Shown in pieces: positions 1 to 64,000 of a stretch of DNA of 64,000 nt. The position numbers and the translations under genes are program-made. The notes beneath the pieces are model-generated. The model saw nothing but the letters and a program-made list of their open reading frames with translations. It did not search any database and was not told where the DNA came from. Source of the stretch: Sclerodactyla briareus (taxonomy: Eukaryota > Echinodermata > Holothuroidea > Dendrochirotida > Sclerodactylidae); the NCBI GenBank assembly GCA_026419785.1, contig JAODTK010005776.1, forward strand, positions 1-64,000, read 5' to 3'. Position 1 is the stretch's first letter; the number at the start of each line of letters is the position of its first letter.

Positions 1-640
1 CGAGGAAACATGTTAATCTTTCCAGTGTTTAGTTCGTCCCACCTACGGAGTCGCTAAACCCCTAACAGACTGCAAATTCCGGTACGCTACCACTTGACCA
101 CAGTGGGATGCCACTGGGCGGTACGAGATTTTTTTTCCCAGGGTTGGAAAGGCCCATGGCCACTTGAAGCGTCGCTATTCCAAACATGTGACATGTTTGT
201 TTACGTTTTTGAAAGACCACATTCTGAACATTATTTCTCACTTTTTTCATCCCATCTGATCGCGGCACTCCGATTCCCCCTGGGGACGGAAATTCCTCAG
301 GCGCGTGATCGGAACACTCCTAACCTTGATTTTTAAACACTTTGCGATTTCCTGAAAAAATCCGGAATCTGCCTCTCCCACCCTGGGAATAAAAATTTAT
401 CGGGCCGGGAAAGGGGCTACCTGTGTGAGCATCATAATTACTCCAGTCTCGATCATGGCACTGAAAATTCACCGTAATGAAAAAACGTCGATTTTCTTGA
501 TGGGGGGGGGGGGGAGCGGGCGGGGGTGCGAAGTGGGACATTCCTTTTCCCCGGCTCTTCCTCGGCGGGAATTTGCTGTCTCAAACCATCTGATATGCAT
601 TATCATTCTTCATACATACATTTTATTATAACTACCATTT
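1..640. other. No recognisable gene; G13 tract
   Basis: No splice-bordered exon, RNA gene or transposon end was recognised here. The only clear structure is a run of 13 G at 502-514. Short open frames on both strands have no protein-like composition. Confidence 0.5.
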
Positions 641-790
641 TGCAGACATGACCCCAGTTTATGACTGGGTACATATAGCTCACAATGCTGAGGAAGTGTC
701 GGTTCTGTCTGGGAGGTTTGTAAAAACCCATATTTCTTGCAACGATCCGCGCCACCCAATGGTGGCGCTCCGCTTAGATAGTAACCACAC
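641..790 (+). repeat. Fragment of hairpin-ended repeat family (second copy of 10.9-11.66 kb family)
   Basis: The stretch from about 708 to 785 matches the end of the tandem family at 10900-11660: a (T)CTGGG..GTCTGTAAAAAC-like lead, a TTGCA(A)CGAT segment, then a hairpin. The hairpin is perfect here: GCGCCACC, loop CAAT, GGTGGCGC (749-768). The same lead, hairpin and following CGCTT occur at 11590-11656. A fixed hairpin close to the end of a repeat is the usual 3' structure of Helitron/Helentron-type non-autonomous elements, but no terminal CTRR was established, so the class is inference. Confidence 0.55.
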
Positions 791-2605
791 ATCAATTCAT
801 CAAAGTTTGGTCTCGTCCCTCCTAAATTTGGTAGGCTTACGCCGCCACTGCATCCGTGCCCAACTCTGTACTGGGAACCATGTCCTGTGATCAAGGTGTG
901 ATGTGATTCACAAACCTAAACGATGACAATATCCCAAATTTGACCGTGGATCGACAACTCTCAAATACACTAGGCCCCAGATGTTCTTAACATACTCGAT
1001 TCTGACCAAGTTCAGTCCTAATTTTCCTTATCTGTTCCTAGTAATAACATTTTTCAGCCTGGACGTAAAGAACTCTGCTTGTAACCACTAACCAGCTAAC
1101 ACCTGGCAGCGTGTGTACGACAGTACAGAAATGGGGCGAAGCCGTGGTTTGTCCCGACTTGACAGTTTCCGCTCACTCACTCACTCACTCTTTGATGGGA
1201 GCAACATGTCTGGACGCATCTCGCCGCGCCCACGCCACCCTACTGTACAAGCAGCTAGTCTAATGTAGAGTTTCTGAACGATCATATTGAAACCTTTGTG
1301 AAACTCGCGCTCCGGAAGTGCTTCCGACCTGAAATTCACCTAAAAAAAGCTAAAATAACCCTCTTTTTCACCTTTCTCAAATGTTTTCGGATACTTAGCC
1401 AAATAGCTACAACTAGGTTCACAAGCCTTGGAAAGATAAATTTGTGTTCTGTATTCTTCCTGTTTATACATAAATATTTCTGTTTCCTTCAGTTCTCTTC
1501 CGTCATTTTTAACATTTTTTAAAACGTCCATTTTGATCGAAATTACGTGTGTAACATCAACGAATTTCCATGTTTTTATCTCTTCTTTTTCCTTTCTTTC
1601 CTTCCTTTCTAAAAACTCGATAACCCTACATCCGATCACTTATGTTCACACGCAGTGAAAAGATCAACTTCTCAGCTGTTGTCGTAAAACCTCGTACCAG
1701 TTACGCAGACTCCCCTCCGTCATTTCCCGCTTGGAGCGAAAAAGTATATCATTCACTCGTGTGATCCCCATATACCCCTACACAGTGTGGCACGCTGTAG
1801 GTAAGCGAGTTATTACTACACTTCGGAACCAGGGGTTTCAGACTGCCCTTCCTAAATATGACTTTCTTTAATTTATTTGGACTCAAAAATCGCTATTTTT
1901 ACGAAAAACCATTAACATATTCTGAAGAGAAACCTTTTCCCATCAGTTTCTGTATTTTTTTTTTTTTTTTGAGGTACGATTGAAACTAGTGATAAAATAA
2001 TGCAGTTTAGAATTTGGGGTCGGTAAATTCTCTGTGTGCGTGCCATGACCTTGGAGAATTTGGGTTGTTGTTCTGGCTCGGGTCAGTTGATCGGCAAATG
2101 GTGAAGAAGGTTCCAATATGGGTCTTTTAATCGCCCTGGCATCCGTATTACACCCTCTAGTTTGTTTTACACATAGTATCCCAATGGTGTAACCCTCACC
2201 TCGATGTCGGGTTTTATATCATATACACACAAAACAGAAACTGATCCTCCATAAGACAGTTTAAAACTGGTCCAGACAGTGCCCAGTTTGCAAGTGTATA
2301 ACTAGTCATTTTGAAGATGACTATTTCTAGACTCGTCCTGCCTGTCTGGACCATTTTACTCATTAGCTCAACCTTGTCCACCTCCGCTGGAGGAGTTATA
2401 AGGTACTTCGTGACCAGTTTATACACTCCTCCCAACTGTGCCCAGTTTGAATAATTTACTGACAAGTTAGTTGACTAGGTTATTCTCGTCACGCTGACGA
2501 GTTTTATCTTAGTCAATGCTGAGCATGACTATTTAGTTCGCTGGGACGCTACCATCACGTGAGTGTTGCCCGTGCTAGCGGACAACAACTTGCATTGCTT
2601 CAGCC
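791..2605. other. No gene seen; short inverted repeat and simple repeats
   Basis: Nothing coding was recognised. There is a short CACT run near 1165-1186, a T tract near 1955-1972, and a perfect 11-bp inverted repeat GGTCCAGACAG (2269-2279) / CTGTCTGGACC (2342-2352) about 60 bp apart. Confidence 0.4.
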
Positions 2606-3931
2606 TTAAAGGCGCTGTTACAGCTTGTGCGATACGATACGATACATACGATAATTTATCGGATTGAGTGTTCACACTTGTGCGTAAGAACTTTCGTACG
2701 ATACTTTTTTCGGACGTCTCGGGCGCCTAACATAACGAGAGAGTAGTGGGATTTTATTTGAGAAAAAGCACAAGTTCCCCCTTTTGTCCTTCAGGCGGTG
2801 GAATAGCCTGGTCGGCAGAGTTTATGAGTACGAGATTGTAATTTCAAATCAATCGCAGCTTGTTTCTTTCTCAGAACTTGTAGGAGGCGTGGCGAAGCGC
2901 AATTGACGATCACGAAATCAGACAGATGACCTCACCATCCCCGCCTACCCTTTCGTTAGACACCCAGTCTTAATAAGCATCGTATCCAATAATACTCGAA
3001 GTGGGTGCCAAGAAAGCATTCAGTCAATTGAGTCAATTCAGTTAATTGAGCTGAAAATTCGAGCTTGGTTATCTTCTCAGAACAATGCATGTAAAAATAA
3101 TGCCTACGGCTCCACCTGTCTACCTTCCTACTTTTCTCCTGAATCACACAGAAATCATAATTAACTTGGCGTTAAATTTTCGACCATTATACCCCCCCCC
3201 CCCTATAGCTATTTTCGTTGCCTTCATCCGTTTCCATTCCCGCCGCTTTCTTCACTGAGGGTATGGGTGAAGTTTCCGTCAATACTCAGGCTGTGGATCG
3301 AGACCCTTGGAAGCACTCCTTTACCCGCTCCTCTCAAACAGCCACAACACCCCATCCCCCAGCCATCACTACCAACCGCATATCTCCTGTCTTTGCAAGG
3401 AACATGCTTAATCGGGGCGCCGGGCGCCCCGCACGCCTTACATGACCTCCCCATACCCAATGGTCACCGCTACGATCGTATATGGGGAGGGCGTCATGGT
3501 TCAAACAGAAAAAAAAATAATGGTTCGTAGGTCCCGTGCATGGTGGCAAATGGGGCCGGGAAGCTCATTCTAGTGGCCAATGTCTTCCCCGTATACGTTG
3601 TCGCTACCCAAAACATTAATCAAAATCCCTGATTCCATACGTAAAACCCACTGTAGCTAAACTCCAGCAATAGCATGTTGGCGTTCCATACTCTTTGCAG
3701 AATTTCGCAGTCATAACTGCATTGCGCAAATTGATCGTACGATAAACTTATCGTACGATAAAAGTTAAAATATTTTCAACTCGGACGTCGAAAAATTTAT
3801 CGTAGCGTATCGTTAATCGTGATCGCAACAGGTGTGAACACTTCCTATTAAAAAAATAACACTTTTAACTCGACGTCCGTATAAATTTACGTATCGTATC
3901 GTATCGCACAAGTTGTGAACAGACCCTTTAG
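2606..3931. mobile_element. Non-autonomous DNA transposon with ~40-bp terminal inverted repeats
   Basis: The left end reads TTAAAGGCGCTGTTACAGC and continues into TTGTGCGATACGATACGATAC (from 2606). The right end (about 3888-3931) is its reverse complement with a few mismatches, ending ..GAACAGACCCTTTAG. Inside both ends are further TCGTACGATA-type subterminal repeats (2690-2705, 3737-3770) and an ACTCGGACGTCG segment that recurs at 3779 and 3855. TTAA at the left and TTTA at the right could be a piggyBac-type TTAA target duplication with one change; that class is a guess. No transposase frame was recognised, so this is a MITE-like or internally deleted element. A near-palindromic GGGGCGCCGGGCGCCCC sits at 3414-3430. 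Confidence 0.7.
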
Positions 3932-5195
3932 AGGCACTAACGATAAACGAAACACTGTGGTAATTAACACTGCAGTAACCAATTACTATAAGCAGTTGTG
4001 TAGATGCAGATGGCCTAGGAAGGCCGATTCAGTATGGTATCCCAATTGACGTAGAGACGAAATGCAATAATGACAATTATGCTGCCTTATTTTGACGTGG
4101 TCAAGTTCAGATGAGCAGAGTTGAAAATAAAAAAACTAAATACACAATTAGGCTACAGTGGTCTGGTTAAAAAATCTTCGAATAAAAATGTGTATATAAT
4201 ATGTATTGGGCATCAAAACCATTTATATAAACAATGCCCAATCAAAGGCATGCAACCTGGCCAGGGTTCTTGGATAAATATAGCTTAGTGGGATCTTGAG
4301 CCCCAAAGATTGAAATTCAAATAACAAACAGCACGGCTCTTGATTACTGATTTAAGTGACTCTACTATAGCCATGCCTAAAGTTATTGTATAACGATCAG
4401 CCAAAGATAATTGGTTCCCCCAAATTGAACTCACATAATGTATGCTCACCATTCATGCACCCTCGTCTCGACAAGGGTAGTCAGCAACTCTATGCAGTTT
4501 TAGCATTGTCGATAGTATAGTTCAGTTGCATTTACAAAAACTGCATACAGCAACACACGAAGGGCTGTACTCAAATATGGGCGCCCATACCGTTAGTTTG
4601 ATTGCATATTTTTTGTCTAGCTGGACAAATTTGCTGGAGGAGTTAGCTAGAGGAGTTTAGCACCGGTCTGCTAACTCGTCAAGATTCACGATGTTCCCGC
4701 CAACGTGTCCAGCAACCAATTGTGTAAACTTGTTCCAGCACTTGAAACCTGTTCATGACGGCTCTGAGGAGTGAATGACCAGTTACGTGACTAATTCCTG
4801 CTCAGAAACAACATTTTCGCTGACAATTCTTTCTCCCTGACAAGTTGGGCCTGACAATTACAAACTTGTCCCATGCACATAAATGACGAGTATTGTTTTT
4901 GTGGTGTACCCCATGATCTGCATGGGTGGTGGAGTGGAGTAGTTGTAGCTATAGAACGTTCATGGTTCCTGGAATCGCAAGATGAGCATCGATTCCCTTG
5001 AACAAGAATAACAAGATACGCATTTACTTTGCATGACAATGAGGATAGGCGGTAACCTGTTATCTCGAGAAAATGTGACCTGCGGGAATTGGGTAGGCCT
5101 AAGGGTTCAGAAGGAGGCAGGGAGCTTATGTTAGTTCAATATGCCAATACGCACATTCAACATAAAAATTCGGTGACAACCCGATGTTCATTAGG
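3932..5195. other. No gene seen
   Basis: AT-rich unique-looking sequence. No exon with matching splice sites, RNA gene or transposon end was recognised. Short GGAGGAGTTAGC-like direct motifs near 4633-4655 resemble text at 2385-2400 but do not define an element. Confidence 0.4.
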
Positions 5196-5199
5196 GTTT

Positions 5200-5520
5200 T
5201 TATTCATGAGGTCCGTTGTCTAAGGCCTGTTATTCATAAGGACTTTGTTCATAAGACCCGTTATTCATAATGGCCGAAAGGTTCTTTATTCATAAGGTCC
5301 CTATTCAAAAATCACACAGAAGGTCCGATTATCATAATAGAAAAACGGGTCTTTTTTCTAATAGTGAAAAAGGTCCGTTAATTCATAATAGGGAAAAGGT
5401 CCGTTATTCATTAGGAAAAAGGTTCCGTTTATTCATAATGAAGAGAAAATGTCCTATATTCATAATGGAAAAAGGTCCGATATTCATACTAGGAAAAGAG
5501 GTCAGTTATTCATAATAGGC
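5200..5520 (+). repeat. Degenerate tandem array, unit about 25 bp (AAAAAGGTCCGTTATTCATA)
   Basis: About a dozen degenerate units of the pattern GGTCCGTTATTCATAATNG + AAAAA follow each other, for example at 5260-5275, 5373-5390, 5396-5412 and 5466-5485. The open frame 5270-5515 is only this repeat read through (recurring KGP-IHN/FIM text). The same unit runs in the opposite direction at 5650-5806, 6586-6735 and 10250-10390, so the region could fold on itself. Confidence 0.8.
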
Positions 5521-5649
5521 AACGAACAACCGGGTCGTGGATCTGCCCGGGATCGCAGCTGACAAAAGGTGCATTTTTTAAAGGGTTTGCATCCTTGCCG
5601 GACCCCGCATAGGTAGAATCATCTTTGGGCAGTATATATGCTTGAAAAA

Positions 5650-5806
5650 AAAACCACATTATGAATAACGGACCTTTTTCGCGATATGAATACCGGACCT
5701 CTTTTGCTTATTGAATACGGACCCTTTTCAACTATTATGAATATCGGGCCCTTTTCTTCTCTGCGATTATGAATAACGGACCTCTTTTGCTCTTATTAAT
5801 AACCGC
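5650..5806 (-). repeat. Same ~25-bp unit in inverted orientation
   Basis: Units such as ATGAATAACGGACCTTTTTC (5662-5681), then ATGAATACCGGACCTCTTTT, ATGAATATCGGGCCCTTTTC and ATGAATAACGGACCTCTTTT are the reverse complement of the 5200-5520 array. About 130 bp of unrelated sequence lies between the two arms. The array is interrupted at 5807 by an inserted element and resumes at about 6586. Confidence 0.8.
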
Positions 5807-6578
5807 CAGTGGTGGCGCCGGAGTCCCCGACGGGGGGTCCGAGTTTCCCCGACGGGGGGGGGGGGGGGGCAAGTTCCCCGCCGAGGCTCACCCTACCCCC
5901 TAAGTCAAACCTTGCATTTTTGATGTTTTCCTTTTTGAACATTTTTCTTGAAGAAAAAAAACGAAAAAGAAAATGCACATGTGGAGAGCCTTGTTTCCTT
6001 TCAATAAGCTTCCGCACTCAAATCAGACGCCCTTATTAGTAGAATAAGGGTCCAGGTATTTCCCCATAACTGCACAGGAAATACTTGCTGAGCACTGCGT
6101 CGTGCGAGCACACCACTCCATACACAGAGGCAAAACAAACAGCGATAGACGGCAGAACGAGCAGCCTCCCCAAACGAATTGTAACCTTAATCTCTTGCAG
6201 GAAAATTTCGAAGATATCATAAGGATTGTTTATCCTATCTATATCTTCCACGATTGTATAGTCTGTGAGCAAGGATGAATACGCTGGTCTTAAACTCGAG
6301 CGAGGAACTTGGCATTCCTAGAGGAAAGATTGAGGCGCGCGAAGCGCGCCGAATTCCCACGTTTAATATAGGAATTTTCACTTAGAGAAGTTGGAATATA
6401 TTGTCGGGGCAGACGCCCCGTCGGGGTGTGTACATTTTAAGGGTTAAGCGGTACCCACTCGGGCTCCCCCCCGAGATGGGAACAATTCCCCCGACGGGGG
6501 GGGGGGGGGGGGGGCATGCTTCCCTGACGTGGGTGGGGGGGGATGCCCACCGCCCCTCCCCCGCTGGCGCCACCCCTG
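5807..6578. mobile_element. hAT-like MITE inserted in the array
   Basis: The ends are inverted repeats: CAGTGGTGGCGCC at 5807-5819 and GGCGCCACCCCTG at 6566-6578, 12 of 13 bases matching. Left flank ..ATAACCGC and right flank TAACTGTC.. could be a decayed 8-bp target duplication. CAG-starting ends with 8-bp duplications are known for hAT elements; the assignment is inference. The inside is non-coding apart from GC-rich sub-ends with G16 (5854-5869) and G19 (6496-6514) tracts. Units of the ~25-bp array flank both sides, so the element landed in the array. Confidence 0.65.
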
Positions 6579-6585
6579 TAACTGT

Positions 6586-6735
6586 CCCCCTTTCCGCTAT
6601 TAATGACTTACGGACCCTTCGCCATTTGAATATCGGACTTTTTACTATTATGAATATCGGCCTTTGTGGTCTGTTATGAATAACAACCTTTTGATAATGT
6701 ATGAAAAACGGGCCCTAATGACGCAACATTCTGAT
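6586..6735 (-). repeat. Continuation of inverted ~25-bp array
   Basis: Units like ATGACTTACGGACCCTTCGC, TTGAATATCGGACTTTTTAC, ATGAATATCGGCCTTTGTGG continue the 5650-5806 array after the inserted element. Confidence 0.7.
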
Positions 6736-6812
6736 ATCGGACCTTAAGAACAAAGACCCCTTTTTGATTCCTTTCGACGGCAATGGAATGTATGCAGTCA
6801 TGCACCGTGCGT

Positions 6813-6862
6813 ATGTGTGTGTGTGTCTGTGTGTGGGGGTGTGTGTGTGTGTGTGTGTGTGT
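6813..6862. repeat. (GT)n microsatellite
   Basis: A GTGTGT run interrupted by TCT and GGGGG. Confidence 0.95.
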
Positions 6863-6929
6863 GAGCACCCCTTGGTTCAGCACAATAGCTAACGTACGCA
6901 AACTGGTATCACGAAGTTTCAAATAGGTA

Positions 6930-7630
6930 ATATGGGTTGCACATATGGGGAGGATGACCCCTATTGTTTTGGGTGCCCGTTCACAGTTCAGTCATGTCAC
7001 GAGAGGGAAAGTTCAAAAAGCTTGTCAGCACGCATATCTGACGAACGTGAGTATCTATGGAGTTCAAATTGGGTATGTGGGTAGCATGTATGGTGAGGAT
7101 GACCCTATCGTTTTAGTGTCAGGGGGTCAAGGTCTTCGAGGTCACCACAGGAAATCGTCATATTTCTCGGGCAACGAAACATTTTGGAGGACTGTCGTAA
7201 TTAAAAGTTTCGTTCGTCCGGATGAAATACTTCTGGTGACCGATTTGACCTCATTTGACCTTTTGACTTTCGACCTCATATTGAACCCTTTTGAACTTGT
7301 GATTTTGCATGCTTTTTTGTGTTGCCAATTCGTCTTGTCAGGAACAAACAAAAAAGTCAACGACATTACCATACTACGATCTCCATATCACAAGCTCTCT
7401 CAATGACTTGTGAAGGTCGACACTAAAACACTGAATGGTGGATAAATTCGGCAGTTGACATCTGCTCGTCATCATGATATCTAATGTGCAAATATCTATT
7501 AAGTTCACATTAGTGTGTTGGATTGTAACACATGATGAAGATTAACCTTATTGTTTTTGGTATCAGGTCAAGGGCATTCCAGGTCACCATAGGACATCCT
7601 TAATCTCGGCAACGATTCATTGTACGGAGT
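6930..7630. repeat. Dispersed/tandem repeat with GATGACCCTATTGTTTT core
   Basis: Three diverged copies of a core occur: GAGGATGACCCCTATTGTTTT (6950-6970), GAGGATGACCCTATCGTTTT (7095-7114) and GAAGATTAACCTTATTGTTTT (7535-7555), the last two followed by GTCAGG..TCAAGG and an AGGTCACCA(C/T)AGGA segment (7139-7152, 7579-7592). The 153-codon open frame 6945-7406 runs through this repeat and is not considered a gene. Confidence 0.6.
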
Positions 7631-9094
7631 GGAGAGCCAACCAAACAAAATTTCCCCCCAGTGAAACAGTACAAATTCTTTGAAATTGTCAAAATTTATT
7701 GTTATTCCTGATATGTTTGAGTAATTGGACTAGCACCCCAAATTTCCCCCAGTGAGACAGTACAAATTCTGCATTTTCATTTTATTATTATTCCTGATAT
7801 GTTAAGTTTTGACTAGTACGCCCAGTGACTCAGGCCTATATGTACCCCTGATCAGTAGTGGTGTGCTACGGGTGAGGGAGTGGTTTTGGTCTTGCACGCA
7901 CCCCCTCCAGGTTTCATGGCAGCTTATGAAAAATTGAAAAATGTCGCCCTATTGACGCTGCGTCACTGCATTTTATTTTGACAAATTCCTATTGCTGGGC
8001 GAAACGCCCTTCCTTGCGTATTCTGCCTCATTTAGTGTTATCTTTTAACATATATCCCCGTTGGATTTTCTCAAGGAAGGTACAAAACTGGGCTAAGTAA
8101 CCATGGATATCAATGTGGTTGCGAGAGAGAGAGAGAGGGGTGGGGGGGACAACTGGCACTTTTTCCATAGGCCTATTTACTTGAGGGGGGAAGCAGTTTG
8201 TGCTTGACATTAAGTGAAAACGGTGATATAGCTCAATTTCCCATTTGACTAGTATTTGCAGCAGAACTGCCACCAGAAATGTGTCCTGACTTCAATTCGA
8301 AAACCTATGGCTGGGCCACAACCTCTTCAACTACTGCCCTGCATTGTGTGTGTATACTTTGCTATGATAAGCCCTTTGTTTGGCTGGTCACAGTAGTCCG
8401 GCCCACTCCCCAAAAGGGATTTAGAATCTCTTAAGTTGTGTTTGTGAGATTGTGATTCGCGCCGGTAACCACACAATCAACTTTTGACTGCCTGTCAGAC
8501 GTCAGTTTGGGAATGGTAACGCTGGCAATGCAAATGCTCAGAGGAGTGAGAGTGTGTACTCCAATTATTCTCTGTGTGCACCCAGTCTACAGATTAGCTG
8601 ATTGTTTACATTAAAGTTAACACTTCTCTCTAAGCACACTTCCATGATGTAAATTATTTGACAGGTCTGGCGACTATTGTGTTTAGTAAAAACCAAAAAA
8701 AAACAAGAAAAAACTGTTATTACCTATTCATAGACAAGCCCTAATGACGGGATTAACTGTGGTGTGTGTAGAAGCATTGAGAGGGAGTGAGTTGGAGGAA
8801 GAAGCAAGGGTCAAGGTAGCTTCTGAAAGTGGGGAGGGCCACAACATTTGTGGCATTTTTCGCTATTGATCAAAGTGATGGCATCACCTGACCCCATGGA
8901 GAAATGGGTAGGTTTGAGTCTATAAAAATCTCTCTTCTTCCCCGTGCCTATCTATCTGGTGTTGACAGTCACTTGATGTGACTATTTGGGCAAAGTGGTT
9001 TGCCGGGATAATCACATTTAAAACAATTAGCCAGAATTCCTACTGTATCAACATTAAAATAAGCCCACATAATTCCGAAATGTCCAACATGGCT

Positions 9095-9096
<2 letters not shown>
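7631..9096. other. No gene seen
   Basis: Contains a locally repeated CAAATTTCCCCC(A)GTGA segment (7650 and 7739), a GA run (8124-8138) and an A-rich stretch near 8694-8710. No exon or RNA gene recognised. Confidence 0.4.
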
Positions 9097-9135
<39 letters not shown>

Positions 9136-9236
9136 CTATATATATATATATAATATATATATATATATTATATAGATATATTATTATATCTTAAGAATAT
9201 ATACAATATATCTATATATATTATATATAGCCTATG
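9097..9236. repeat. (AT)n microsatellite
   Basis: About 140 bp of alternating TA with a few interruptions. Confidence 0.95.
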
Positions 9237-10245
9237 ATTAAAAGTTTGACCCTAAAAATGGCAATAAGACATTTGATGGACTGGTAAAATGGCTATTGAT
9301 AAAAGATTTTAAACAGTTATGCACTTGTCCAATTGCATGACCCACCCTTGTACCCCACACACGGTGAGTCATTGCACTAGGTGAGGTCAACAAAATGATG
9401 CACCCCTCAGTCACTTTTTGTCCTGAAAATAATAAAATTGTATACCCCCCAGAAACTTTAAGAAGACCACAGACTCCTCTGCTTACGAATTGAAAAGATT
9501 TACTGGCAATGACTTTCCCCTCGGTCACATTAGTGATTAACGACATATGGTACAATGACCACATGTGTGACCCCATGCTATTGGACACTGTCTGTACCTA
9601 CAATGAAATCACAGTTTCCCAGGGTAGTTAGGTATTGAATTGACAATATAATAGGCTGTATTGCGAATGCACTTCTCTACCCACCCATAATTCTCCCAAA
9701 AAGGGAATTGTTATGATGTTGATGATGTTGGTCTATTCCGATTCAAAGAACTGGCCACTTCCATACCCCCCCCCCCCCCCCCCCCCCCCCCCAATCTATC
9801 TGCTTTGACCACACCAGTTCTTAAGAGTGATAAATTCCGCTGAAGTGATCCTCATCATTTAGCCTTGTCTGCCATGCCTGCAGTCCCTGCCGACTCAGGT
9901 TACGGTCACCCCCACCCCCGCTAGTTCTTTCCACACTGACTGAAAACGTTGGACCTCACTGGTTATGATCGTAACTTGACCTTCTTCTCTTCAGTAAACA
10001 ATAAAAACAAAAACCCCTTGTACTTACCAGGTTTAATTTTTCAGTATTTTACTTCAATTCTCCTCAGATGACTTTTTGACCAAGGTCAAAAAGCACCAAG
10101 CATCTCTTGCGGTTGGTAAATTTTGCAGGTGATCGTTTTGCGTCAAGTTGTGGTTTGAGTTGGCAACACACATCTAGCAGGGTTTGATATAGCTGAATCA
10201 TCTTGGTGATGCCATGACCGAAAAAAGGCAAGGAATCACTACGCA
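9237..10245. other. No recognised gene; C27 homopolymer
   Basis: The minus-strand open frame 9238-9588 (116 codons) has no recognisable domain or splice signals and is left unassigned. A run of 27 C occupies 9766-9792, preceded by GATGATGTT repeats near 9715-9732. Confidence 0.5.
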
Positions 10246-10249
10246 GAGG

Positions 10250-10395
10250 TGCATTCTTGTTTATAGAATATCGGACCTTTTTGTTCATTTTAATACCGAC
10301 CCTTTTTCCAAATTTGCACTTTCTGAATACCGGGCCTTTTGAACAAGAGCCTTATGAATAAAATGCCTTATGAACATCGGGCGGTCCCCAAAATG
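10250..10395 (-). repeat. Detached fragment of the ~25-bp TTATTCAT/ATGAATA array
   Basis: Units AGAATATCGGACCTTTTTGT, TTTAATACCGACCCTTTTTC and CTGAATACCGGGCCTTTTGA repeat the pattern of 5650-5806 about 4 kb away. Confidence 0.65.
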
Positions 10396-10899
10396 AACAC
10401 CCCCGGTGTTTTTTTTCCTGGTTGGAGAGAGAGCGTCGAGCCATCCACGGGGGGGGGGGGGGCTTGAGCCCCCAAAGCCCCCGCCCCCGTAGAATCCGCG
10501 CCTGTCAGACGGGCTTGCTAACTGTTTCTTATGCTACTAAAGATGAAAATAAAAACAACAGGGCAGGGGATCGTGAACATCAGTATGGCGGTTTACGTAT
10601 TGCCGTAATGGCGCTATAGAGTAATTAGTACAGCGCGAGCGGGGCGAGAATTCCTGAAACATGGTAATTTGGACGAAATTTTTTGACGGAACAAATCTGA
10701 AAAATGATCACATTTTTCTGCTGACTGGCTCGATTCCTTTTAATCAATGCCGACAAATGCACACACATTTTCCATGACAGTGATGTTCAAACAAATTTCA
10801 AGATGCGGCAACCTCCAACCCAATTGCATGTTCCCCTCGATGGAAGATCTCTAAAACAGCGCTAGGATAAGGAATGTAATGGAGGCCACGATGATAACT

Positions 10900-11660
10900 T
10901 AAGGATGAACATCGATCATTCTCGTAATTCATTGTCAATTCAGTGATTGCTTACTACCACATAAGGCATGGCCGGGAAGTACCGCTATCCTGCAATTTGG
11001 GGAGGGGGGTCTGTGAGACTATTTCTTGTAGGCCTACGCGACACTGTCCGTTACTGATCATGGTGGCGCGAATTGAATGAATAAAACCATGATCAGTTCC
11101 TTCGAGAGCGTTTCTTGAATATCCATTTCAAATTTTTATTGTCAATTTTAGTGATTTTGCTCACTGTGATAACCCGGAAGTACCGTTCAGTCCGGCAATC
11201 TGGGTGATTCGTAAGGCTCAATTTCCTGGACCCTTTCGCGTCCACTGATGGCGTTCTCCAAAAGTAAGATAGACTACACGAGATCAGTTCCTTCGAGAAC
11301 TTTCTTGAAATATCATTTCTGAATTCATTGCCAATTTTGGGACGTTGCTTACTGCCATATGGTCCGGAAAGTGTTCATTTTCCTGCAATCCAGGGAGTCT
11401 GTAACATTTTCTTGTATCCTACGCCGTCAGCCGATGGTTGCCCGAATTGTACGGAACACCGTGAACATCGATCAGTTCCTTCAAGAATGTTTCGTTGCAT
11501 GACAATTTCTGAATTTATTTCTGATATTAGCCGTATTAAGGAATGTTGCTTACTGCCATATGGCCCCGGAAATGCCGTTTCCTGCAATTCTGGGGGGTCT
11601 GTAAAAACGGAAAATTCCCTTGCACGATACGCGCCAACCCGATGGTGGCGCTTCGCTTAT
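10900..11660 (+). repeat. ~190-200-bp tandem repeat ending in a hairpin
   Basis: Four diverged units each contain a GATCAGTTCCTTCGAGA-like start (10911, 11092, 11284, 11471), a GAATT(C/T)ATTGTCAATTTT-like segment, GTTGCTTACTGCCATA(T)GG..CCGGAAGT and CCTGCAAT..GGGGGGTCTGT. The last unit runs into a hairpin GCGCCAACC / GGTGGCGC (11631-11651). A second copy of this end lies at 708-785. The open frame 11328-11747 is a read-through of the repeat. Confidence 0.7.
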
Positions 11661-12540
11661 ATGGTGTCCCTTCCCCCTCCAAAAATTAACTTAGATCGTC
11701 GTCCCTGGAATTTACACATCACATACGACGTATATACTTTTCCATGAGCCACGGCCATGGGACCGCACATACACCACCTTCCACGAAATAGCACGAGAAC
11801 ACTAACAGAAGTTGATGAATAGGTCGGTCAAATACGGAAATTTGAAATAGCATCCCATCACTAGTCCACCATATCTCCCCCCTTACCATTTCCATCTGTC
11901 ATTGGATCAAGAACATCACACGGGTTGCCGTCAATTTAGCCAGAACATGACAAATTTGGCATCTGCCTGGGCCGCGCGGGCAGACCCGAAATTTTCCCGA
12001 CAAGTGTCCCAATTTTGGGGTGACCCCCCCCCTCCCCGCTCGCTACGCCCTTGTCTTCCGTTAGCTTCTCATTTTCATTTTTCAATACAACTCTAGGTGT
12101 GGTTCATCAAGTGAAGGAACCAAATGGTTCCGCCTTTTTTCAAGAAGTAATCGTTCTCAGTCAGTCGATTAATTACAGGCCTTGAGGCTAGCGAGCTTTG
12201 CCATGTGTTTGCAAAGTGATAGATTCTCGGTGTCGTCTCTTTCCAAATCGACGAGTTCTGGTATTACCGGTGTAAAGGATATTACCGATGTGAAGGACTT
12301 CGAGAGAATCATAATATACCGCGTCATTAAATGGCGTTTTTCTACTGCAGAGGGCACCAGTGTCCTCGCCCGGTCGCATTATCAGTGGGTTTCTTCCATC
12401 CTCACCATGCAAACAATTATAAGTCATTCCATTTGTTGGGCTGTCGCGATTTTGTATTACAATTTACAAAACAGCTTACTCAATACTAATCAATGACCAA
12501 GTTCAAATTCAGGAGGACTGATTATTGACTAGTCTCTAAG
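11661..12540. other. No gene supported
   Basis: A plus-strand open frame (12182-12496, 104 codons) has balanced composition but no recognised domain and no clear acceptor or donor at its ends, so it is not called. A CCCCCCC-rich spot lies near 12025. Confidence 0.35.
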
Positions 12541-12597
12541 AGTATAAGTATTTGAGAGAATTTGACTAAAATTGCCTACATCATGCAAATTATACAC

Positions 12598-12752
12598 GTT
12601 CCCGACACTCCCACCCGGACAAGTCCCACCCGGACAATTCCCCACCCAAAATGACGCCTAACTTCAACCCCCTAAACCCTATTCACCACAAAAACTACCG
12701 TTGAGGGGATTGTTCCGGTGGGAATTGTCCGGTTGGGAATGCCGTCCACGAA
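12598..12752. mobile_element. Small fold-back MITE with GGACAATTCCC ends
   Basis: The left end has CCACCCGGACAAGTCCCACC and CCGGACAATTCCCCAC (about 12610-12650). The right end has the reverse: GGGAATTGTCCGGTTGGGAA (12720-12739) after TTGTTCCGGTGG. A second copy of the same design, with a doubled CGGACAATTCCC motif at each end, lies at 63838-63984. No coding content. Confidence 0.6.
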
Positions 12753-12759
12753 TTAAACA

Positions 12760-13230
12760 CAACACTCACTTCCCATTGACCCTTTCGCTCTAATTTTAAA
12801 TATCTAATGGTGGACCACACATTACAACTGGTTTTCATGGGAATCCAACAAACTTGAAAATTTGCATGAATGAAGCTAATTATACACATTGGGAATGAAC
12901 CCAGTGACTCCAGTCCAATGTCAAAATTTTGGGGTAAAATTTGGGGGACTAACGCAGACATACCAATCAAGCTTCATGACTTTGGCATACACCAACACAG
13001 AATAGACACATTGAGTGACCTCCAATCGATGTTGAAATGTTGGAGAGTAATGGTAAGCCATACCCACAAGTTTCAAGAGAATCTGGCAAACTTTCAAATT
13101 ATTGCAATATTAATGCTAATTCGAATCACATTGATGACTCCAGTACCCCAATCCATGATAAAACTAGAGACCAATGGTTCACTAGCTCAAACTGGACCAA
13201 TATTCAATATGTAGTTATCTATGAATGTTA
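12760..13230. repeat. Intronic/intergenic repeat family B copy
   Basis: Text such as ATCCAACAAACTTGAAAATT, GCAT..AATTA..CACATTG, GACTCCAGTNNCC..AAAATTTTGGGGT and AAGCCATACCCACAAGTTTC recurs at 14520-14950, 19256-19850 and 50640-51990. The two overlapping open frames here (12870-13348) are reads of this family. Confidence 0.55.
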
Positions 13231-13349
13231 TAGGACTATCCAGCTACCCAAGGTTCTTTTGGTTTTATTTGTTTTCGACAGTTGTTGGTGGCGGCTGGAA
13301 ATTTTCTGGTTGCGAATAATTGGGAGCCTGAAGCTGGGAATTGAATAAA

Positions 13350-14265
13350 AAAAATATGGCCCTTCAAACCCAAGTGGGACCTTATACCGAAAATCCTCTG
13401 ACAATCCAAAGGTACGGCTGTAGACCATCATTATGACCGTTTATGTCAGGGCACTGTCTCTGTTCTGTCTGTACTATGCAAACACCAAACTTTAAAAATT
13501 TTGAATATCACTTGCATAGGGGACATCACAAAACAGGCACAAGATTATTGAAGAGTGAAGATGATGATGGAAGAAAGAATGTACACCATCACCAAAATAC
13601 ACGCAGACCATAATTCCTGCATAGTGAGACTTAGGCATTCCAATCGTATGTCTGCAGGCCACAAATGACAAAAATTTGTAAGAGGAAGAAGCATTTGCTA
13701 ATTCCACCTGATGGACCCCAGGGCCCACCATGGGCCATGAGTATAATCCTGAAGTTACGGCAATATGCCAGAAACAGCAGCACTGTGACAACCAAAATTG
13801 AGGGACAAGAGATTTTGCCTTCAAGTACCCATTGTGTGAAATTCGTAGATGGACCCTCGGCCCCAAGTGGGACTTGGACCAAAAATTCCGGAAAAACTGA
13901 AGGTACGGCTGTTAGACCAGACATATGGCCGTTGTCGCACTATGCACCAAAATTGGAGGAGATACAGATGTCCAATAATGGGCACCAGGGCCAGAGTGGG
14001 CCCTAGCCTCAAAATTCATGAACCACCCCCGATGGCCCTCTACCCAGGACCATTACATGTTACTTTGAGGGACAATCGATTGGAAGCGTGTAGAGAGAGG
14101 CATTCCGGTAACATTAGGTGAAATTCATAAAATGGGCCCTCGGAGGACCTTGGATCAAAAATTCATGAACACCAGAAGGAACGTGTTTAGCCATCAAGAT
14201 GACAAATCAGCAGCTGAGCCAAAATTGTAGGAGAAGTAGTATTTTGCAGATTTTCCACTTAGTAG
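13350..14265 (+). repeat. Repeat family with GGGCCC..AAGTGGGAC..GACCAAAAATTC units
   Basis: Diverged units of about 145-250 bp share CAAGTGGGACYTNGACC, AAAATTC, GGTACGGCTGTTAGACCA, TATGACCGT..GCAC, ACCAAAATTGNAGGAG and GGGCCCCAGGGCCCA. The same family is found at 28615-29170. The overlapping frames 13492-14121 on both strands are reads of it. Confidence 0.65.
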
Positions 14266-14519
14266 CCATGGTGCCCTTTGAGCCATGGACTTGACCTGTA
14301 GCTGGTCAACGATGACTCATCAGTTAATAAACATTGATGTGACCAAATCTGGTCAAGATTCATCAAAAGCGGGGGGATGAACCTGGTGTGGCCCCAAAAG
14401 CAAAAGTTACAGATCTGGAGAAATAGATAGAAGGATAGATAGATAGAATGAATGGGCATCACAATAGCACAACCAGGCATAGTGGTTTGAGCTAACAAAA
14501 ATAGAACCAAAGGGTAACC

Positions 14520-14960
14520 ATAACCACCCAGGTTCCATGAAAATCCAACAAAACTTTAAGATTTCACAAGAAGTATGAACAAATTTAGGACACATTGAAT
14601 GCTCCAGTGACCAAAATCTTTGTAGAAAGTTCGGGACTGGAGGAGAATATGCACCAAGGTTCGTGAAAATCAAACAAACTTGCAAATCCATAGCACCTAG
14701 GTTCATTTGTAATCTTGTTAACGAGCCTAAACAATAAATTACATGGAATAATCTAATTACCCAACTTAGTCAATGACTTTACTGCCCAAATCCCATTAGA
14801 TCATTATTTAATGCAACCCCCGATACTACATTACAAAAATTTCATCGAAATCGATCTCACCGCTTAGGAGAAATCCTGCAACGAGCAAAGAGGGCCCCAC
14901 CCACGCATTACACACACACGCGAGTAATGGCTAATCTGTTCCAGGAAATTTTGTTCTGGC
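14520..14960. repeat. Family B copy with short CA run
   Basis: Shares CCATGAAAATCCAACAAA, TTAGGACACATTGAATG and CTAAACAATAAATTACAT..AATTACCCAACTTAGTCAATGAC with other family B copies. It ends in ACACACACACGCG (14910-14922). A GATA tract precedes it at 14422-14446. Confidence 0.5.
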
Positions 14961-16110
14961 AAGCCCAAAAAGTATCTACGGAGCACTATTCTTTTGTCCA
15001 GAGATTATATTTTCAGAATAATTTATACTTACAAGATTAAATACTGAATAGATTAATATGGAGGAAAAACCTTGCACCTCAGTCTCGGATAAACACGAGG
15101 ACTCACATGGCCTATCACGTCACAGGAACTCAAGAAATCAATAACTTCTTACTCATACCAGGTCCCGTTCTGGTGACCAATTCTTGTTTATGAAATGATA
15201 TCACAATAGAGATTGACACTACCACCTGTTTCGGGCATAGTGAACCATGCCCAAACCCTCCATTTGTTAAAGTGGACAAATGTCAATGGAAGTACATTAC
15301 ACGTTGTCACTGCGCCAAACAGGGGTTGAGCATCATCAGATTGAGTCAAAAAGGGGGACGAAATAAACAGATTCATGACAAATTATGAGAACTGTCAAAA
15401 TGAGAGCTCCAATATGAAAAATGTGGGAGCCTAGAAGTTTATTAAGTATTGTATTTTTATGTCAAGATATACTCAAAATTGACAGTGTGCACTACCCAAA
15501 AAAGAAAATGAAAAACGAAAAATTAGAAATATCGACAATAAATACCAACTGCTCTTTCAGGAAATGCATTTTATGAAAAAGATGTGATGACTTTTCTTTT
15601 GGCAAAAAATAAAAAAAATAACCTTTCGCAAGAAATTGGCGATAATTGACATGGGATTTGTTGTTATTATGCGGTCCATTCTACAGGGAATACTATGCGG
15701 CAGGTGAGCATGCACGTCACTTGGATGGTGTGTGTGTATGTGTGTATGTGTGAGTGTTGTGTGTTGATGCGTGTGTGGGTGGTGTCCAGTTGCACTGTAC
15801 CAACAAACGGATCAGAGCAGAGTGCATGTATGAAAGCATATGATTGATGATGTATGGATAAGGGCTAAAAATTCGGTTGTCCCTTCTCCAAGGTCAACCG
15901 AAATCAGTTTGAGAAATATTGGGTGCTCACTGAATTTTCACTGTGACTAAGTACAAGCGGAATAATAACTTTCCCGAAAGCAGAGGGGACATGCCACGCC
16001 CTAATCCGGTGATTACAAATGTGGACGAATCAGCAGGTGTCCTCCAATAAGCCTTTCCAGGTTGTAAGTGCGCATGTCACCACAAAACAGCCTGGTGGTA
16101 TAGACGAGAT
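14961..16110. other. No gene seen; TGTGTG-rich stretch
   Basis: A TGTGTG-rich stretch occupies about 15727-15780. No exon, RNA gene or transposon end was recognised. Confidence 0.4.
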
Positions 16111-16116
16111 TCTTCC

Positions 16117-16730
16117 ATGTTTAATCATTATGGCCTTTTTGGACTATCATCACTCTTCAAAGGACAACTGCAGGAGATTATGAAGAGGCTAATATATGGT
16201 GGAGAAAAACTGAATGCGTCGTCCAACCCAAAGTTCATACGACTTCTGTTACAAAGTTACACGTCTTTTGAAGTTTGTGAGGTATATTGCAAAAGACTCA
16301 AAAGCATACAATCATACAGAATTAAATGATGTCATACTCTGCACAATTCTGCAAACAATCTTTGTTTTCTGTTGTAAGCACACAATATTTTCACTTCGAG
16401 ACGCATTTAGTCTATGGGAGAGGATTGCGTAGTGGGTGGAAGGTGTCGCTGGTTATTTGGTGAGAGCAATGCACAGCAACTTCTGCTAAATGTTGATTTA
16501 TCAACAAAATGAAACCATGAAATACATTACATAACTTTCGGGGTTGTTAAAGTGTGACGTCTGCATATTACCCAAATGGGATTCTCACCAATTTTCTTTG
16601 CTTAAGGACTCAACTCCGAAGGCCATAACTCAATAGGACAGTTCAGTATTGAAGGGGGTTTCGACTATCGTTGTGTTTTTCTATTCTCCACAATAAACTT
16701 GTTGTATCAAAGCCTGCGTTGTTATTTGAA
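16117..16730. repeat. Dispersed repeat, copy 1 (partner at 30690-31290)
   Basis: The order of shared segments is the same in both copies: GACAACTGCAGGA, CTGAATGCGTC, AAATGATGTCA..CTGCACAA, TTTCACTTCGA, AGTCTATGGGAGA, GTGGGTTG/GTGGGTGG, AATGTTGATT, GGGATTCTC and CAGTATTGAA. No coding sense is visible; open frames 16117-16432 lie in it. Confidence 0.65.
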
Positions 16731-19255
16731 AACATGACTAATTCATCCCATCTTTCCAGAAGTTACTGTCGATCAGTATGGGGGGGGGGGCCCTGGAAGT
16801 TTGTACTGGTTGGATGTGATATTTCCATCAGGGGGGTTTAGAAAAGATGTTCTGCACACTGTTTGTGCAACATTTATCTGCAGTGTACCCCCCCTATGAC
16901 CTTTGACACAGTAGACAAAACTAAATCAGAATGAATTTGTTAGATGGACAAAATCGAGGAACTTCTGGCTGAAATTAAATTCTACAACTACAGTTAACAG
17001 TAAGATTAACAAACTGAAATAGGAAATAATAAATTGTTTTTACCTCCTTGGACACAAAGCCAACCCCCCCCCCCCAAAAAAAAAATAAGGATATCATAGC
17101 GTTTTTGTTAAGCTTTGATTTATATAACAACTGTTGCATGACAGGTACGCGCTGTCTCACTGTGATCAGGCTTCATAGATATGCGATAAGAGGAGTGGAA
17201 TATATTTTTATATATACTCGTAATTTATCATTTAAATGTTAGCAGCTCCCTCCTCGAATTACAAATGACTAGATCATTTCCTGTGATGCCATAAACCTCT
17301 CAAAACATTTCCTCAAAATCAAGCAGCTCGTTTACCAAAAATACTAGATCCATCACAGTGAAAAATATTAAAACAATGTCTTACTGGACAGCCAAAATCC
17401 TCTACTTTAGGCCAGATTTAGGGTCAGCAACTAGTTTATTTTGCCAGAGCCCACGCCAACTTCAAAATTGGACATGATACACCAGATAAGGTTGACCATA
17501 GTATCGCCTCCTAAAGCCTAATTGATCAAGATCTGGGCGGTAACGAGGGCAGATAACTCAATTTAGGCTGCATGCATTCATCAGACCCATTGGTACAGAA
17601 GTTTTTGTGATAGAATATGTCAAACCCAGTTTCATTTTAAGAATGGGAAAAATTCATTTTTTTGTGTACAACAATCACATCTTCATCAGGTAACTGCCCA
17701 CGTCTGCATCCAGCGATGGCGCTGTTTAGACTCTGTTGACGACATGTGATAATCTATGCGGTAGCTACCAAATTTAGTTCAAGGACTACTGTTTTCAAGG
17801 CGGGAGACAACTCTGAATAAGGATGAAGGCCATGGCACAAGCTAGGGACAGGGATTAGGGGGGGGGGGGGGGGAATGGCCAGGGGGAAGGCAAAATTTTG
17901 TTGAAAAAATGAAAACACGAATAGGCACTTTTGGAGCTATATGTACTGGATTTATGACAGGGGAGTACAATCATTTTTGTATCTCGGCCCTCTAGGAGCA
18001 TTACCCCTCCCTCATCTTAGATCCCCCTTCAAGGGAGGCGTTCACTAAACCCGTGTTGTTCCCCCTGCCACCCCCCCCTCAAAAAAAAGGAAAACTATAC
18101 AGCCCCACATCAATAGAGGAAAGGTTTTGAAATCACATTAACTGGGACCCCATGCCCATAAGAGGTTGAAACAAGTTAATCTTTGGCGAATATATCGGGT
18201 TTGTCTTCGCCGTCTTCAAAATTGGGCATCCCCCCACTTCTCTGATGGCGCCCATTTCGAATAAGCAATTTCATCTGCAGAATTTGCCTGGTGGGACCCC
18301 ACCTGGTAGCCATTTGAGATCTGTTGCACACCTCACACATTTGCGAAACTGGTTATTTTTAGGGGTCCAACTTTCACAACAGTTTTCACCCAATAAAATC
18401 CTACCTGGCAGCCATTCCAATTTTCCACGAGTTTTCCGACCACAATTGCAAGCTTGCATATACTGATCCTTTTGGGACCTTACTTTCAGCCCTCTAAAAC
18501 TAAATGCTCAAATGTGGGGGATAAACACGTTGCCAGTTTACCCTCCAGGCGACGACTAGTCATAACTGGAGTCTATTTTTGAGCTTCGGTGTCGGGAACA
18601 ATCAGGATCAGTTACAGAGAGTGTTGTAACAGGTACAGGCTGGAAGGGCAATAGTAACTCTAACTTGTAATCGGTGGTTTAGTTCCCATTCTTGACTTGC
18701 CCACTCGTGAATAGAAACTAGTTTTTTGGTAAATAGTAATCTTTAGAGACAGAAAACATGAATAAACATATTTCTTGCCCTCCTACCTCCTTTGTTAGGA
18801 GATAACAAGAAAAGATACAAACCTTCACTCATAAAATCAGATGAGAAAAGTTTTTCTTTTTTCACTGGGACTACTGAAGAAACTGAGCTTCCAATAGTCA
18901 CCTCCCAATAAGAAACAATTCTTCCGAAACACCTGACATCCAAAAGTCACTAATACAAGCAGATATCCATTCGTGTAAATCTGCAAGTAATCTGAGCAGA
19001 GAACAGTTATCTTATAAAGAATATCTCCTCTATGTTACATTTGGTGGATGAATATGATATACATTGCACTTTGAGAAAGGAAATAAATATTTAAGAAAAA
19101 AAAAAAACCTACTCACAGACTATGGATACACTGTGACTTTGAGGAAGGATATAAAAAGGGGTTCATGAGCAGCGTTTGGCTAGTGACCGTCCTCTTCCAC
19201 TCCTTCCAAATTCATTGCGACTGATTGTGTACCATGTTTACCAACAAAGTAACGA
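16731..19255. other. No gene supported
   Basis: Contains G10 (16779-16788), C11 at about 17066-17076, G18 near 17858-17875 and an A tract (19099-19110). A minus-strand stretch near 18765-18920 has serine/lysine-rich coding-like text between a weak acceptor and a GTTTGT donor, but matches nothing I know and is not called. Confidence 0.35.
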
Positions 19256-19850
19256 GCCTAGTGGAGACGTGACTAAATTAGAATATTGTCTGAATCGTGC
19301 AAAATAGACACATGACTACTTTTTGTGACACATTCTCCAATACTAAATATCTCAGGACCAACATTGGACTGCACTCAATACTTTCATGGAAACCAACCTC
19401 TGAAATTTTTCCAAATTAGACAAATGAGAGAGGACATCAAAGGACCTCCAGTGGACCTGAATCCGTGTTTAAAAATTTGGGACTAAAGGTAAACCATATT
19501 CACTAAGTATTGTGAATTTTCCCCCATGAATCAGGCAAATCTGCATGGAAAATATTCAATAGGCATATTCAACGCTGAAAATCTAATCATTCCATCCATT
19601 CCTATATCTGTACTTATGTGCCAAATCACATCACCATATATCTCTTACGGTTTACCTCAAGCATATAACATTTGCAGAAGAGGCTAATCACTCTTCTTAA
19701 TTACTGACTTGTAATCGGAATTGGTCTCAATGTTCCGGAGAAATTCTGCAAAAAGGACAGTGTGACACACACATACACACAGACACATACATACACACAC
19801 ACCACAAGTGATCGCTAAGTCTCTCTTTGACATTCAGGCTAGACAGAAAC
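19256..19850. repeat. Family B copy with (CA)n end
   Basis: Shows GACCTCCAGTGGACCTGAAT, AAATTTGGGACTAAAGGTAA, AATCTAATCATTCCATC and TGTGCCAAATCACATCACCA, followed by CACACACA..CACA (19766-19802) and GATCGCTAAGTCTCTCTTTG. The order agrees with 51560-51990, including the CA run before the end. Confidence 0.6.
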
Positions 19851-20385
19851 ACATTCATACACTGTGCAAGGTCTTGGAGAAATGACAAACCCTCCTCACT
19901 CCTGTTGCTAACTCATTTCAAGGAATATTCCTCAGAATTGAAGTATATAGGTCCCTTCCAGCTACAAGTGTTAAATAGAAACAGCAACACTGTCCACAAT
20001 TGGCAAAAAATGAATAATAAAAATATGTCATACCAATTTAAATTCTTTAATTAATAGCAGAATCTGCTCTAACTATCCAGGCAGGAATGTGCAGTTCACG
20101 ATACACCGCATAATCGAGGTATAAGCAGACCCAGCAGAGGAAATACGCACAGGATAGAGGTCTATCTGTGAACTGCCTGCAAGCAGATGCACTCCATGAC
20201 TTTAAATGACAACTGTGAACTTTGGTAGTATCTGTGAGTTCGTCAAGAAGACTCAAATTTCACAGATGTATATCTGGCCGTGGCTCTAGCCAACCATGGA
20301 ACACATGGACCAAAGCATTTCACTTGTCTAAAGAGACTTCACAAGTTGGAGAGAAAGGCTGGTCCAAATGCTAATAAAATCAGGC
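19851..20385. other. No gene seen
   Basis: A minus-strand frame (20047-20256) and a plus-strand frame (19827-20054) have no recognisable domain. No convincing splice pair. Confidence 0.35.
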
Positions 20386-20387
20386 AA

Positions 20388-20570
20388 TACCAGCGCTCTG
20401 CCCAGATCAACAGATGCTTTCAGACCATCATCTTCACCATCTTGGGTCTGACAGAAAACAGCGCTCTGCCCAGCTGAACAGATGCGTTCAAACCATTATC
20501 TTCACTTTCTTGGGTCTGACACAGACAAATCTACCTTCTTGAATCTAATAAGAGACAGCGCTCTACCCAG
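20388..20570 (+). repeat. Three partial repeats with CAGCGCTCTGCCCAG
   Basis: CAGCGCTCT(G/A)CCCAG occurs at about 20391, 20459 and 20556, the first two followed by AACAGATGCNTTCANACCAT, ATCTTCAC and CTTGGGTCTGACA. They form the start of open frame 20482-21102, which then enters a SINE, so that frame is not a gene. Confidence 0.6.
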
Positions 20571-20827
20571 CACAACAGCTGCTTCCAGCAATACCTCACA
20601 CATGTATCCGGGAGCGTCTAGGAAGGACCAGTCCTTTGCCAGTCCCAGCTACCATCCTCAATTCAGATACACTCTCTACAGGAGAATTCACAGTTTGATA
20701 GGGTTCTGCAAGTTATCATGGAATAGCATCTGTTGTGCAACACTGGGATTGTCCACCCTACAGAAAAAAAATAAAAACTCTCAATTTTTTTATTTTTTTC
20801 GTTTTTTAATTTTTCAATATATTTTCT

Positions 20828-21178
20828 TATGGTATACTTGCCGAGCAGAGGATCGATCCTATTCAAGGTCCAGCAGGGGTGCAGACCTGGATACTGCAAC
20901 AAATTGTCAGCTGCGAAATCTTCATCAGGTAAATGGATTAAGGCAATGCCTCTATGGCGGTACCTCAACTGTGGGTTGGGGGTATGCACAGGCAGACAGC
21001 AACTTGCAAATTGCCTACCCCTCGTTTTTCCCGGCTCCAATCCCACGTGCTGAGCACCCAGTGAGAAGGCAACAGGTTCCATTTTTGAAGTTTTTGGTAT
21101 GACCCGACCGGGGATCGAACCCCAGTCTCGTTTGTTCTGGGTGGAAGCCGACGCTTTAACCAAATTGTGCCACCACTA
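20828..21178 (-). mobile_element. tRNA-derived SINE (family 1, copy with intact head)
   Basis: Read on the minus strand it opens with a tRNA-like head at 21175-21100: GGTGGCACAATTTGGTTAAAGCG resembles an A box and GGTTCGATCCCCGGTCGGGT a B box. A conserved body follows. A second copy at 23826-24130 repeats the body almost base for base, including AACCTGTTGCCTT, AGGTACTGCC and the CTCTGCTCGGCA tail. The head has insertions, so it is not a working tRNA. Confidence 0.8.
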
Positions 21179-21575
21179 GTTACTAATTAACCATGAGTGC
21201 ACAGCTGTTCTCGGGCCCGGGGGGCTGCACTCTCCGATGCCTCTGCAGATCTTTCTGGTAGTGGAGTCCAGGGGAGGGCCACTGTATCTGTCCAGTCTCT
21301 CGGTCCAGGGAGCACACAGATCAGGAGACACCCCTCACAGGGGCGGGAGGATTAGTCAAAGCTCATGAGGTTGGCTGGAGCCTGCCGAAGGGGGAAAAGG
21401 TCAACAGTTTACAACATTAGCTCAATGTCAGTCGTTGGCGTATGTGAGTAGATCTCGAGACATGGCAGCACACATATTGCGCTGTCTCTTATTCTGGCAG
21501 CTGTAAAATCAACACAAACGTAACAATAGATGATACACATAATTGAACAAAATGACACCCTCTGGAAAATGTTCC
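21179..21575. other. No gene seen
   Basis: Unassigned sequence between a SINE and a G-rich minisatellite. Confidence 0.3.
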
Positions 21576-21636
21576 CATGGAGAGGGGAGGGGTAGGGGAG
21601 GGGTAGGGGAGGGGTAGGGGAGGGGTAGGGAAGGCA
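21576..21636 (+). repeat. G-rich 11-bp minisatellite (GGGGAGGGGTA), G-quadruplex candidate
   Basis: About five units of GGGGAGGGGTA in a row give ten or so G4 runs separated by one or two bases, a strong G-quadruplex pattern on the plus strand. Confidence 0.9.
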
Positions 21637-21639
21637 CCG

Positions 21640-22610
21640 AGGCATGCCCTGCTGAGCCTAACTCATCGAGGAATCTAACAAAAATGCAGGCAGATGACAC
21701 AACCCTATCATTTCAGGGACATTGTGGGCTAAAAATATTGACTTACCCAAACCGGATTATGTGAGCGAACAAATAACTTTCCAAAAACAAATTAGTTATA
21801 TTGTTTTTGGATACCAAGGATACTTGTCGAAAAGAGTTGTAATCGATAGGTGAAAAGCTGGTGTGCACATTTTGATGGAGATTGTCACCAACTGACTGAG
21901 CTTAGAAGTAAAATATCTCTGACGTTAATTCAGACCAAGATGCTCAGATACGAGACGAAACGTAAGATGAAACGTTTGGCAGAATGAGAAGGGCAATAGG
22001 GTGGCCAACCTGGACTTTGTTCTATTGCCAGAAGTACAATGACAGTGGATGGCGTGTAAGACAGTCGAATATGTTGAAATAGGTTCCTCGTTTGTCTCCG
22101 TAGTATTCTGCAACGCTGGAAACATTACAACGTAACATTAGATGTTTCTTCACATCCATGAACAAAACGACACCCACTGAGAACATTTCCTGTAATGATG
22201 AAATTTTGATATGGCTGCAGACAGGCGAAGTCCAGTGCAGCCTAACTATTGGCTGCAACCAGCTTACTCCGCATGACTTAATGCAAAATAAATTAGACAT
22301 AATGCACTATTGGTAACATTGCTCTCAGCCAATACTGAGAAGCTTGAGTTTTTACAATAGAATGTGGATAAATTAATGTCAATTATTTGATTCAAACAAG
22401 AATCATTTTTCATTTGTTAGGACGGCAGGTATCACAGGAGCTGGAGAATGTTGAGGAGGAGGGGGGGTCAGTCATTGTGATGCAAAGGACTTTACAGGAT
22501 ATTTGCATTATGCCTTGTCGGTCGCTGGGCCGTTGGTCACGTAAAATTGTTCTTCTCCTCCATGATATTCACAAGAAAGTGTCACAACCCTGGTTTCACC
22601 GACTGCCTTT
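21640..22610. other. No gene supported
   Basis: Two overlapping minus-strand frames (21925-22300) have no recognised domain or splice signals. A related sentence, GACAC(C)CTCTGGAAAATGTTCCC (21553-21574) versus GACACCCACTGAGAACATTTCC (22168-22189), suggests a diverged local duplication. Confidence 0.35.
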
Positions 22611-22614
22611 TGGA

Positions 22615-22905
22615 CGGGAATGTAAAATGGCAGTACTGGGAGCGGGTTGGGGGTTAGCTACAACCCTGCCTCGATGTCCTCTGAGCCCTACTCACTATGG
22701 GAAGACGGTATCACCAGTGCCCATCCCACGATACGCCAATACGGCCAGGGTTCCTTGTCGTACTTGGCTCCGAATAAATAAAATAAAAAGCCTCTTCTCA
22801 AGTTGTAGGACCATGGCCTTATTTTCCTGGCGATGGACTTTGGTCCTCCACATTGCGAGGTTGCATTGCTCTGTCCACTCAACCACCGGTGGCCCAGGGG
22901 CCCAG
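22615..22905 (-). mobile_element. Possible tRNA-like SINE
   Basis: On the minus strand the end at 22890 reads CCACCGGTGGTTGAGTGGAC, then AGAGCAATGCAACC, similar to a tRNA A-box region. The B box is not convincing. An A-rich junction (AATAAATAAAATAAAAAG on the plus strand) lies in the middle. Only tentative. Confidence 0.35.
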
Positions 22906-23300
22906 AACTGGATTGTGGATGCATGGCAGTAAACTTGATGTGGTGTGCGGAAGATTAAAATGATAGCTGCTCAGATAAGGTCTCGTGCCCCCATTTTTCA
23001 GCATGTAACTAACGCTCATTCACTTGGCAATGAAATGACTGTGATGCAAGCACTCCTAAGATCCTCGGCATGGTCCGTCAAATGTGGGTCATTGTCTAAT
23101 CGGAAGTGACTCACATGTCCGTCACGTTCCTGAACGGTCAGTAACAAAACTGACTCTGGGTTGTGCAATTTCATGCGGATTATTTAGAAGGTAATAGAAA
23201 AAAGACAGGAAATTGTTATCAAAGTGACTGAGGGATTTGTCAATGTACAAGAATTGTATGAAGGACCATGACAATGACTCAGTGGATGGTCATCGAGTAT

Positions 23301-23315
23301 TGGGGGGGGGGGGGG
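23301..23315. repeat. G14 homopolymer
   Basis: A run of about 14 G just downstream (gene sense) of the last RALGPS exon candidate. Confidence 0.85.
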
Positions 23316-23320
23316 CTTAC

Positions 23321-23372
23321 GTATTCAAATGACAACTGCATTAGGCAGACCGCCGAGCACGACAGCGTTAGC
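23321..23372 (-). CDS. RALGPS: RALGPS C-terminal exon candidate
   Basis: After the PH-domain exon at 23466-23558, a further AG (CTGGCCAG) is followed by GCTAACGC.. and text reading LPNA and, after a frame change, LSFE, close to the family C-terminus (..VPANLMSFE). It ends at a GTAAGC donor or a nearby stop, depending on frame. The intron would be only about 90 bp, the acceptor lacks a strong pyrimidine tract and a frameshift is needed, so this is tentative. Confidence 0.35.
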
Positions 23373-23465
23373 CTGGCCAGGCATGGAGCCCGCCCGGACT
23401 TGCGCGAACGGGTAATAGTGACCATACAAGCACTATGATTACTGACTGGAGTGAGGAGAGAGTAC

Positions 23466-23558
23466 CTTGGTGGCCCTGTGTTTCTTGGTAGCTGCGTCTA
23501 GGTGTCGGATCCACTGACAGGGCAGAGTATGTGCTGAGCCTGTACTTGTAGGAGTTAC
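23466..23558 (-). CDS. RALGPS: RALGPS exon: end of PH domain
   Basis: Acceptor CTACCTCATCATCAG, donor AAG|GTACTC. The exon starts with GT, completing the G codon of the previous exon, and reads GNSYKYR, the family's KGN-YKF strand. After one missing base it reads SAHTLPCQWIRHLDAATKKH. The W-x-R-H-L-D-A-A pattern is the C-terminal helix of a PH domain, with the invariant Trp. The original frame is also open (LSTYSALSVDP..) but does not resemble the family, so I place a 1-base indel after TACAGG. The PH domain binds membrane lipid or proteins and positions the exchange factor. Confidence 0.8.
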
Positions 23559-23825
23559 CTGATGATGAGGTAGAAGCCGTCATTATTACCAAAAATCTGT
23601 TCATTAAGCCGAACGGAGAAGGCGAGTGCTACAACGGATGTGTGCATGCAGAGCAAGGAAGAACTCATGAATGCTGAGTCATGTGAGCAAGGATGCTGAA
23701 AGTGTTTTATCTGCTTGTATTGATAGCAGAAGTCATTCATCAGTCGGAAGAGCCGGATGAGATATTGTAGTTAGTTTCCACCTATTTTACGTCGCTGGTT
23801 GCAATAGCGATGTTTTTTTTTTCAT

Positions 23826-24130
23826 TGTTATACTGCCGAGCAGAGATCGATGCATATTCAAGGACCAGCAAGGGCGCAGACATGTAACTGACCATTTGTC
23901 AGCTGCGAATCCTTCACAAGGTACGCGAAATGAGGCAATGCCTCTTTGGCAGTACCTTAACGTGGGTGGGGGTAATACACGCAGACGGCCACATGCAAAT
24001 TGCCTACCCCTCGTTTATCCCTGCTCCGATCCCAATCCCTGGTGCTGAGCGCCCAGCGAAAAGGCAACAGGTTCCACTTTCAAAGTCTTTGGTATGACCC
24101 GACCCGGGAATCGAACCCCGGTCTCATGGT
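23826..24130 (-). mobile_element. tRNA-derived SINE (family 1, truncated head)
   Basis: Near copy of 20828-21178: tail GCCGAGCAGAGATCGATGCA, body with AGGCAATGCCTCTTTGGCAG and AAATTGCCTACCCCTCGTTT, B-box-like CGGGAATCGAACCCCGGTCT. The A-box half of the tRNA-like head is missing; the sequence breaks off after CTCATGG. It lies in the last large RALGPS intron, in the same orientation as the gene. Confidence 0.75.
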
Positions 24131-24608
24131 TTTTTGCAAATATCTCAACTTTGGGGTGGCCGAACATAGCAAAATTTTACACATACCTGAATAGTCACAA
24201 AACACATATATTCACTCAAAATTAAGCAAGAAATATAAAATTGTGGAATTTAGGGGCAAAATACATTTTGAGGCAATTGTTCAGTTTTACAATTTTTTCA
24301 CTATTTTCCAAGATATTTGCTGATTGAAATGGCTCTGGCATGGTTACAAATCATAACAATCTAAAGAGGCACAAATTTTAAACTTTTTCCATGCAATCAG
24401 CAAACTAGAGCACCAACGGTACTGTAGCTCAAACCCCACAAAATGTACCAAGACGAATGTACAATTATGTGATAAATGTTCAAGATCATGAGGCAAAAAA
24501 GGCAGTTTCAAACAGTTCAGATGAATGGATGGATGGATAGATAGATAGATAAATGACGGTTTTCAGACATATTTGACAAATTTCATCTATTTGCAATTAG
24601 CAAACGAT

Positions 24609-24643
<35 letters not shown>

Positions 24644-25125
24644 CAAAGCCAACCAACATCTATATACATGTGCTTCGCATTTATGTTGAATATTAGCTAT
24701 CATCAAAGGTTGTTGGTTCATTTCCAAACTGAAAATGTGATTTTTTTTTCATTTCCAATGCACCCTGCATCCGAACTAATGTATAGAATCCTACCTCATG
24801 AAAGAAGTTGGTGAAGGAAAATGTGTATCAATAATCACTCTGTCCTTATATCATTGAATATTTTATTTCAACATCATTTTCAGTCTCAGATTTGCTCCTA
24901 CAGTCATCATGCTATCTTACAACAAGGCTGTTCCTGAGGCACAGACCCAATTTATACCAGACAACCTATTGACATTCCCTCGAGAGATCCTCATATTGCA
25001 GTCAAACTGCAGAAACAGTGTTTGGGAACGACCAGGCGGAGGTGGGTTTGAACCAGGGGTCACCTTATTTCCTTATTATATTTCCGTGACACTGGAAGTG
25101 TCCGGAAGATTATGGGGGCGGTTTT
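24131..25125. other. Intron; GATA and (TA)n tracts only
   Basis: ATGGATGGATAGATAGATAG at 24523-24545 and (TA)n at 24609-24640. Segments near 24400-24500 (CTAGAGCACCAACGGTACTG; GATAAATGTTCAAGATCATGAGGC) resemble 28438-28545 (GAGCACCATGGTAGTAGCTC; GATGAATGTT..GAGATTCATGGC), indicating a shared repeat. No exon seen. Confidence 0.45.
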
Positions 25126-25127
25126 GG

Positions 25128-25685
25128 GTGTGTAGCTGCCGCCGTGTTCGCACCTCCGCCCGCCAGCAACTTTTTTAGCGTTAGCACAATTACTTTTAAC
25201 GCTTATCCGATTAATCTTAAACTTGGGCCCATGTCCGCCCTAGTGAATATCTCGTTGAGTTTGGAATGGGCCTCACTGCAATGCCCATGGGAGCTGCTAA
25301 CTCGCATATTTATGCCAAATTTTCAAGTTAGTCCGATTGGTGGAGTCGAGAAAACTGTGGAGGTCAGATCAAAGGTATCGGAGTGTCAAATTTGGCATAA
25401 TTTATGCGATTTTTCCAACTTTGTCAGATTGGACCAAAACTTGTGTAGGGTGCTACCTTGCTATTCCTGTACAAATTTAAAGGTCATTTCAAGCCATCGT
25501 TGGACAATTTGCATAATTTATGCGGCCTTTTCTTGTAACTCCATGGATTACAACAACACTTGGTGGATGAAAAGAAAACGTAGCTTGGTTTCTGACCAAA
25601 ATGGAGGTCTTCATGGGGTGTTAAATACTTCTTTCCAATGATTGCTCCAAAATCGGATACATGTCGGCGGCTTACCCGCCTACAC
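25128..25685 (+). repeat. Repeat with GCCGCC/GGCGG ends and ATAATTTATGC motifs
   Basis: The stretch starts at CTGCCGCCGTGTTCGCACCT and ends near GGCGGCTTACCCGCC (25669-25683), which can pair as a short hairpin. Inside, GCATAATTTATGC occurs at 25391 and 25512, next to AACTTTGTCAGATTGGACCA-type text. The 165-codon frame 25144-25641 reads through this repeat and is not called a gene. Confidence 0.5.
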
Positions 25686-26146
25686 TGTCTTCGTTTTTAT
25701 AGGGTATACATGCCAAGCCAACAATCAGACTGATGAGTTCAGGCCTGTATAAGAGGCAAGTCCTCTTCCACTATGAATCATGAATCAGGAACACTTCCCA
25801 GCTTCAGTCCTAATGTGTGAGCCCCCCATCCGATGAAAAGCAATGGTCTTCAGTAGGACCCGACCATGCAGACCCCCAACCCTACCTCCCGCTTGTGATC
25901 ATACGCTCGCAGCTCCTTCTAGGAGGTTGTCCTTTGACAGTATTCCAGCTGTTGCACCTCCTGCATTCCTGTATCGGATAAGTTGCAAGATGAGATTGCT
26001 TGGTAGCAATAGTAACATCACAATTCTTAAGAACAAGGCCTCACTCTTGCCGTGAAACCGCACTACCACTGTGATCCCTCTATTTATAGCATAATCCAGC
26101 AGGGGGCAGCTAATACCCCCCCCACCACTCCATTTTGGGTACTTAC

Positions 26147-26254
26147 CAGTACTGGGGTCGTGAAGATGAAGTGTTTCGTGGGTCTGGTGTTGCGGGACTC
26201 ATACTTGTTCAGCCGTCGTTTACTGAGAACATCTTGCAGAGGTTTAGACTTGAA
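26147..26254 (-). CDS. RALGPS: RALGPS exon: middle of PH domain
   Basis: Strong borders: acceptor TTTCACTTTTCCTCAG and donor CTG|GTAAGTA. It begins FKSKPLQDVLS, matching the family's HFKSTPSKSVS strand, and ends in another frame as THETLHLHDPSTG, matching EHPD-FQLNNPDKG and joining in phase to GNSYKYR of the next exon. The 108-bp length is within a base or two of the family's segment (about 36 codons). At least two indels and a TGA where GGC-TGG is expected separate the blocks. One frame is fully open (..RLNKYESRNTRPTKHF..) but does not fit the family; an alternative reading with that frame cannot be excluded. Confidence 0.65.
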
Positions 26255-26445
26255 CTGAGGAAAAGTGAAAGGCACATTGACGACATGCTGGCAATATCTG
26301 GAACTGATCTAGGAACAATAGACGTTCTATATTGTGGTTAAGGGGTGCAATTTTGAGACATACTAAATCAGAATGACAGTGTCAGAGACAAGTGGGCTTC
26401 TCCAGCCCCTAGCACACCTTTCACTTTTGTATCTCTTTGACCATA

Positions 26446-28423
26446 AAGCCAAAAGGCTTAGTGATCTCTTGACTCTTCCTGACAACCGATAACCAGACAC
26501 AAGGACAAATGGGATTGCACCAGCTCAATTATGGTACCTAACTCTACCAAATTCCCCATTTTTCCCAAACCATCAATAGGACTCTTATACCTTGAAAGGA
26601 AGCACACCAAATTTCAGGTTTCAAGACTCTGACCTCTGGTTACCTCAATTGACCTCTGACCTCTTGACCTCCCAAACAATAGGGCATGGTACTCACAGGG
26701 AACTTACATACCAAGCAGGAGCTTCATCAATCGGGTGGGGTCAAGTTATCGTGTTTACAAGTCAAAATTGGCCAAAATATCACTTTTCACCAATTCCATT
26801 TTTGAACAAAATCACCCCCGACCTGGACCCAAACAATGTGTTCTCCTCGTACTCCCCATAAGAAAGCTCCACACGGAAGCGCAACAGATCAGACCACCAT
26901 TCTGGACTTATCGTGTGGGGTTACAGGTTGTGTCATGTGGACTTTGACCTCTGTTGGCTCCGTCGTGACCTGGACGGGCGCGCGTGACGGGGGGTATGTG
27001 TGTCAAATGGTCCGTGGCCGTGCTCGTAGTGAACACACATACCAATATGAGCTTCATCGCGGATCCGTGAGTGGAGTTTTTCATGTTTACAAGACCAAAT
27101 CTGGGACGTGCTGGCCAAAACGTATTAGAGCTTTTCACAATTTTTTTCTAGGTGTGCAACACCAAAATTCACTCCGCGACCTGAACCAAAACCGGTACTT
27201 GTCCTGTACTCCCATAGAAAACTATCGGGCTAAATTTCCAACTTGTTCAGCCAACCACTTGGACTTATCGGGTTTACACGGTTTCAGACTTTGACCTCTG
27301 GTTGACCTCCTGACCTGACCCCAAAACAGTAGGGTTAATGTACTATTCATGAGGAACAACTACAAGTATGAGCTTCATCCATCCGGGTGGGTGGAGAGCT
27401 ATATGTTAAGGCCCAAATTTGCCAAAATATTGAACTTTAACAAATTTTATATTTTCGACCAAAATTTCACTCCCGACCTGAACAAAAAAAAAAGTAGGTT
27501 CCTGTATCCCCATGAGAAAGCTATACACTAAAATTTCAACTGGTGATAAGACCAACTATTCTGGACTGAGCGTGTTTACAAGGATTTTCCAGACTGACTC
27601 CGTTGGACCTTAGAGGACCTTGCCATGACCCCAAAACAGTAGGGTTCATGTACTCATCATTATGGGGAACACAACATACCAAGTATGAGCTTCATCCATA
27701 CGGGTGAGTGAGTTTTCATGTTTACAGACCCAAATCTGACCAAAATATTGACTTTTCACAATTTTTCTATTTTCAACCAAAATTCACTCCCGACCGAACC
27801 AAAAACAGTAGGGGTCTGTGCTCCCCATATGAATGCTATACACTAAATTTCAACTGGTAAGAAAAAACCAACCCTTCTGGACTTATCGTGTTTACAAGTT
27901 TTCAGACTTTTTTGACCCTCCTGTCTGCCTATGACCTGACCCCAAACACGTAGGGTTTCATTGTACTCATCCATTAGGAACACACATACAAGTATGGTTA
28001 TCCATCCGGTGGGGTGGAGTATCATGTTACAGGCAAAATTGCAAAAATATTGACTTTTCACAATTTTTCTATTTTCGACCAAAATTCACTCCGACCTGAA
28101 CAAAAACAGTAGGGTGTTCCTGTAATCACCATGAGAAAGCTTTACACTAAATTTAAACTTGTTAAGACCAACCATTCTGGACTTAGCGGTGTTTACAAGG
28201 TTTTCAGACTTTGACTCCGTTGACCTTAGATGAAGACCTCTTACCTGAACCCCAAAACAATAGGGTTCAATGTCTCATCATGGGGAACACACATAACCAA
28301 GTCTGAGCTTCATCCATTTAGGTGGGTCGAGTTACCGTGCTTTACAAAGCCAGCGTCTACATACACCATACACACACACACACTGTCCTGACTGCATAGA
28401 TTCCTCGACTTTGTCAAGGAATC
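26446..28423 (+). mobile_element. Helentron-like (HINE-like) element with internal ~310-bp tandem units, copy 1
   Basis: The 5' end has a small hairpin AAGCCAAAAGGCTT and then GTGATCTCTTGA (26461). The 3' end has a hairpin GATTCCTCGAC-TTT-GTCAAGGAATC (28399-28423) whose outer arm is the inverse of the 5' TGATTCCTTGA motif. Between them lie about six diverged units spaced about 305-335 bp, each marked by CACATACCAAGTATGAGCTTCATCC (about 26703, 27035, 27357, 27677, 27990, 28297) and GACCTGACCCCAAAACAGTAGGG. A CA microsatellite (28366-28382) precedes the 3' hairpin. This layout (subterminal inverted repeats, tandem core, microsatellite, 3' hairpin) is that of HINE/Helentron non-autonomous elements; no Rep/helicase is present. 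Confidence 0.7.
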
Positions 28424-28614
28424 AAAAAGGCAATAAACTAGAGCACCATGGTAGTAGCTCAAACCGCAGCATGTTCTTTTTATACCAAGACAACTGGTAC
28501 AATTATGTGATGAATGTTTTTTTGAGATTCATGGCCAAGAAGGCAATTTCAAACAATGACATTGAACTCCACATGCCAAAGATGTCTCAGCAGACAAAAA
28601 AACATTCCACCATG
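28424..28614. repeat. Short shared repeat (partner at 24400-24550)
   Basis: CTAGAGCACCATGGTAGTAG, TTTATACCAAGACAACTGGTAC and GTGATGAATGTT..GAGATTCATGGCCAAGAAGGCAATTTCAAAC recur in the same order at 24410-24520. Confidence 0.55.
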
Positions 28615-29170
28615 ATGGGCCCCAGGGTCCACAATGGGCCCTTGGTCCTAAATCCCTGTGGGCACCATGAGAAATGCTATATACCATCTTATGACCGCAT
28701 TAGACCAGTGGCACAGATGGTAGAAGATTTTGTGGTAACCCATATTATGAGGACCCAGAGACCAGTACATGTTACATTGTGCATTAAAGACCTTGTGTGA
28801 AATTTCATGAAATGGCCTCGGGCGCAAGTGGTACCTTGGACCAAAAAAATTCCTGAACCCTCCGACCCAAAGATCATCGTTATGACTGAATGTCGGCACT
28901 GTGCAACAAAACTGTAAGAGGAGAAGTATTTTACATGATTACACATGATGGGCCCCAGAGCCAACAATGGGCCCTCGGGTCATAAATCCCTGGGCACCCT
29001 CAAGGTATGGCTGTCAGACCATTATGACTGAAAGTCAGTACTGTGCAACAAAATCTGTAGGAAAACAAGAGTGTTTGGCGGTATCTCATATAATGGGGCC
29101 CTTGGGCCTGAACTGAGCCCCAAGCCCAAAATTCTCAAACAACCCCATTTGCCCTCTACCCTAGGACCAT
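28615..29170 (+). repeat. GGGCCC/AAGTGG repeat family, copy 2
   Basis: Units share GATGGGCCCCAGGGTCCACA, ATGACCGCATTAGACCA, GTGGTACCTTGGACCAAAAA, GTAAGAGGAGAAGTATTT and CCTCTACCCTAGGACCATTACATG with 13350-14265, in the same order. Confidence 0.7.
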
Positions 29171-29949
29171 TACATGTAAACTTTGAAGACAGGCGATCGC
29201 CCCCAGTGACACCTGTGTGGCGTGATTAGTGTTTGTTCTATCAGTCCCATGCAAAAAATTTCAAGGCAATTTCCATGAGTGGCTTTGCAGATTTTAGTAT
29301 AGCAGAAACATCATACTAATCCGTGACCAGTTTCAACTCGTAAGGACTGATTATTGCCATGTCTACCAAGGAGTTAAGTTTTATGGTTCCAGGCCGCTTG
29401 CGCTGCAATGCAACAATTCGCGCTGCGGGCACCATTTGCGAGTCTTGTGGCCACTCGCAAATCCACGGTGATTACCCGTTTCGATCATAGTACCACTTGT
29501 CATCATAGCATATATCATGAGTTTGGGTTGTTGAAATCACCCTCTCTATTTCGGTCATTCTACGTTGGACAGCACAAAGAGAAACTTTCCTATTCATAAA
29601 TCACATGGCAGGGGGTTACATTTTGTTTAATAGAGGGAGGGAGCAGCCATGCCTTTCAGGAGTAGATAGATAGGGTATTTTTGGTGCCATATAAATAGCA
29701 TTCACTTCTGTAGCACATCAGTAACTCTAATTTTTGACAGACTGCTGCATCTTTGCCAAAATAGTCACAGAAAGTTTGTACCTGAGATAGGCGTGCCGCT
29801 AAGCCCCAAATGTGGGGGGAATAGCCGGCATTTAAAGGGCAGATCACATTGCATACCCACCCTTAATCACTGGTTCTTCAGCTCAGCCCCCCCCCCTGTC
29901 CCATCAGTATAACATGTGACGCAAATACCACGTCAGATCATTCACTCAC
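29171..29949. other. Intron, no further feature seen
   Basis: A family-B-like border GACCAGTTTCAACTCGTAAGGACTGATTATTG (29322-29352) matches 12495-12530. C9 near 29888-29896. No exon recognised. Confidence 0.4.
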
Positions 29950-30076
29950 ATCACTCCTCTCTGTACTGTGAAATGCTTCGCTTCGTAATGGAGCAGGTTC
30001 GTCCCCCAGAGGCCAATCCAGTATTTGGACCATGACGTCACCTGAAGGTATGGAATGGAGTGATCGATTTGGGAAT
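29950..30076 (-). CDS. RALGPS: RALGPS exon: PH domain core strands
   Basis: Acceptor CACCTCCCCCCTCCAG and donor GAT|GTGAGTGA. It reads VTSWSKYWIGLWGTNLLHYE, corresponding to the family's VASWTKYWAALCGTQLFYY in strands 2 and 3 of the PH domain, preceded by SQIDHSIPYLQ and followed by AKHFTVQRG. The W-x-K-Y-W signature is highly specific. No indel is needed. The next exon in gene sense is 26147-26254 (FKSKP..), as in the family. The end phase does not join cleanly without an indel at the border. Confidence 0.9.
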
Positions 30077-30216
30077 CTGGAGGGGGGAGGTGTGCGACTG
30101 AGTGGAGGGGGGGTAGGAGTTGAATTCCAAATGAAAGTTGTTACATCCCACTTGGCTGTTGAATTCTGTTTTTTTGGCGAAGAGTGATCGCCACGACCTA
30201 GTACCTTTCCAAGTGT

Positions 30217-30500
30217 GGAACGGGTGGCCTATTGGTTAAGGCGTCGAGCTTGTAACCGAGAAGTTGTGGGTCAGCCCGCCCACGTTGTACCCCTCAGCGA
30301 GGTCTTCATCACGCTTGCTCCTCTTCCCCAGGTGTACAAATGGGAACCGTGAGGTATCGAACCATTGTGGCGCTGAATTGTGCTGCCGCGGTATACTCTC
30401 TGGGATTGTCGCAGTGCGTGACTGGTTCCTACTATCGGTGTACTGTCTGTAAAGTGCTCTGAGCCTGTCGGGGTAAAGCGCTATATTGAATTTTTACATC
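30217..30500 (+). mobile_element. tRNA-derived SINE (family 2)
   Basis: The tRNA-like head GTGGCCTATTGGTTAAGGCG, then TCGAGCTTGTAACCGAGAAG, looks like a tRNA A-box/anticodon region with a weak B box. The body ends with GTAAAGTGCTCTGAGCCTGTCGGGGTAAAGCGCTATATTGAATTTTTA (30450-30497), the TAAAGCGCTATAT-type 3' tail common in invertebrate SINEs. It is inserted antisense to RALGPS, in the intron just before the PH core exon. Confidence 0.8.
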
Positions 30501-30689
30501 AGTGTTACGGAAAGGTGTCCAGGTGACTCATAAAACGACCCTATCCTGGGAACTCTCGAGATGGTAGTGAAATGACATTTAAAGACGGCCTATTTATGTT
30601 GGAATGTACTGAAAGGATGTAAGAAAAAAGACACCTCAAATCATACATGATTCCATCTCCTCTTGGCTCTCAATGCCATGTGTGGAGTA

Positions 30690-31290
30690 CGATAGTTAAA
30701 GACAACTGCAGGATGATTATACAGGGGCCTATTTGATAGCTGGATAAAAGCTGAATGCGTCAGTCCAAACCGACATTCATAGGACTTTCCGTACCGGTTA
30801 TAGTCATTCGAGTTTGTGTATTGTGAAGCATGTGATTGTCACAATCGAAATTCATCCCATCATGCAACATAAATGATGTCAGAGTTTGCACAACCCTGCA
30901 AACATTCTTTTGTTTTGTCTATTGAAATTCAACATTTAATTTCACTTCGAAAGGCAGTAGTCTATGGGAGAAGGTTGCTATAGTGGGTTGTTAGGTGTTG
31001 ATGGTTACTTTGGTGAGAGAAAGACAACAAAACTTCAGCTCCAATGTTGATTGCTTCCACAAAATGAAACAATCAATAAAGAACATAATTTTCCGTGTTT
31101 GTCCATGTGTTACGTCATGCGTTATTGCCAATTGGGATTCTCCAATTTTTCTAGGCTTACTGGCCGAAACTTTTGAAGGCCAATAACTCCACATAGGAAC
31201 ACAGTATTGAAATGGGGTTTGGACCATATATATCGTTATCCATTCTCCACACTATAATCTCGGTTTTGATCCAGCCTGTCAGTGTTGTCC
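30690..31290. repeat. Dispersed repeat, copy 2 (partner at 16117-16730)
   Basis: Same order of blocks as the first copy: GACAACTGCAGGATGATTAT, GCTGAATGCGTCAGTCCAA, AAATGATGTCAGAGTTTGCACAA, AGTCTATGGGAGAAGGTTGC, CAATTGGGATTCTCCAATTTT, CAGTATTGAAATGGGGTTTGGAC. Both copies are direct with respect to each other. Confidence 0.65.
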
Positions 31291-31632
31291 TTTAAATTCA
31301 CAACCCGCATTCCCCCAGGGGACAAACCGGAGGGTTGTCTAGGAGTGCATAGCAAGACAAGTGCACTGCATGCTATGAGATCGGCAATTAATATGACCCC
31401 AAGGTCAAATTTGTTAATCATTGGAAGACTTGATACTAAAGCCCTATGTGGAAGTGAGGCATTACTCTTGCAACCTCTACACGATTCAACATCCTATCAG
31501 ATTTTGGATGGTGCAAGGTTATATTTGTTATGATGTTTTTAGGCTGTGTACCGAGACCCCGTGGGGCTATTGCCCCGTGCTAATTTACACAGCGCCAACA
31601 AAACTCATAAAGAAAAAAGTCTAACTCTTTAC
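31291..31632. other. Intron, nothing recognised
   Basis: Minus-strand frame 31236-31421 is not bordered by convincing splice sites. Confidence 0.35.
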
Positions 31633-31709
31633 CGACATCTTTTACCACCTTTCCGTAAACTTATTTCTCCTGAGAACACCTGCAGAGAGTAGTAGAGAAG
31701 TTCAAATTA
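31633..31709 (-). CDS. RALGPS: RALGPS exon: start of PH domain
   Basis: Acceptor TTATTTCTCCTCCAG, donor GTCG|GTAAAG. Entered in phase from 32139-32213 it reads (P)NLNFSTTL; after one base shift AGVLRRNKF, and after another LRKGGKR. The family reads QGVLRRKTLLKEGKK at the first PH strand, so the GVLRR core and the following Lys/Arg-rich turn are both present. Two single-base indels are required in 77 bp, which lowers confidence in the exact reading but not in the identity. Confidence 0.7.
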
Positions 31710-31965
31710 CTGGAGGAGAAATAACTTGCCTATTAGAACATTTTACATGCATTCATCTTTCAATCACAAAAATGGATATCGAAATTTGCCCATTGCAGTC
31801 TGATAATTCAATCAGGAAAGAAAATGTGGTAAGTGGAGCGAGCGGAAAGGGCTAGTTTGACAAGAACTCAAGAGAAGGCAATAGCAATTTTCAGAAATCA
31901 GTGTCTCAATGCACCCTATCATCTGTAATAGGCCTCCTGGGTGTCATCTAATAGGTGTTACCATC

Positions 31966-32045
31966 CCGGAGCTCTTTGGTCCCCGGGAACTCTACCGTAC
32001 CCTGGGAGCTCTCAGGTACCCTGTGAGCTCTCAGGTCACTGGTAT
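31966..32045. repeat. Short tandem GAGCTCTCAGGTACCCTG repeats
   Basis: Three to four units of GGAGCTCT..GGTNCCC..GGNA in a row, rich in SacI- and KpnI-like palindromes (GAGCTC, GGTACC). Confidence 0.6.
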
Positions 32046-32138
32046 GATTGTGGGACCTACGTTTGTTTACTTAGGCTTATCCTAATGTATGAAAACTTGT
32101 GTACAAAGCTGCTAGATGGGTGAAAAGACTTTACTCAC

Positions 32139-32213
32139 GGCTGACTGGTGAAGGAAGACTGAGAAATCTCTGGAATATTATTTACAAGCTCCTCACAGCT
32201 CTCTGTGACACTC
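32139..32213 (-). CDS. RALGPS: RALGPS exon: Ser/Glu-rich linker before PH domain
   Basis: Acceptor TTCTTTCCCAG, donor CAGCC|GTGAGTAAA. The first base completes the GG of the previous exon to Gly, and the frame SVTESCEELVNNIPEISQSS FTSQP is open to the donor. The linker between RasGEF and PH is poorly conserved in the family, so identity rests on strand, splice borders, perfect phase continuity (2/1 then 2) and position between two clear RALGPS exons. Confidence 0.75.
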
Positions 32214-32699
32214 CTGGGAAAGAATAAAAATATTGAAGTGAGGGGATCATCGATATGCTCTCCTGAAATATTGGATTATGCATAGCACTCCAAAATGGCA
32301 CAATCAATTAAACATCTTTTGAATTCATTTTTCATGTGACCATGGAAAGTCGCCCTTCCTAAAACCTGAATCGTATCCACCCCCAAAATTCCTCAGCTCC
32401 ATTAATGTGAGATCACGATGCTATACTTCTTTTCTTATACCGCAAATGTAACACAACAGTAAACTGAACTCTTAGCGTTACCATTATGTATTTAATATGT
32501 TATCAAATAGCAGGTTATTGTTTGAGAAAACTGACTATTACCACTTACGTTATTTAATGAAGTTATCATCACGCAGGTTATCCATCGGAAACTGTAATGC
32601 ATTTAATCAGCGCGAGAACCCAATCACCCTCACTTAGCTGCAAAGGTTCCCATGTATAGATCCAAATACCCCCTAAACAAGATCTTTTCTGATTTACCT

Positions 32700-33637
32700 T
32701 TAGAACTTCTCGACTACTCCCCTGCCTGGGCCCTGGGCTACATAATACTGAGCAATATTTGGAGTACTTACCTATCTGGGCCTCGGACATACAGAATACT
32801 GAGCAGTATTTGTGTCCTGTACCTGCCTTGGCCTCATGACATCAGAATATTGAGGGGCGTATTTGGAGTTACTTACCCTTCCTGAGATTTGGACATACAG
32901 AATACTGAGCATATTTGGAGTACTTACTGTCTAGGCTTTGGAGCATCACATATAAGAGCATATTGGTGTCTTACCCTTCTGAGCCTTGGACATATATGAA
33001 GACTGAACAGTATTTTGTGTACTTTCCCTTCGAGCCTCGACATACAAAAAACTGAGCAGTATTTGGTGTACTTACCTGTCTGAGCTTTGGACATACAGAA
33101 TACTGATCAGTATTTGGTGTACTTACCTGCCTGGGCCTCGGACATACAGAATACTGAGCAGTATTTGGTGTACTTACCTGTCTGAGCTTTGGACATACAG
33201 AATACTAAGCAGTATTTGGAGTACCTACCTGCCTGGGCCTCAGACATACAGAATACTAAGCAGTATGTGGAGTACTGACCCTTCTGAGATTTGGACATAC
33301 AGAATACTAAGCAGTATTTGGAGTACTTACCTGCCTGGGCCTCAGACATACAGAATACTGAGCAGTATTTGGAATACTGACCCTTCTGAGATTTGGACAT
33401 ACAGAATACTAAGCAGTATTTGGAGTACTTACCTGCCTGGGCCTCAGACATACAGAATACTGAGCAGTATTTGGAATACTGACCCTTCTGAGATTTGGAC
33501 ATACAGAATACTGAGCAGTATTTGGAGTACTCACCTGTCTGAGCTTTGGATATCCAGAATACCAAGCAGTATTTGGTGTATTTACCCATCTAGGATTTGG
33601 ACATACACAATACTGAGCAGTTTTTAAGAGTACTTAC
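32700..33637 (-). repeat. 51-bp minisatellite carrying repeated 5' splice sites
   Basis: About 18 units of 51 bp. On the gene-sense (minus) strand a unit runs GTGAGTACTCCAAATACTGC, TCAGTATTCTGTATGTCC, AAATCTCAGAAGG and repeats. Eight units contain GTAAGTA exactly, several as CAG|GTAAGTAC; others have GTGAGTA or GTAAATA. The unit nearest the exon at 33638-33695 (TAGATGG|GTAAATAC) is the one most like that exon's own border (CAGATGG|GTAAGTAC), so the array appears to have grown from the exon-intron junction. 51 is a multiple of 3, so a 160-codon frame (33107-33589) of 17-residue repeats is open, but it is not in the exon's frame. Confidence 0.9.
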
Positions 33638-33695
33638 CCATCTGGATTGATCCAGACCTCTTGGTCATCGTTGTACTCTGAATCCTCACTGCTGG
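33638..33695 (-). CDS. RALGPS: RALGPS exon: acidic-serine linker
   Basis: Acceptor GTTCTTACCATTCACAG, donor GATGG|GTAAGTAC. Joined to the preceding exon it reads VSIASSEDSEYNDDQEVW and on to INPDG, aligned with the family's ISIGSSDGSELSEE. The exon is 58 bp, enters in phase 1 and leaves in phase 2, both matching its neighbours, with no indel. The 51-bp minisatellite begins at its donor. The segment is acidic and probably unstructured. Confidence 0.85.
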
Positions 33696-35059
33696 CTGTG
33701 AATGGTAAGAACAAGCATGAACATGGGAGTATGAAAGGGAACCAGTCCTCCTACAGGGATGACACACCATGGGGGTGGTGAATCCACTTTAGCCCTGCCA
33801 AAGGGTGGGGTGGGGGGAAGGGGGCATGAGTTGGGGTAACAGTGCAACTGAACCACATCAAATATCAACCCATTCAGCAACAGTGATACCCTTCCACAGC
33901 TCAGCTCGGAAGCATGCGCCTGAACGCCTCTGGATTTTTACGCTGCAAATTATGTTTCATTTCTGTGAGATGTTCAAGACCATACTACCCCTTGTGGCGT
34001 TTGTGCGTGTTCTTGCTAACCGACAGTCACACAATAACTTACATATGAAAGGCCTGTCAATGACTTTCAGCCCTAAATTATAATCAAATTAGTGCCCAAC
34101 TCTGAGCAATTGAGTGCACCCAACCATGATGCTCCCATCGAGAACGACATTCTGGTTCCAAGCATGACATAAACTATGTGAAAAGGAGCACAGAAACGTC
34201 TCACAGCATATCCTATGCACTGAGACCATAACACTCTAGTGAATAGAGGAGGGCAATGCAGACTTGGAAGAAAACACCTGCAACTCCAGAACTGCTCGTA
34301 TGGGTGGCATGCTGGACATCGTGGAGAATCTGGGATTACCAGGGTTGTCACCACGCCAGGCGGCAGCGGGCGGTGCTACCCGGCTCTCAAAATTCCCGCC
34401 CAGTACTCGAGGTCCATTGCAGCATTTCTGCCCGGCACAAATTTCCTACCCTAACTGAACAATAACATCCTAGGAGAATTCAGTGCTCCAAAAGAAAACA
34501 CAGCGAGCGCCCCCAGGTGTCGCTGGGTGGGAGATCAGGGTTCTTCCATCAGTTGACTTAATTTCAAATTCAGTAAGGACCGATAAAAATGTATTTTTAC
34601 AGGGAAATTTGAGGATCAATGTCCTTCTAAATGCCATCATTTTGCATGTAGGTACCATCAGGATTTAAGAAATTCTCAAAAAAGATGCCCCCTCCCCTTA
34701 GACCCCACTCACAGGACGGCATCACTGTCACAAATTACCCGGCTCTAAAAATGGTCTGGTGACTACCTGGGGATGACAGACCATAGCAAGGCCTTTAAAA
34801 ACAAGAACGGACAGACAAAATTATGCTGGGACAGAAACGTGCCTATCACTGAAGGAGCAATGTTCAGCTCAGAGTGTCTATGAGCCACCAAGTTGAACGG
34901 AGAGTACTCGATGCATCCTAGGGATCAACAACAAAACTAAACTGACATCCTATTTCCATCACACTGAACGTGAGTGGGGGGGGGACTCCACACAATACAC
35001 GATGGGTGGGTTGACAGACAAACAGAAAGGCTGACAGACAGACTGATAAACATACATAC
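33696..35059. other. Intron, no gene seen
   Basis: A plus-strand stretch (34239-34465) is open in three frames but has no splice borders or known domain. 34495-34600 (GCGCCCCCAGGTGTCGCTGG) resembles 50520-50660 (ACCGCCCCAAGTGTCTCGCTGG), a shared repeat border. A degenerate GACAGA-rich stretch lies at 35015-35043. Confidence 0.4.
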
Positions 35060-35193
35060 CTATAGATACACCGTTGTAGCGCTCTTCCTTAGAGATGGAC
35101 CGGAGGCCTGAGGGCCTCTGAGCTGGTGTTCTCCAGTAAGCTGTCGTCGAGCAGGTGTGCGTGCCCTTGCCGCGTAAGTATGCGAAACTGGGA
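35060..35193 (-). CDS. RALGPS: RALGPS exon: LLDDS motif linker
   Basis: Acceptor GTTTTTTCCTCCAG, donor CTATAG|GTATGTAT. Entered in phase 2 from 44206-44305 it reads PSFAYLRGKGT; then, after a 1-base shift, HLLDDSLLENTSSEALRP, matching the family's RHLLDDSVLE; then, shifting back, SISKEERYNGVSI, matching the SGISIG segment. The two shifts cancel, so the exon leaves in the correct phase 1. The unbroken alternative frame (..THTCSTTAYWRTPAQRPS..) would lose the family motif. Most simply these are two sequencing errors. Confidence 0.82.
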
Positions 35194-36595
35194 CTGGAGG
35201 AAAAAACAAACTGTAGTTACCACCCTTCATATTCATTTTCACAGGTCCTAGTGATTCGCTTCAAACAAACCTCTGCCTAGCAAGAACACGACTAATTCTC
35301 CTCTCATAAATCATCTTCTTCTGGACAACCTCTTAAAGACGATTGCAGACATACGGTAAAAGAAATTAATTCAACAATGTCAAACTATGCTGCATTATTA
35401 TTTATTTTTACTTATTGCTAACACTTTGATAGAAATATATGCTTTTTAATGGGGTTCAATACGAATCGGCCATAACAAACTCCCATGACAGGTTGAAGGT
35501 CCGGACACTGCAATTAACTGAAAGACTAGGTACCCTAAGAAAGGAAGGAGAAACAATGTCTTTTCTTGTCTTGGACTATATATGCAAACACAACTAGTAG
35601 TTATCCTGCCATGGAGGACAGCACACTACAGACACAAGCTTAACTAAGGGTTGATCTAGTATGAGGAATACACCATGTCAAAAGAAACTTTCAAGAAAGT
35701 TTCACTTTGATAGTGCAACTAGAAATCCAATCTGCGAAGTTCTGAGTCAAAAGAACCACCTGAAGGACAACAGTGTTAACTGCAGCCACATTTCTGATGT
35801 GTCGATGTTCCAGTCTGTAATCCCACAAAACAAGAATGGTGTGAAGCCAATCAGGGGTTAGGAGAAATTATGGAAGAGTGTGAGTCGGAGCATGGTGCCT
35901 CTCTCCTGTAAGTAGGCCAGGAAAGATGTTGTCGAAGCTGTGCGCTAGTTGACAGGCCGTGAATCAACGTCACACGAAATAGTACCCTCATAAACAGCAG
36001 GAAGCTCTAAATGAGTCAGCTACTGAGGTTTATGACCTAACCACATGCAAAACTAAAGAATGGAGAAAGTTTGTGAGAAGATACGTAAGATGTTGTTAAT
36101 AAGCACCATGGACTATGATTGTCTAACAGATTACGAATGTGCTATCCTTGGTTGTCGAGATACGGCATTGAAGATTTCGCCAGTCATCAATTATTGAGAT
36201 TATAAACACCAAACACAACAGCAAGGCTTAGGGATTCCCTTGACTGAGAATAATCCTGACCAAGTTCAGCACTGTCGACTTCATTTTCTCATATGGGGAA
36301 CCCATTACAGAGTTCTAGGCTAAACAGTGAAATTATTTGCTATAGGCAAGATCACGTCTGATAACTCTCGGCATTTGGGGTGGAGTTTGTTTGTATGTGA
36401 GTTGACTGATAGCCATGAGAAGACAGATACTGGTATTAGTTACATCAATTCTTTTTGGTGAGAAATTCAATCAAGCTCAGGATTCCCATTCTCCCGACAG
36501 CTCTGAAAGCAATACCTGCGCTTCTTTTCGACATGCTATTCAATGTTTCCGGTGAGAGTACACTTATTATGGAGTGATTCCCATTACCAGATAAT
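35194..36595. other. Intron, nothing recognised
   Basis: AT-rich; no exon or defined repeat seen. Confidence 0.4.
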
Positions 36596-37740
36596 TCAGG
36601 GTATTATATAGTGGTAGCCATGGATCAGACTTTTTTTATTGTAACCCAGATGTTTTCTCACAGCATGTTCATTTCCTACCAGAAAGCATAACATTTTAGA
36701 TTTATTTCTTTTAGTAGTGATCCAGGTTCTATGGATGAGGTAGGGGGTTTAGGTTTTAAGGTTATAGCTTTCAATGTGTCTTGTTCTGTCAATATTCCAC
36801 AGAGCGTTGAGCTTGTTCCTTGTTTCTCGAGGGACGATTTGGATGGCATTTCTCGGTTTCTGAGTATTAATGTAGATTGGCCTAAATTATTAGACGGTTT
36901 GAATGCTATTGATTCAGGGAAGGATTTCATTGGAAAAGTTAACAAGATGATGGAAGGTTACGTTCCTAAGAAACGCACTAAGAACAAAAGGCCTTGTTGG
37001 ATGACATGGGAGTTTTTTCTGGCCATTAAACAAAAGAGACATCTTTGGCGACTTTATTGTTCTACTCGCTCCTCATCTGATTAGATTGGTTCAAAGTTCA
37101 AGAAAAGCGAGTCCAATGTTAGTTCTGGTGCTATTGAGAGGCAGATTGCCTCTAACATAAAGGATAATCCTCGTGCGGTTTTCTCTTAGGTCAGGGGGAA
37201 GTAGAAGTCAAGGACAGCATTGGTCCATTGTTAGTTTCCGATTCGGGTAATAAAACCAGCGATAATCAGGAGATGGCCAGCGTATATTTTCTTCGGTAGT
37301 CAACATGAGAACTGGAGTGCTCATAAAGTCTTGGTATATGTAGTTCACCCCTGATGTGACAGAGGAAGAAAGCAGGACACTCCAAAAGTGGTTAAAGTCC
37401 TGGTTCCACTTCTTATTGAAATTTTCTGCCGACAAGTTGTCTGTTACATTAGCGATTGTTTTCAATGAAACCTTGCAAGAAGGTCTTGTTCCGGATGATT
37501 GGAGGAGAGCAAACATTTCTCCTATTTTCAAGAAAGGCAATCAGTCTCTTCTTCCTAATTACAGGCCAGTGAGTCTTACTTGTGTTATTGTCTGCAAGGT
37601 GTTGGGATCCATTATCAGGATCATGTGGTCGATTTTTTCAATGAGTACAGTCTAATTCGGGGTTCCAGCATGGTTTTTTAGTAAAAATCGTTCCGACAGG
37701 GCTTGGATTCTGCACCAGCAGTCACTCTAATACCATACAT
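36596..37740 (+). mobile_element. CR1-like non-LTR retrotransposon fragment (endonuclease end, linker, start of reverse transcriptase)
   Basis: In order on the plus strand: endonuclease C-terminal text (ILDLF followed in another frame by SSDPGSMDEVG, 36690-36750), a linker with DWPKLLDGLNAIDSG and KKRTKNKRPCWM (36873-37015), IGPLLVSDSGN..SDNQEMASV (37220-37282), and the start of RT: LQEGLVPDDWRRANISPIFK, KGN, NYRPVSLTCV, IIR.HVVDFFNEYSLIRGS (37468-37665). The VP-DW-A-I-PIFKKG-NYRPVSLT sequence is the first RT block of CR1/L2-group LINEs. Frames change at least four times and the catalytic YxDD block is absent, so the copy is dead and truncated. It lies antisense in a RALGPS intron. Confidence 0.85.
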
Positions 37741-37846
37741 CATGTCTGTGTGGTTCACATAGGGTTCTGCATGCACCTCAACAATGTCCATCACATTCCA
37801 AATTCAAGGGCTAATATGTAATCAACAAACAACAAAGAACAAACAG

Positions 37847-38646
37847 AAAGCCAAAAGCTTAGTGATTCCTTGAATCTTTCTGACAACCTACAGCTGGACG
37901 CAAGGACAAAGGGTAGATTGTACCAGCCTCTTATGGGCAACACAACGTCCCATTTTTCCCAACCAACCAATAGGGCTCCTATACTCATGATAAAGAAGCT
38001 ACACACTAAATATCCAGGTTTTCAGACTCTTACTTGGTGACCTCAATAAACTCTGACCTGACCCCAAAACATTAGGGTTATGTACTCATCATGGAGAAAC
38101 TCACATACCAAGTATGAGCTTCATCCATCCAGGTGGGGTCGAGTTATCGTGTTTACAAACCAAAATTGGCCAAAATCTCGACTTTTCATGTACTCATCAT
38201 GGGGAACGCACATACCAAGTATGAGCTTCATCCATCCAGGTGGGGTCGAGTTATCGTGTTTACAAGCCAAAATTGGCCAAAATATCATTTTTTGACTATT
38301 TCCTAATTTCCCAAAAGGACCCCCCAATCAACACCCGAAACAATAGGGTTTTTGTACTCACCATAAGAAAGCTACACATAAAATTTCAGCTTGATCGGAC
38401 CAACTGTTTGGACTTATCCTGTTTTACAACAAGGATTCCGACCCCTTTGTACCTCTAGTGACCTCAGATGACCTTTGACCTGACCCCAAATCAACAGGGA
38501 TCATGTACTCATCATGGGGAACGCACATACCAAGTATGAGCTTCATCCATCCAGGTGGGGTCGAGTTATCGTGTTTACAAGCCAAAGCATCACACACATA
38601 CACACACGACATGACTCATAGATTCCTCGACTTTTGTCAAGGAATC
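37847..38646 (+). mobile_element. Helentron-like (HINE-like) element, copy 2
   Basis: Same family as 26446-28423: 5' AAGCCAAAAGCTTAGTGATTCCTTGA (37847-37873), internal CATACCAAGTATGAGCTTCATCCATCC (38104, 38212, 38527), (CA)-rich stretch (38589-38607) and 3' hairpin GATTCCTCGAC-TTTT-GTCAAGGAATC (38621-38646). It holds only two to three core units, one shortened to about 105 bp, so the two copies differ mainly in tandem-unit number. Confidence 0.75.
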
Positions 38647-41100
38647 AAGAACAAATCGAAGAACAGGGTTTGTGGAATATGTGACATGAGTATAGTGTGC
38701 ATCTATATGTTAGGTGCCATCCAGGCTAGTAAAATGCACTTCAGATGAAAAGGTGATCCACAGAGTCGAAATCCTTGAAAATCAAGATGACCACTGAGGG
38801 TTTACAACCATCAAAACATGTGAAAACGGTTTGTTGATTGAATATCATAGTGAGGTGTGGTGTTTGATCAATATTTAAGCAAATCTAAAAACGCGTAGGA
38901 AATGGGTTAGCGAACAAATCGTGTGAGCAGACATTTCGTCTGGGAAAAAGAGAAGCACAACGGTGGGAATGCTGGGAAACTTAGAAAGTACTTATAGAGG
39001 TGGTGCACAGTATCATACAAGTCATGTAAGATATGTGAGTAGGTACCCAACGTTACTTTTCCTGGTGTCTCACACTCAGTCCTCCAGATGCATATCCAGC
39101 CGATATGTTATTGAAAATAAGACAGATCCCTTGTAAAGTTTGGGGGGGGGGGGGTCACTAAAGCCCACCTAATGCAGGTAAAAGAAAGACACATCAAAAC
39201 CCCCACCTACAATTTGGAGGTTCAAGAAAATTGCCTCGTTTCAATTTCAATTTACTTTTTATGAACTTGGGACATTTATGACAGAGGTCTTCACATTAAT
39301 AATATTAATTTATTCCTCCATTTTTTGGCGAGCAATTGTACTAGCTTTCCATCCAGATCCCATCTATAGTTAATTTGTTACAGGGTGTTCAAGAGTATCT
39401 GTCATACATAAATGTGTATTCCAAGGGATTCTGCCCTATCTCTGTGAGGTAACAAGAGTATTCCCACAACGGGGCCTTTTGTGCCTTATTGGCTGGCGCA
39501 CTATGATTGGCTGAAATTTAGTCTGAGGGTTCAGCTCCCATTATAATTAATTGAAAGTACCAAAACGCCACCAGTAAGTCATCTTTACATGATCATTGTA
39601 CGTCAGTCTGACACGTCCACAGTATTTGACATGTGTGCATAGCACAGCATCAGCTCTAGTAGCATGCACCAGGAGGGGGGGGGGGGAAATACCCCCTCCC
39701 TCCTGAAATTAGGTGAGAAAACCCCCTTTTTTTTTTTGCTGATTTTCTAGGTATAATGAATATGTTTCACCATTCCTTTGTATTCTCACATGCAAATCCC
39801 TGCAGAAATCCTGGCACTATAAAATTTCTTGGAAGTCTTCACGAGAAACATCATCAGGATTCCAGTCTGTGGTTGATAGTTCTTGCCTCTCACTCCAGTA
39901 AATGATTATCGTTCACTCAGAGGCAGATGAGGGGAGGAACAGTATCAGGGTGTGGGAAAGGGAAAGGGGGCATGAAACACCGCCCTCATTGAAGTCCTTG
40001 ATTGTTTTTTTGTTTTGTTTTTTTCAAAATCCCAATGCTGGCATGCAGATGTTAGTAAATCACATGAATGGTGCGTGACAATAGTTAACAGCACATCAAC
40101 ATATCAGAAACTCATTGGAAAGATCAATCAAATGTGAATGTAACAATCATGACGACAACAGCGGGGTGCACAAGTTCGACGAGACGATGTGACAACTGAT
40201 ATGTGCATGAGAAAAAGAGGCAGAGTTGAAGAATTATCATGTCAAAACGAATCTTGCACAACAATTAGGAGAACAGTGTCACACGAACAAGAAAACAATG
40301 AATGATAGGAGACTCCATCATCAGAAAGGCAATGAAGATGTACAAATTTCACCATGGATATTCATATGAGTTACCTTGTATAAAAGCATTTCTATCTTTT
40401 GGCCATATGATTATATTAACAATTTTAGGTGTTTGTGTTATTACGCACAAAATTTTCTACTCTGCACTATTACTCAATCGGGGCAGTGACACATTTTGAT
40501 AACTAGTCAGGCAGCATTGGTTGATTTAGATCAGGCTGATTCAAATGAATCACAATTTTAATATTAGGGATTATTCTTTTAGAGGATTATTATGCAACAT
40601 TAAAGAATATCACACCACTGGTTTAGTTCGACTGACGACCACGTTCTAAATAGTGATGTTACGGCGGATATTAGTTGGGTGAGTGACACACAGCTGGAGA
40701 GAGAATGACACCACATGACACAACATGCTGAAGAGGAGGACAACCTCACCTTAAGGTATCTAACTGATTCACCTGATTCGGTATACTGCAAGAATAATGG
40801 GTTGAGACATACGGGGTATAAGTGGTATACAGATTATGATCAAACTTGTCAGCAATACCAGTATCACCACCATTTTTTTAAAGGAGCACAAGATCCGTTC
40901 AATAGGAAGCATCTTTGAGATGCATGCTAGTGTAACAATGTACTTGCCAATAGGAATATGACCCCTCCCCCCTCATTGTGGGAACGTTGTCCATTAACCT
41001 GTAACTCACAAATAGGTCACGTACCAACGTTGTCAGTCACTGATGTGAATGGAGCTCAAGTCAAAACTGTACAGCACATCATTAATACACTAATTGGAGA
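38647..41100. other. Intron; poly-G tracts, no exon seen
   Basis: G13 at about 39141-39153 and G12-13 at about 39675-39687, each followed by CCCCCT-rich text; T and A tracts near 39727 and 40005-40025. From about 40980 degenerate copies of the following satellite appear (GTCAGTCACTGATGTGAATGGAG). Confidence 0.45.
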
Positions 41101-41139
41101 ATGACCCCCCTCACTACCACACTACACTACCCACTGCTA

Positions 41140-42900
41140 TCCAGTAGCAATGTGACTCACATGTGAGTCATTGTACAAATGTTGTCAGTCACTCATGTGA
41201 ACAGTGAATGAAGTCAATCTGTACGGCATAGCACGAACTGTGTTCTGTGAAAGTGACTGGGTGAGTCATGGTAGGGTCACTGTCCAGTGGCGAGGTGACT
41301 CACCTGTGAGTCATTGTACCAGTGTTGTCAGTCATTCATGTGAACAGTGAATGGAGTCAATCTGTACAGCATAGCATGAACTGTGTGGTCTGTTGAAAGT
41401 TACTGGGTGAGTCATTGTAGGGTCACTGTCCAGTAGCGAGGTGACTCACCTGAGTCATTGTACCAGCATTGTCAGTCACTCATGTGAACAGTGAATGAAG
41501 TCAATCTGTACAGCATAGCATGAACTGTGGTTTGTTGAAAGTGACAGGGTGAGTCATTGTAGGGTCACTATCCAATAGCGAGGTGACTCACATGTGAATC
41601 ATTGTACCAGCATTGTCTGTCAGTCATTCATGTGAACAGTGAATGAAGTCAATTGTACAGCATAGCATGAACTGTGGTTTGTTGAAAGTGACAGGGTGAG
41701 TCATTCTAGGGTCACTGTCCAGTAGCGAGGTGACTCACATGTGAGTCATTGTACCAGTGTTGTCTGTCCCTCATGTGAACAGTGAATGAAGTCAATCTGT
41801 ACAGAATAGCATGAACTGTGGTTTGTTGAAAGTGACTGGGTGAGTCATGGTAGGGTCACTGTCCAATAGCAAGATGACTCACAGGTGAGTCATTGTACCA
41901 GTGTTGTCTGTCAGTCACTCATGTGAACAGTGAATGAAGTCAATCTGTACAGCATAGTGTGAACTGTGTTCTGTTGAAAGTGACTGGGTGAGTCATTGTA
42001 GGGTCACTGTCCCGTAGCGAGGTGACTCACATGTGAGTCATTGTACCAGTGTTGTCAGTCATTCATGTGAACATTGAATAAAGTCAATCTGTACAGCATA
42101 GCATGAACTGTGGTCTGTTGAAAATTACTGGGTGAGTCATTGTAGGGTCACTGTCCCGTAGCGAGGTGACTCACATGTGAGTCATTGTACCAGTGTTGTC
42201 TGTCAGTCACTCATGTGAACAGTGAATGAAGTCAATTGTACAGCATAGTGTGAACTGTGTTCTGTTGAAAGTGACTGGGTGAGTCATTGTAGGTCACTGT
42301 CCCGTAGCGAGGTGACTCACATGTGAGTCATTGTACCAGTGTTGTCAGTCATCATGTGAACAGTGAATGAAGTCAATCTGTACAGCATAGCATGAACTGT
42401 GGTCTGTTGAAAATTACTGGGTGAGTCATGGTAGGGTCACTGTCCAGTAGCGAGGTGACTCACATGTGAGTCATTGTACAGTGTTGTCAGTCATTCATGT
42501 AAACATTGAATGAAGTCAATCTGTACAGCATAGCATGAACTGTGTGGTCTGTTGAAAATTACTGGGTGAGTCATTGTAGGGTCACTGTCCAATAGCAAGA
42601 TGACTCACAGGTGAGTCATTGTACCAGTGTTGTCAGTCATTCATGTAAACATTGAATGAAGTCAATCTGTACAGCCTAGCGTGAAATGTGGTCCTTGAAA
42701 GTTACTGGGTGAGTCATTGTAGGGTCACTGTCCCGTAGCGAGGTGACTCGCATGTGATGTCATTGTACCAGGGTTGAGAGTCATTCATGTAAACATTGAA
42801 TGAAGTCAATCTGTACAGCCTAGTGTGAAATGTGGTCTGTTGAAAGTTACAGGGTGAGTCATTGTAGGGTCACTGTCCAGTAGCAAGGTGACTCACATTT
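41140..42900. repeat. ~144-bp satellite rich in AP-1-type sites
   Basis: Twelve complete units of 142-148 bp, with starts at 41152, 41295, 41441, 41583, 41730, 41874, 42022, 42166, 42312, 42455, 42600, 42743 and a last start at 42888. Each unit has TGACTCACATGTGAGTCA or a near form, then TTGTACCAGTGTTGTCAGTC, CATGTGAACAGTGAATGAAG, CTGTACAGCATAGCATGAAC and TGGGTGAGTCATTGTAGGGT. The 18-bp block is a perfect palindrome in at least six units (41153, 41731, 42023, 42167, 42313, 42456). TGA(C/G)TCA, the AP-1/bZIP consensus, occurs up to three times per unit. No spacers, so not CRISPR-like. Confidence 0.95.
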
Positions 42901-44205
42901 TAGTTGTTTTACCCAAGCACCACTCTTTTAAATTGTTTCAACTAGTACAGTAGAATGTTCTTTGGCTCCTTGTAAGTTGACTATGGGCTGTGTCACTTAA
43001 CTTGTTGGTCAGTCACAAAAAGGACGAGGGTATTGTCACTTCTTACCCATTTTGTTACCATACCTGGGTGGAATGACTCACTTCCTTTGGGGTATTAGGG
43101 ACGAGTCATGCATTCGTCATGGGCAAAATATCCCCCTTTTATTTTCCCCCAAATAGGTTCTTGAATCGAAACCTCCGTACCAGAGTTTCCTACTCAGTCA
43201 CAAAGACAATTTTTTGCGAATGGTTGCTTCACATGATTACTGTAGGGAGACTACTGGCAATTCAATTTTCCTCTCTCGGGAAGGTTGAGACCAAGCCAGT
43301 GTTTGGAATTGGGTAGGTTGCAGAAATTGTCCTCCCCCATTAAAGAATGGAGGGGGGCAGAGACCCATGGAGATATAACAGTGCATGAGGAATAGTGTGC
43401 ACCTAGGAGACTTTCAAGTTCACTATGACCCACAGAAGCACAGTTTGATAGGCCCTTGTGGCAGGATATAACCACACTGGAAAAAATTATGCAGCCTGTG
43501 TTGGTATGTTGGGTTGTCAGCATTATTAAACCCAGTGGCAGGCAATCTGCAATGACAAAGCCATCTCCATTTAAAGGCGCAACATTTCGGAATAGGATGT
43601 CAATTTGTGACACGACTGGACCATTTCTTGCACTTTTGTGATCAGATTGTAGCAGACCTAATAGTGACAATGGGAACCAACAAAAACAGGCACCAATCAT
43701 ACAGATTGTACCACGAATTGCACCAAAACAGAGTAAGTGAGGAAGGGGATAGGTGGGGAGGGGGGGGGGGGGGCGGTGACAAAAGAAGATGGGTCCTAAG
43801 GAATAACTCTAACAGGAACTTCTCTCTAACATCAACAGTAACTAAATTGCCTTATAAAGGATTATTTTGGGCTAAAAGAATATGATTGACGACTGACTTA
43901 CATTTAGGTTGCAGATGAGTTATGTTTAGTTTCATGATTCTTTCAATTTTGATATTTCCTCTCGTGACCAACATTCTACAGAGGTATAACAGATACACTG
44001 CTCTTTTAAGTGAAGACAACTGAACCGCCACCTGGGAGGCTGCTCATTAAAAGCATTCAGCCATGCAACCATTTTGATGACGTTGGCAACACTCCCGACC
44101 GGCCCACCACCTCCAAGGATAGGCTGCAGGATGAACGTACATATCTATAACACGAGGGAAAGCGGGGTATTCGTAGAAGGATCTCTGCAATTCACCAATA
44201 CTCAC
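42901..44205. other. Intron, no exon seen
   Basis: The 149-codon minus frame 43251-43700 has no splice borders or known domain. G14 near 43759-43773. TGACTCACTTCC (43074) and GAGTCATGCATTCGTCATG (43103) look like detached satellite motifs. Confidence 0.4.
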
Positions 44206-44305
44206 TTCGACCCTAAACTCCTGGATTTTCTGTGACCAGGGGCAAACTTGTGAACTGGGACAGGAGTAGACGGATTGGACTTCCCCGGAGATGTAATTTT
44301 AAGGG
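44206..44305 (-). CDS. RALGPS: RALGPS exon: proline-rich/basic linker (PxxP)
   Basis: Acceptor TTTTTTCTTTTTCATTCAG, an excellent pyrimidine tract, and donor TCGAA|GTGAGTAT. Reads LKITSPGKSNPSTPVPVHKF then APGHRKSRSLGS, corresponding to the family's TPPVPRHRKSHSLG motif. In RalGPS proteins this proline-rich region holds the PxxP that binds SH3 adaptors such as Grb2 (family knowledge); here NPSTPVP supplies PxxP. Enters in phase 1 and leaves in phase 2, agreeing with the flanking exons, with no indel. Confidence 0.9.
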
Positions 44306-46741
44306 CTGAATGAAAAAGAAAAAAGAAAGAAGGGAGACATTATGAGAAGGCAGTGATGAATGAAGCCCTGAGTGGGTCATGGTAAATTGCTATAAGATAA
44401 ATTGCAAAGTTAATGCTAGTGTTGAGTTAGGGAGTACTGGTGGCCCAATTGAAGGTGTGGCAGCAAACAAGCAAGCAAGCAGACATGGGAATGCAATTAC
44501 CATTTTTTAAACGACACCAACATGTAATATCCCCCACAGTAGTGGAATCAGTGCAATCTCCATCGCAACAGTGGTGCGCTCGGGTTCCAGGGTGGTTGGA
44601 AGGCAAAAAATTTAACATGCTGAGATTTTTGTTCCATGATATGATTTGTTGTGAGCAAGAAAGAGAACACAAACACTGTAATGCTTCCATTGTTGTTATC
44701 TTGCCATTAGTACACAATGTCAAGTGAACAATGACCATAAAGTATCTTGAGAATAAGGTTTAAGACCGATGATGATGTCATCGTAGAGGCCTAAAACCCC
44801 AGGCAGGAAAAATTGGAGGAATCGCCATCATAATGGCAAATCCTCCAATTTTACATAGTCAGAGTAACACAAAACAATATAATTCAAATCAGAGGCTGAA
44901 GTGTCTAGGCATATTCACACTACATACAGGTAATCCACTGTATGCAGTTTCTACACTGTCATACTTGAAGAGCTGCTGAAGAGCTACTCAACTACATGCC
45001 CATGAAGAAATTTGAACTGACGAGCGGCAAGATTGCAATCTAGAAAACACCTATCATTGTAACACCAAATCGCAGACAGACAACCTATCAGATATCCAAG
45101 ATAACTTCTGCTGGTTTGAAGGTGATGTAATTTCCAAGATTCTTAAGGTTTACTCATTTCAGAAGCAACAAGCTGTGTAGCCTAAACTTTTTGTAACGTT
45201 AAGGGCAACTGATCACCTACACAGGTCGGTGACCCGGCAAACATTAACCGTATTTCGAAGGCTACTTGATACAGTTCAAGTAATTTACTATGCCCCGACC
45301 TATTGTTCCATTATCCGGAATAATAATTTTACCCATGGCACTAGGTGAGCTGTGTGTTATTCGTGTGTTAGACCTGATATTTTGAAAGATGAGCGTCGCC
45401 TAGGCTAGCCTTGTATTTTGTGAGCCAGGCGGTGGTATTTAGCTGGGTTATGTGTACAATCCGAGCAGCTATGCAGGCACGGGCACTGCGTAAACACATA
45501 CACAAGAGTATGTAATATGTAGCAGCAGTGTCGGACTTTCAGTGTGCGTATGCATGCTGTGCTATGTTGACTGTATGATGTATCATTGGAATGTTGTTAT
45601 GACACAAATGGTATCGCCAGGAAAGGGGACACAGGGTGGCAACTATGTTCAAAACAAAGGCTAATATGTATTCCGAGTTCATTTTGTGTACATGGTAAAG
45701 TACAGTTACTATGGCTCTGCGCACCAGCTAAACAATCAGATCACAGATAATCATAAATTCTTCTCAGACCCAGACACAGAATATGCAAAGCACCTACCCT
45801 CGACTGTCTCGATGCGACTCTTTTGCAATCAAACACAGAAACCAAAGAAGGTATTCATTTATGAATGCGCAAGAACCCAAAACTTCCTTCTGTATGCACC
45901 TGTCATTGCTTGATGCACTTCAATACCCTCCCTGGTCATGGTTATATTCGAATTGACTCACACGTGCGTCAATTTCTACAAGTGACTCTGGGGTGCGTCA
46001 TTTGACTCAGATTATGATCAATGACACTCCACAGTACTCACATGGGATGTCCAACTCCTCTTTGGACTTGTTGTTCTGTGAGGGAGGCTCTAGTTTGTAA
46101 TGAGAGTCTGGCAGGTGAAATAGTGGCATAAAGTGATAATCTAACAGAAATACTGATCAATATTAATTTATGGGTATGTCTCTCTAATCTGCATGAATCA
46201 ATGCCTGATTGGATTGATAAGATGCTTAGGGGTGAAGGTTCTTAGGTATGCAATTAAATGTATTGACCAGGTTTAAATCTGTTCTACAGTGTGGCAAACA
46301 GTGTCTCCAGTGAAATGTCTTGACCTTGACCTTCACAAGTCGGAACATTGTCACGGGCTCATTAAACCATTGCGTCCAAGTTTGGTCGACATTCATCACA
46401 GAATGACTGTTTGGGGGCCAAAAAGAAAATTGTTGACACAATGGATAGATAGATAGTGACATGCAGATTCTAGTAGCTCAACCAACAAGGCTGGTTTGAG
46501 CTGAAATTGGCGATGTTAATATGAGTTTGAGGACCATTATAACAATGACAGGTATCTCATGTGGGGGGTTGCCAGTTGCGCTGCTCTCTTTCCAGCAGGA
46601 TGAGTTAGGAATATACTTAGGCATATGGCACACAGGTAATGACGACCAGAGTGACTTGTTCAACTCACTGAAGTGGACTAACTTGAACAATAGATAGGAT
46701 TGATGGTGATAATAACGTTGAGTTTAGCCACAGGACCTAAC
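44306..46741. other. Intron, no exon seen
   Basis: Overlapping frames at 44427-44738 on both strands are mutual shadows. A near copy of the satellite palindrome, TGACTCACACGTGCGTCA, sits at 45954-45971, followed by TGACTCTG and TTTGACTCAGATT. Confidence 0.4.
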
Positions 46742-46995
46742 CTATCCCCCCGGCATCATTAAGCAGTTGTTTCAAACTAATTGTAGTTATTTTCTTCCAC
46801 AAACTTCTGCAGTTCCTCGATGTACCTCATAGACTTGAAGTAACTCTGTATGTGTGGCAAGGCTTGTACCATTACTCAGACTTCTGGAACTCCGATAGAA
46901 CCCTCAGTTATTATTCATTGTGCAGCACGGAGAAGATCACATGGAAAGTGTTTATTCATTTCGCATATTATATCACCCCTCTTCCGAGGGACTAA
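46742..46995 (-). CDS. RALGPS: RALGPS exon: end of RasGEF domain (5' border uncertain)
   Basis: Reads [20 protein letters not shown] then FVEENNY, aligned with the family's [28 protein letters not shown]; after indels it continues [12 protein letters not shown] to donor GATAG|GTTAGG, phase 1, which suits the next exon. Upstream are [14 protein letters not shown] blocks (family MNNILRIIADLQ) in changing frames. The acceptor is either AAGGCAG at 46996, adding [14 protein letters not shown].., or one erased by an error near 46919, where the tract TCTTCTCCGTGCTGCA stops just before ATGAATAAT; the second matches the family length better. About four indels are needed. Confidence 0.8.
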
Positions 46996-47724
46996 CTGCC
47001 TTAAAAAAAATACAGTATACATTGACAAAATTTAGCCTATGAAATTACAAATGATATCGATGGTATTTACGATCGAGAAGTTCAAAGCATATATTCCAAT
47101 TATAAGGAAAGGTTTACAAACTGATATCTTGATTACTTTGAACAGAATCCCAATCACATGAAAAGGTTCACAATATCTCCATATTAAGAAAGGTTACATC
47201 ATATATCTCAATTTGGCAATTCCATGGAAACAGGGACACAACAAACATTGAATACTAAGTTACACAGAATAGAAGGGCATAATGGTATTGAGGAAGGTAT
47301 CTAGGTTACTTTTCAGTAATTCCTCACAAACACTGATATAGGGTTTGAGGCTGTGACCGCAGTCATGCGCCAGGAGCCTTTAATGCTATATCCAATTGAT
47401 ATGAAACTTGGTACACATATACCGCTAGTAAAATCTGAATGGTTAAGAAGGGGGCAACTGCAGGTCTGCTGCCCTCTATCTAGCTGAAGATGCTATACAT
47501 AAAATGTGGACCCACGTTTGACTGACACTGCCCGGTGTGTTGAGGGTGCATCACGGTTATCTCCCAATCATTAGGCTCATTTTGTGGAACATCAATCGGA
47601 CACACGGCACCTATCCCTACCCATCGACCACACTGAAATTGTATCCCATCCACAGTACCACTTCTTCCGAAGGCTCCTCCCCCCCCCACGTCCCTTAATC
47701 CATTATATCACCCCTTTGTTGCAC
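46996..47724. other. Intron, dispersed repeat text only
   Basis: 47370-47440 (AATGCTATATCCAATTGATATGAAACTTGGTACACA) has the style of a dispersed repeat but no partner in this window. No exon seen. Confidence 0.35.
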
Positions 47725-47793
47725 CTGCTCTGCTGTCCAAGCCTCCCGTGCTTGGGTGGGCGACGTCGATAAACACCAGTTTGAAGGTACTGC
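47725..47793 (-). CDS. RALGPS: RALGPS exon: RasGEF 'PYLG-x-L-D-P' region
   Basis: Acceptor TTTCTAATCTCCCCCTAG, donor GCAG|GTGCAAC. The first two bases complete Gly, giving PYL|G|STFKLVFIDVAHPSTGG, against the family's [21 protein letters not shown]. This segment follows the P-x-x-P-Y-L-G motif of the RasGEF catalytic domain, which lies near the GTPase-binding face. 69 bp, in phase on both sides, no indel. Confidence 0.88.
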
Positions 47794-50342
47794 CTAGGGG
47801 GAGATTAGAAACATGACAGGCTGAGGTCAAACGTCTATCAATATCAGATCTATGACAGAACTGATGGTAGATAAACCAACAGACCTGCGGCATCCAGTAT
47901 CAATTGTGGAAAAGCATTCTTAACTTCCATTGAAGTCAAGGAAAAAAATCTGATAAAGCAATGCAGCTCAAGAGAGATACGTTTTACAGGTATTTCGTTT
48001 TTATTATGGCAGAATAAGGCCGGCCTAGTATAGAGTTGCAAATATGATTCAATACTTGTTCTGATATAGAAGTATGATTTTTTGTATGCATTTTATGTAA
48101 GCAATGCAGTGATGATAACTTGGATACTACCATCACTCAAAGCCACCAAGACGAGGCCGGTAAGGTACAGAGAAGAACCTACATTATACCACGATACCAC
48201 TCATACAGTGGTCTCGTTGAAGGAGGGGTTCTTTCCGCCAACAAAATTCTACAAGCAACTAACGAGCTCTACCACACATATGAGTAATGAGGGGGGAAAA
48301 TTGATTAATTCATGGGGAAACAGCACCTGTGCAAAGATTTGGACATCATCACCAGATACTCAATATAATGGTGGTTAACAATAGTGTCCTCACAAGGACT
48401 AGACTAGGCAATTCAAGTTGTCCATTTAAGACCAACCAACAAACAGGCCTATTTCATATCTACAGACCAGTGTTTGTGTTAATGGGAGGCCATAGTCCAC
48501 ATTTTGTTGGGTCTTTCAAAATCTCCCCAAAAAAAATTGTGAGAGGAAATCCTCTAGATTTTAGATTTACTGGTAATTCATCTCACTCAAATTGATAATA
48601 TTGGCGGAAATCCCGACCTGATTTTGAAAATCCCTCACGAGAGAAAATCAAAAGGGAGGTGGGGATTTCCAATTCTTTAGCACTTGAACGGCCAGAGACT
48701 AGGGAGCCAACCCTTTAAACTGTTGGTAACCCCCTAACTCCCTCACCATGATGTGCTGGTAACCAATAGGCCACCAGATGGATTGGCGACCTAAGATGAA
48801 CAAAAAAGCTATGTATAGCTACCCTCTGTAGTAATCTATTACATCAACTGACATGAAAACCACAATTTTTTTTATTTTGTTGAAATTGATAGATTTGGTC
48901 AAAATTATAATTTTGTGTGGAATTAGGTATATGTGGCCCCAAAACAAATGCATTTGATATGGCCGGCCGGATCTTTAAAAAAAATTGCAGATGATCACCG
49001 CTTTTTCTCAGAATAATACTGATTGTGGGCGGTAATTTGATGGAAGTTCTTCTTTTAGATGGGGGGATCGAATGATGGCATATTTCTTATCATTGATTGC
49101 TTGTTTCTCAATTATTCAAAGACAAGAATGGAGCCAAAGTCTCAAAGTTCACCTAATTCAGGTTACAGAGGGTATGGTACGTGTATTGCCCAAGATCGAA
49201 ACACATTGACATCAAGCAATAACAAATCATTACTTCCTTGAAACAAGAATTCTTTGTTTCTGTTTTAAAAAAGGATTTCACTTTGAAAAATGATTAGTTT
49301 GTGTGAGGGAACTACTGTAGGGGTTAGTAGGTTTTAATTGGGTTACTTTTGTAGGAGAAGGCATGGGACTTGGAATGTGGGTATTTAAAAACAATGGAAT
49401 CACATAAAACATTGTTCCTATGTCATTCAACTGTACGTCACACAATATTGTGCAAAAAAGGGACCCTCCTTGATTTCTCTGCATAAGGGACCAAACTTTG
49501 AAGGTCAATGACTCCAAATAGCAACATCGAGCTGTAGGCCTGTTAAAACCCATGCTACAATTGTCCTTCAACTGATGATACCCTTCTGGCTTCTGTAAGG
49601 ATGGGGGTCGCACACTTACATTTACTGACCTTCTGGCATGGATACAGTGAGGTCAACAGCAGTTACCCCAGTTATCCATTATTGCGAATACTCCCTTCTG
49701 ACTGTCAACTCGCAGGCTGTGGCCATCCATACTTCTGCAATAACCGTCAGCTGGTCAGAGTGACACTAGCACTAATAAAATAGTTGCTGGAATTTTTAGT
49801 CTTTACTGTTCATTCACCACCAAGTCTCACAATAGCAGTAATATCTCCTAATCTAAGCCTACACCTGCTAGCTTGAGATCTCCCTTCTTTTTCCCCAGCC
49901 TGCAAAGCTTGTAACTGGCAGTAGGCTAAAGGATTCATTGAGTAGGCCTCTGGGTGCACCTTTAAGTGTGACATACTGACGGTGGTGTCACTCTTGGGGA
50001 GGCAGTTTGTCCCAGTAGGTCACACACTCACGATGGAAGGATGCAGAATTGTTTCCTCCTCGCCGGGAGAAGAGGCATTATCATCTGGCAACCTCTGGCG
50101 GAAAATGGACAGTGCCTCCTGTATAACATCGTGATGAAAAGCATCCCTTGGTCTAACAAAATTAATATTGTATCAACGTATTTCAGTGACCACACACTGG
50201 AATCAGGTGCTCCAATTAGAATTGCTCGGAGACAATTTTTTGGCGATGTCAAACGAACGCCGCCACAGTTTGTTTTGCTAGTTGCTTCAAGATAGTGCCT
50301 ATTCAAAATATCCTTATTCTTTGTAACCAATTTGAGACATAC
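47794..50342. other. Intron, no exon seen
   Basis: Frames at 48082-48595, 49278-49613 and 50028-50330 have no splice borders or family match. 49487-49570 shares CAATGACTCCAAATAGCAACA-like text with 31180-31200, a repeat fragment. Confidence 0.4.
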
Positions 50343-50466
50343 CTAGATATGGTATACAAGGATTCTTGACGTTCTCCATGTAGTCCCTTAGGTTCTTTCG
50401 GTTGTCGTCCTCTGATAAAAGATCGGCCAGCTTGTCGCAGATTGCTTTTTCCCTTCGATGTATCGT
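50343..50466 (-). CDS. RALGPS: RALGPS exon: RasGEF middle helix pair
   Basis: Acceptor CCTTTCTCTGACCATTTGCAG, donor CTAG|GTATGTCT. After one missing A in a GAAAAAG run it reads TRYIEGKKAICDKLADLLSE, then DDNRKNLRDYMENVKNPCIPYL, aligned with the family's [42 protein letters not shown]. The start in phase 2 follows the preceding exon's KTW-AC end. 124 bp. These residues form helices of the catalytic RasGEF core. Confidence 0.92.
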
Positions 50467-50639
50467 CTGCAAATGGTCAGAGAAAGGACAATATTAGCAG
50501 AAGAAGAAAACAAGGCAACCGCCCCAAGTGTCTCGCTGGTTGCGCGATCAGTGGTTTCTTCTATCAGACACCATGGTCAAACATTTCGAGGCATTCCATG
50601 ATACCAGATTTGGTATTAGCATTCAAGATAACAGCCACT
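50467..50639. other. Intron, repeat border
   Basis: ACCGCCCCAAGTGTCTCGCTGGTTGCGCGATCAGTGGTTTCTTCTATCAG resembles 34497-34550; likely the start of the family B copy that follows. Confidence 0.45.
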
Positions 50640-51990
50640 AATCCTTGACCAATTTCAAATTCAGAGGAACTGGATTTTGACAATGACTACTGAAGGAGTA
50701 AAAGTTTAGTGGAAATGTGACTAAAAATTGCCATAAATTATGCAAAGTTAGGCAATTTTCACCAATCTGGCAAACTTTAAATCATGCATAATTTATGGAA
50801 ATTAGATGCATTGAATGACCTCCAGTGACCCTGAATCCATGATTAAAATGTTTGGAACTCAAGAAGGTAAACCATACCCACTTGGTTTCATGAAAATCCA
50901 AGCAACTTGAGGATTTTGATAACTTATGCAAATTAGGTATGAATGAATGCCTCCCATTGACCCCGGAATCTTCTTAAAGTTTTGGGCTGAAGGTAGAATA
51001 CCAGGTTCACAAGTTTCATGAAAATTCGACAAACTTTAGACCCCTCCCCCCAGGGAAAGGGACAGGGAGGGAAGGGAAAACCCCAAGGAAGGGAAGGGAG
51101 GGGAGGGGGGCCTCTGCCAGGGATAGCACCAGACAACAGTCCAACCCTACTGAACCTAACACAATAGGAGACCACACACCCCCGCGTGTGTTAGGCTATC
51201 GGGGAAGCCACACACAACCCTATCGTGCTAGGAACAGCTTAGGCTAAATATCGACTTACGCAAAGCTGGACGAGCGGGAGAAATCCTAACCAAAATCACG
51301 CAAACCGCTATTGAAGGATAAACTTATCCTGATAGACGACGTCGGAAGAAAAATGCTTCCAGCAAGATTTTGCACGACAATTGAAAAGCAGATGGGTGAT
51401 TTACGGCGATGAAAATCATGAAATTCAGAGTCCATGATGCTCATGAACTTAAACGTTCAACTGGCAAATTAAGAAGGACTTCTGGTTGCCAGCCCGGACT
51501 ACTGTAAAAAAGATTGTCCACGAGTTCACTGGCGTGTGGTTGGGGGCAAAGTGTCATATGGATAAGTTGAGTAAGTGAAATAGATTTTTGAATTTGCATA
51601 AATTATGCAATTAGAACGACTTCATTAACCATAGTTTTACGCTGAAAATCTAATCAGTTCATCTACCTTATATCCTGCATCTATGTGCCAATCTAAGTCA
51701 CCATAGCAACCTACGGTTCATCTGTTATCTTTCTAACGAGCCTAAACAATGCTTACATAAAATAGGCTAATTCCCTAACTTAATTAGTGACCTTTTGTGC
51801 CAAAATCTAATCAGCTCGTGTTCAACCAACCCTGATGCTCACCCTAAAAATTTTTGTCACCCTTCACTTCACCGTTCGAAAGATATCCTGCTAACGAGAA
51901 AGTGTGACACACACACACGTACACCCACACTACACCTCACACACACTAACACACGCGCCATAGGGGTCACTAAGTCTCCAGGCGAGACAG
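50640..51990. repeat. Family B repeat copies ending in CA run and small hairpin
   Basis: 50640-51050 holds TTGACCAATTTCAAATTCAG, GCATAATTTATGGAAATTAG, GAATGACCTCCAGTGACCCTGAAT and CATGAAAATTCGACAAACTT; 51560-51990 holds AATCTAATCAGTTCATCTACC, ATCTATGTGCCAATCTAAGT, a (CA) run (51908-51957) and GTCTCCAGGCGAGAC (51973-51987), a small hairpin. The block between (51050-51560) has GGGAGGGAAGGGA-type tracts and no exon. The same order (motifs, CA run, end) occurs at 19500-19850. Confidence 0.6.
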
Positions 51991-53293
51991 AAAATGACGA
52001 AAAGTAACGACTCGTACTTCGGGGGGGGGGGGTATGCCTAAAACTCTCATACTAGTACCCAATTAGCACTTGTGTAGAAGCAACGATGCCCCACTCATTA
52101 ATCCACCACAAGCACATGTAAGTAACACTGGTGGATGGGAAAATGAATACACCACAAGTTTATGTAAGAGATTTCGGTGGATGGGGGAATGAAGAGAGGG
52201 TGGAGTGAGGAGCAAATTAGTTTGGTAGGCTGGTCATTTCCATGCGAGAGTAATACTTTGTGTGTGTGGTGGTTGGAGGGGGGTATTTAAAATATACCGT
52301 GTCAAATTGTGTCTCATTGGTACTCTCAATCTGCTCCTCCTGGCGAGTGACCAGGATTGGCCTGGCCCATCCCCCCAACTCCCCCTGCAAAGATGCCCGC
52401 AAAGCTGCGCCAACCAACTGGGTCCCAAGCTGATGAGACGATTCAAGCTGAAAGGAGGGACCAACCAGACAGGGGAAGGATAGGTCAGGTGACTATTGAG
52501 CAGACCGTAGGTGATGCCCATGACACATCAACATTAAACCTTTTCCCACACCTGTTTCAATCTACAAATTCCAATATCACAATCTCAATCTTCATCCTCT
52601 TTTGATTTGCGGGCGGCATCACAACTCTAGACGCCAGTACAGGATTGTTCTTCCCAATCCGATGCTACGCAACAAGCACCAGTCACAAAATCAGCATTTG
52701 GATCCACCTGGCAGGATTTGAACCGAAAATACCCCCCGGGGCTCCCCCCATCAGTTTGATTTTTGTTGGGGTCAGGGAGCCAATGAAGGCTCATCAAAGA
52801 CTGGCTGTTATTTTTGTCCATGGGCACCGGCGATACTCCCTTTCATCAAAATCATTTTTGCTCAGACGGATCCAGAGAGGGGTTGTACCGATCAAAACCT
52901 GCTCCTGGCGACACCTTTCATGTTATCCCATTAGAAAGGACAATCCAATGCACTTTTCTCGGAACTGGGAGAGCTAGAGGCGGAAAGTTCATGTCCCCAA
53001 AGTGGATGCCTCACATAGCAATCAATGAGACATCTGCAAAACAGAACAAAACCCCAGAAACCCAACAGGTCCACTGCCTTACATCCCAAACCATGGAGAC
53101 CATTGACCTTGAAGCGAGACCTGACCTTGAAGACGGAGACCGGTGCCCACCAACCACGGGGGGAAAAGTCCTGGGGATGCTGGGTGTGGACGTGGGGCGG
53201 CTGGAGGCGTGGGGGAGGATTTAGGACTAGAGAATAGAAGTGTCCGACCACTAAACTCCCCTCTCACTGCATACCCTACTGATTATACTCAAC
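51991..53293. other. Intron, G11-12 tract, no exon seen
   Basis: G tract at 52021-52032. Around 52690-52740 the minus strand has GGTTCAAATCCTGCC, like a tRNA B box, but no A box was found. Overlapping frames 52217-53267 are shadows without splice borders. Confidence 0.4.
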
Positions 53294-53386
53294 GTCCACG
53301 TCTTTTATAACCGAAGATGGGGGCGCTGTGCCAGGCTGAGACATGGCCATGGATGGAATGTAGATTGTTCCATGTCATGTAATTTT
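53294..53386 (-). CDS. RALGPS: RALGPS exon: RasGEF core with NNLHS motif
   Basis: Acceptor CTTTCTTCCGTCTTCCTCGACAG, donor GGAC|GTTGAG. Reads RKLHDM, then NNLHSIHGHVSAWHSAPIFG, then, after small indels, RL-KTW. The family reads [27 protein letters not shown]. NNLHS and SAPIFRL-TW lie in the most conserved catalytic part of RasGEF domains, so identity is firm even though two or three indels and some substitutions are needed. It sits about 180 bp from the direct repeat that bounds the GC-rich block. Confidence 0.85.
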
Positions 53387-53570
53387 CTGTCGAGGAAGAC
53401 GGAAGAAAGGCAGCAACAGAGAATGAAAATCTCTCCTGCTTTATATAAAAATAAAACCTGGAAAGATATTTTGTGATGAAACTGACTATTTTATGGGTTT
53501 ATTAGGCTATGAAGGGAGCACAATGTGTATGCATATTATCAACTTTCTTTATGTTGAAATATGAACTCTA

Positions 53571-53690
53571 CAGCTGGCGTTTAAAATCAAAATTATAAAT
53601 GTCAATTCTTGATACATGGGTTATTATATCTCGAGAAGCCATAGTCGTATAGTTAGAAGTATAGTGGACGAATGCAATAAACGTACGTGG
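53571..53690 (+). repeat. Left ~120-bp direct repeat of GC-rich block
   Basis: CAGCTGGCGTTTAAAATCAA through ..GCAATAAACGTACGTGG matches 59906-60031 with scattered differences (roughly 85-90 percent by eye). Preceded by AACTC at 53564-53568. Contains AATAAA at 53674. Followed by TGGATCACCAAAACAG, which could be a primer-binding-site-like start (TGG). Confidence 0.85.
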
Positions 53691-54259
53691 ATCACCAAAA
53701 CAGAACGGTTTGGGAATTGTGAATTTTATGAATTACTACCCCACATGGAGCTATTGCACCCACCCCATTGCCACGGCGAGCCTTCTGGCCAATTACCACA
53801 AAATGAGGTTGCCACCCCATAGCCTTCACTTTTCCAGGCTAGGAGTCAACCGGAGAGAGAGGGTCGGAGAGCGCCGAAGGGTGACGGCCAGTGATGGCAC
53901 GGAAGCGGGGAAGGAAGTGCGGGAACGTCCCATGTGGGGGAGATTCATAAATTCACAGATTCCCAAACCTGTTCTGTTTTGGTGTATGAATCTATCTCAT
54001 TATTTCAACTTAACCCACTATGGACTATGCACCAGATTAGCACAGGGAAACCCGGAGGCGGGTTGTGAGAGTGCCTCACGCTGGTTAGTCTAGGGTGGCC
54101 GACCGGAATGGAAGGGTCCAGTGACAGGCTGGGGCAGCCCCGACAAGAAAACAGTGGTGTGGGTGGACTGCCCCAGAGTCAGCTGGGTCGTATCGAGGCG
54201 CGGAAAAGAACAGTGAGATCATCTACGACGGGAGAGGCGCTCCTGTCCGGGACCTGGGG

Positions 54260-55560
54260 TCACCGTGCCGAGATGCGGACTTGCCAGCGGACCTGAAGAA
54301 GGCGGAAGCCGCGGAGGGCCGGACCTCGTAAGGTCGGAATCGCCTATGCCCGAAAACGCGGAATCGCAGAGGCCGGGTCCGCTCCGGGTCCAGAACCGCG
54401 GGAACCGAAAACGGAGGCCGAACCGCGGCGGGAAAGGGTGGAGGCCGGGGCGCGGGAACCGGGGGAGGCGGGGGGAACCGCAAAGCCGAACCTCGAAAAC
54501 CGCAGAGGCCGGGGACCGCAGAAAACCGGGAAGGCGGAGGCTGGAACGTGGGAACCAGAAAAGGCAGGCGCGGACACGCGTAGCCGGACCCGCGGAAAAA
54601 CCGGGAAGGCGGAGGCTCGAACCGCGGGAACCCTTAAAGGCGGAGGCCGGGAACCGCATGCATAAATGCTGATGCCGGAACCGCGTACCGGAAAGGCGAG
54701 GCCCGAACCGCGAGCCACGGAGTTAGACCGCCGGAGCCGGCCGCGATCCCGCAGCTGCGCACCTGGATACAACACAGAGCCTGGGCCCGCAGGCCAAAAC
54801 CGCGGAGGGCGAAAGCGTGGAGGCCGGAGCAGCGGAGGCCCGCGCTGCGGCACCCTGATGCCACATAGCCGGGCGACAACGGTCCGGAGGCCTTACTGCG
54901 GGTCCCGCAGCTGCTGCACCTGAGGCCACAAAGCCTGGCGCCACAAGGTCCCGAGGCCCCCGACCCCGCAGAGGCCGACCGCTGAGGCTGGAGCCGGCGG
55001 AGAACCGCAGCTTCCTCCGCAGCAACTGCCGCACCTGATCCCCATAGCCTGAGCGACAGAGGTCCGGAGGCCGAGCCGCGGAGCAGCGGATGCCTGAGCC
55101 GCGGGCCCCGGAGCTGCGGGTGGAGTCATAAAGCCCCGGAGCCACGGATCCCGGAGCTGCGGAGCCCGAAGTCTAAGCCCTGAGCCGTGGAGCCCCGAAG
55201 CCCGGAGGCAGAAGAGGCCCGGAGTCGCTGAACCAACGAAAGCCGCTGGGCCACAAAGCCGGAGTCGCGGGGCCACAAAATACGAGTCGTTACCCCCGAT
55301 GCGCCCAGATTTCCATAGCCGCGCGCCACAGCAAATGAGACCGGAGCCATGAGCCCCTGGCCACAAAAAAAACCGGAGCAATGTAGCCCGGATACACCGG
55401 CGCAGCCAAATGGCTGCCTCTCGAGCCGACCACGAGTCCCGGAATCCGCGAAGCCCCAGTCCACAAAGCCATTGCAGCCCGCGGCAGGGGGGGGAAAGCG
55501 GCACCCGGAGCGGTGGATCCTGGAGGCCGGTGCGAGCCGTCAGTGAGGGAAAGTGGTTTG
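54260..55560. repeat. GC-rich degenerate repeat array A (CCGGAGGCC / GAACCGCGG motifs)
   Basis: Units of roughly 21-30 bp repeat GGAGGC(C/T)GG, AACCGCGGGAACC, GAGCCGCGGAG and similar text. The long overlapping frames on both strands (for example 54893-55672 minus, 259 codons) come from this stop-poor repeat and show only low-complexity Gly/Arg/Ala/Pro content. Confidence 0.7.
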
Positions 55561-57480
55561 CCTCCTCGTGGGATTCCACGATCCCGCCAACCACCCAAAC
55601 GGTGTGACGCCGCCCCCCCCCCCCCTCCCCGTTCGCGCAGGGGCGGCCTAATCCTCCGGCCAAGAACGCCACCCAAAACCGCTCCGGCCACCCGCAATGT
55701 TGCCAAGTTAAATCGGCGTAGTGCCTGGAAACCCTCGTGCCCCGGAGATTTAGCCTGAAAACGCGCGGCTCTCTGTGGGCCTGAGGCAGTGGCTCGATTT
55801 CGACCTCCCGGTAGGAGGGGACACATGAACCCTGGAGGTCTCAGTACCCCACCGGACCCATGCAACCCGGAAGTGGGGTCGTTCAGTCTCCTCCACTGCA
55901 GGTTACTGCTGGTTAAGTGGGCGTCTCAATCTCTAGGGTCTCTGCTTTGCGGCCCTTGCGCGTTGGAGGGCCGTCGCGTGAGCTGGAGGCCGGTGGAACT
56001 AATCAACATCAATCAGTCGTTTAGAACCATAACCTCCGCGTGGCTCTACCGAGATCACTGCGAGGTCACCTCTCGGGAGGACCTCTCGCCAGAACCTCCG
56101 CTGCGGCCGAGACCGCGGCAGGCAGAGCCGAAAACCCCTCCGCCGGCGGCACCGTTTCACCTCCCTCCGAAGGGCTAGGCCAGGCGCGCGGGGGGGTCGC
56201 CGGCCGAACAGGGCTCGCCCCGCTGTCGTCACCTTCCCCAGCTGCGCCGGAACCACAACCAACAGCTGACATCAGAATCAAGAACCAAAACGAGCTCTTC
56301 GGCCTGATTGCTAACGCGGCACAACCGCGATAGCCACTAGCCAATGCGGATGCCTCCGCATCAACGGCATTGGCGGAGTCCCCGCAGCATGAGCTCTGCT
56401 TGAGAAACAAGCGGGTCCAGCGCCCCGCTGTTTCTGCTGTGGCTGTCTGCTGTACCCCCTGAAGGGTCCGCAACCGCGGGCTCGAGCTGAGGAACACTGG
56501 AGGACTGCTGCAACCGGCAAGCTGGACAGCCAGAAGGTCGGATTGCTGCGGGCTCCGCTGCTGCTGTTTGTGGGAACTACGCAAGGCTCTCCTGCGCGGT
56601 CCCAGCGGAAGCGCTCCCCTCGAGGAGACGATTGGTGCAGGAAACGGCCGGGGGCCCTGCGCCTTGCGCCGCTCCATCCTGCTGCTACGAAGGCGTCAGC
56701 CCGAATGGTGGTCGGGGTCCTCGGTAGAACGCAGAAGAGAACCGAGAGGCCTGCAGCCGGGGCCGCGAGCTTGTTGGTTGGCTCCAGCTTGGTATAGTCG
56801 GACCGGATGGACTCGCTGCTCCCTCTCCGTCCGACTGTTCCCTCGCGGTGGGTACAGCCTTGGCCGTGGAGGGCGGCCCAGGCGAACTGCCCAGCCGCGG
56901 AACCGTATACACCTTGAACAAGGCGATCACACCCGGGGCCGATCCGGAGACACCCAGGTTTTCTCTCTCTGCTGCCGCTGCGCACGGCCGTGCCGTGCTT
57001 CCAGCTGGCCTGGCTTCCTACGCCATTGCCCATGGCAGCCACATTCCTCACCCTCCATCTGGTCGTTCCGAGCGCGAGTCAGTCCTCAACTGTGCCCCAA
57101 TGCGTTTTCCCGAGCCGTGATCCGCTCTCCCTCGGGTTGGTCCTTTCAGCCGTGGGCCGGATCTAGCAATTCGGCGGGCCGCGAGCACTGTTGATTGAGC
57201 GCCGCGAGCCCCGTCTCTACTTAAACTGGACCCTGAACTGCTACTAAACAACTAATACTAAAAAAACCTCTACCGATCTTCAGGGCCTGGCCCTGCCGAG
57301 CCGCAGGCCGGCCTTACCGATCCGTAGACGGCTCTGAGGGCCAGCACAACTGGATCCGTGGGTCTGCCCTGGCGACCGCGGGACAGTTCTAAACCGTGGG
57401 CCCAGCCTGAGCCGCACCGCCGAACGGGGTGAGGTCGCCCGAGGTCGGCGGTCTTGGTTCCTCCGCGGTGACCCCTGAGG
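55561..57480. other. GC-rich middle of the block, non-repetitive
   Basis: Less repetitive than the arrays on each side. One plus-strand frame ends ADIRIKNQNELFGLIANAAQ (about 56262-56323), which looks protein-like but matches no family I know; it is preceded by a Pro/Ala-rich stretch and a stop follows. C11-12 near 55611-55624. No splice borders assigned. Confidence 0.4.
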
Positions 57481-59040
57481 ACATCATGAAGGCCCTGCCG
57501 AGGCCGGCAGGTCGGCTCTGCCAAGCCATGGGTCGGCTCTGCCGAGCCATGGGCCAGCTCTGCTGCGCCGCGGGTTGGCTCTACGGAGTCATGGACCGTC
57601 CCACCGAGCCGTGGGCCGGCATCTACCCAGCCATGGGAGGCTCTGCAAGCAGTGGGTAGGTTTTCTGCCAAGCCGTGGTTCGCTCTGCGCGACATGGACC
57701 GGCATCTACTGAGCCGTGGGTCGGCGCTGCTTGGCCGTGGCTCGGCTCCGCTGAGCCGTGGCCCGCTCTTCCGAGCCGTTTGGTCGCCCTTGTCAAGCCG
57801 TGGGTCGGCCCGGCCATCAACCGGCATATAACCGAGCCGTGGGTCGGCTAGCCGTGGCCAGGCCTCCGCCGAGCCGTGGATCGGCATCTACTGAGCCGCT
57901 CTCCGCCCCCTCACCGCCGGGCCTGGTTCGCTCTGCCGGCCGGTCCGGCTTCTTCGCTACCGTGGCCGCCTGCTCTCGCGCACGATCGGCTCTACCGAGC
58001 CGTGGGTCCGCGCTGCCTGGCCGTGGAAAACCACCCCGTTCGGCTCTGTTCTCCGGAGCCGTGGGTCGGCTCACCGAGACCGTTGTCCCGCTGAGCCGAG
58101 TCCGTGTTTCCCGGCTCTGCGAGCCGTGGCCGTCTCTTCCGATCCGTGGTCCGGCTCTTCCGAGCCCTGGCCCGGCTCCACCGAAGCCGTGGCCGCGGTT
58201 CTGCCGAGCCGTGGCCGGTTTTCATGCCCGAGCCGTGGGCCGGCTCTTCCTAGCCGTGGGCCGGCTCTTTCGAGCCGCGGGCCGGCCCTTCCGAGCCGTT
58301 GGATGGCTTTGTTTCCAAGCCGTGGCCCGGCTCTTTCGAGCCGCGGGCCGGCTCTTCCGAGCCGTGGGCTGGCTCTACCGAGCCGTGGGTCGCTCAGCGC
58401 GAGCCGTGGGCGGGCTCTGCCGAGCCATGGACCGGCATCTACTGAGCCGTGTCGCGCTGCTGGCCGTGCCGGCGCTCCGCCAGCGTGGGCCCGCGCTCTT
58501 CCGGGCCGTGGGTCGGCCTTGTCAAGCCCTGGGTCGGCCCTGCCGAGTCATAGACCGGCAGATACCGAGCCGTGGGTCGCTCAGCCGTGGCCAGGCTCCG
58601 CGAGCTGTGGATTCGGCATCTACTGATCGCGGCTCCCCCCCCATCCAGCCGAGCCCTGGTTCTGCCTCGAGCCGTGGTCCGGCTCTTCCGAGCCGTGGCC
58701 CGGCTCTACTACCGAGCACGGGTCGGCTCTACCGAGCCGTGGTTCGGCGCTGCCTGGCCGTGGACCCCGTTCGGCTCTACTACCGAGCGTGGGTCGGCCT
58801 ACCGGCCGTGGTCCCTCTTAGCCGAGCCGTGTTCGCTCGGCCGAGCCGTGAGCCGGTCTTCCTACCGTGGCCCCGTCTCTTTCCGAGCCGTGGCCCGGCT
58901 CTTCCAAGCCGTGGCCCGGCTCACCCGAGCCGTTGCCCGGCTTCCCCGAGCTGTGGGTCGCTCACCCGAGCCGTGGGTCGGCGCCGGCTCTCCGAGCCGT
59001 GGTCCGGCTCTCTGGCTCCCAGAGCCAGGGCCAACAACGC
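57480..59040 (+). repeat. 21-bp minisatellite (GAGCCGTGGGTCGGCTCTNCC)
   Basis: Successive 21-bp units, for example CGGCTCTGCCGAGCCATGGGC at 57533-57553, with variants over about 1.5 kb. Because 21 is 7 codons, the plus frame gives heptads of the form GRLFRAV/GRLCRAM, and a 466-codon frame (57758-59158) stays open. Each unit carries GGCTC-NNCC-GAGCC, a small hairpin. GAGCCG(T/C)GG is shared with array A. No start context, splice site or conserved domain argues for a protein. Confidence 0.8.
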
Positions 59041-59660
59041 CGGGACGAGCCGTCGCCCAGCTCCACCTAACGGCGGAATGCCCGGCGGAGGGGCTGTCCG
59101 CTCGCAGAGGGGCCCCGAGCGCAGCAGGCGACACGGGAGATTCCCCCTGGTGGCCTAAGACTATATGCGAGCCAACCAAAAAACCGGGGCAGACACCGGT
59201 GCTCTCTCCTCCGGGGCTCGTCGCTCCGCGGCGCCTGGACAAAAGCTTGCCGCTCTCTAGCACTTCCTGGAGGCCGTGGTCCCGCCGGACGTCGTCCTGG
59301 ACGGGTGATCCGTCTCCGTAGCCTTTGGGGGCTGTGAACCATGAAGTCGCCGGTTGGTGGAGGTGCGCGGACGGCATCTGCTCGGCTCCCCCCGATTCTG
59401 TCGAAGTCCGCTGGTAACTTCCCAGTTTTCCCGGTATCTCCTCCCCACTCGAATCAACAGGACCTGAGTTGGTCGATTTCCCATCCTTCCCCAGGGCCCG
59501 TTGAGCCACCGGCACATCCCGGTAACGGAAACAGAACATCCAACCCGCCGCGGCAAATTAACCCCGGCTCACAGCCACCGGGACAATATCCGGTATCCAC
59601 GGCTCTGATAATCCCAAACGACCGGGGTAATTAACGACGGTCCACAGAGCCCCCGGAACG
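59041..59660. other. Right part of GC-rich block
   Basis: GC-rich, not repetitive. Overlapping frames on both strands, none recognised. Composition falls to normal after about 59660. Confidence 0.4.
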
Positions 59661-59905
59661 TCCGTATCCAAGTCCGGTGATGCATGACGCCACAGCACAA
59701 TGCTGTGCTGGAATTTTCCGTGAGAGAAATGGAAGTTACGTGATTCAACAAGCTCTCCTCCCATGGCCAAAAATCTTGTTAGTCTACACGAAGATTGGGA
59801 AGCCTCCTCCGTATAAAAACTCAAGAAATCTAACGGAGAATGAACACGCGACCAGAATTTCGTGCCGCGAGTCCCCCGAGGGGAAGTTTCGAATTCCCCC
59901 GAGCG

Positions 59906-60031
59906 GAGCTGGCGTTTAAAAATCAAATTATAAATGTCACTATTCTTTATACATGTGTATTATATCTCAGTTAGAAGCATAGTAGTATAGTTAGAAGTAT
60001 AGTGAGACGAATGCCACATAAACGTACGTGA
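59906..60031 (+). repeat. Right ~120-bp direct repeat of GC-rich block
   Basis: GAGCTGGCGTTTAAAAATCA through ..CACATAAACGTACGTGA, the counterpart of 53571-53690. AACTC follows at 60032-60036. Confidence 0.85.
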
Positions 60032-60036
60032 AACTC

Positions 60037-60563
60037 AAGTTGCACAATTGCCCCCCTCCATCGACATTTAGGTTGAACGAACTTTGAAACGTTCTACTGA
60101 TCATGTGATAGCGTTGCATATCATAAGACTTGACTAACCTTGTAATGAAAATTGATTTATGTGTGTTTGATCACTAAATCTACAAGACGAAAAAATATTT
60201 AGAGGCAAAAGGGATGAGTGACCATAATTATTTGTCACATGCCCAGTTTTCATCACATCATCAATGAAAAAACATATTGACATTGTAGCTGATGCTGATA
60301 GATTGGAATGCTTCTTTCTTTCTTCATTGTCATGTGAATCTGTAATGTGAAGAATTTCACAGCTCTTAACATGCAAATTAACGTAACTGAAATCTTGCTT
60401 CAGCAATTATCAACATTTATACCCTGCGCCAATTGTGCCTCCCTTGAAATTCACATGAATAATCTTTTAGGGTTGAAAACTAAATGAACGTACATGGATG
60501 GACAGAGAAGCGTAATTATCCCTTGAGTAGCCAATAAAAGTAAAACATGACGATACGACTCAC
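60037..60563. other. Intron, nothing recognised
   Basis: AT-rich; no exon or repeat assigned. Confidence 0.4.
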
Positions 60564-60657
60564 CTTAGCATCTTATATAAGGCAAAGAAACCGATTAGCT
60601 CCGCCCTGTCTTGACCGTATGCGATTCCAAGATATCCTTGACAACCCAGAAGCTGAC
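60564..60657 (-). CDS. RALGPS: RALGPS exon: RasGEF helix with VSFWVV
   Basis: Acceptor ATATCATCTTCAAG, donor CTAAG|GTGAGTC. Starts in phase 0, as the upstream exon requires, with VSFWVVKDILESHTVKTG; after one base shift AELIGFFALYKMLR. The family reads [31 protein letters not shown]: the first ten residues are nearly identical. It ends in phase 2 and its last AG joins AAAAATTA.. of the next exon to give RKLHDM. An opposite-strand frame (60547-60750) covers the same bases and is only a shadow. Confidence 0.93.
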
Positions 60658-60948
60658 CTTGAAGATGATATTGCAGAGGGGAAAAAAATTGTGAGCTTTG
60701 CTAACATTCATAGCCTACATTGGCAACATGTGTACATGAAGACAAACTAAACATTGGTAGGCTGGTAAACACTAACGATGTATCCCAAACATTTGGTCAG
60801 TCTAGACTGGCCAGTGTTAGGCTCCCGACAAGCTTCTACTTTAGGCACAGCCCGGGCTGAGGGATGATAGGGAATGCACTACTTGAGGCAGCAATGGACC
60901 GAGCAAAATCTTCTAATCCAAAGAGAACACTTCAATGAAATAATGATC
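60658..60948. other. Intron, nothing recognised
   Basis: No exon or repeat seen. Confidence 0.35.
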
Positions 60949-60949
60949 A

Positions 60950-61284
60950 ATGATAATGATCATACATTTGTATAGCACCCTATACAACTCCAGAGGAGCA
61001 ACGATCTAAGGCGCTTTACATATCACCCCTGCTCATTGGAAAACCAGGGCACGCACTCGGACCAATCCCGGAGAGACCTCGTGGGCAGCTGCTAACTCAG
61101 CGCCGATTGTGCTCAGGTTCCTCACAGGTAACCCCACTTTTACAAGTGGGTAGCGTGAGACTTCCAAGGAGACATGCCTTGTCTAACAGCACTGCGGAAA
61201 AGCCCATCCGGCTTTGTGGGATTCGAACTCAGATCTTCAGGATCATCAGTCTGGAGCTCTCCGACTGAGCTAATCCACCTCCCC
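60950..61284 (-). mobile_element. tRNA-derived SINE (family 3)
   Basis: On the minus strand the head at 61284-61205 reads GGTGGATTAGCTCAGTCGGA, then GAGCTCCAGACTGATGATCC and CTGAAGATCTGAGTTCGAATCCCAC: clear A box (TTAGCTCAGTCGG) and B box (GTTCGAATCCC). The body ends with TGTAAAGCGCCTTAGATCGT and GTATAGGGTGCTATACAAATG, a TAAAGCGC-type tail. It is in the same orientation as RALGPS. The head's anticodon region is altered, so it is a SINE and not a tRNA gene. Confidence 0.85.
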
Positions 61285-61758
61285 AAACACAATCCTGAGC
61301 ATAGCAGGGGGAAGAACCGGTTGCTTTTGGAACTGTTAGACGATCGGTAGATAGGGAAACTTCTTGATTTTTTGTTGCAAAATAACTCCACATGCAGATG
61401 TTAGTCTGGCAAAATGAGAAGACTATGTGTGGCGTTGCCAACCTGGTACATTGTTAAGTTACAAGATACTAGGTAGCATATTGGAGTTGTGCATAGGTTG
61501 ATAATCGAAGAGTAGGAGTATGTTTAACAACTCAATGGACATATCCGACTAACAGTGATAGCGTAACTGCAGTAGTACAAAATGATATGTCATATCACGA
61601 GGGAGCAGATAGGAATCAGCAAGTAAAAATATACCCTCAATATAATTAGCAGAATTTCCAATTTTTCTCCCCACAGAAAGTTGCAATTTCAATAATCAAG
61701 AAGCACATGAAGATCACTTTACTACGTGGGAATTAGTTAAACATAGTTACGAACTTAC
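61285..61758. other. Intron, nothing recognised
   Basis: A plus-strand acceptor-like TTTTTCTCCCCACAG at 61663-61677 has no matching coding frame. Confidence 0.35.
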
Positions 61759-61840
61759 TTGGTTGAACCTCCTGGTGAAAGCCACCACGTTAGGGGCAGA
61801 CATGTTTGTGCTTCCCCCGACAGGCACAGGTGGCAAGCTC
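61759..61840 (-). CDS. RALGPS: RALGPS exon: RasGEF APNVVAFTRRFNQ segment
   Basis: Acceptor TTTTTTATGTTTTCAG, donor CAA|GTAAGTTC. Begins ELATCACRGKHKHV, aligned with the family's ELASCGWSKKEKHSL, and after one missing base reads APNVVAFTRRFNQ, identical to vertebrate RalGPS. It ends in phase 0, directly before VSFWVV of the next exon. It is the most upstream exon found; the preceding family segment (ending AIQPE) was not seen up to base 64000. Confidence 0.93.
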
Positions 61841-63837
61841 CTGAAAACATAAAAAAGATCAAAACTTCTCTGATGATCTGCCAGTAAAATAGCAAATCCA
61901 TCCCTTGGTGAAAAAAGTCATCAGCTGATGACATCCTCCACATCAGGAATTAGCGTCGTTGTTCTGCTAGTAAAATCAGCGAATCCATTCCTAGGTGACA
62001 TTTTTTTTCTTCTTCAAATCAAGTCATTAGATGGCTGAACATTCACATCAGGAAATTGGCAATTATGTACCTATATATTCAAAGTTTTGAAAAGTTACAA
62101 TAGGATACTAATTAACTATTAACATTACCAATCATCATCAGTTAGTTTATTTTCAATAGGAGGAAAAAGGATTTCGACCCTTCACACCGTTAATATGTGT
62201 GGGCATGTGTTATCCTGCATCATCAAGTTGGCTAGAAAAAAATGCCATTTTACTGGATTGCAGCGAGACAGACAACTGCTCAGATAGACGGATGAACTGA
62301 CTGATAGACACAAGTTTAGGAATAGGCGTGAGCTTGGTAGGACTATTGATTATGTGCAAAAAGAGGTGGTCCCAGGTGGACAGTTTAGAGTTTCACGTAC
62401 TTCAGCTACCCATCCACTAGTCCGCAGAAAAAGCACAGGCGCAGCGCAGGCACAGGCGCAGCACACGGCAAGCGCAGGCGCAGTGCAGGACCGTCTGCAG
62501 AATGTCGCTCTCCAGTCATCAGCAGCACCTTTCGCAGCTTATCCGCAGCACCTTGCGCAGATATCCGCAGAGAGACATAAAAATATGGAAACTTGTTTGC
62601 AATATTCTGTCTTCCGGTCTTTTCTCTTGTCAGTATATAGCAAACATGACAGTTCGGAACTGTTAAACCAGAAGTTGGAGAATGATCATTTTTTCCCCAA
62701 TTAACAGTTTCTCGCATATGGGGCGTCTCCGTATGTTTGATTTCGGCCATGGCATTTTGGAAAATTTGATAGTATTGCCAATTCCCTGTGTTACATATTC
62801 ATACATTAAAAAGACAAGCATGGAAAATAAATGTGGAATGATAGATTGTGATGTAGAGGTTGGGGCGGAGGGAGGCTCTAGCCAGCTTTTCCAGTGCGGG
62901 GGGAAAGTGTTTCCCCACGGGCTACGCCACTGAGGCGAGGTGCACTCTGCCTGTCACGGTCTGGAAACATGCCTCTTCCCTCCCCCCGTTGGGAGAATCA
63001 TGCACCGTCCTACCAGTAAATATAGCTACGCTGCCCAGATGGTACGAATTGCCCATTCGGCGCTCCAGGAACAATCCACAGGGAGTGCGAAGTCCGCTGA
63101 AATCTCTCACTGATCGATCCCTGTGCAGCAATCTGCAGATGCGCTGGGTCTGCGACCCGGGGTGGCACTTTTGTTATACTACAATTTCTCGAGGACTGCG
63201 CAGTTGCTGCCTGCGCCGCGCTAGGACTAGCGGTGGCTAGCCTACGCTTGGTAGAGCTGTGCAAAAGCGAAGATTGATGTGGTTTGAGCAGGCGAGAGGG
63301 GGGGTCATAACTGGGCTAATTAAGTGCATATTACTTCAATAACACTTGTACTATAGGCTACAATAGGCCTGGTGTGACTGGTATAGATGTGCAGGAAGGT
63401 TCACTGAAGTATTAAACTAACTGTGAGCCTCACTAGGAAATAGGGACAGACGTGTTTGAATGAGTCACTAGTACACACACGACCCATGTCAACGCGGGAA
63501 GGAAATCAGCTACAAAACAAATGAACGATGAATGATGGATGACTGATGAATACAGATATCTATGTGTGATTGTATTTTCAAGCATAAAGCTAACAGTAGC
63601 ATTGACATGGTAATAATATCACAGTCACGGTCCAACAAGCAGTAATACCCACAGATATACTAGCCTGCTGAAGCGGACGATGTGATGGAGCTGTTCCTCA
63701 AAATAGAGGGGGCTTCCCCCAGGACAAATTATGCAGCTGAAGCCTAGAATGAACTGAAGCAATTGTTTCAGCTTGCGGCCTTTGCGCAGGCATATTGTGG
63801 CTTGTTTGGTACCGCTGATTGCGGTACAAAAATTTGT
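61841..63837. other. Intron or upstream part of RALGPS; no exon seen
   Basis: A GCGCAGGCGCAG-rich simple repeat lies at 62430-62490. Frames 62354-63264 on both strands lack splice borders or recognised domains. CTTGGTGAAAAAAGTCATCAG..GACATCCTCCACATCAGG (61904-61946) is partly repeated at 61985-62052. Confidence 0.4.
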
Positions 63838-63984
63838 GACCGGACAATTCCCACCGGACAATTCCCCATCAACGGAATGTCTTCTGTGGGCAGAATTAGG
63901 GTTAGGTTCTAAAGTTAGGGTCAGTTTGGGAAGAGAATTGTCCGGGTGGGAATGTCGGGGGGTGGGGAGTTGTCCGAGAACCCA
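63838..63984. mobile_element. Small fold-back MITE with GGACAATTCCC ends, copy 2
   Basis: Left end: GACCGGACAATTCCCACCGG, then ACAATTCCCCATCAAC. Right end: GAGAATTGTCCGGGTGGGAA then TGTCGG and GGGGAGTTGTCCGAG, the inverse. The inner part has AGGGTTAGG-type text. Same design as 12598-12752. Confidence 0.65.
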
Positions 63985-64000
63985 AAAATCGGATTCCTTC

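Follow-up and report, generated by a model that had tools for sequence, protein, structure and literature searches.

The expansion of tandem repeats within MITEs is a route described in passages of two reviews (PMC12628747, PMC9659126), and satellites arising inside MITEs are already known as a kind. Among the examples given in these passages is miDNA4 of Xenopus (Scalvenzi and Pollet; PMC12628747, PMC9659126). As summarized there, it resembles the element described below in being a dispersed MITE with an internal monomer that is either single or arrayed. miDNA4 is presented as a Tc1/mariner MITE, whereas the present element is assigned no further than MITE-like, and the two are likened by description. 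Unlike the arrangement outlined for miDNA4, different copies of the present element repeat different segments. The Xenopus Xmix/Xstir sequences (Hikosaka and Kawahara, 2004; PMC12628747, PMC9659126) are also alike, in that the reviews' summaries tell of a MITE, an array and a composite of both. The Xmix/Xstir array may derive from internal MITE sequence, like the array considered here; the host differs, and this comparison too is one of description and not of sequence.

A further parallel is found in Medicago, where the PIF/Harbinger element MtPH-A6-4 is reported as a TIR element with interior 60-bp tandem repeats that promote rearrangement (PMC2213677). MtPH-A6-4 belongs to a plant family with a 3-bp TSD and autonomous members (PMC2213677); in the present element the target-site pair is identical in one of six copies having both termini. 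The tandem-repeat-containing MITEs of Donax trunculus (cited in PMC12628747) are alike by title alone, as invertebrate MITEs with tandem repeats.

The present locus lies in a window of 64,000 nucleotides, which is the whole stretch of Sclerodactyla briareus DNA that was analysed. An earlier sequence-only reading had proposed twelve full units of about 144 bp, and this is borne out by TRF, which reports an array at 41140-42897 with a period of 144, 12.2 copies and 90% matches. The array and its perfect palindromes are as follows.

41140..42897, plus strand: tandem array of 12 full ~144-bp units and one partial unit (TRF, unit alignment)
41153..41170, strandless: first perfect TGACTCACATGTGAGTCA palindrome
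Starts at 41731, 42023, 42167, 42313 and 42456: the other five perfect TGACTCACATGTGAGTCA palindromes

The units range from 142 to 147 bp in length, and their pairwise identity averages 0.892 (range 0.834-0.972; 66 pairs). Within 41140-42900 there are 34 TGASTCA motifs and six exact copies of TGACTCACATGTGAGTCA, in agreement with the earlier statements that the palindrome is perfect in at least six units and that some 30 or more AP-1-like sites lie in 1.75 kb. TGASTCA is the AP-1 consensus and TCACATGTGA an M-box; the AP-1-like consensus described in the sequence-only reading is supported. In the whole 64-kb window, TGASTCA is observed 50 times against 9.87 expected, the largest value in 100 dinucleotide shuffles being 17. 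Among the 12 full units, ten have a palindrome with no more than one mismatch, perfect in six of them; the palindrome has a 2-bp deletion in one of the two remaining units, and a substitution plus an insertion in the other. The third TGAGTCA of the unit is unbroken in all 12.

The gene context was determined by tblastn, with a human RALGPS1 sequence as the query. Two matches flank the array.

46783..46869, minus strand: RALGPS-like exon that precedes the array in the direction of the gene (tblastn E 3.5e-9)
29970..30041, minus strand: fragment of a RALGPS-like exon of the PH region that follows the array in the direction of the gene (tblastn E 0.002)

More RALGPS1-like stretches are present on the minus strand at 50.4 kb (E 8.6e-6), 61.8 kb (1.1e-4) and 53.3 kb (0.003), together with a weak match at 60.7 kb, also on the minus strand (E 0.048). 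The 50.4-kb exon matches Pfam RasGEF (E 4.6e-6), and the fragments at 46.8 kb and 30.0 kb gave no Pfam match. When the genome was searched for the RasGEF family, two other contigs came up and the array's contig did not. With a RALGPS-like exon at 46.8 kb and a later one, the array appears to sit in the intron between them, as the sequence-only reading had it; the 30.0-kb match (E 0.002) is the sole basis on which the gene would continue beyond the array. Elsewhere in the window, open stretches at 36692-37655 resemble, by eye, a LINE reverse-transcriptase remnant; the two LINE-like stretches had no Pfam match.

The exact palindrome occurs at eight places in the 319-Mb genome, six in the array and two elsewhere, compared with none for the control. 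When up to two mismatches are allowed, the palindrome TGACYCACATGTGRGTCA is found 426 times genome-wide versus 21 times in the control. Six such sites are present in 262 kb of contigs outside the array, against a maximum of one among 200 permuted palindromes, in a sample that is non-random because its three contigs were picked for exact palindrome copies; two of the six sites fall in the array's own contig. A genome search with one unit returned all 12 full units of this locus and full-length units nowhere else (11 candidates, all scored). Its other matches, in seven different contigs, were confined to the surroundings of the palindrome, and these seven palindrome-region loci, as well as others, show longer homology, single or tandem. 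Twenty further loci were considered, 19 of them picked from palindrome matches and one (C2257, L051) from the array's right flank. Sixteen of the 20, with some of the matches short, match a 208-letter draft of the element at E 0.01 or better, and a longer draft is matched at E 0.001 by 16 of the 20, again with some short matches. The other four loci do not match the 208-letter draft, and thus some palindrome-bearing sites have little else in common. In the open-licence papers searched the exact palindrome was not found, nor was a report joining AP-1, transposable elements, enhancers and TGAGTCA.

The dispersed element is a block of 326 bp, with matching of 0.82 inside and 0.39 in the flanks in an alignment of 21 copies (L051 plus 20 of the 41 other matches in the L051 search, mostly the longer ones; 312 candidates, 40 scored). 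It starts with TGCACTTGTCAATTGCATGA and closes with the inverse of TGCACTTGTCAATTGCATGA, and GGTGAGTCATTGT-like motifs are present in its body. The palindrome and the other TGAGTCA motifs are part of this element body. At its two ends the consensus has inverted repeats of ~57 bp, and 53 of the 57 first positions are identical between these ends when counted by eye (86% over 57 in the typed draft). The 22-bp terminus, with up to three mismatches, is found 569 times in the 319-Mb genome (262 forward, 307 reverse) versus twice in the reversed control; it should be pointed out that an intact element has two termini, so that each element can account for up to two sites. A search with the 3′ half of the element gave 570 candidates, of which 40 were scored, and a larger subfamily, which may or may not be a nested amplification, runs on past the 552 bp fetched. 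The element is short and high-copy, with sharp boundaries and terminal inverted repeats, as is characteristic of MITEs, and its ~326 bp are too short for a transposase. The sequence TWA is at six of ten left and nine of 12 right termini, and such target sites are suggestive of the PIF/Harbinger superfamily. Under the scripted rule, only one of the six copies having both termini shows an identical target-site pair; L051, passed over by that rule because its right end is altered, has TAA at each end when read by eye. A 52-bp stretch of the element consensus recurs at a 99-bp lag, and from this there seems to have been an old internal duplication in the element. In a separate observation at L029 (C2264, about 1060-1200), a copy adjoins a stretch read by eye as a PKNOX/MEIS homeobox exon.

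Element remnants extend the feature beyond the array, to about 40938 on one side and 43125 on the other. These and other copies in the window were evaluated by local alignment to a 335-letter draft, in comparison with shuffled sequence.

40938..41079, plus strand: truncated element copy (draft 2-179), beside the array-bearing copy; score 91 versus a shuffled maximum of 40
41085..41118, plus strand: second 5′ TIR-like end, directly adjoining the array on its left side; equalled by one shuffle in 500 (p 0.002), for a stretch picked by eye whose likeness had been noticed before the shuffle test
42933..43125, plus strand: element 3′ part including the inverted terminal repeat (draft 157-333); score 152 versus a shuffled maximum of 52
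9318..9660, minus strand: second, non-tandem element copy with 80% identity over draft 32-335; right limit approximate, the match proper stopping at 9628
23063..23124, plus strand: degenerate remnant, palindrome two mismatches off perfect; 23063-23170 scores 78 against the draft, shuffled maximum 41
45954..46005, plus strand: degenerate remnant, palindrome two mismatches off perfect, with a draft match of E 0.005 only; 45954-46060 scores 49 against the draft, shuffled maximum 34

The right flank of the array (42933..43125) also matches C2257 in the genome (70%, E 4.1e-6).

On the most probable reading, the array is a minisatellite that arose by growth within a single old copy of this dispersed, TIR-bearing, MITE-like element, and a probability of about 0.88 is given to this reading; the ~25% divergence of the array-flanking remnants from the draft element, the four loci that do not match the 208-letter draft and the mostly unequal target-site pairs count against it. 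An element copy would have been inserted in the RALGPS intron, after which part of its motif-rich body may have been duplicated, with slippage or unequal exchange between repeated GGTGNGTCA motifs as a possible cause; local homogenisation of the array units by unequal exchange would have come later. Three motif copies per unit, repeated in twelve units, lead to the many AP-1-like sites. The unit junction found here suggests that the GGTGNGTCA motifs may have guided duplications; this idea was not supported when put to a lag test, whose fractions (0.06-0.78) were not discriminating. That the element motifs were once subterminal transposase-binding sites is speculative. The locus offers a clear worked case of minisatellites that come out of a dispersed MITE-like element, where one genome contains single copies alongside arrays of several periods.

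At least five other loci have arrays of element parts with periods unlike 144 bp. The tandem arrays of element parts have periods of 163 bp in C2972, 54 bp in C1968 and 89 bp in C2517, and the C992 array consists of 46-47-bp units. A 67-bp array in C2373 has a 22-23-bp stretch near the terminus in common with the element. At positions 524-800 of L050 (C2598) there is a ~76-bp tandem repeat of the element's 3′ part that is without the palindrome, and array growth is therefore independent of the palindrome. A palindrome-specific duplication mechanism was considered and rejected, since the L050 array multiplies the 3′ part without it.

Two other origins have to be weighed against growth of the array within a MITE-like element. 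The occurrence of full-length units in this locus only is what would be expected of an independent intronic satellite whose units resemble other repeats by chance, but element 5′ and 3′ parts are at both array edges and the homology to single-copy elements spans much of the unit, which makes such an origin extremely improbable. Central satellite-like arrays are known in Helitron/Helentron elements, as mentioned in one review (PMC12628747), and this raises the question of whether the element, instead of being a cut-and-paste MITE, is of the Helentron/HINE or Pearl type and has a central satellite. This is very doubtful, however, given the inverted repeats of ~57 bp at both consensus ends. Helitrons are not known to have terminal inverted repeats. 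In addition, of 40 copies found by the terminus, 39 align over at least 230 of the 326 positions inside a span of 451 bp, too short to accommodate a long array.

A different question, compatible with an element origin, is whether the array is a functional bZIP/AP-1 enhancer cluster under selection, possibly a composite of AP-1 and M-box sites. The 34 exact sites in 1.76 kb speak for this, as does the third TGAGTCA, whose zero changes among the array units are matched by 6% of 7-bp windows. The 14 outer arm bases of the palindrome are also slightly less variable, with two changes (p 0.046, uncorrected). The sequence-only reading went further and described the palindrome as well kept, hinting at function or at a mechanism that favours the palindrome. 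Neither proposal is supported. The 18-mer has eight changes in the 12 array units, and as few or fewer are seen in 26% of 18-bp windows (permutation p 0.28); the palindrome has 5 variable columns out of 18 and the rest of the unit 40 out of 126 (Fisher p 1.0). The four central bases of the palindrome average 1.5 changes each, versus 0.66 overall. The dispersed copies are inconsistent, as set out below, and the L050 array dispenses with the palindrome.

Three sets of dispersed copies bear on the same question, the first two chosen without regard to the palindrome. Set one comprises all 40 scored matches of the 3′-half search (the query L034 and 39 fetched copies, among 570 candidates). In this set, the 18 bp homologous to the palindrome match at 0.807, below the 0.848 average, with 80% of windows equal or better, and this stretch is interrupted by an indel or gap in 18 of the 40 copies. 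In the subfamily consensus only six of nine positions pair, so that the palindrome is not a full one. Set two consists of copies with an exact terminus: from 51 zero-mismatch sites, eight already in set one and three others were excluded, 40 copies were fetched and 39 were used, one having covered fewer than 230 positions. The homologous 18 bp are average in this set (0.778 versus 0.770; 53% of windows equal or better), the reference being the 21-copy consensus rather than a consensus of the set's own. Set three is the 21-copy alignment, whose members were selected for their general similarity to L051, palindrome included, and here the 18 bp match at 0.892 and fall in the top 5% of windows. 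When 7-bp windows are ranked, none of the three sets places an individual TGASTCA site among the top 5%, and the best such site stands at 5.9%. Taken together, the copy sets appear to show no consistent sign of constraint, with the top-5% result of set three as the best contrary evidence, and outside that set the motifs do not seem to be conserved beyond their neighbouring sequence.

Selection for an enhancer cluster is thus very unlikely, and the sites arrive, moreover, with a high-copy element. AP-1-like motifs (up to one mismatch) exceed dinucleotide shuffles at p<0.05 in seven of eight single element copies, six of the eight having been found via the palindrome; of the two that were not, L051 shows the excess (12 versus 1.8) but the 9318 copy does not (3 versus 1.3, p 0.15). 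Outside the array, the array's own contig, C3019, has 39 exact TGASTCA against 35.7 expected (10 shuffles), and an AP-1 enrichment there was rejected. A present function would not be needed to explain the sites, and sequence alone appears to give little reason for a role in gene control; an AP-1 enhancer function of the array is accordingly a reading that the comparisons would not favour. A broader proposal, that a miniature transposon with AP-1/M-box-like palindromes has spread putative bZIP-responsive sites genome-wide, and that local tandem growth turned some into strong composite enhancers as in RALGPS, is most improbable. The locus serves as a warning that densely packed transcription-factor motifs can amount to no more than a multiplied transposon motif.

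The window has other tandem repeats detected by TRF. An array with a period of ~302 bp and 3.8 copies is at 27161-28317, and 51/102-bp units are in tandem at 32721-33638, with ~18 copies of the short unit. GC-rich 21-bp repeats (CCGGCTCTTCCGAGCCGTGGG) extend across ~1.5 kb at 57510-59026. A 107-bp unit is present in 1.9 copies at 38080-38283; it recurs by eye in other loci, e.g. L002 and L031, and is therefore probably another dispersed repeat.
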